Below are positions 1-32,314 of a stretch of 32,314 bases of DNA, one piece after another. Under the pieces are notes generated by a model that worked only from the letters and a program-made list of their open reading frames with translations, did not search any database and was not told the origin of the DNA. This DNA is from Chromatiaceae bacterium (lineage in GTDB: Bacteria; Pseudomonadota; Gammaproteobacteria; SZUA-140), in contig QIJH01000006.1 in the NCBI GenBank assembly GCA_003232725.1, positions 1-32,314 on the forward strand. The letters are read 5' to 3'. Position 1 is the stretch's first letter; each line of letters begins with the position of its first letter. Made by a program: the position numbers and the translations under genes.

Positions 1-61
1 CATATGAGACTAGCCAGCGCTCATGATTTTCGTGTTCTTCATGTTTTTTTTTACGTGCCAT
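1..61 (-). CDS. motD: Flagellar motor protein MotD (MotB family), N-terminal fragment
   Basis: Only the first 20 codons are inside the window; the gene runs off the left edge. The visible peptide starts MARKKKHEEHENHERWLVSY. This is the basic, charged cytoplasmic N-terminus of MotB/MotD proteins, just before the single membrane helix that carries the proton-binding Asp (not visible here). It begins 12 nt after the stop of the MotA-type gene, as stator subunit pairs usually do. Its partner is the preceding MotC, with which it would form the peptidoglycan-anchored stator. The family call rests on a short peptide plus position. The choice of MotD over MotB follows from the Pseudomonas-like gene order. 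Confidence 0.75.
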   Translation of the reverse strand, partial: MARKKKHEEHENHERWLVSY

Positions 62-73
62 ACCACTTCGCCA

Positions 74-814
74 CTAATGGATAAAACCTTGCAGCTTGGT
101 TTCAATACTGCGTGGATTTTCACCTTCAGCAATAGCAACAATCCCGTCAATAATCATTTCACGGAATTTTGTCTGGCCATGAATAATAGCTTTCATCTTA
201 TTCGCCATCGGCAGAAAAAAAAGGTTGGCCAAACCAATTCCATAGATTGTCGCTACGAATGCAACGGCAATGCCTGAGCCTAACTTGCTAGGATCAGAAA
301 GGTTTTGCATCACATGGATCAACCCCATCACCGCACCAATAATTCCGATCGTCGGCGCATAGCCTCCCATCCCTTCCCACACCTTTGCAGCCTGGGTATC
401 ATAATGCTCTTTGGTGTCCAATTCGACTTCCATAATACCGCGAATCGCATCGGGTTCACTGCCATCTACCAGCAGTTGTAGCCCTTTCCTCGCGAATAGA
501 TCCTCTTCATTTTCAGCCAAAGCCTCAAGACCCAGTAACCCTTCTTTACGTGCGATATTGCTCCAGTTAATAATCTTTTCAATCGCCTCCACTGCAGCCA
601 GTTTTGGTGGAAAAATCATCCAGCGGGTTAATTTAAGTGCCTTCATAAAGACATCCATAGTGGTCTGCACAAGAAGGCAGGCAACAGTGCCTCCGCCCAC
701 AATCAAAAATGCAACGGGTAATAACAGTGAGGATAAATGCCCACCCTCTAGATAGTTACCACCAAGAATAGCGATGCCAGCAAGAATGACCCCCGCAATC
801 GTCATCATATCCAT
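74..814 (-). CDS. motC: Flagellar motor stator protein MotC (MotA/PomA family)
   Basis: This is an inner-membrane stator subunit that conducts ions and pushes on FliG to turn the flagellar rotor. The 246-residue protein has the family layout: two N-terminal hydrophobic helices (about residues 5-20 and 29-50), a charged cytoplasmic loop (about 55-145) and two C-terminal helices (about 152-170 and 181-201). The third helix carries the signature YAPTIGIIGAVMGLI, including the conserved Pro154. The gene lies 3 nt after cheB and 12 nt before motD, the Pseudomonas cheA-cheB-motC-motD order. MotA and PomA are equivalent family names; sequence alone does not show whether H+ or Na+ is used. Confidence 0.9.
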   Translation of the reverse strand: MDMMTIAGVILAGIAILGGNYLEGGHLSSLLLPVAFLIVGGGTVACLLVQTTMDVFMKALKLTRWMIFPPKLAAVEAIEKIINWSNIARKEGLLGLEALAENEEDLFARKGLQLLVDGSEPDAIRGIMEVELDTKEHYDTQAAKVWEGMGGYAPTIGIIGAVMGLIHVMQNLSDPSKLGSGIAVAFVATIYGIGLANLFFLPMANKMKAIIHGQTKFREMIIDGIVAIAEGENPRSIETKLQGFIH

Positions 815-817
815 TAA

Positions 818-1885
818 TTATTCCTCCCCGCCAAATAGTGAGGAAATCTTATCGAGCGATAAAATTTCATCCGCCAGATTAGCGTCAACAATTGCCATCG
901 GCATACCATAGACAACACAGCTCTGCTTATCCTGAGCCCAAATAGTTGCACCACGTTGCTTGAGTAAGCGTGCACCTTCTATTCCATCTGCGCCCATACC
1001 AGTCAGGACCATCACCAATAGTTCAGATGAACACACCCTGGCAAGCGATGAAAATGTAATATCAACACTTGGTTTATATGTCTGGTCAGCCTTAGCCTCT
1101 TCAATTTTTAACAGTAAGCGGCTGCCATGCCTATCAATCGTCATCTGCACGCCACCAGGCGCAATATAGGCGACGCCGGCTTTAATTTCATCACCATGAT
1201 CGGCTTGCTTAACGTTAATCTTACATAAAGAATCGAGGCGTTCAGCAAATGACGGGGTAAAACTAGCCGGCATATGCTGAATAATGATCACCGCTACCGG
1301 AAAATTTTCAGGCATTGCGGTTAAGATTTTTTGCAGCGCAACAGGCCCTCCGGTTGAAGTTCCTATCGCAATCAGCTTAATTTTGTTTAAATCAAGACTC
1401 GCATTTTTTTGATTTTTACGCACCGGACTTGATGCCGTTACTGATCGTGAAGATGCAGAATACGAGGCACCTTCTTTAGTCGCTAACGCTCTGCCACCAA
1501 GCACCTTGACCCGCGCACACAGCAAACGTCTGGCAATATCCAGGTCATTCGAAATATCGTCAATTTTTTTAGGTAAGAAGTCGAGCGCACCCGCATCCAA
1601 CGCATCAAGCGTAGATTTTGCACCACTCGTCGTTAATGATGAAAACATTAAAATTGGCGTAGGAATCTCTGCCATTATTTTTCTTGTCGCTGTAATCCCA
1701 TCCATCACCGGCATTTCAATGTCCATTGTAATGACATCCGGACGAAGCTCTCTCATTTTCATGATCGCTTGTGCACCATCAGCAGCGCACCCAACAACCT
1801 CAATGTGCTCGTCAGAGCTCAACATCTCCATCAAGCGACGCCTGAAAAACCCAGAATCGTCAACAACAAGTACACGAACAGCCAC
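818..1885 (-). CDS. cheB: Protein-glutamate methylesterase/glutamine deamidase CheB
   Basis: CheB removes methyl groups from chemoreceptor glutamates, and deamidates certain glutamines, during chemotactic adaptation; CheA activates it by phosphorylation. The N-terminal receiver domain (residues 3-120) has the acidic pair D9/D10, phospho-acceptor D55 in TMDIEMPVMDG, and K106. A variable linker (about 130-165) leads to the esterase domain, with catalytic candidates S177 (IGTSTGG), H204 (IIQHMP) and D300 (GMGADG). The length of 355 residues is normal for the family. It lies between cheA and motC and is probably cotranscribed with them. No cheR is present in the window. Confidence 0.95.
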   Translation of the reverse strand: MAVRVLVVDDSGFFRRRLMEMLSSDEHIEVVGCAADGAQAIMKMRELRPDVITMDIEMPVMDGITATRKIMAEIPTPILMFSSLTTSGAKSTLDALDAGALDFLPKKIDDISNDLDIARRLLCARVKVLGGRALATKEGASYSASSRSVTASSPVRKNQKNASLDLNKIKLIAIGTSTGGPVALQKILTAMPENFPVAVIIIQHMPASFTPSFAERLDSLCKINVKQADHGDEIKAGVAYIAPGGVQMTIDRHGSRLLLKIEEAKADQTYKPSVDITFSSLARVCSSELLVMVLTGMGADGIEGARLLKQRGATIWAQDKQSCVVYGMPMAIVDANLADEILSLDKISSLFGGEE

Positions 1886-1906
1886 ATCTCACTCCTATCC
1901 TGTTTG

Positions 1907-3868
1907 TCATGCGTATGCAGTTAATAATTCTGGCACATCTAAAATCAATGAAATCTTGCCGTTTCCTGTGATGGTTGCACCCGCTAATCCGCGTGTACCA
2001 TGCAACATCGACCCAAGTGGTTTAATCACCACCTCTTCCTGGCCAATTAACTGATCAACAACAAAACCTACTTGCTGAGCACCAGCACTAACAACAACAA
2101 CATGCCCCTCTTTTTGCTTTTCGCTTCGGCTGGCACCTTTAATCAACCACTCCCTTAAATAGAAAATAGGCAACGCTTTGTTTCTAATTAACACCACAGG
2201 TTGCCCATCGACTACCTTTGACTCAGTTAAGTCAAGATTAAAAATTTCAACCACACTCACTAATGGCAGTGCAAAAACCTGCTCTTCCAGTAACACCATT
2301 AACGTCGGCATGATTGCGAGCGTTAACGGTAGTTTGATTGCAATTCGACTGCCTTTACCCATGGTAGAGTCAATATCAATCGAACCATTGAGCTGAGCAA
2401 TACGCGTTTTAACCACATCCATGCCAACTCCACGGCCAGATATGTCAGAAATTTCTTCCTTTGTCGAAAAACCAGGCATAAATATCAGGTTAAAACACTC
2501 TTTATCATCAAGCCTTGCCGCAGCATCTTCATCGTATAGCCCTTTGCTAACAGCGATGCTTCTTAGTTTGTCCGCATCCATTCCAGCGCCATCATCATCG
2601 ATCGTTAGTAAAATATGATCACCTTCCTGCGCCGCCGACAACACGACAGCCCCTGCGCGATCCTTACCTGCTTTTTCACGGACATCAGGCAGTTCAATAC
2701 CATGGTCAACGGAATTCCGAATGAGATGCACAAGCGGATCAGCAAGTGCTTCAACAAGGTTTTTATCCAGATCAGTCTCTTCACCAATTAATTCAAGGCC
2801 AACTTCCTTCTTGAGGCTTCGCGCAAGATCACGGACCACGCGCGGGAAGCGACCAAATACTTTTTTGATCGGTTGCATTCTGGTTTTCATCACAGAATTT
2901 TGAAGGTCCGTGGTCACCAAATCAAGGTTCGCGACAGCCTGTGTCATCGCCTCATCAGACTTGGTGGATTCTAATGTCGATAGTCGGTTTCGAACGAGTA
3001 CAAGTTCACCGACGAGATTCATAATGTCATCAAGGCGTTTAGTGTCGACACGCACGGTAGTCTCTGCCTGTGCAGGTGCATTCTCTTTCTTTTTCACTGC
3101 CGCTGTAGCAGGCAAAGGTTTAGCTGGAGTGACAGGCTTAACGACCGCTTCAACCTTTACTGCGGGCTGCGCTTCATTTTTCTCTAGCGGTGAATTTTCA
3201 GCCGGCGCTTCAACCTTCGTCATCCCCCCCTTACCATGTAACTCATCTAACAGATCTTCGAATTCACCATCAGTAATTAATCCATCATCTGCTAACCCAG
3301 ATGCTTTCTTTTTCACAACAGATGCATCAGGTTCGACAGCTGTCGGGGCACCTCCACCGTGCAGTTGATCGAGCAATGATTCAAATTCATCATCCGTTAT
3401 ATCTTTACCACTATCAGAAGCGTCAGCGATTTCAACAACAGGCTCAGGAGTTGACGCTGATGCTTGCTCAGGTTCGTCATCCCCAGAAAGAAATCGCTTT
3501 AACGTTTCGATTAGTTCAGGATCAGCTGGTGTTGGATCGGTGCCCTCCCTTACTTCCCCAAACATGTCATTTACGCTATCTGTTACACGTAGAAAAGCAT
3601 CCATCAAAGATGCATCAACCACACGGTCACCTTGCCTTAAAATATTAAAAACATCTTCCGCATGATGACAAACTTCAACCAATGCCGTCAGTGCTAAAAA
3701 CCCAGCGCCGCCTTTAATGGTATGAAAGCCACGAAATACAGCATTCAGTAGCTCGGAATCCTCCGGACTCTGTTCAAGATCAACCAACTGCTCACCCAGC
3801 TTCTCAAGTATCTCGTCTGCTTCGACAAGAAAGTCCTGCAGGATTTCATCATCTGTATCGATCGCCAT
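1907..3868 (-). CDS. cheA: Chemotaxis histidine kinase CheA
   Basis: CheA autophosphorylates at receptor arrays and passes phosphate to CheY and CheB. Domains in order: the Hpt/P1 domain with H49 in FHTIKGGAGF; an acidic and Ala/Pro-rich linker (about 130-270); the P3 dimerisation helices from about 272; the P4 ATPase with N-box HLIRNSVDHG (N385), DDDGAGMD and GRGVGMD; and a C-terminal CheW-like P5 domain (about 515-650). No folded P2 domain is obvious. Instead the linker holds two near-identical acidic peptides (residues 157-171 and 198-212) resembling the CheY-binding peptides of FliM and CheZ. The gene begins 7 nt after cheZ. A length of 653 residues is normal for the family. Confidence 0.95.
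   Translation of the reverse strand: MAIDTDDEILQDFLVEADEILEKLGEQLVDLEQSPEDSELLNAVFRGFHTIKGGAGFLALTALVEVCHHAEDVFNILRQGDRVVDASLMDAFLRVTDSVNDMFGEVREGTDPTPADPELIETLKRFLSGDDEPEQASASTPEPVVEIADASDSGKDITDDEFESLLDQLHGGGAPTAVEPDASVVKKKASGLADDGLITDGEFEDLLDELHGKGGMTKVEAPAENSPLEKNEAQPAVKVEAVVKPVTPAKPLPATAAVKKKENAPAQAETTVRVDTKRLDDIMNLVGELVLVRNRLSTLESTKSDEAMTQAVANLDLVTTDLQNSVMKTRMQPIKKVFGRFPRVVRDLARSLKKEVGLELIGEETDLDKNLVEALADPLVHLIRNSVDHGIELPDVREKAGKDRAGAVVLSAAQEGDHILLTIDDDGAGMDADKLRSIAVSKGLYDEDAAARLDDKECFNLIFMPGFSTKEEISDISGRGVGMDVVKTRIAQLNGSIDIDSTMGKGSRIAIKLPLTLAIMPTLMVLLEEQVFALPLVSVVEIFNLDLTESKVVDGQPVVLIRNKALPIFYLREWLIKGASRSEKQKEGHVVVVSAGAQQVGFVVDQLIGQEEVVIKPLGSMLHGTRGLAGATITGNGKISLILDVPELLTAYA
3233..3400 (-). 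other. Two FliM/CheZ-like peptides in the CheA linker
   Basis: CheA residues 157-171 read ITDDEFESLLDQLHG and residues 198-212 read ITDGEFEDLLDELHG, 41 residues apart in otherwise low-complexity sequence. The FliM of this window has LTQDEIDALLHG at residues 7-18, and its CheZ ends SQDEVDDLLSSLGF. All four share the pattern [ILS]-[TQ]-x-[DG]-E-[IVF]-[DE]-x-L-L, allowing a one-residue shift at the left edge. In E. coli the FliM N-terminus and the CheZ C-terminus are known to bind CheY. A CheY- or CheB-docking role for the CheA copies is inference. Confidence 0.55.
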
Positions 3869-3875
3869 GTTATCT

Positions 3876-4619
3876 CTAGAACCCTAGGCTTGAGAGCAGG
3901 TCATCAACCTCATCCTGACTCTTCAATGCAGTTGCACTCTCTTTTCCGGGTACTTGAGGCCCCTCTAGTACTTTCTCAACCGGCTTTCTCTTTTCTTTTT
4001 TATCATCATCAAAGCTGCCTGAAATTTTAATCAAGCCAATCAATTTATCTTCAACATCTTGTACCAACTCCATGACACGACGAATGATCTGCCCCGTAAT
4101 GTCCTGAAAATCCTGCGCCATTAAAATATCATTCAGGTATCCTTTAATTTTCGTATAGCGATCAGCAGATATCTCAAAATTCTCACCAATTTCACGTGAC
4201 AGATCACGAAACTCATCAGCAGACAGATCACGAGATATAAAACGCTTCCACTGGAGCTCAATCTTTGAAGCACTCTCTTCTAACTCTCGACAGACAGGAA
4301 TCGCTTCTTCAACGGCGGTTAAGGTTTTATGCGCAGCTTGATCAGTCACATCAATCACATGACTGAGACGCTCTCTTGCATCTGGAATTTCATGCTCGGC
4401 AAGGTCTGATATATCAGTTTCAATACCAAAACCAACTAACGTGTCGTGAAGTTCACGTGTTAACCGTCCAATCTCCTGAAACATCTTGGTCTCATTGATA
4501 CGACTAATTTCTCTCAGGTGGCCAATCGCAACATTTTCATCTCCATTCTCTATACTACTGAGCAGGCCCCGTGCCTGAACCAAACATTGTTCACTTAATA
4601 TTGATTCGCTGAATGCCAT
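3876..4619 (-). CDS. cheZ: CheY-P phosphatase CheZ
   Basis: CheZ speeds dephosphorylation of CheY-P and so ends the motor-switch signal. The 247-residue protein is mostly helical, as expected for the long four-helix-bundle dimer. The catalytic signature AQDFQDITGQ is present; D173 and Q177 match the catalytic Asp/Gln pair of E. coli CheZ. A charged flexible linker (about 203-232) ends in the CheY-tethering peptide SQDEVDDLLSSLGF at the very C-terminus. It lies 27 nt after cheY and 7 nt before cheA. CheZ occurs mainly in beta- and gamma-Proteobacteria, which supports the taxonomic reading. Confidence 0.95.
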   Translation of the reverse strand: MAFSESILSEQCLVQARGLLSSIENGDENVAIGHLREISRINETKMFQEIGRLTRELHDTLVGFGIETDISDLAEHEIPDARERLSHVIDVTDQAAHKTLTAVEEAIPVCRELEESASKIELQWKRFISRDLSADEFRDLSREIGENFEISADRYTKIKGYLNDILMAQDFQDITGQIIRRVMELVQDVEDKLIGLIKISGSFDDDKKEKRKPVEKVLEGPQVPGKESATALKSQDEVDDLLSSLGF

Positions 4620-4646
4620 CTCTGCATCTCCTTCTTCCGTGGATTA

Positions 4647-5039
4647 TTATTGTGATGCCTCAATTCGCTCAAAAATTTTCTCTATTTTTTCTTTCAGCGT
4701 GGCGGCATTAAATGGTTTAACCACATAGCCATTCACGCCCGCCTGAGCGGCTTCAACAATTTGCTCCTTCTTTGCTTCAGCCGTCACCAGCAGTACTGGC
4801 AGGTTCGCTAATTTTTCATCGGCACGCACCGCTTTCAGCAGATCAATACCTTCCATTCCCGGCATATTCCAGTCAGTGACAAGGAAATCAAAGTCTCCAT
4901 TTTGCAACATCGGCAAGGCAGTATTACCATCATCGGCCTCAGAAGTATTATTAAAGCCAAGATCTCGTAAGAGGTTCTTTATGATGCGGCGCATTGTAGA
5001 AAAATCATCCACAATGAGTATTTTCATGTCTTTATCCAA
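4647..5039 (-). CDS. cheY: Chemotaxis response regulator CheY
   Basis: This single-domain receiver (130 residues) is phosphorylated by CheA and binds FliM to change flagellar rotation. All key residues are visible: D11 and D12 ([10 protein letters not shown]), phospho-acceptor D56 ([11 protein letters not shown]), T86 (LVTAEA), Y105 and K108 (YVVKPF). The sequence closely follows the E. coli/Pseudomonas CheY consensus over its whole length, and there is no output domain. It sits between fliA and cheZ, spaced 16 and 27 nt from them. A start at Met5 would also fit the family N-terminus, but Met1 is kept as the longest reasonable start. Confidence 0.96.
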
Positions 5040-5055
5040 GGTAGCCTCCCGCTAT

Positions 5056-5805
5056 TCAATCGTTGTTAACCCAATGACCCAGTCGTGCCTGCAGTCGAAT
5101 CAAGGCTTGACTATGAATCTGACTGACACGTGATTCACTAACACCAATCACAGAACCAATTTCACGAAGATTAAGCTCTTCATCATAATAAAGCGTTAAT
5201 ACTAATCGTTCACGCTCAGGCAGCCCCGAGATGGCCTCTCCCAAATTTTTCTTGAAATCATCTTTCTGCACACCATCGAATGGGTTAGTCGCAGGCCCGC
5301 TTAACCTTGATGGCACAGAGTCTTCATTCATACCCATGTCTTCAAAACTTAACAAACGACAGCTACTCGCATCCTGTAATGTCTTGTGATATTTTTCGAG
5401 TGGCATCTCCAGTGCTTCGGCAACTTCATGATCCCTTGCATCGCGACCCGTTTCATTTTCGATCTTGCGTACCGCTTCCGCCACTTGCCGGGCCTTACGA
5501 TGCACTGAACGCGGTGCCCAGTCTCCTTTTCGAATTTCATCGAGCATTGAGCCTCGAATACGGATACCAGCATAGGTTTCAAAACTTGCGCCCTGTTTAG
5601 CATCGTAGTTACGTGATGCTTCCAGTAAACCAATCATCCCTGCCTGTATCAGGTCATCCACCTGCACACTCGGTGGCAGGCGACTCATAATATGATAGGC
5701 AATGCGCTTCACCAATGGTGCATAGCGAGTTACCAGGTCATCGGCACCATTGCTGGCAGGCTTTTCATCATCTTGGATAGTTACGTACATGGCTAGATTA
5801 TTCAT
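5056..5805 (-). CDS. fliA: Flagellar sigma factor FliA (sigma-28)
   Basis: FliA directs RNA polymerase to late flagellar and chemotaxis promoters. In the 249-residue protein, region 2 runs from RYAPLVKRIAYH through DDLIQAGMIGLLEA to the highly conserved FETYAGIRIRGSMLDEIRKG. A region 3 segment follows, and a C-terminal region 4 helix-turn-helix (LREIGSVIGVSESRVSQIH). Its start overlaps the end of flhG by 8 nt, so translation is probably coupled. Activity is presumably restrained by the anti-sigma factor FlgM, which is not in this window. Met1 fits the overlap; Met6 is an alternative. Confidence 0.95.
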   Translation of the reverse strand: MNNLAMYVTIQDDEKPASNGADDLVTRYAPLVKRIAYHIMSRLPPSVQVDDLIQAGMIGLLEASRNYDAKQGASFETYAGIRIRGSMLDEIRKGDWAPRSVHRKARQVAEAVRKIENETGRDARDHEVAEALEMPLEKYHKTLQDASSCRLLSFEDMGMNEDSVPSRLSGPATNPFDGVQKDDFKKNLGEAISGLPERERLVLTLYYDEELNLREIGSVIGVSESRVSQIHSQALIRLQARLGHWVNND

Positions 5806-6688
5806 ATGTTGTCATCGTTCCATTATTAGTGGATTTAAACAATCTCTCGACAAAAAATTCCAGGTATCCACTCGCCGAGTCCGGTGTTGGCCATTGATCC
5901 GTTTTTTGCGCCAGTTTTTTGAATGCAATGGATGCCTTGCTGCGAGGATATGCATCAACTACTGAACGCTGTTTCTGGATAGCCTTTCTTAAATATTCGT
6001 CATAGGGTACAGCACCCATATAGTCGAGTGTTGCATCAAGAAAACGATTTGTCACTTTTACAAGCTTTTTATAAAGTTCAATACCCTCTTGAGAACTGCG
6101 AACCATATTAGCCACGATACGAAAGCGATAAAGTCCGTGATCACGACTCAATAGTTTTATCGTTGCATAGGCATCAGTGATTGAGGCAGGCTCATCACAA
6201 ACCACCACAATCACTTCGTGTGAGGCACGACTAAATGTCACAACACTATCTGATACGCCCGCAGCTGTATCGATCACCAACACATCTGGATTAAAACTTA
6301 GCTCACTGAAAGCACGAATTAATCCGGCATGCTCGGCGTGACTCAACTCCGCCATATTCTTTAAACCAGAAGAAGCCGGAATCACTCTAAGCCCTTCAGG
6401 CCCAGTCACCATCACCTCATCCAATGAACGTTCACCATTCACAACATGTGAAAGGTTATAAGCAGGCTGCAGACCGAGTAAGACATCGACATTGGCCAGA
6501 CCGAGATCGGCATCCATCAACAGGATATTTTGACCACTGGCCGCCAGCGCAACTGACATATTAACAGAGATATTTGTTTTACCAACGCCACCCTTTCCAC
6601 TCGTCACCGTAATAACACGAACCGGATTTGGATTTGCCACATGGCGCAGGCCTGACATTTGATTGACTCCAACCTCAGACATTAGCAT
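5798..6688 (-). CDS. flhG: Flagellar number regulator FlhG (FleN), MinD/ParA-type ATPase
   Basis: FlhG limits flagellar number. In polar flagellates it also restrains the master regulator FleQ/FlrA and stimulates the FlhF GTPase. The protein has a deviant Walker A motif (GKGGVGKT, residues 31-38, with signature Lys32 and Lys37), the switch DADLGLANVD, and VIDTAAG. The C-terminal region ends FFVERLFKS, as in Pseudomonas FleN. The N-terminal segment NQMSGLR (9-15) is in the place of the DQAxxLR motif that activates FlhF in other species, but matches it only in part. The start overlaps flhF by 14 nt. Met3 is an alternative start. Confidence 0.93.
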   Translation of the reverse strand: MLMSEVGVNQMSGLRHVANPNPVRVITVTSGKGGVGKTNISVNMSVALAASGQNILLMDADLGLANVDVLLGLQPAYNLSHVVNGERSLDEVMVTGPEGLRVIPASSGLKNMAELSHAEHAGLIRAFSELSFNPDVLVIDTAAGVSDSVVTFSRASHEVIVVVCDEPASITDAYATIKLLSRDHGLYRFRIVANMVRSSQEGIELYKKLVKVTNRFLDATLDYMGAVPYDEYLRKAIQKQRSVVDAYPRSKASIAFKKLAQKTDQWPTPDSASGYLEFFVERLFKSTNNGTMTTYE

Positions 6689-8018
6689 TTGCCGCTCCCC
6701 TTGCGATTGATTGGGCTATCATCTCCATACCATTATCGCCATTCCCTCCAGGAACAGATCTTTCCATTATTGCTACACATCGATTAACCAGGTCGTACGC
6801 TCGTGCAAGATGCATATCTTCCGGCACTTGCTGACCATCACATATATATGAAATAGGCACTCCATATTGGGTCGCCATATCCAACGCACCACCTAAACTC
6901 GTTGCTTCATCAAGCTTGGTCATCATGACACTCGCAGGATTAAAGATACCAAATGCATTCATCACTTCCTTCACACTCGAAACCTGAGAGGTTGCAGAAA
7001 CCACTAGCGATGATTTAATAAACATATCATCGCCACATAACATAGAGGCTTGCTCACTCAAATGGCTATCACGTTGACTCATCCCCGCTGTATCAATTAA
7101 TATCAGGCGACGATCACAGAGATCATCAAGTACTTTACGAAGTTCCTCTCGGCTATCGGCTGTTTTTACTGGTATATCAAGGATTCGGCCATATGTACGC
7201 AATTGTTCATGAGCACAAACCCGGTAGTTGTCGATCGTCACTAATGCAACGTGACGATTACCATGTCGCAATGCATAACGTGCCGCTAGTTTTGCCGCTG
7301 TGGTCGTTTTGCCCACCCCGGTTGGACCCACCAGTGCAACCACACCACCTTCATTTAAGATTTCATCATTTGCCACCGGAATCATTCGCGAGAAACATTC
7401 CAGTGCATTTCTGAACAGCTCATCGGGATGAGTCCGCTCTGGAAGCTCTTCTGCCAGGGTTTTACAGAGTGAGTCACTTAAACCCAGGCTCATTAATTGC
7501 TGTATCAATTCAGCCTTTCTAGGATGACGACGTGTGAACTCATCCCAGGCCAATCCCGAGAGCTGCTTTTCAAGCATGCCTCGAAGACTTTTTAATTCAG
7601 ATTGCATCTCAACAATCGCAGGCTCCTGCCCCCATTGAATATTAGCCTGTGGTACCTGTGTGCGCGTATTGATTCTCGCTTCACCTTCATAACGTGATAC
7701 AGCACTCATCGGGGCACTTAAACGATCAGTCGGTATGCTGGGCTGCACAGGTGATTTCACTGCTGGCTGAGTATCGGATTGATGCCCTGATGACCCAGGC
7801 GAGACACGATCAGCGACACTATTTTGCCTCGCCTGCGGTGCTTGTTGTACTGCAGCAGTTCTCGGAAAAGCGGATTCATCATAGTCAATCGCCGCTACTA
7901 TTTCGATGCCACCATCAACACGTTTGTTTGATAAAATCACAGCATCAGGACCCTGAGCATCTCGTACCATGCGCATCGCCTGTCGCACATCGGGGGCAAA
8001 ATAGCGTTTAATTTTCAT
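6675..8018 (-). CDS. flhF: Flagellar placement SRP-type GTPase FlhF
   Basis: FlhF is an SRP/FtsY-family GTPase that marks the pole where the flagellum is built. The 447-residue protein has a basic N-terminal segment beginning MKIKRYFAPDVRQAM and a long low-conservation linker (about 50-135). A helical N domain (about 136-215) precedes the G domain, with P-loop GPTGVGKTT (231-239), TIDNYR, LIDTAG (307-312) and MTKLDE. It is followed by the overlapping flhG, and the two are functional partners. An 80-nt gap separates it from flhA upstream. No convincing promoter was seen in the gap, so readthrough from flhA is likely. Confidence 0.95.
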   Translation of the reverse strand: MKIKRYFAPDVRQAMRMVRDAQGPDAVILSNKRVDGGIEIVAAIDYDESAFPRTAAVQQAPQARQNSVADRVSPGSSGHQSDTQPAVKSPVQPSIPTDRLSAPMSAVSRYEGEARINTRTQVPQANIQWGQEPAIVEMQSELKSLRGMLEKQLSGLAWDEFTRRHPRKAELIQQLMSLGLSDSLCKTLAEELPERTHPDELFRNALECFSRMIPVANDEILNEGGVVALVGPTGVGKTTTAAKLAARYALRHGNRHVALVTIDNYRVCAHEQLRTYGRILDIPVKTADSREELRKVLDDLCDRRLILIDTAGMSQRDSHLSEQASMLCGDDMFIKSSLVVSATSQVSSVKEVMNAFGIFNPASVMMTKLDEATSLGGALDMATQYGVPISYICDGQQVPEDMHLARAYDLVNRCVAIMERSVPGGNGDNGMEMIAQSIARGAANANV

Positions 8019-8098
8019 AACGATTCCCCACCTTTACTGCTATTGCTGCTCATTTGCTGCTTTATCACCATAACTACCTCTTCACACACGCTGTTCCA

Positions 8099-10267
8099 CT
8101 ATTCCGGTCTACCAATATTCGAAACAATTTTTATCTGTCTAGTGTCTGGCATTTCGTTATAAGACAACACATGTAAACTCGGTATTGTGTTTCTTACAAA
8201 TTTTGCCAACATTGGCCTCAACGGTGCTGAAACGACTAAGACTGCGGGCTCTCCTGCCATCTCTTGTCGCTGTGTCGACTCCAACAGTGATTGATGAATT
8301 CGTTCAGCCAGTCCTGGCTCTAATCCACCACCACCCTGCATTGATTCTTGCAATAACTGTTCCAAAGATTGATCAAGAGAAATTACAGAAATTTCACTCG
8401 ATAAACCATTGATATTTTGGATAATCATTCTTCCAAGACCAATCCTGACCGCTGCCGTCAGCACGTCAGGATCTTGACTTTTAGTCCCTTCAACCGCAAG
8501 TGTTTCGATAATGGTACGCATGTCCCGGATCGGAATATTCTCCTCCAATAGATTTCGCAATACTTTCTGAATCGTACCCAGCGGCATAATGTCGGGCACT
8601 AGCCCTTCAACCAACTTGGGTGCATTGGCTGCCATACCATCTAGCAAATGCTGAACCTCTTCGCGACCCAACAAGTCATATGCCTGACTTTGCAGTAACT
8701 GGCTGATGTGAGTTGCCACGACGGTACTGGCATCCACGACGGTATATCCCATCGTCTGCGCCTGATCACGTTGAGCGGGATCAATCCAGACCGCATCCAT
8801 GCCAAATGCAGGATCCTTGGTTGGCGTTCCCGCCAAGGTACCAAATACTTGCCCTGGGTTGATCGCCATCTCACGGTCCGGATAGATATCAGACTCGCCA
8901 ACCGTAACGCCCATCAAGGTAATACGATACGCGCCCGGTGAGAGTTCCAGATTGTCACGAATATGCACCGGTGGAATTAAGAAGCCGATCTCCTGCGTCA
9001 GTTTTTTACGAATGCCCTTGATCCGCGCCATCAACTGCCCATTCTGGTTTTTATCAACCAGCGGGATTAATTTGTAGCCAACCTCTAATCCAATCACATC
9101 CACAGGCAATACATCATCCCAGCTCAAATCTTTATTATCATCGCCCGCTTCTTCCGCCGCCCCCGCTGCCTGCCCACCCTGCGGCCCCGGCTGCGCTGAT
9201 TGCCCTCGCTGAGTAACCGCCGGTGAATCACCACTGCGCGGCATAGGCTCGCCGGGGTTAAGCCCCAGCGCCTCTCGTTCAAGTGAGCGCTGATGAATTA
9301 AATAAGCACCACCAGCCGCCAATCCTGCAATCCCCAGGAAGATCATATTTGGCATACCCGGGATTAAACCAAGAATTCCGATGATACCAGCGGTCACACC
9401 AAGCGCCCGAGGGTTAGCAAACATCTGCGTTGAAAACTGCTGCCCCATGTCTTGCTCACTAGAAACGCGCGTCACCATGATCGCGGCAGCGGTGGATAGA
9501 ATCAGTGATGGAATCTGCGCTACCAGGCCGTCACCAATGGTCAGCAAGGTGTAATTGTGCATCGCATCTGGAAATGCCATGTTGTGCTGCAACATCCCAA
9601 TTGACAAACCGCCAATGATATTAATAAAGAGAATCAAGATGCCGGCAATCGCATCACCACGAACAAATTTACTGGCACCATCCATCGAACCATAAAAATC
9701 AGCTTCAGCGACAACCTCTGCGCGGCGGCGCATCGCCTCATCCTGGTCAATCGCCCCCGCATTCAAATCCGCATCAATCGCCATCTGTTTACCCGGCATC
9801 GCGTCAAGGGTAAAACGCGCGCTCACTTCTGAAATACGGCCCGCACCTTTAGTCACCACGATAAAGTTAATAATCACCAGGATTGCAAAAACAACCAGGC
9901 CTACTGCGTAATTGCCACCAACCACAAATTCACCAAACGCCTCAATCACCTGGCCTGCCGCAGCAGTACCGGTATGCCCTTCGAGCAGTACAATGCGCGT
10001 CGAAGCGATATTAAGCGCTAGGCGCAACAGCGTGGCAATTAACAGGATGGTGGGGAAAACAGCAAAATCAAGTGGTTTTTTAGCATAAACCCCAGACAAA
10101 ATGACAATTAATGAAAGCGCAATGTTGAATGTAAAAAACAGATCCAACAGGAGTGGTGGCAACGGCACGACCATCATTGCCAAAATCGATATTAATAATA
10201 GCGGCGCTCCAATCAGCCCATTGCGACTGATTTGACGCGCGGTATCACCTAAACTTGCTTGAGCCAT
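8099..10267 (-). CDS. flhA: Flagellar export gate protein FlhA
   Basis: FlhA forms the nonameric ring of the flagellar type III export gate, which couples proton flow to secretion. The 722-residue length is in the family range. The N-terminal half contains about eight hydrophobic helices and the family signature ISEVSARFTLDAMPGKQMAI, followed by DADLNAG. A Gly/Ala/Gln-rich linker (roughly residues 340-375) joins it to the cytoplasmic domain, which begins near SWDDVLPVD and would dock substrates and chaperones. The gene starts 9 nt after flhB, so it probably shares the export-gate transcript. Confidence 0.96.
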   Translation of the reverse strand: MAQASLGDTARQISRNGLIGAPLLLISILAMMVVPLPPLLLDLFFTFNIALSLIVILSGVYAKKPLDFAVFPTILLIATLLRLALNIASTRIVLLEGHTGTAAAGQVIEAFGEFVVGGNYAVGLVVFAILVIINFIVVTKGAGRISEVSARFTLDAMPGKQMAIDADLNAGAIDQDEAMRRRAEVVAEADFYGSMDGASKFVRGDAIAGILILFINIIGGLSIGMLQHNMAFPDAMHNYTLLTIGDGLVAQIPSLILSTAAAIMVTRVSSEQDMGQQFSTQMFANPRALGVTAGIIGILGLIPGMPNMIFLGIAGLAAGGAYLIHQRSLEREALGLNPGEPMPRSGDSPAVTQRGQSAQPGPQGGQAAGAAEEAGDDNKDLSWDDVLPVDVIGLEVGYKLIPLVDKNQNGQLMARIKGIRKKLTQEIGFLIPPVHIRDNLELSPGAYRITLMGVTVGESDIYPDREMAINPGQVFGTLAGTPTKDPAFGMDAVWIDPAQRDQAQTMGYTVVDASTVVATHISQLLQSQAYDLLGREEVQHLLDGMAANAPKLVEGLVPDIMPLGTIQKVLRNLLEENIPIRDMRTIIETLAVEGTKSQDPDVLTAAVRIGLGRMIIQNINGLSSEISVISLDQSLEQLLQESMQGGGGLEPGLAERIHQSLLESTQRQEMAGEPAVLVVSAPLRPMLAKFVRNTIPSLHVLSYNEMPDTRQIKIVSNIGRPE

Positions 10268-10276
10268 TACTTCACC

Positions 10277-11410
10277 TTACTCATCACGTTTTAAATCATC
10301 TGGAACCGGTAGATCATCCATCGTCAATATCTCATTAAAACGAGACTGCTTTTGCCTTAATTGGTAGACGTATGCCAGTACCTGAGCTACTGCAAGATAG
10401 AGGCCAGCAGGTACTTCGTCATTTATTTCTGTGCTATAAAAAAGCGCGCGCGAAAGCGGCGGCGCTTCGACCAAGGGGATGTTATTACTGTACGCAAGGC
10501 TTCTAATCTTTGCTGCAACCAAATCCTGCCCCTTCGCGACTACAATCGGCGCACCTGAGTTGGCTTGGTCATACTTCAACGCAACGGCATAGTGGCTTGG
10601 GTTTGTGATGATCACATCCGCCTTCGGCACCTCCTCCATCATACGTTTTTCAGCCATCGCCATCTGAGTTTCACGCACTTTGCGTTTCATCTCAGGGTTA
10701 CCTTCGGTCTGCTTGTATTCGTCCTTCACCTCTTGCAACGTCATCTTCAACTGTTTGGCGTGATCCCATAGTTGAAATGGCACATCAATCACTGCTACTA
10801 AAATAGTGGAGCAACTCAATAGAATAAAGGCCCACATCAACAGATTACCCGCCTGCGCGATTGCAGGCTCAACGCTCTTGACACCAAGTAGCATGTACAT
10901 TTCAGATTGATTCCACAATATAAGCACAGCAATCGACATCACTAATACGAATTTTGCCAACGCCTTAAGCAGCTCCATCAATCCCTTTATCGAAAAAATT
11001 CGCCCCAAACCCTTAATAGGATCAATCTTACTCCATTTAAAAGCCATGGCCTGGGTGCTGAATGACCAACCACTCAGCGCCAGCGGTGCAAAAAATGCCG
11101 CTAACATCACCACCACAAAAAATGGGATCAGTGCATACAACGCACTGATGATTGAATCTTCAAGCAATAATGTGAGATTATTGACGTCCATCAGATCCAT
11201 GCGACTGGCAGTAAAAGCCTCACGCATTAAACCCATGATATCGATAACCAACTGCTCACCGAGCATCAAAAAGCCAACACCAGACACGAGTAACAGGCTC
11301 ATCGTGGTCAACTCACGCGAGCGCGCCACCTGCCCCTTATCACGCGACTCCTGAAGTTTTTTGGGCGTTGCCTCTTCTGTTTTTTCCTGACCTGTATTGC
11401 TCTCTGCCAT
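10277..11410 (-). CDS. flhB: Flagellar export switch protein FlhB, with NPSH cleavage motif
   Basis: FlhB sets export substrate specificity (rod/hook versus filament) through self-cleavage of its cytoplasmic domain. The 377-residue protein starts with the characteristic EKTEEATPKKLQESRDKGQV, has four hydrophobic helices, and carries the cytoplasmic FlhBC domain. The autocleavage motif, normally Asn-Pro-Thr-His, reads NPSH here (residues 270-273). The catalytic Asn and Pro remain, but Thr is Ser, encoded by AGC. A Pro/Asp-rich tail follows. It lies between fliR (3-nt gap) and flhA (9-nt gap). The identity is secure; only the effect of the Ser is uncertain. Confidence 0.96.
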   Translation of the reverse strand: MAESNTGQEKTEEATPKKLQESRDKGQVARSRELTTMSLLLVSGVGFLMLGEQLVIDIMGLMREAFTASRMDLMDVNNLTLLLEDSIISALYALIPFFVVVMLAAFFAPLALSGWSFSTQAMAFKWSKIDPIKGLGRIFSIKGLMELLKALAKFVLVMSIAVLILWNQSEMYMLLGVKSVEPAIAQAGNLLMWAFILLSCSTILVAVIDVPFQLWDHAKQLKMTLQEVKDEYKQTEGNPEMKRKVRETQMAMAEKRMMEEVPKADVIITNPSHYAVALKYDQANSGAPIVVAKGQDLVAAKIRSLAYSNNIPLVEAPPLSRALFYSTEINDEVPAGLYLAVAQVLAYVYQLRQKQSRFNEILTMDDLPVPDDLKRDE

Positions 11411-11413
11411 CGT

Positions 11414-12190
11414 CTATCTCGCAGAAAGCATATTGCCAACGGTCATCAAGGCATGTTCAAACAGACTATTAAACTGGGGTAAAAATATTCCCAGTGATGC
11501 CCACATGAAAATAAAACCGAATGTCAGCGTTAAGGGAAAACCAACTGCAAAAACATTTAGCTGTGGTGCAGCCCGCATCATCACACCAAAAGCAATATTA
11601 ATCAGTAACAAGGCGACCACCACGGGTAAAGACATCAAAACAGCACCAGTGAAAATCCAGCTAGACCATTCGATCAACACCCAGATCCCATCCGGGCTAA
11701 TCCCTTGCATTGAGACTGGCAGCATAGTGAAACTCTCTGCTAACACATCAATCACAACCAGGTGTCCATTGAGAGCGAGAAATAATAAGGTGGCCATAAT
11801 AATGTAAAATTGACTGACGACAGGCACGGTCACGCCATTGGCAGGATCATTCATCTGTGCAAAACCAAGCCCCATTGTTTGTGCCATGATATGTCCACCC
11901 GTTTCAATCGCACTGAATATTAGTTTCACTGCAAACCCCATCGCCAGACCAATCATAACCTGCGCCATGGTGATTAACATGCCGTCAACACCCAGTGGGT
12001 CAATTGCAGCAGGCGGCGGCAGGATGGGTACAATGACGATGGTTAATGCGATCGCAATCAACATGCGAATTCTAGTGGGCACTATCCTTGCTCCAAAAAC
12101 AGGCACAACTGCAATGAAGGCGGCAATGCGAATAAAAGGCCAGAAATAACTCGTCACCAGGGAAACTATTTGCTCGTCTGTAAAGTTCAC
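11414..12190 (-). CDS. fliR: Flagellar export gate protein FliR
   Basis: FliR is an integral membrane part of the FliP-FliQ-FliR export gate. The sequence is strongly hydrophobic, with about six membrane helices, and it contains the family stretch FSAIETGGHIMAQTMGLGFA. The GTG at 12190 is chosen as start. The protein then begins (M)NFTDEQI, which lines up with the short FliR N-termini of pseudomonads, and a purine-rich stretch lies about 7 nt upstream; it gives 258 residues. The frame is open up to a TTG at 12226, which would overlap fliQ by 8 nt and add 12 residues. Confidence 0.92.
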   Translation of the reverse strand: MNFTDEQIVSLVTSYFWPFIRIAAFIAVVPVFGARIVPTRIRMLIAIALTIVIVPILPPPAAIDPLGVDGMLITMAQVMIGLAMGFAVKLIFSAIETGGHIMAQTMGLGFAQMNDPANGVTVPVVSQFYIIMATLLFLALNGHLVVIDVLAESFTMLPVSMQGISPDGIWVLIEWSSWIFTGAVLMSLPVVVALLLINIAFGVMMRAAPQLNVFAVGFPLTLTFGFIFMWASLGIFLPQFNSLFEHALMTVGNMLSAR

Positions 12191-12218
12191 TACATTGCTC
12201 ACTCTAAAATGGCAGCCG

Positions 12219-12488
12219 TTAACCAATCATCATCGGGATATTTTCGATCAGTTTTTTCGTAAAGGTTGTCATCACCTGTAGAATCCACGGCCCACCAATC
12301 AACATGACAACAAAGGTAATAAAAAGTTTAGGGATAAAACTCAGTGTTGCTTCATTAATCTGTGTTGCCGCTTGAAACATACTCACCAGTAAACCGACAA
12401 TGAGCGCAGGTATCAATAACAGCGCGATAATGACAATCGTCACCTCTAGTGCTGAGCGTCCCAATGTCAATACTGCTTCTGGCCCCAT
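12219..12488 (-). CDS. fliQ: Flagellar export gate protein FliQ
   Basis: FliQ is a small hairpin membrane protein of the export gate. At 89 residues it has the exact family size. It has two hydrophobic helices (about residues 14-38 and 52-74) separated by the conserved loop VSMFQAATQINEATLSFIPK. It is encoded between fliP and fliR in the invariant fliPQR order, with 22 nt between fliP and fliQ. No anomalies were seen. Confidence 0.96.
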   Translation of the reverse strand: MGPEAVLTLGRSALEVTIVIIALLLIPALIVGLLVSMFQAATQINEATLSFIPKLFITFVVMLIGGPWILQVMTTFTKKLIENIPMMIG

Positions 12489-12510
12489 ACCACTTACTCC
12501 ACGGCATCCA

Positions 12511-13251
12511 TCACATATAAAAACTTGATGCTAACGTCCCCATAATTAGCGCCCAGCCATCGACCAATACAAATAACATCAACTTAAATGGCAGAGAAAT
12601 AATCAGCGGTGACAACATCATCATACCCATCGCCATCAGTACACTCGCCACTACAAGGTCAATAATTAAAAAGGGGATAAATATCATAAACCCTATCTGA
12701 AAAGCCGTTTTAAGCTCACTCGTTACAAAAGCAGGTAACAGCATCGATAAAGGTACATCGTCATATGATTCAATGTGCTCATTACCAGAAAGACTCGCGA
12801 ATAGATTAAGATCACTATCGCGTGTTTGCGCCAACATAAACTTTCTAAACGGCTCGATCGCTTTTTTTGCCGCCTCCTCCGCTTCTATCTTCTCCTCGAG
12901 ATAGGGTTTAACACCTGATTCGTAACTTGCCTCAAAAACGGGCATCATAATAAAGATCGTCAGGAACAGCGCCAAGCCCACCAATGTTTGTGTCGTTGGC
13001 GTTTGGGCAGTACCGAGCGCCTGCCTTAAGATGGCAAAGACAATGATGATGCGGGTGAATGAAGTCATCATCAATAACCCTGCCGGTAGCAGAGTCAACA
13101 CCGTCATCAACGCTAATATTTGAATGCTTAAGGTATAGGTTTCGCCACCATTTTCGGCTGGTGATACCGTTAGTGCAGGAAGCCCAGTATTGGCAGAAGC
13201 AGTAGCAATCGATATGATAAACAGGAGTATTGAAATTGATAACCGTCTCAT
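12511..13251 (-). CDS. fliP: Flagellar export gate protein FliP
   Basis: FliP is the pentameric core of the export gate. The 246-residue precursor begins with a cleavable-looking signal ([20 protein letters not shown]). Family signatures follow: [20 protein letters not shown], then [18 protein letters not shown]-like segment [20 protein letters not shown] and [13 protein letters not shown]. The periplasmic loop with [18 protein letters not shown] is also typical. The start overlaps the end of fliO by 4 nt, so translation is coupled. Confidence 0.97.
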
Positions 13252-13697
13252 GGTTCCGTTCTCTTTTTCACCTGCTGTTTTAAGTGGGCCATAAAACCGT
13301 TGCTACCTTCTGCATCAGATACTTTAATTTTTACGCCATCGCCAATGCTGATATTATTTTCAAGTACATGCAGTGTTTGAATATTGCCAGGAGCAATACC
13401 CACTAACACCTGTGTATCACCTGCCTGAACGACTACAATTTTCTCTCGTTGTCCGACGCTGATCCCTGCAACTATTTTTAAATCTGCATTTGAAACACCA
13501 CCCAGGCCACTATATCGTTTCATCAGCCAGGCTGCGCCCATGATCATCATCAAGACAACAAACAGACCCATTATTATCTGAATAATATTGCCAAACCCCA
13601 TCACGTCAGGCGCTTTTTGAAGTTCAACTACCACCGTCTCATTAGCGAATACGGAGAATGGCGATAACAATGCAAATAACAGGAAATTTTTGTTCAA
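13248..13697 (-). CDS. fliO: Flagellar biosynthesis protein FliO
   Basis: FliO helps FliP assemble into the export gate. It is a poorly conserved bitopic protein. Starting at TTG 13697, just after the purine-rich AAGGTGAG, it begins with a signal-like peptide ([17 protein letters not shown]). A membrane helix follows (around [20 protein letters not shown]), then MKRYSG and a cytoplasmic beta domain containing [20 protein letters not shown], which is the FliO/MopB signature. GTG 13706 and TTG 13718 are other in-frame starts; no ATG is available. It lies between fliN and fliP and overlaps fliP by 4 nt. Confidence 0.9.
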
Positions 13698-13718
13698 GAC
13701 ACTCACCTTAAAGAACAA

Positions 13719-14129
13719 TTATTTAAGCTTCTTAACGCGTTCTTCAGCGCTAATCACATCTGTTAAACGAACACCAAACTTTTCGTTCACCACCACCACT
13801 TCACCATGCGCAATCAATGTCCCATTGACAATCACATCCATCGGCTCACCGGCAAGGCGATCTAACTCAACCACCGAGCCCTGATTTAATTTAAGCAGGT
13901 TTCTGATATTAATTTTGCTGCGCCCAATTTCCACCGATACCGTGACTGGAATATCAAGAATCATCTCAATATTTTCTTCCATGGCATTTAATGCGCCGGT
14001 ATCTGGCTGCAATTTTTGAAAGTCAGCTGGGGCTGCCTCAACCTCTGCCGCTTCAGAGACTGCCTGTTCATTCATTGCGTCTGCCCAGTCGTCACCTACA
14101 TCATCATTGTTATCAGTCGTATCATTCAT
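13719..14129 (-). CDS. fliN: Flagellar motor switch protein FliN
   Basis: FliN lines the bottom of the flagellar C-ring, where it helps switching and docks the export apparatus. The 136-residue protein has an acidic disordered N-terminus (about 1-50). The SpoA (surface presentation of antigens) domain follows, with ILDIPVTVSVEIGR, IRNLLKLNQGSVVELDRLAG and VNEKFGVRLTDVIS. It is encoded 5 nt after fliM, with which it forms the FliM-FliN complex. Length and motifs are normal. Confidence 0.96.
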   Translation of the reverse strand: MNDTTDNNDDVGDDWADAMNEQAVSEAAEVEAAPADFQKLQPDTGALNAMEENIEMILDIPVTVSVEIGRSKINIRNLLKLNQGSVVELDRLAGEPMDVIVNGTLIAHGEVVVVNEKFGVRLTDVISAEERVKKLK

Positions 14130-14134
14130 ACTTA

Positions 14135-15142
14135 CTACCCCATCACTGTTTTCAGCTTTTTCGAACTCTCAGCCACTACACGCTCTGTAATTTTGATAGC
14201 ATTTTTTCCATCAGATACTCCAAAACTTCCTCTAAACACGGGTATATCTTCAACACGAATAGTGACCTTATCCGGCAAATTGATCGGAATAATATCTCCA
14301 GCTCTCAGAGCATTAAGATCATTAAGTGAAATTTCCGTTTCTGTTAAAATACTGCTGATTTCAACATCAGCCTCTTTAATCTCCTCCACGAGCGCAACTG
14401 CCCAGCGATCATCATTATCATCACGATCACTCTGCACACCCGCATCTAATAACTCACGAATAGGCTCTACCATTGAATAAGGTAAAGTCACATGAAGATC
14501 ACCACCACCACCATCAAGTTCAATATGAAATGTTGTTACCACCACCACTTCACTTGGACTTACAATATTGGCAAAGTGAGGATTCACCTCCATTCCTTGA
14601 AATGAAAAATCAACAGGCAACACAGGATTCCATGCTTCTTTCATGTCTTTAAAGCTAAGATCAAGCATCAGTTGAATGATTCGCTGCTCTGTTGGCGTAA
14701 ATTCTCGTCCTTCAATCTTGGCGTGAAACTTTCCTTCACCACCAAAAAAATTATCTACCACAGTAAAAACAAGTTTGGGATCAAACACGAATAACCCGGT
14801 GCCTCGTAATGGCTCAACTTTTACAAGATTCAGACTTGCCGGGACAAACAAACTGTGAACATATTCGGCAAACTTCAACATCTGAACACTACCGACAGAT
14901 ATTTCAGCTGTTCTACGCAGCATATTGAAAAGACTAATGCGAAAGTGACGTGCAAAACGCTCGTTGATCATCTCCAATGTGGGCATACGCCCACGAACAA
15001 TCCTATCCTGACTGTTAAAGTCATATTCATGAGCCTTTCCATCATCTAGAACTGCGTCATCTTCTGACTCAATATCGCCGCCAGTAACACCGTGGAGCAG
15101 CGCATCAATTTCATCTTGTGTTAACAGATCATTTACAGACAT
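14135..15142 (-). CDS. fliM: Flagellar motor switch protein FliM
   Basis: FliM is the C-ring subunit that binds CheY-P and passes the switch signal to FliG. The N-terminal CheY-binding peptide LTQDEIDALLHGV (residues 7-19) is clear. The middle CheC-like domain contains LEMINERFARHFRISLFNML, and the C-terminal SpoA domain fuses to FliN. The 335 residues match the family. It lies 14 nt after fliL and 5 nt before fliN. Its N-terminal peptide is the reference for the two look-alike peptides in the CheA linker of this genome. Confidence 0.97.
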   Translation of the reverse strand: MSVNDLLTQDEIDALLHGVTGGDIESEDDAVLDDGKAHEYDFNSQDRIVRGRMPTLEMINERFARHFRISLFNMLRRTAEISVGSVQMLKFAEYVHSLFVPASLNLVKVEPLRGTGLFVFDPKLVFTVVDNFFGGEGKFHAKIEGREFTPTEQRIIQLMLDLSFKDMKEAWNPVLPVDFSFQGMEVNPHFANIVSPSEVVVVTTFHIELDGGGGDLHVTLPYSMVEPIRELLDAGVQSDRDDNDDRWAVALVEEIKEADVEISSILTETEISLNDLNALRAGDIIPINLPDKVTIRVEDIPVFRGSFGVSDGKNAIKITERVVAESSKKLKTVMG

Positions 15143-15156
15143 TTGAATTCCCTGGC

Positions 15157-15717
15157 TTACTGCATCACAAACCCAGTGAAATAAAGAGCCTCTACGTCAC
15201 CGTTACCTGTCTCATCCTTTAAGATCTTTCGCAATTCCTCAAGAGCAAGATCTCGCAGCTTCTGCTTCCCGGCGGCATTGGTAATCATGTCAAAATCAAG
15301 GTCACTGAACAGCACCAGGAAGTTATTCTTAATCTTTGGCAAATGCGCTTCAATACTATCAATCACACTTTGATCACGAGACATCACCTCTACATTGATC
15401 TGCAAATAGCGAATCTGATTTTTGTCGATGAAATTAACCACAAATGCATTCTCAAAAATAAAATAGATTGCTGGCTCCTGCTCCTCGTTCTTTCTCTCTT
15501 TCTTTGATTTTGAACTACCTTTATCTGATGCCTCATCATCGCTACTGACCTCTTCGGATGCTGGAAAAACACCCGCAAAGTAAAGTGTAGCGACCACACT
15601 ACCGCCAACAACTAATAAAGACGATAGGACAATAATGATGATCTTTAACAAGTTCCCTTTGGGCTTTTCAGCAGAAGCAACCTGCGCTACTGCTTCAGTT
15701 TCTTCATCTAATGGCAT
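15157..15717 (-). CDS. fliL: Flagellar basal body-associated protein FliL
   Basis: FliL is a single-span inner-membrane protein that rings or stabilises the stator. The ATG at 15717 is chosen because an AAGGGA ribosome site lies 7 nt before it; the frame is open up to a TTG at 15735. The protein (186 residues) has a short cytoplasmic part, one membrane helix (LLKIIIIVLSSLLVVGGSVV), a Ser/Glu/Lys-rich linker and the periplasmic domain with NFIDKNQIRYLQINVEVMSR. It is the first gene of the motility block and has a sigma-54 promoter just upstream. Confidence 0.93.
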   Translation of the reverse strand: MPLDEETEAVAQVASAEKPKGNLLKIIIIVLSSLLVVGGSVVATLYFAGVFPASEEVSSDDEASDKGSSKSKKERKNEEQEPAIYFIFENAFVVNFIDKNQIRYLQINVEVMSRDQSVIDSIEAHLPKIKNNFLVLFSDLDFDMITNAAGKQKLRDLALEELRKILKDETGNGDVEALYFTGFVMQ

Positions 15718-15767
15718 AACAGATTCCCTTTCCAAATCGATTTATAAGCACATGTCTCTGCTCCTTA

Positions 15768-15783
15768 TGCAATCATTGCGCCA
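15768..15783 (-). promoter_or_regulatory. Sigma-54 (RpoN) promoter of the fliL operon
   Basis: On the minus strand the sequence reads TGGCGCAATGATTGCA. It has the invariant GG and GC doublets of sigma-54 promoters at the right distance, and it matches TGGCAC-N5-TTGCA except for A-to-G in the first box. Transcription would start near 15757, about 40 nt before the fliL ATG. A FleQ/FlrA-type enhancer-binding protein is the likely activator, by analogy with Pseudomonas and Vibrio; none is encoded here. Confidence 0.75.
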
Positions 15784-16136
15784 TCAAATAAAATTAAATT
15801 TTACATATAAAAAACAATAAGATAAAAACTGACATAAACATATCGACAAATATTTGACTAATAGAATAGCGCAATCAAAATCACCACGGCAGATGCCTGA
15901 CGCTACCTTGGCGATCTAGCATGATCACTTACCTGCTCTAGGCACAACGAAATGGGATGATATCCGCACACAGACAGCGGAGGTTTTAGATGACAGCTCT
16001 TTCAGACCTAAAGTTGTTACGGACTGGTTCGATATTTTGACTTGCATGCAGACTCAACACCCACCGGCTAAAACCGCTGGGTGTGTCTAATCAATACACT
16101 CGTAGCATGGATTTTTTGAAGAGTTTTTAAAAAACT
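15784..16136. other. Intergenic region between fliL and the transposase relic
   Basis: No gene is supported here. The part next to fliL is AT-rich, as expected around a sigma-54 promoter. A 16-codon plus-strand ORF with a good GGAGG site (ATG near 15994) is too short and unplaced to call. The right part contains the palindrome at 16057-16084 and an AT-only inverted repeat just before the transposase stop. Confidence 0.6.
16057..16084. repeat. REP-like palindrome
   Basis: An 11-bp stem with one mismatch (ACACCCACCGG / CCGCTGGGTGT) encloses the 6-nt loop CTAAAA. It sits 53 nt beyond the 3' end of the truncated Y1 transposase. Transposases of that family act on such hairpins at their ends or in dispersed REP elements. 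There is no T-run, so it is a poor terminator. The link to the transposase is by position and family habit. Confidence 0.55.
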
Positions 16137-16388
16137 TTAACTTTTCATTGCCTTATTCATTCGACCAAGTCCGTCTATATCTTCATCCGGCTGTAAAATC
16201 AGATGGACATGGTTCATCATCAAACAGTAGGCAAACACTTTTACGTCATATTTTTCTCTAAACTCTCTCAATGTTTTGAGGTAGTACTCAAAGTCACTTT
16301 TCTGTGCCAAAATGATCTGTCGATTATGCCCACGTTGGATGATGTGGTGGGGATAGTTCGGCAGTGCTACTCGTGCCGTCCTTGGCAT
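16137..16388 (-). pseudogene. Truncated REP-associated Y1 (HUH) transposase
   Basis: The 83-residue product starts MPRTARVALPNYPHHIIQRG and contains the HUH metal site in YCLMMNHVHLIL, so it is the N-terminal part of an IS200-like/RAYT transposase. Full proteins are about 150-230 residues and carry the catalytic Tyr on a later helix. Here the frame stops at KAMKS, soon after the PDEDIDGLGRMNKAM region, so the Tyr helix is missing. A strong AGGAGGA site lies 6 nt before the ATG. No remaining C-terminal part is visible downstream in another frame. It is probably inactive. It lies between tsaB and the flagellar block, where it may mark a past rearrangement. Confidence 0.85.
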
Positions 16389-16527
16389 AGTGCTTCCTCC
16401 TATGGCTGTTTTATTTTCTGTTTAACTAGCGGTTTCCTCTCAACAAGCACTGAAAATATACTGGAAATAAATCTGCCCCTTTTCCGTGGGATATTTATTA
16501 TAAATAACATTGCCAGAAGATGTTAAA

Positions 16528-17214
16528 TCACGATCCCGCTTTTTTCACCGCCACATTATTTCGCAAGTAAACGGGCTGCGCCTCTTCTGCACTCACTGCC
16601 AACCCTGCTTCAAAACCAATCACACCAAGTGCTGCGACGTCCCTCGCACGTGGAAAAACATCAGCATCGCAGCGATCCAATACGGTTTTATAACGGGTAA
16701 TCAATTCACCGTGATAGGTTTTCCACGCAGTGCCGACCCCAACCCAGTGATCTATCTCTGGAATAAACGTATCATCCGGCTTGCACACACACTCATCGTC
16801 CAACAGCTTCACACCACCGTCAACACTACGCTGATAAGCCCCCCAGTAGACCTCCTCCATACGGGCATCGATACCGGCTAATACATTATCAGCACCAAAC
16901 ACTTCCATCGCACCATAGGCCATCGCCGCCAGTGATGAAACAGGCACCACCGGACGATCAATCGAAAATGCCAGCCCTTGCACCACACCCGTGCCAATAC
17001 GCACACCGGTGAAGGCCCCTGGGCCACGGTCAAAGGCAATGGCATCCATCTGAGCCAATCTACAATCGGCCTCGCTCAACAGCGCATCGACCATCGGTAG
17101 GATCAGCTCCGCATGTTTTCGCGGCGCGATCTCAAAGCGTTCAATAACCTCGCCGTTGATTGAGAGTGCCGCTGAACAAGCTTCGGTTGAGGTATCGATT
17201 GCGAGTAGTTTCAT
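16528..17214 (-). CDS. tsaB: tRNA t6A37 threonylcarbamoyltransferase complex subunit TsaB
   Basis: TsaB is the inactive-kinase-like partner that activates TsaD for the universal N6-threonylcarbamoyladenosine modification of ANN-decoding tRNAs. The 228-residue protein starts MKLLAIDTSTEACSAAL. It shows RKHAELILPMVDALL and the family hallmark DRGPGAFTGVRIG, with the usual C-terminal region ending PVYLRNNVA. It lies 69 nt downstream of the YoaA-type helicase gene, a neighbour pair also seen in E. coli. Length and motifs are normal. Confidence 0.96.
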   Translation of the reverse strand: MKLLAIDTSTEACSAALSINGEVIERFEIAPRKHAELILPMVDALLSEADCRLAQMDAIAFDRGPGAFTGVRIGTGVVQGLAFSIDRPVVPVSSLAAMAYGAMEVFGADNVLAGIDARMEEVYWGAYQRSVDGGVKLLDDECVCKPDDTFIPEIDHWVGVGTAWKTYHGELITRYKTVLDRCDADVFPRARDVAALGVIGFEAGLAVSAEEAQPVYLRNNVAVKKAGS

Positions 17215-17283
17215 AAATATACACCGTCATTTTGTAGCAGGTGAGCAAAAAAAACACCTCTGGCAGCGGAATCTAGCGTTCGT

Positions 17284-19269
17284 TTATACATCCTGAGTTC
17301 CCATCTTCTCCGGAGTAACGTTCGAGTTGTTTTTCACATTCATCGCGCCACAAAAGCCAAGCACCTTGGATTCATCACGCGTGCGGCGCATCGGCGGCAG
17401 GTCTTTCAAAAAGGTTTTGCCGTAAGACTTGGTTACTAGGCGAGGGTCGCAGATCATCAAGATACCACGATCATTTACATCACGAATCAAACGACCAGCA
17501 CCCTGTTTAAGGGTAATCACTGCATTAGGTAAAAGAAAATCCCGAAATGGGTTGCCGCCACTTTTCTTCAGCGCATCCATCCGTGCCTGCAACACCGGGT
17601 CATCGGGGGTGACAAATGGCAGCTTATCGATGACAACACACGAGAGTGCTTTACCACGCACATCAACCCCTTCCCAGAAACTACTGGTGCCCAACAACAC
17701 GGCATTACCGAGACGACGAAAGGTATCGAGCAGTTCATTACGCGGTGAATTTCCCTGAATTAACAGCGGCGCTTCAAAACCCTTCTCTGCCAGTAATTCC
17801 GCTGCACGTCGCAGTGCGCGATGGCTGGTGAATAACATAAAGGCACCGCCATCACACGCCTCTAATATCGGCAGTGCTTTATCCACCACGGCCTCCACAT
17901 GTTGTGGTGAATTCGGCTCCGGCAGATTCTCTGGCAGGTAAAGTACGCTATTATCACGAAAATTAAACGGGCTATCCCAACGCGCGGTTTCGGCATTCTC
18001 CACCCCTAGACGTTTGGTGAAGTGATCAAAGTTATCACCCACCGCCAGTGTTGCAGAGGTATAGACCCAGGCACTTTTATAACGCTTTGCATGCTTATCA
18101 AAGGTTTCAGCAATATTCATCGGCGTGTCGTGTAACATAAAAGAGCGGCGCGTGGTTTCGTACCACTGAATACGCTCCTCTTCATGGGCCTGACTAAACG
18201 CCTGCAGGCGATGCATCAGCTCCAGGCTACGTTGCCAGCAACTCTCAAGCCCTTTGCCACGCACCGCCGCCTCTTCCAGTTGGTTCGATAATTTTTGTAG
18301 CTGCGTCTCTATCTCTTCCATACCTATCTTTACCGCAGGCAGGCCACACAATTCATTCCACGGTGCACGCTGTTTTTTCATACCCAGCGCGAGGCGAAAA
18401 TCATACAGCACTTTTTCAAGGTCTTGTGCCACCCTCGTAAGTGCTGGCATATCGCCTGCTTCATTGACCTGTTCGGCGATCACATCACGCCCCAGATCTA
18501 ACAGTTGTCGCCCACTCAAAAACTGACCAAAAAAGTTGGAGGCAATCTCCGGCAGCTGATGTGCCTCATCAATGATAAAGGCATCCGCACTCGGTAACAA
18601 TTCACCAAAACCCTCTTCTCTTAGCACCATGTCTGAAAATAGTAGATGATGATTGATCACCACCACATCCGCCTCTTGCGCACGCTTACGCGCCTTCACC
18701 ACATGGCAATCACTAAATACATTACATTCCTGGCCAAGACAATTTTCACTGGTCGAGGTTACCTGTGGCCAGATCGGCGCATCGTCATCGATGCCGGTAA
18801 CCTCAGCCACATCACCGGTACTGGTTTTACCTGCCCATTGGCGAATCGCCTGAAAATCTTCCACCAAATGTTTGACATGCGCAGTGCCAGAGTGCTCCAA
18901 TAGATCCAGCCTATGATTGCAGAGATAGTTACTACGCCCCTTGAGCATCGTCACTCGCGCGGGGATTGCCAGCGCCTTTTGCACCGTCGGCAGGTCACGA
19001 TGAAACAACTGGTCTTGAAGTGTTTTTGTGCCGGTCGAAATAATCACCCGTTTACCAAAACGCAGTGCTGGCACCAGATAGGCGAAAGTCTTACCAGTAC
19101 CGGTACCGGCCTCACACACCAACACGGTTTGGTTATCGAGCGCCTGCTCAACTGCATCACTCATCTGCTGCTGCTCAATACGTGGCGCAAAACCATCAAT
19201 ATGATGCGCAAATGGGCCACCAGCACCTAGCAGCTCGCCAGCACTTTTTAAATCAGCAAAAAAAGACAT
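17284..19269 (-). CDS. yoaA: ATP-dependent DNA helicase, YoaA/DinG family
   Basis: This is an XPD-like 5'-3' superfamily 2 helicase of the kind involved in DNA repair and replication-fork tolerance. The ATG at 19269 gives 661 residues starting MSFFADLKSAGELLG, the family N-terminus; the open frame upstream to 19452 lacks family sequence. Motifs are Walker A EAGTGTGKT (53-61), DEAH (234-237) and GAGRLIRDVNDRG (motif VI). Four cysteines, C117, C177, C182 and C188, lie between motifs I and II as in the iron-sulphur domain. The ribosome site is weak. YoaA is preferred over DinG because of length and the tsaB neighbour. Confidence 0.92.
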   Translation of the reverse strand: MSFFADLKSAGELLGAGGPFAHHIDGFAPRIEQQQMSDAVEQALDNQTVLVCEAGTGTGKTFAYLVPALRFGKRVIISTGTKTLQDQLFHRDLPTVQKALAIPARVTMLKGRSNYLCNHRLDLLEHSGTAHVKHLVEDFQAIRQWAGKTSTGDVAEVTGIDDDAPIWPQVTSTSENCLGQECNVFSDCHVVKARKRAQEADVVVINHHLLFSDMVLREEGFGELLPSADAFIIDEAHQLPEIASNFFGQFLSGRQLLDLGRDVIAEQVNEAGDMPALTRVAQDLEKVLYDFRLALGMKKQRAPWNELCGLPAVKIGMEEIETQLQKLSNQLEEAAVRGKGLESCWQRSLELMHRLQAFSQAHEEERIQWYETTRRSFMLHDTPMNIAETFDKHAKRYKSAWVYTSATLAVGDNFDHFTKRLGVENAETARWDSPFNFRDNSVLYLPENLPEPNSPQHVEAVVDKALPILEACDGGAFMLFTSHRALRRAAELLAEKGFEAPLLIQGNSPRNELLDTFRRLGNAVLLGTSSFWEGVDVRGKALSCVVIDKLPFVTPDDPVLQARMDALKKSGGNPFRDFLLPNAVITLKQGAGRLIRDVNDRGILMICDPRLVTKSYGKTFLKDLPPMRRTRDESKVLGFCGAMNVKNNSNVTPEKMGTQDV

Positions 19270-19315
19270 TACATTTAGATATTTTAATTTTACAGGGGTG
19301 ATGAACAGAGGAGCA

Positions 19316-19828
19316 TTAACCGTCAGCTTGACTGTCCCACAGCTCATCGTCTTCAAGGCCGTTTTCACGCGTCCAGGCAAGGTGACTAATAATTTTAAAT
19401 TTAGCGACTGACATCGCACCACGTTTAGCACGCTTGCTGGAGCCGCCGTCATCCATCGCCTCTTTCAATGCTGCGCGTGATGCCTCGTAGATCTCAAAGG
19501 TTTCCAGCTCTTCGTCAAGCAGCACCAGCACCACCAGATCCCACTCCTGTTCCATCTTGAGTTGCCCGATACGCTGACCAGTCTTGGCCTCATCAAAGAT
19601 AGTGCGACCCTTGATCTGCACCTTTTTACCTTTACGCGAGCCACTGTTGCCAATAGCATCACAGCCTGCAATGGATGGATTACAGAGTTCAAGGTCGAGT
19701 AGCCGGATCGCATCATGCTGGGCGATTTCACCACTGACACCCGCCAGTGGTTTTCCGGTCGCACGACGATAATTCGCCGCCAAACGACGCGCTTCAGAGA
19801 TTAGCTTATCAACCGAATAGAGACCCAC
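19316..19828 (-). CDS. Uncharacterised protein with PD-(D/E)XK-like residue pattern
   Basis: The function is not known. The 170-residue protein resembles a family I remember as DUF6998, with LISEARRLAANYRRATGKPL, a Glu in GEIAQHDAIRLLDLE (E34), an Asp in GCDAIG (D57) and QIKGR (Q71, K73). This E-x22-D-x13-QxK spacing is the layout of the PD-(D/E)XK nuclease fold, followed by EWDLVVLVLLDEELETFEIY. There is no ATG before the conserved region. GTG 19828 is chosen because GAGG lies 11 nt upstream; TTG 19837 is the other possible start. It is 46 nt upstream of the helicase gene and on the same strand, so a shared transcript and a nucleic-acid role are plausible but unproven. Confidence 0.7.
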   Translation of the reverse strand: MGLYSVDKLISEARRLAANYRRATGKPLAGVSGEIAQHDAIRLLDLELCNPSIAGCDAIGNSGSRKGKKVQIKGRTIFDEAKTGQRIGQLKMEQEWDLVVLVLLDEELETFEIYEASRAALKEAMDDGGSSKRAKRGAMSVAKFKIISHLAWTRENGLEDDELWDSQADG

Positions 19829-19951
19829 AGAACCCAAAACCTCATTTTGTTATAGATGGCTTGTCATTTTACTCAACATTTAAAACAAATAACCACTATT
19901 TTTCAATTATTTATGTAATATCGTCATGAGTAATCTGCACTGGAGTTGAGA

Positions 19952-21511
19952 ATGGATACGCACCCACTGATCACAGCACTGCAAAACAAGGCGATTTATG
20001 ATCATCCCGTCAACAAATTTGAGCTGATCGAGACCCACTGCGCCTGGGTGCTACTGACGGGCGAGTACGCTTATAAGATCAAAAAACCACTCGACCTCGG
20101 TTTTCTCAACTTTTCAACACTGGAGAAACGCCGCCATGTGTGCAGAGAAGAGCTCCGTCTGAACAGACGCCTTGCAGATGAGGTCTATCTCGATGTGGTC
20201 GCAATCACAGGCTCAGCCGACAACCCACAGTTGAATGGCGATGGTAGGGTAATCGAATATGCGGTCAAGATGCGTCAATTTGAAACAGGAATGGAGTTTG
20301 ATCAATTAATCAAACAGAGCGCATTAAGCAACGATGATATCGACGAGCTCGCCAGCCGTGTTGCCAGCTTTCATCAATCACTCGATGGGGCTAGTGATGA
20401 TACTATCTATGGCACCATTGATGCGATTCGCAAATCGATGCTGGAAAACTTCAATCAGATTAATACAACCTTACCGAACGATATTGAACGCCAACTGCTC
20501 GAACAGCTTCAACAATGGACAAGCGATGAGCTAACCCGACTGACAGCCACATTAGAAAACCGAAAACGAAATGGCTTTGTCCGTGAATGCCACGGTGACC
20601 TGCACCTCGCCAACATCACTCGCTATCAAAGCCGAGTAATGCTGTTTGATTGCCTGGAGTTCAACCCTGCACTACGCTGGATCGATCAGATCAGCGATAT
20701 CGCCTTTATGGTGATGGATTTTGATGCGCATGGTAAAAGCGATTTCGCTTTCCGTTTCTTGAACAAATGGCTGCAACAGAGCGGTGACTATGCTGGTGTA
20801 CCACTGTTGCGACTCTATCTCGTCTACCGCGCAATGGTACGCGCCAAAATTACGGCAATTCAACATGCACAACATTCAGATAGCGGCCATTTGGCACAGT
20901 GCCAGCGCTACCTCACCCTTGCACGCTCATACACAGCACAACAGACAACTCCCTTGATAATTACCCATGGCCTTTCGGGTTCCGGCAAAAGCTCTATCTC
21001 ACAACTGATCCTTGAACAACTCGGCGCAATACGCGTGCGCTCAGATGTTGAACGTAAACGGCTGCATGGGTTGAGCGCCGAGGCACGCAGTCAATCGACC
21101 CTTGGCGAAAAACTCTATAGCGCCATATCAAGTGAAACTACCTACCAACGCCTCGCCACAACCGCACAAGCGATTACAGCCAGTGGTTATCCAGTCATCA
21201 TCGATGCGACATTTTTAAAACAGGCTCAACGACAGCAATTTAAAATCGTCGCTGGTGAACTAAATGTGCCGTTTATCATCCTTCATTTTCACGCCAAAGA
21301 AGCGTTGTTACGCCAATGGGTTATAGCCCGTAATGAAAAAGGTGGCGACCCATCCGAAGCCGATATTTCTGTCTTAGAATATCAGATAAAAACACAGGAA
21401 CCGTTGAATGAAGAGGAGTTGTTAAATACAGTAACAATAGATTCAAGCAACGAAGTTGATATCAGATCAGCATACAAAAAGATCATCAATATGGCCCGGG
21501 CTGAGTCTTAG
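19952..21511 (+). CDS. Two-domain APH-like kinase / P-loop ATP-binding protein
   Basis: This 519-residue protein is of the type annotated as bifunctional aminoglycoside phosphotransferase/ATP-binding protein. The N-terminal half is a kinase-like fold with HGDLHLANI (214-222), whose Asp216 and Asn221 would be the catalytic base and metal ligand, and FDCLEF with Asp233. The C-terminal half is an AAA_33-type small-molecule kinase fold with Walker A GLSGSGKS (340-347) and RSDVERKRL. The substrate is unknown, and drug resistance should not be assumed. The ATG at 19952 has GGAG 6 nt upstream; an in-frame TTG lies 6 nt before it. It is transcribed divergently from the DUF6998-like gene. Confidence 0.88.
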   Translation: MDTHPLITALQNKAIYDHPVNKFELIETHCAWVLLTGEYAYKIKKPLDLGFLNFSTLEKRRHVCREELRLNRRLADEVYLDVVAITGSADNPQLNGDGRVIEYAVKMRQFETGMEFDQLIKQSALSNDDIDELASRVASFHQSLDGASDDTIYGTIDAIRKSMLENFNQINTTLPNDIERQLLEQLQQWTSDELTRLTATLENRKRNGFVRECHGDLHLANITRYQSRVMLFDCLEFNPALRWIDQISDIAFMVMDFDAHGKSDFAFRFLNKWLQQSGDYAGVPLLRLYLVYRAMVRAKITAIQHAQHSDSGHLAQCQRYLTLARSYTAQQTTPLIITHGLSGSGKSSISQLILEQLGAIRVRSDVERKRLHGLSAEARSQSTLGEKLYSAISSETTYQRLATTAQAITASGYPVIIDATFLKQAQRQQFKIVAGELNVPFIILHFHAKEALLRQWVIARNEKGGDPSEADISVLEYQIKTQEPLNEEELLNTVTIDSSNEVDIRSAYKKIINMARAES

Positions 21512-21647
21512 GTGAAACCAATAAATGATAATGATTATTCATCAAACAGTAACACAATACCTGGGGCCCGAAACGTTGATGCACCTCCTCCAGCGTTTTG
21601 AAAAAGGCGTTGAAACAATCGGTTCCATGAAAAACAGACTGCAAAAC
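21512..21647 (-). pseudogene. Remnant of a second Y1 (HUH) transposase
   Basis: Minus-strand translation reads through FHGTDCFNAFFKTLEEVHQR and then YCLMNNHYHLLVSP. This is the part of Y1/RAYT transposases that spans the HUH metal site (HYH). There is no start codon, N-terminal strand or Tyr helix, and the coding similarity ends at the stop of the neighbouring kinase gene. It differs clearly from the transposase fragment at 16137-16388, so it is a separate lineage and not a copy of it. Confidence 0.75.
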
Positions 21648-21708
21648 TATAACTATCAAGACTTGGATTCAACTAATAAGCGCATAACTTGAAGTAAGTA
21701 GAAAAGGC

Positions 21709-21816
21709 GGATTACGCTTCGCTAATTCGCCCTACGCGCTTTGTAATTGATCTTGTCGAGACGATTGCTTTTGAATGCAGGTCAATTAATATAATAAGTC
21801 AAGACTTGACCCCTTT
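21709..21816 (+). repeat. 108-bp direct repeat, left copy
   Basis: It begins GGATTACGCTTCGCTAATTC and ends GTCAAGACTTGACCCCTTT. By my comparison it matches the copy at 22923-23030 at 105 of 108 positions, with no gaps. It contains the near-palindrome around ATTACGCTTCGCTAAT and the perfect inverted repeat GTCAAG-A-CTTGAC (21798-21810). It lies between the transposase remnant and the toxin-antitoxin pair. Confidence 0.92.
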
Positions 21817-21868
21817 CTTTCATCTTTCTTTCATTCGACACTTTTGGCAGTCTGCCTGGATGAGATTG

Positions 21869-22087
21869 TTAGCCCAATCTTGACTCTCTGACAGCACTTA
21901 ATATGTCTTTCGTTGTCGCTTTTGTTTTTATTCCACTCACATCGAAAGGCGATTTTCCTTTTTTTCTTTTGGATATAAGAGAAAAAGTGGCTCCATCTCT
22001 TCGTCGAATTTCAACCTCTTCTTTTTGTGCTATATTTAATAGCTTAGACAAATTTTGACGAGCTTCTGAATAGGTAAATACTTTCAT
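21869..22087 (-). CDS. Phd/YefM-family antitoxin
   Basis: This small 72-residue protein begins MKVFTYSEARQNLSKLLNIA, the DNA-binding N-terminus of Phd/YefM antitoxins. It continues with EVEIRRRDGATFSLISKR, then a basic and flexible C-terminus that would wrap the toxin. It starts 6 nt after the stop of the PIN toxin gene, with a GGAG site overlapping the toxin stop, so the pair is translationally coupled. The antitoxin follows the toxin here, the reverse of the more usual VapBC order. It should neutralise the toxin and repress the shared promoter. Confidence 0.85.
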   Translation of the reverse strand: MKVFTYSEARQNLSKLLNIAQKEEVEIRRRDGATFSLISKRKKGKSPFDVSGIKTKATTKDILSAVRESRLG

Positions 22088-22093
22088 TTCAAC

Positions 22094-22483
22094 TTACTCC
22101 ATCACTTCGATATTGAGATCGTACGCTACTTTCTTCATGCGCTTGTCTAATGTTATTAATGGGATTGATAAATGGTTTGCACATTGTAAGAAATATGCGT
22201 CATAAGCATAAATGTTATAATCGAATGCTAATTTTAATGCTCTTTGAATATCAACAGAAACTAGTCTTACTGGAATTGAACTAGCCGCATCAAATGCTGA
22301 TAATGCTTCATCACGCGTTAGTTGCTTTCGTTTAACCATGGCAGTTAATGCATTGCCAATTTCATAAGGTAGGATTTCAGGTGCAATTGCATTGGATTCT
22401 GATGTGAGCTGGATAATGCTGTCTTTTTCCGGCTCATCCAAAGCAACCGCTAAGAAGATATTTGTATCAGATATAATATCCAT
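22094..22483 (-). CDS. PIN-domain toxin (VapC-like ribonuclease)
   Basis: This 129-residue PIN-domain protein would cut RNA using metal ions. Conserved acidic residues are present: D6 (MDIISDTNIF), E41 (YEIGNAL), D95 (YAYDAYFL) and D113 (ITLDKRM). It is the first gene of a pair with the Phd-like antitoxin. The coding sequence is visibly more AT-rich than the flagellar and housekeeping genes, which fits horizontal gain. The promoter lies so close that the mRNA may start at or within a few bases of the ATG. VapC is a family name here; the RNA target cannot be predicted. Confidence 0.85.
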   Translation of the reverse strand: MDIISDTNIFLAVALDEPEKDSIIQLTSESNAIAPEILPYEIGNALTAMVKRKQLTRDEALSAFDAASSIPVRLVSVDIQRALKLAFDYNIYAYDAYFLQCANHLSIPLITLDKRMKKVAYDLNIEVME

Positions 22484-22490
22484 ACAGACA

Positions 22491-22518
22491 ATTGTACAAC
22501 TGCATGATTTTTTGTCAA
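22491..22518 (-). promoter_or_regulatory. Promoter and possible operator of the toxin-antitoxin pair
   Basis: The minus strand shows TTGACA (22518-22513), 16 nt, then TACAAT (22496-22491). This is a near-consensus sigma-70 promoter with its -10 box only 7 nt before the toxin ATG. Two overlapping perfect palindromes, ACAATTGT (22488-22495) and TTGTACAA (22492-22499), cover the -10 box. They are candidate antitoxin binding sites. Confidence 0.6.
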
Positions 22519-22922
22519 GGGGCTACGCTTGCGTCCATCGGGTTTCGGTATTTCAATCCGTCGAACTCTCTCCTTGTTCAGCTATTTTCTAGAGAATTGT
22601 GTATCAGGATTTTCGGTAATTATTAACAATCAACAACTCTGACCCTATTGATTCTGCTTATTGATTCCGTTGGTGCCGTGACTTTGAATCCAGAGAAGGA
22701 AGACGTAAAAGAAGCGGCTTGATTAAAAAAAGCGACAACTATCTTGAAAAACACCGCCGCTGTTGAGGCGGTGGCGAAAGATGATGTGAAAATTCAATGT
22801 AGGTCGGGTTAGTGTTTTTTCTTGCGTAACCCGACAGGCATCGCGAAGCGATACAACATTAAACCCGCCAGCCATTTATAACCATTCTTTATCAGCTTTC
22901 CCTTAACCTCACTGCATGCGGT
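22519..22922. other. Gene-free decayed segment inside the repeat bracket
   Basis: No intact gene is supported. A plus-strand stretch (about 22679-22811) reads like coding sequence interrupted by a stop (VTLNPEKEDVKEAA, stop, then LKKATTILKNTAAVEAVAKD) and may be a gene relic; I cannot identify it. It contains a 7-bp hairpin at 22752-22773. The sequence CTCTGACCCTATTGATTCTG near 22637 resembles the flanks of Y1-type elements as I remember them. Confidence 0.4.
22803..22835. repeat. Dispersed-repeat-like stem-loop
   Basis: The perfect 9-bp arms GTCGGGTTA and TAACCCGAC are separated by 15 nt, preceded by GTAG. This resembles a dispersed gammaproteobacterial repeat (a GTCGGGTTAGCGAAGCGTAACCCGAC-like element, written here from memory), with the usual middle altered. 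A GCGAAGCG core lies just downstream. There is no T-run for a terminator. Confidence 0.5.
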
Positions 22923-23030
22923 GGATTACGCTTCGCTAATTCGCCCTACGCGCTTTGTAATTGATCTTGTCGAGACGATTACTTTTGAATGCAGGTCAGT
23001 TAATATGATAAGTCAAGACTTGACCCCTTT
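22923..23030 (+). repeat. 108-bp direct repeat, right copy
   Basis: This is the same sequence as 21709-21816 with three substitutions and no gaps, in the same orientation. The two copies enclose 1106 bp holding the toxin-antitoxin pair. The inverted repeat GTCAAG-A-CTTGAC near the right end is preserved. Confidence 0.92.
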
Positions 23031-23087
23031 ATCTTTTTGATGTCTGCAGCGTAAACAGTGTTTGTGTGTGTGTAAACACCATAGTTC

Positions 23088-23132
23088 AAAAAAAACCACC
23101 ATTATTCCGACGTACCCGCCAGAATAATGGTG
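23088..23132 (-). terminator. Rho-independent terminator of the 50-residue-repeat protein gene
   Basis: A perfect 11-bp stem (CACCATTATTC at 23097-23107 with GAATAATGGTG at 23122-23132) has a 14-nt loop. Read on the minus strand, it is followed by a single G and eight Ts. It lies 77 nt after the stop of the minus-strand gene at 23209. Confidence 0.8.
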
Positions 23133-23208
23133 ATGGAACCAGTTGTACCGCTCTACTTAGATGGTTTAACAGCGCAATTGGAAAATTTCAACGTATCCGT
23201 ACCTGCTA

Positions 23209-24948
23209 TTAATCCTCTTTCTGTAGTGGACACTCATCTGGGTTCTGTTCACATACTCTGTCAATCCATGATTCAAAACTACCGTAGAAAGTTTCCAGAT
23301 AAAATTTAATCATTTTATCAAAATCAATTTTCTTAAACAGCTTGCTTGAGGATAATGATTTGCCAGGATTAATATTGAAATTCAGGAACTCTATTTCTGA
23401 GTCTGAACCCAACTCAATAACCAATTTTAATGGTTGCGGCATTACTGTTTGAGTCTGTGTGTAAGGGAAAGGAAACTGCCAATTTCCTGTGCCATTGGCA
23501 CATGCTCCCACTGGGCCGGTAAAATCAATACCTCCTAAATACAGTGTTTCGCCCTGTGAAAACAAATCTTTAATGGTTGTGTTCTCAGGTACGGTATTAT
23601 AAGGGGAATCATCAAATACATTTCCAAATCCATCAGACCAGACAAAGCGTGAAGCTTTGATGATACGCATGCCACAAAAATTATTAGGGAAGATGACTTC
23701 CCCTTCATAGCTTGGCAAGTCCTTTAAAAATTGTGTTGGAATCGTAATCGTTGGTTGGCTATCAATTATCGAGGTAAAATCAACAACGACTCGATACTTG
23801 TCATTTCCAAGTGTTCCACTTAGCAGCTTAATATATTGAGGAGTATCTGGAAATTCAGATATTCCAGATATTCCAGAATCCCCCCCAGAAGTACTGTTTG
23901 GTTGAGTCGGTTCGGCAACAAAGAATGGCTCAAAATCGGTCAGGCGCAATCCTTGTGCTGTCAGTTCTTCGCCTTTTGATACAAAATCTTTCCAGGCCAG
24001 GCCTTTTGTAATGGCACTGTTACCGGCAATGGTATTGCCACCTGCAAGGATATTGCCACCTGTAGGGACATTGCGACCTGCAAGGGTATTGCCACCTGTA
24101 GGGGCATTCCGACCTGCAAGGGTATTGCCACCTGTAGGGGCATTCCGACCTGCAAGGGTATTGCCACCTGTAGGGGCATTGCTACCTGAGCCACTACGCC
24201 AAGCACCAACGTATTTTCTGACACCACCCGTTTTAATGATCTCAACATCGTATAAGCGCAATCCTTTGCCCTTTAATTCATTGTTTTTTCTAATAAAGGC
24301 TCTCATGCGTAATGCTTTGTTGATAATATTGCTGCCAGACCCTGTACGCCAGTTACCCACATATCGGTAGGTATTGCCTTTTTTATAGATCTCGAAGTCC
24401 CACAGTCGATAGCCTTTGGCAGTCAGTTCTTCGCCTTTTTTTGTAAAGTCTTTCCATTTCAAACCTTCAGTAATAATATTATTTCCTGTGCCTGTGCGCC
24501 AGTTACCTACATACACGCGTTTACCTGACTGTCTGAATGTCTCGAAATCCCACAATCGGTAGCCTTTTTGGGTCAACTCTTCACCTTTCTTTAGGAACGC
24601 TTTCCATTTCAAGCCTCTACTGATGATGTTATTACCCGAGCCATTACGCCATGAACCGATATATCGCTTTTTGGTACCTTTCCTAATCACCTCAAAATCA
24701 TCTAGACGCAGTCCTTTTTCGGTCAATTCTTCCCCTTTTTTTAAAAAAGCATTCCATCTCAAAGGCTCGGTTATCAAATTAGTGCCGCTACCACTATCCC
24801 AAACCCCTATATATTTGTATTGTGCGAATGTTGGTGCTGCAGAAACACAGAGTAACATCGCTATTATTCCTACGGTGATTGATTGATACCAGGTGGTCTG
24901 CGGTTCTGGTATTAATTCTTTGTTCAATACATTTTCTGACATATTCAT
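23209..24948 (-). CDS. Exported protein with five 50-residue tandem repeats (BTRD1-like)
   Basis: The function is unknown. The 579-residue protein has a long polar N-terminus and a signal-like helix (SITVGIIAMLLCVSAAPTFA, likely cut after Ala42). Five repeats follow, of the form YVGNWRTGTGNNIITEGLKW plus KDFxKKGEELTxKGxRLxDFE. Their GxW tryptophans fall at residues 50, 100, 150, 200 and 250, a period of exactly 50. The pattern resembles the Pfam bacterial tandem repeat domain 1 as I remember it. The fifth repeat is split by a 12-residue reiteration (NAPTGGNTLAGR). The rest (about 370-579) is an unrecognised domain with Cys425, Cys483, Cys566 and Cys573. The ATG at 24948 has AAGG about 7 nt upstream; Met3 is a weaker start. 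It has its own terminator. Confidence 0.75.
   Translation of the reverse strand: MNMSENVLNKELIPEPQTTWYQSITVGIIAMLLCVSAAPTFAQYKYIGVWDSGSGTNLITEPLRWNAFLKKGEELTEKGLRLDDFEVIRKGTKKRYIGSWRNGSGNNIISRGLKWKAFLKKGEELTQKGYRLWDFETFRQSGKRVYVGNWRTGTGNNIITEGLKWKDFTKKGEELTAKGYRLWDFEIYKKGNTYRYVGNWRTGSGSNIINKALRMRAFIRKNNELKGKGLRLYDVEIIKTGGVRKYVGAWRSGSGSNAPTGGNTLAGRNAPTGGNTLAGRNAPTGGNTLAGRNVPTGGNILAGGNTIAGNSAITKGLAWKDFVSKGEELTAQGLRLTDFEPFFVAEPTQPNSTSGGDSGISGISEFPDTPQYIKLLSGTLGNDKYRVVVDFTSIIDSQPTITIPTQFLKDLPSYEGEVIFPNNFCGMRIIKASRFVWSDGFGNVFDDSPYNTVPENTTIKDLFSQGETLYLGGIDFTGPVGACANGTGNWQFPFPYTQTQTVMPQPLKLVIELGSDSEIEFLNFNINPGKSLSSSKLFKKIDFDKMIKFYLETFYGSFESWIDRVCEQNPDECPLQKED
24035..24178 (-). repeat. 18-bp minisatellite inside the repeat-protein gene
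   Basis: Eight head-to-tail 18-bp units alternate between a TTGCCACCTGTAGGGGCA-like and a TTCCGACCTGCAAGGGTA-like form, making a 36-bp higher-order unit. They are in frame and encode the peptide NAPTGGNTLAGR repeatedly. More degenerate units lie at both edges. The tract inserts into the fifth 50-residue repeat, right after its GSGSN. Confidence 0.93.
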
Positions 24949-25409
24949 TATGAAACCTTATTTGTTAGATATCAGCTTAAACCCAATCAGTCGTTAGTGG
25001 TCTGGTCTGCTTCAATGTTCCCCACAATTTTTTGAAAACCTAGGATACAGACAACTCTTGAGAGAATGGTGTGACAATATATTTATACATGTGTGAAGCC
25101 CCATGTTTTTTCCGTAGTTCACCTGTGCAAATAAACCCAAATGCAGAAAAAACCCAAAAATGACACTATCACTCGTTCAGGTTAATTACAGCCAGTACCC
25201 ATAGAATTAACGCTGTTTTAACGCTAATTCACGATGCCTCCCCCTGATCATTGAAGTGGTATCCGAAACCTGAACAGGTTGTTAAGCTCTGATTGCATAT
25301 TCGCACCGAACCTGACCACTCATTCGCAAGCAATCTGATCATTCTTAACGTATTGATTTAACGTCGCTATTGCTACGCTTCCCGCTTTTAGTTGGGCGGG
25401 GAGCAAAAC
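24949..25409. other. Intergenic region with a possible IS21-type left end
   Basis: No gene is supported. Near 25267-25280 there is an inverted repeat, AACCTG-AA-CAGGTT. From about 25280 (TGTTAAGC) to 25345 the sequence contains spaced CTGACCACT / CTGATCATT motifs. These resemble the multiple short repeats found at IS21-family ends upstream of istA. The exact end of the element cannot be fixed without a second copy. Confidence 0.35.
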
Positions 25410-25790
25410 ATGGCGAAAAAGAGGTTATCAATGCGAAAAATCAGAGATATTTTACGTCTGTGTTACGAGGCTAAGTTGCCCTATCGGGTCATCGCGACGA
25501 CACTTAATATCGGTTATGGCACCGTCGTGGGCCTACCTCAAGCGCGCCCGCGAAGCGGGCGTTGTTTGGCCCTTACCTGCGGGAACGACCGAACAATCGC
25601 TTGGCACATTGTTGTTTCCATCTGTCTCACAACCAAAGTCTTGTCAGTACGCCGTGCCCGATTTTAATCAGGTTCGTTTAGAGCTGAAGTCAAAATGTAT
25701 AACGCTACAGCTGCTGTGGCAGGAATATCGGGAGATCCACCCGGACGATGGCTACAGTTATGCGCAGTTTTGTCGACTTCGCCAAACTAA
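25410..25790 (+). pseudogene. istA: IS21-family transposase IstA, N-terminal fragment with frameshift
   Basis: IstA is the DDE transposase of IS21 elements. The start is typical (MAKKRLSMRKIRDILRLCYE, then a helix-turn-helix RVIATTLNIGYGTV), with a GGGGAG ribosome site upstream. At about 25528-25534 the frame shifts by +1, consistent with one extra G in GGG. The second frame continues YLKRAREAGVVWPLP and later EYREIHPDDGYSYAQFCRL. Similarity then stops, before the catalytic core. About 125 of some 500 residues remain, and no istB follows. This is a dead relic; the missing part was lost at a junction with an ATPase gene fragment on the other strand. Confidence 0.88.
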
Positions 25791-25845
25791 GTGTTTGCCG
25801 TTCTCCAATTGATCTAAAATTGGCTACGCTGAACTCAACCAACAT
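25774..25845 (-). pseudogene. First codons of a lost AAA-family ATPase gene
   Basis: Minus-strand translation from ATG 25845 reads MLVEFSVANFRSIGERQTLS, then LAKS. This is the N-terminal strand typical of AAA_15/AAA_21-type ATPases, which begin with a beta strand and the phrase NFRSI before the Walker A motif. An AGAGGGG ribosome site lies 7 nt upstream. After about 24 codons the sequence becomes the IS21 fragment read backwards, so the ATP-binding site and everything beyond are gone. Members of this family often belong to defence or OLD-like nuclease systems; which one this was cannot be told. Confidence 0.65.
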
Positions 25846-26462
25846 AACTACACCCCTCTTACTGACTATTTCCGCCCGTTTAATGGATTTATCAATCCGC
25901 GATCTCAATAATTAAAATATAAGACATTATTTGTCAAAAACAACCAAATAACTGAATTAAATTCATTAAACCTAAAGCCCTTAGGCTCGAAAATTCTGAA
26001 TCAGCCTTTACAAAAAAGATGGGGAGTAACTCTTTAATAATACTGGCAACCCGGATCCATCTCTCAATAAACCCTGGATCCCGGCTAAAAAAACCACCTG
26101 AATGACTAGTCAAATGACAAATATTTACTTAACGAGACCTTTGCATCACCTTAAGCAAACTCCGTTCCGCTTAGGTATCAATATTGCACCCCGGATACTC
26201 GGATACTCGGATACAGAACCAGACCCAAGCCCAGGAGAACTAGTTGCCCCCAGGCTTTCCAACACAACGTTTAACTATCAATACCGACGGATCAGTCTGA
26301 ACTAAAAAACCACCTACACATATTGACCTTGCTATAAATATTGCTTACATTGCACAGACTATCAAATGAACAAGGAGAGTTCGTAGTTTATCTGAACACA
26401 TAAAGCACCACACAAAGTGTAAGCTTTGATGATGGGTGCCCCCACTCAAACAAGGAATAGTT
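25846..26462. other. Intergenic region upstream of the lodA-like gene
   Basis: No gene is supported. The sequence is AT-rich and contains a short tandem repeat of CGGATACT (three units, 26192-26214, the last incomplete). A candidate promoter for the oxidase operon lies at 26323-26351. A GAGACCTTTGCA motif at 26134-26145 resembles an insertion-sequence end, but no partner was found. Confidence 0.55.
26323..26351 (+). promoter_or_regulatory. Candidate promoter of the lodA/lodB-like operon
   Basis: TTGACC (26323-26328), a 17-nt spacer and TACATT (26346-26351) fit a sigma-70 promoter: five of six and four of six consensus bases. It would give a leader of about 105 nt before the ATG at 26463. No operator was recognised. 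Confidence 0.35.
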
Positions 26463-28502
26463 ATGAGCGATAAAAAAGATAAATCAGGCGTTACTCGCAG
26501 AGATTTCCTCGCCACCACCGTTAGCGCTGCATCATTAGCCTGCTTTCCCTGGATACCTAAGGCGGCAGTGGCCAAACCTTCAGCGGAAGCGGCGCCGAGA
26601 GGTGCCGCAATTGCCAGGCTTCGCATCTACCCAGCGATCGGTATTTGCCGTGTTGGCGGTAGCGAACAATGGTTTCTTGCCCCTGAAGTACCGGGTCTTC
26701 CACCGCACCCAGAGGGTGGTTATAAAGACGGTGACAGTAAAATTAAAAAGCAAGTGCAACGTTTTCGAGTTTATGCGTTTGATAAAGAAAATCGCGTTAT
26801 CGGCGAGATCACCGCTAAAGAGCACGCTATCAACTGGAGTGTGCATCTGGCCAACACCAAAGCGGCGTGGTACGGGTTTAATAATCCATTAGATAATGGT
26901 GAGCGTGCGCCCGGCTTGCCCACACAGAAACGTAATCAGTACTTTGTGTCCAATGAAAAACGTGAACGGATGCTAGTGATTGATGGCAAGAAAAAAACCA
27001 TTAAGGGCAAACAGACTAACCCTGACGGCAAGAATCCTGAGTACGCATTTGAAGGTAAATTCTGGGACAAGCAGACAGTCGGCCTTGGTGATTTGCGCAC
27101 GGACACAGCTGGGCGGCTGTTGGTGTTTCCACCTGATGGTCAATCAGATTCGCCTAATAGTGTCGCTATTACCAGTTTCGCAGACAATGATGGCTGGCAT
27201 GACGACTGGTGTGATGGCCCAGTCACTGCGAACGTAACGATAAAAGGTAAGCGGTTTGAGGCTGAGTCATCGTGGGTAGCTTGCGTGGGCCCAGACTTTG
27301 CGCCAGAAATTCCACCAATCACCACACTTTATGATGTAATTGCTGACTTGAATCATCAACAGAAATGGACACAAGCGTCAAACGGCCCACTTTCGTTCCG
27401 CAAACATATATACCCCACCTTCCGTCGTACAGCACTCATGAAGTGGGTGAACAACGCCGCAAACCAGCGCGAAGGTTGGTTACCAGGTATGGTGGACCTT
27501 TCCGATGAGCAGGTGATTAAAAAGCTGGCCGACCCAAGCAAGCAGAATGAGCCGTTTCGAAAATCAGTACTGGAATTTTTTCGCGATCCAAACAAGCAAG
27601 GTGATGAGGCCTACAAAGAGCAACGCCTGAAAATCCCCTATATGATGGGTGACGGGGTGAACTACGACGGCAGCCCACTGCAGTGGTTTCAGTTTCCACT
27701 ACTGCAATACAGCTACCTACAAGCCTGGGCGGCGGGTGATTTCATCAACGACTTCGACGATGACGAGCTCAAGCCTATCCGCTCTCTCGATGACATCCCT
27801 TTACAGGATCAGCCCGCCTCACTCACCGAGGCCGCGCTCGAACCCTGCTCCGGCGGTGCCTTTCACCCCGGTGTGGAGCTGACCTATTATCTACGCCTTG
27901 CCCCCATGTATGCGCGCAATTATGACCACAGCGCAGAGCCGTTTCGCATTGCACATAAAGACAGGGGCCGCTTCGTGCAAAACATCGGTCGCTTGTTAAC
28001 ACCAGAAAAAGCCTTCGAGGGTGGCGATAGTGCACCGCCTCCGATTGGCTACCAAATGGCAGGGGATCTGACCCGCTGGATGGGATTACCCTGGCAATGT
28101 GATGCATTCAGTTGCCAACAGGTCTTGTTGCAGGAGAATTTTCCAACAGCCGTCTGGTGGCCAGCACTACTGCCGATCGATGTGCTAACTGAGGAAGACT
28201 ATACCTTGCTGATGAACAAAGAGCTGTCGGACACACAAAGGATCAAGTTCTTTAATACACGAGAAGCCTGGTCAAGAGATGTGGCCGGTATCGGCTACCA
28301 TGCAAATGCCAGCTACTGGGATGGAATTACTAATATGATCATACTCTGGGAGCGAATGGGATTTGTGTTAAAACGACCAGGGCCTAAAGGCGAGACAAGT
28401 CTCGATGGTGTACCCGAAGAGGTGTTTGTTGAAGTGGGTCGAGCCGATACGATGGAGTTTCGCTTTAACTGGAAACCCAGAGACGGCATGTTGCCAAACT
28501 AG
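26463..28502 (+). CDS. LodA-like CTQ amino-acid oxidase with Tat signal
   Basis: This 679-residue protein is of the LodA/GoxA family: quinoproteins that oxidatively deaminate amino acids (lysine, glycine), releasing peroxide and ammonia, using a cysteine tryptophylquinone made from their own residues. The best cofactor candidates are Cys462 (EPCSGGAFHPGVELTY) and Trp539 (GDLTRWMGLPWQ). The family start LRIYPAIGICRVGGSEQW is at residues 53-70. Unusually, the N-terminus has a twin-arginine signal: TRRDFL (11-16), a hydrophobic stretch and AVA before residue 38. The ATG at 26463 is preferred, with AAGGA 6 nt upstream. The next gene, 2 nt downstream, is the LodB-like maturation flavoprotein. The substrate cannot be read from sequence. 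Confidence 0.87.
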   Translation: MSDKKDKSGVTRRDFLATTVSAASLACFPWIPKAAVAKPSAEAAPRGAAIARLRIYPAIGICRVGGSEQWFLAPEVPGLPPHPEGGYKDGDSKIKKQVQRFRVYAFDKENRVIGEITAKEHAINWSVHLANTKAAWYGFNNPLDNGERAPGLPTQKRNQYFVSNEKRERMLVIDGKKKTIKGKQTNPDGKNPEYAFEGKFWDKQTVGLGDLRTDTAGRLLVFPPDGQSDSPNSVAITSFADNDGWHDDWCDGPVTANVTIKGKRFEAESSWVACVGPDFAPEIPPITTLYDVIADLNHQQKWTQASNGPLSFRKHIYPTFRRTALMKWVNNAANQREGWLPGMVDLSDEQVIKKLADPSKQNEPFRKSVLEFFRDPNKQGDEAYKEQRLKIPYMMGDGVNYDGSPLQWFQFPLLQYSYLQAWAAGDFINDFDDDELKPIRSLDDIPLQDQPASLTEAALEPCSGGAFHPGVELTYYLRLAPMYARNYDHSAEPFRIAHKDRGRFVQNIGRLLTPEKAFEGGDSAPPPIGYQMAGDLTRWMGLPWQCDAFSCQQVLLQENFPTAVWWPALLPIDVLTEEDYTLLMNKELSDTQRIKFFNTREAWSRDVAGIGYHANASYWDGITNMIILWERMGFVLKRPGPKGETSLDGVPEEVFVEVGRADTMEFRFNWKPRDGMLPN

Positions 28503-28504
28503 GT

Positions 28505-29584
28505 ATGAATTACCCTCGTGTTGCCGTGATTGGCGGTGGTATTGCTGGCGCAGTTGCCTGTTTGCGTCTTGTCGATTCAGAGGCTCAGCTGCTCTGGATC
28601 GCACCCATAGACAACGTTCACGATAAATATGGCGAGCACCTGTCAGCGGCTGCTCGCCCGCTGCTGGAGCAGGTCAATGCACTTGGCCTGCTCGAACGCC
28701 CATACCACCGCCAGGCCAATGTCATACTGTCATCCTGGGGCTCTGATAAGATCGCTGAGCGTCATTCGATAGTCCACCTGGAGGGGCCGGGCACCGTTAT
28801 CAATCGTCGCGCTTTTGAACAGGACCTCGCAGATGAAGTCAGTCATCGTGGTGTGACACGAAGAGATGTCATGCTCAAGGACGCCCGCCTTAATCAAGGC
28901 CATTGGCAACTGGAACTTGAAGATGGAAGTGAGAAAGTGGATTACCTTATTGACGCCAGTGGCCGCCATGCCATCATTGCCAAACAATATGCGCCCCGTT
29001 TTCGCTCCGACCAACTTGTCGCAGTCATCGCCTTTCTTGAACAGAATGCCGCCGCCGATATTGTACCCACCCGCGCGACGCTGATAGAGGCGGTTGCCGA
29101 TGGCTGGTGGTACGCAACATTATTGGCTGATGGTCGGCTAGTCCTCAACTACTATACTGACCCCGATCTGCTACCCACAGACATCAGCAGAGAAACGAGT
29201 GTGTTTAATCGTCTGCTCAGACAGACACGATACATTGATCGTTGGATTAACGAAGCCGAGTTTGAGTTAAAATCCCCGCCCCGTCTTGCCAGTGCAGGCA
29301 CAACCTGGATCGCACCAGCAGCAGGAGAAAGCTGGATTGCCGTTGGCGATGCAGCCGCCTCTTTTGACCCACTGTCGTCGCACGGTATGACCACCGCACT
29401 CTGGACCGCGATTACCGGTGCCGATGCCGCAATTGCCTACCTGTCCGGAAACCGTGAACCATCTATCGGCTATACAGGTAAAGTCGCCGCCGGAATCCAG
29501 GAGTTCCTGAATTCACGCACCACTATCTATCAGCAGGAAAATCGTTTCAAAGAGAACACGTTCTGGGAGCGACGTATAAAATAA
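28505..29584 (+). CDS. LodB-like FAD-dependent maturation protein
   Basis: This 359-residue flavoprotein is related to tryptophan halogenases and geranylgeranyl reductases. It has a dinucleotide-binding GGGIAG (10-15, the GxGxxG site), DYLIDASGR (147-154), GWWYATLLADGR, and GDAAASFDPLSSHGM (281-295) for FAD contact. LodB is known to be required to build the CTQ cofactor of its partner LodA, and these proteins are encoded next to their oxidase, as here. The ATG is 2 nt after the lodA-like stop without a strong ribosome site, so translation is probably coupled. It lacks a signal peptide, which fits maturation in the cytoplasm before export of the partner. Confidence 0.87.
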   Translation: MNYPRVAVIGGGIAGAVACLRLVDSEAQLLWIAPIDNVHDKYGEHLSAAARPLLEQVNALGLLERPYHRQANVILSSWGSDKIAERHSIVHLEGPGTVINRRAFEQDLADEVSHRGVTRRDVMLKDARLNQGHWQLELEDGSEKVDYLIDASGRHAIIAKQYAPRFRSDQLVAVIAFLEQNAAADIVPTRATLIEAVADGWWYATLLADGRLVLNYYTDPDLLPTDISRETSVFNRLLRQTRYIDRWINEAEFELKSPPRLASAGTTWIAPAAGESWIAVGDAAASFDPLSSHGMTTALWTAITGADAAIAYLSGNREPSIGYTGKVAAGIQEFLNSRTTIYQQENRFKENTFWERRIK

Positions 29585-29596
29585 TTGTTCGAACAA
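29585..29596. repeat. Perfect palindrome directly after the lodB-like stop
   Basis: TTGTTCGAACAA is a 12-bp perfect palindrome immediately after the stop codon. It lacks a T-run, so it is not a standard terminator. It could be a weak mRNA 3'-end hairpin or a protein site. A second weak hairpin (GGGTTT/AAACCC) lies at 29640-29664. Confidence 0.35.
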
Positions 29597-29795
29597 ATAA
29601 CGGGCTGCCTTCCTCCAAGCATATCATGCCTTGTAGCTTGGGTTTAGTGCCGTTTACGAAACCCGGGGTTCATTTCATTCAACCTAGGCTACTTGCTTCA
29701 CCTAAACACCACTATTTTCAAATACAATGATTAAAACTATCAAACAGATTAATACCACTTTAATCCAAAACAAAGAACGATATAGCCCCCTGGAC

Positions 29796-30083
29796 TTAAA
29801 CGGTAGCAGCTCCATCACACTTTCCAGCTAGAACCGTCTGTTTAAAGACTTTCAGCATCCGAGGGTCGTCAGGACTTCTCATCAATGGAAACTCACGATC
29901 AATAAAACTATCTGGCCGACCATCAAGCATTTCGACATAAAGCTCAAAACTATGTTTTTTTATTCGCCGCTTTAAAACTCTCACATTAATATGGATATAT
30001 TCGAAGAAGGCAGTAATAAAAACAGAAAGAATATAATATCTTGAAACCCAAAAAGGCCTGAAAATCAGGCCTTTTTTAAACAC
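29796..30083 (-). CDS. Doubtful small ORF, unknown
   Basis: I do not recognise this 95-residue frame, and it may not be a gene. The ATG at 30083 lies in the ssb terminator hairpin, so the first third is unlikely to be real. A GTG at 29984 is a possible later start, but it has no clear ribosome site. The C-terminal half (FELYVEMLDGRPDSFIDREF onward) has a protein-like composition and could be a small gene or the tail of a decayed one. Confidence 0.2.
   Translation of the reverse strand: MFKKGLIFRPFWVSRYYILSVFITAFFEYIHINVRVLKRRIKKHSFELYVEMLDGRPDSFIDREFPLMRSPDDPRMLKVFKQTVLAGKCDGAATV
30050..30076. terminator. Two-way rho-independent terminator downstream of ssb
   Basis: A perfect 12-bp stem, AAAAAGGCCTGA (30050-30061) with TCAGGCCTTTTT (30065-30076), has a 3-nt loop and T-runs on both strands. 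It can end ssb transcription (minus strand, 33 nt after the stop) and block transcripts coming from the lodA/lodB side. A second 8-bp hairpin, ATCCCGTT/AACGGGAT, overlaps the ssb stop codon (30103-30120). Confidence 0.88.
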
Positions 30084-30108
30084 AAAACTTCTCTAAACAA
30101 CCATCCCG

Positions 30109-30618
30109 TTAGAACGGGATATCATCATCAAAGTCATCAAAACCCTGCGCGGGTGCTGAACCCTTGCTCTGATTACTTGGCGCTCCATCACCCTGGGTTT
30201 GATTTTGGTTCTGGGTTTGATTCTGATTTTGGCTCTGGTTTTGACCGCCACCATAACCACCACCGTCACCAGCGCCGCCACGGCTATCCAGCATCTGCAT
30301 TTCACTGGCGACGATCTCGGTGGAGTAACGATCCTGGCCACTGGTTTTGTCTTGCCATTTACGAGTCCGCAAGCTGCCTTCTACGTAGACCTTTGAACCC
30401 TTCTTCAGGTATTCACCCGCGATCTCACCGAGGCGGTTAAAAAAGACAACGTTGTGCCATTCGGTACGTTCCTGCTTCTCACCCGACTGCTTGTCTTTCC
30501 ATGATTCACTGGTTGCAATCGTAACATTGGTGACCGCTGAACCACTTGGCATGTAACGGACATCTGGGTCTTTACCCAAATTGCCGACCAAAATTACTTT
30601 ATTTACGCCTCTTGCCAT
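30109..30618 (-). CDS. ssb: Single-stranded DNA-binding protein SSB
   Basis: SSB coats single-stranded DNA during replication, repair and recombination, and recruits partners through its C-terminal tip. The 169-residue protein has the OB fold (about 1-110), starting [20 protein letters not shown] and containing [20 protein letters not shown] and [15 protein letters not shown] Gly/Gln/Asn-rich disordered linker ([17 protein letters not shown]) leads to the conserved acidic tip [14 protein letters not shown] ribosome site precedes the ATG. It follows the MFS gene, a common gammaproteobacterial arrangement near uvrA. No clear LexA box was seen upstream. Confidence 0.97.
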
Positions 30619-30836
30619 TATCGTTCTTCTCCCACAATTGTGATGTTTAACTATACTCTAGACCTTTGCGTGATTGTTCTTTTGTCCTCTGGCCGCGTTA
30701 AAAACGCACTTAATCGGTCATTTATAGCGATAATCCCCTCACTCCGTACACTTTTGCCTCGCCTAAAGCGCCTACTGTTGGTGCCAGAGAACAAAGCCCC
30801 TGTTCGTACAAAGGTCTCACTCTATTTAATTTTCAA

Positions 30837-32276
30837 TCAATTTTGAGGCACACGCTTATCTGCATCATCAGCCGCGCCATCTTTCGCGGTACCTAGTTCT
30901 GAATCATCGACCTGTTCAACAAACTGTTCCAGCGCATCGCCATCTAGCTCGCGGTTATCGACCTTCAGATAAGCGGCACCTTCTTCTTCAACATACAACG
31001 CCTCAACCACGCCCTTAACCTGTTTCAGGTCATACTCAAGCTTCTCCACCCGGTCTGCAGGAATATCACCCACGTGCAGCATAAAGTTAGCGAGAAAACG
31101 CGGTGTTTCCATTGTTCTCGCGACGAAGAACCATGCCCCCGCCACCACAGTGCAGAAGAAAAAGACACCCGCCAGATCATACCAGCCATAGATGGCACCG
31201 CCCAACAGACCACCAACAAAGGCGCCAAGAAACTGCGAAGTAGAGTAGACACCCATCGCGGTGCCTTTTTTGTCTGCCGGTGAAAACTTGGCAATCAGTG
31301 ACGGTAGCAACGCTTCCAATGTATTAAAGGCGATAAAGAAACAGGCCAGCAGCAGGCAGATCGCCCACAATGAATCATAAAAGAAAACCAAACCTAATTG
31401 TGCAATCAGAATACCGCCAATCGCCGCAACGAAGACCTCCTTAATCTTGCGTTTCTTTTCCGCAATAATAATGAAAGGAATCGAGATGCCCAGTGACAAC
31501 AACAGCACCGGCAGGTAAACATACCAGTGATGCTCAACCTCAAGGCCCGCATAGTCACGCAGTGCAAACGGCAGTGCGATAAAGGTCGAGGTGAGAATCA
31601 CATGCAGTGAGGCGATGCCGTAATCAAGCCGCTGTAACTGGCGATCTTTCAGAACATTCACAAAGTAGCCCGGTACCGGCTCCGCATCGCGGTGAAAGCT
31701 ACTCTTTACTGGCGTCGGCACGATAAACTTCAGCACAAAAATGCCGCCAATCGCCAAGATTGCGGTCAACCAGAAGATACCCTGCACGCCGATCACGCCA
31801 TTCAACATCGGCCCCAGTACCAGCGATGCGGTGAAGGAGAGGCCGATACTCATGCCGATAACCGCCATCGCCTTGGTGCGATGCTCTTCACGGGTAAGAT
31901 CTGCGGCCAGCGCCATGACCGCCGCCGCAATCGCGCCACTGCCCTGTAACGCGCGACCGATAATAATGCCCATCATGCTATCCGCGGTAGCGGCAACCAC
32001 ACTGCCAATCGCAAAAATCACCAGACCGAGCGCGATGATCGGCTTGCGCCCGAACTTATCTGACATCATGCCAAATGGAATCTGGAACAGCGCCTGAGTG
32101 AGACCATAGATACCGATCGCGAGACCGATCATCACTGGGGTCACCCCTTCAATGTCTGTCGCAAAGAGCGCAAAGACCGGCAGGATCATGAAAAGCCCCA
32201 TCATTCTCAAGGAAAAGATACCGGCAAGCGAGAACGCTGCGCGCTTTTCAATCGGGGTCATATCTGTATGGATCAT
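30837..32276 (-). CDS. MFS transporter, YajR-like with C-terminal soluble domain
   Basis: This is an inner-membrane major facilitator with about 12 hydrophobic helices. It has motif A (GMMSDKFGRKP) in the loop after helix 2, a second motif A-like segment in the other half, and GRALQGSGAIAAAVMAL typical of drug/H+ antiporter families. After helix 12 there is a soluble domain (about residues 395-455) with VEKLEYDLKQVKGVVEALYV, resembling the ferredoxin-like YAM domain of E. coli YajR, and then an acidic tail. The natural substrate is unknown. It lies upstream of ssb; in many relatives uvrA is next, but that would be outside the window. Met6 is an alternative start. Confidence 0.88.
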   Translation of the reverse strand: MIHTDMTPIEKRAAFSLAGIFSLRMMGLFMILPVFALFATDIEGVTPVMIGLAIGIYGLTQALFQIPFGMMSDKFGRKPIIALGLVIFAIGSVVAATADSMMGIIIGRALQGSGAIAAAVMALAADLTREEHRTKAMAVIGMSIGLSFTASLVLGPMLNGVIGVQGIFWLTAILAIGGIFVLKFIVPTPVKSSFHRDAEPVPGYFVNVLKDRQLQRLDYGIASLHVILTSTFIALPFALRDYAGLEVEHHWYVYLPVLLLSLGISIPFIIIAEKKRKIKEVFVAAIGGILIAQLGLVFFYDSLWAICLLLACFFIAFNTLEALLPSLIAKFSPADKKGTAMGVYSTSQFLGAFVGGLLGGAIYGWYDLAGVFFFCTVVAGAWFFVARTMETPRFLANFMLHVGDIPADRVEKLEYDLKQVKGVVEALYVEEEGAAYLKVDNRELDGDALEQFVEQVDDSELGTAKDGAADDADKRVPQN

Positions 32277-32314
32277 GGAACTGTTTTGCCTTCGACGAGC
32301 TAAAAGAGTGTATA

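Follow-up and report, generated by a model that had tools for sequence, protein, structure and literature searches.

How a chemotaxis kinase keeps its response regulator close when its linker shows no folded CheY-binding (P2) domain is the question raised by the cheA gene of this locus. CheY of Escherichia coli binds P2 with an affinity of about 0.5 µM and isolated P1 with one of about 900 µM (PMC5705603), so the docking site matters. The window, i.e. the whole stretch of 32,314 nucleotides that was analysed, carries a chemotaxis and flagellar cluster on its minus strand, in the order cheY, cheZ, cheA, cheB and a motA/exbB-like gene. The features relevant here are as follows.

74-814, minus strand: motA/exbB-like gene
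818-1885, minus strand: cheB (receiver and methylesterase), candidate second ligand
1907-3868, minus strand: cheA, 653 aa, F6-type; from Pfam domains and AlphaFold2, P1 (Hpt, aa 8-100), linker (about aa 129-268), P3, P4 and P5
3065-3484, minus strand: predicted disordered P1-P3 linker (aa 129-268) with both motifs and without P2
3233-3277, minus strand: putative docking motif 2, ITDGEFEDLLDELHG, aa 198-212; predicted helix 200-210, block mean pLDDT 80
3356-3400, minus strand: putative docking motif 1, ITDDEFESLLDQLHG, aa 157-171; predicted helix 159-169, block mean pLDDT 76
3876-4619, minus strand: cheZ (Pfam CheZ); putative CheY-binding tail SQDEVDDLLSSLGF at 3879-3920
4647-5039, minus strand: cheY, presumed ligand; binding-face residues Q94, V103, Y106, K117, K119 and R126
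14135-15142, minus strand: fliM (Pfam FliM); putative CheY-binding head LTQDEIDALLHG at 15089-15124

Another contig of the same organism (C62) encodes ParC, a CheW-like reading frame beside it and a motB-like gene. Taken with the window genes, this fits the F6-class arrangement, in which cheY-cheZ-cheA-cheB is accompanied by motor genes, parC and parP, the last represented here by a CheW-like gene; the class of this CheA was assigned from neighbourhood and tree, not from published class models. Elsewhere in the window, 26436-29584 encodes a quinone-cofactor oxidase pair: first a LodA-like lysine epsilon-oxidase, then a LodB-like flavoprotein of the halogenase family.

The linker between P1 and P3

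The sequence-only reading had pointed out two near-identical acidic peptides in the CheA linker. Their coordinates were exact and their similarity is far beyond chance. Aligned with each other, the two copies score 64 (BLOSUM62), while the best scores in 300 shuffles of the linker had a mean of 24.3 (sd 3.9) and a maximum of 41; the pair is therefore not a product of acidic linker composition. At the DNA level the copies are identical at 30 of 45 positions.

The same reading had described the linker as lacking a folded P2, and three kinds of search agree with it. A Pfam scan of this CheA matched P1, P3, P4 and P5 and gave no match for the P2/CheY-binding domain (PF07194, PF09078), for which the profiles are insensitive, as is also stated by Berry et al. 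2023 (PMC10782961). PF09078 had zero matches over the Pfam cut-off across 140 genomes. Profile-profile alignment (hhalign) of the linker with the P2-position domain of a second CheA type yielded no match (0.9% probability). In an AlphaFold2 model built on an 84-row alignment (mean pLDDT 83), P1 and P3-P5 were folded, with blocks mostly at about 90 or above, and residues 130-270 were disordered (pLDDT mostly 33-56). The sole ordered stretches there were helices 159-169 and 200-210, which coincide exactly with the two motifs, and the model placed no folded domain between P1 and P3. A shallower model from eight close relatives told little, having a mean pLDDT of 36, and showed the same two helices at low confidence.

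CheAs without a recognisable P2 make up more than half of the total in a published survey, where their linkers are treated as unstructured and P2 as dispensable (PMC10782961). The CheA of Pseudomonas putida has been treated as carrying a P2/CheY-binding domain in one study (PMC11978298). The second CheA type of gammaproteobacteria, to which the second CheA of this genome (L026) belongs, is devoid of the motif; at the P2 position it has a block of some 85 conserved residues, and in the surveyed loci this domain and the motif never occur together in one CheA. Since the block had no sequence match among solved P2 chains, its identification as P2 is based on where it lies and on published work.

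Conservation and copy number of the motif

Conservation was surveyed in 140 CheA loci, 60 from a class-wide draw of 140 genomes and 80 named loci, a list that may count some genomes twice (L102 and L138). At least one motif copy was found by a fixed pattern in 92 of the 140 loci, six of the 92 having less than 55% identity in P3-P5. Every complete CheA that reached 55% identity in P3-P5 (86 of 86) carries the motif, in one to four copies; the only two motif-less CheAs at this level (L101 and L107) are incomplete, being truncated at a contig end or interrupted by N. The peptides are therefore conserved in relatives. Motif-bearing CheAs occur in Pseudomonas, Vibrio, Shewanella, Alteromonas, Chromatiales, Xanthomonadales and others, and the class-wide consensus is [IM][ST][DE]xEF[ED]xLLDxLHG. 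Apart from the motif, these linkers vary in length and sequence and have a high content of Ala, Pro, Lys and Glu.

Three copies are present in each of the eight readable congeners, compared with two in the window species. In the latter, the sequence that follows the first copy is similar to that following the second copy of its sister species, the pattern expected from unequal recombination, by which one copy may have been lost; alternatively, the repeat may have collapsed during assembly. The motif is under purifying selection. Codon differences among congeners, in pairwise counts that are not independent, were 193 synonymous versus 24 non-synonymous for the first copy and 154 versus 60 for the last.

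In a quick maximum-likelihood tree of P3-P5, built without bootstrap, the gammaproteobacterial motif CheAs cluster together and adjoin motif-less betaproteobacterial CheAs. A small adjoining group (Acidithiobacillus, G142 and Tibeticola) has the motif in two of three members, and motif presence and absence needs four changes on this tree.

Other linkers carry short elements of their own. Two CheAs outside the F6 clade (L127 and L184; about 40% identity) have one or two divergent motif copies. Nine betaproteobacterial linkers (L170, L171, L174, L181, L182, L183, L185, L207 and L211) have in common a short element, approximately DWxxLxxxVTG, which is possibly a different docking peptide of betaproteobacterial F6-like CheAs. 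Linkers of Campylobacterota (L172, L173, L176 and L200) contain one or two copies of MSxEEVEAEIERLL, with a FliM-like AEIERLL core, and four CheAs from several phyla (L188, L189, L190 and L205) have GEILVxxGxIxxxxLxxALxxQ repeats between P1 and P3.

Resemblance to CheY ligands and changes in CheY

The motif fits the FliM/CheZ-type consensus, an acidic [S/T]-x-x-E-[IVF]-[DE]-x-L-L, and, like such peptides, is predicted by AlphaFold2 to form a short helix within disordered sequence. A BLOSUM profile built from CheA motif copies (236 instances, 206 distinct) was run over about 25,200 reading-frame windows of this sequence. Outside CheA, the FliM N-terminus ranked first with a score of 28.9, the next window scoring 19.9. 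The CheZ tail scored 16.0, a value reached or exceeded by nine of 25,203 windows, and over 83 loci its median p was 0.001. Conversely, a profile built solely from FliM heads put CheZ and CheA in the first two places among about 124 neighbouring reading frames for 61 of 85 loci, and both within the first three for 77; this ranking counts reading frames, and the CheZ window is the C-terminal tail among the matches listed. In 86 of 92 loci, the best-scoring CheA window fell within the linker. A reverse test with a longer CheZ-tail profile was weaker than the FliM test, placing CheA at a median rank of 6 of 123. The proposed alignment of the CheA peptides with the FliM head and the CheZ tail holds for FliM, the best match outside CheA, and less closely for CheZ, whose match is high but weaker.

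Such likeness has to be read with care, because FlhA and DNA ligase A also match and short acidic helices resemble each other cheaply. FlhA (LLGHEEVQQLL) is a regular false positive of the FliM-head profile. The window frame at the FlhA position (8099-10267) contains a conserved LLG[HR]EEVQxLLD, the commonest false positive of FliM-type profiles, which is probably part of a folded domain. DNA ligase A, the sole match of the motif profile in a PDB set of chains of 20 residues or more, was rejected as chance. A narrow repeat profile made from congeners matched CheA alone in its own genome and was too specific for any verdict on FliM or CheZ.

The three peptides also differ. Like the N-terminal CheY-binding peptide of FliM (LSQDEIDALL), the CheA motif is an acidic amphipathic helix in a disordered tail, built on an E-[I/F]-[D/E]-x-L-L core; unlike it, the CheA motif has F for I and an extra D-x-L-H-G, is internal and repeated, and is a putative CheY ligand. 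With the C-terminal CheY-binding peptide of CheZ (QDxVDDLLSSLGF) it has in common its acidity and an x-L-L-x-x-L-[G/H] core, but the CheZ peptide is strictly C-terminal and single, and the resemblance is weaker. The motif-bearing linker resembles CheA P2 (PF07194, PF09078) in lying between P1 and P3 and in its presumed role in CheY docking; P2, however, is a folded domain, whereas the linker is a predicted disordered tether with 11-residue helices.

CheY itself differs with the kind of CheA beside it. Next to motif CheAs, CheY has Q94 in 77, V103 in 79, K117 in 72 and R126 in all of 80 cases. Nine betaproteobacterial CheYs whose CheA has no motif all have N94 and A103, and none has K117 or R126; these loci still keep CheZ tails. 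CheY of E. coli, which works with a P2-type CheA, has N94, A103, E117 and K126. According to Ortega et al. (PMC7184735), R92K, Q94N, V103A and K117E were among the changes that occurred in the E. coli lineage when an F6 CheY was recruited to a P2-bearing F7 CheA, and R92K, Q94N and V103A were explained as P2 contacts. To this picture our survey adds that the F6 CheA carries these motifs and lacks P2. In the sequences compared, CheY positions 94, 103, 117 and 126 track the motif, a correlation over very few evolutionary contrasts, and partners other than CheA could lie behind the residue changes.

Proposed CheY docking and alternative roles of the motif

We consider it probable, at roughly two chances in three, that the two linker peptides act as short linear motifs for CheY docking in place of a folded P2. 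Each motif, E-F-[ED]-x-L-L-D-x-L, would form a short amphipathic helix within the disordered tether between P1 and P3, and would fit into the alpha4-beta5-alpha5 groove of CheY, the site of the FliM N-terminus and the CheZ C-terminus. CheY bound in this way would be kept near phosphorylated His49 of P1, and multiple copies may raise the local concentration and favour rebinding. We infer all three elements, namely physical binding of CheY, the groove used and the gain in phosphotransfer. One face of CheY is common to CheZ and FliM, according to a paper citing Guhaniyogi 2008 (PMC3774744).

Conservation, position, predicted disorder with two helices, reciprocal resemblance and co-variation of the CheY face all argue for the core of the earlier idea, that FliM/CheZ-type peptides replace P2. 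Its restriction to this genome did not hold, the motif being a class property of gammaproteobacterial F6 CheAs. The wider statement is somewhat better than an even bet: that in gammaproteobacterial F6 systems kinase, phosphatase and motor would all hold CheY by the same kind of peptide, with one to four copies in CheA replacing P2, and that the binding face of CheY was altered as CheY passed to a P2-bearing kinase in the E. coli lineage. The open papers searched name no CheY-binding motif in a CheA linker and contain no match to the motif letters, although subscription papers may differ; the accessible part of the survey text on P2-less CheAs (PMC10782961) does not mention a linker motif either.

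Two observations complicate docking. Betaproteobacterial F6-like CheAs have neither the motif nor a recognised P2. The FliM and CheZ peptides favour phosphorylated CheY, and a dock on the kinase should prefer the unphosphorylated form; the CheA motif would therefore be tuned differently or have another role. The F that replaces I/V and the DxLHG tail suggest themselves as candidate tuning features.

A division of labour among copies, in which a single copy would serve ParP or CheB and the rest CheY, or a peptide common to several partners, overlaps with docking and has perhaps one chance in four. The copies do differ consistently, the last copy of congeners having an L-I-T start and an HGKG-type tail, and copy number ranges from one to four; but single-copy CheAs exist (L079, L080, L084, L143 and L152), and the E-F-x-x-L-L-D core is common to all copies.

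It is rather unlikely that the motif is instead the CheA localization and inheritance domain (LID) or its core, keeping CheA in polar arrays by binding to the CheW-like AIF domain of ParP, without a job in CheY docking. In Vibrio, according to two papers, the LID of CheA binds ParP, sits before P3 and is confined to species with ParC and ParP (PMC7534058, PMC5706961). The motif lies in the same stretch of Vibrio F6 CheAs, between P1/P2 and P3 as described for the LID and in the same CheA class, and the LID may contain it because little else in the F6 CheA linker is conserved. The window organism, moreover, has ParC with an adjoining CheW-like protein, and betaproteobacterial loci without the motif are also without a nearby ParC. 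However, the motif is also present where ParC and ParP were not found: searches gave no homologue of either in five genomes with motif CheAs (Dyella acidisoli, Dyella monticola, Allochromatium palmeri, a Hydrocarboniphaga MAG and a complete Acidithiobacillus genome). In a sixth genome without a match (G032) the motif is degenerate. Three further genomes that have ParC gave no match for ParP; the ParC result is the stronger one, because the ParP search misses divergent ParPs. ParP is thus unlikely to be the sole reason for the motif, whose resemblance is to CheY ligands and which CheY residues track, although some copies may serve ParP.

That the helices have no separate partner protein, acting within CheA (on P1, P4 or another motif copy) or forming a SHOCT-like helical unit, is very improbable: weak SHOCT (PF09851) matches (E 0.036 and 0.0018; 14.3 and 18.4 bits) speak for it but fall under the Pfam gathering score of 27 bits, the motif is not C-terminal, and spacing between copies varies freely.

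If the docking interpretation is true, Pseudomonas, Vibrio and Shewanella would have a main chemotaxis kinase that docks its messenger in a manner unlike the E. coli textbook model, and the CheY substitutions reported at the kinase switch in the E. coli lineage could be given a different reason. On the wider statement about kinase, phosphatase and motor, CheY signalling in the gammaproteobacterial F6 lineage would be a competition among short motifs.
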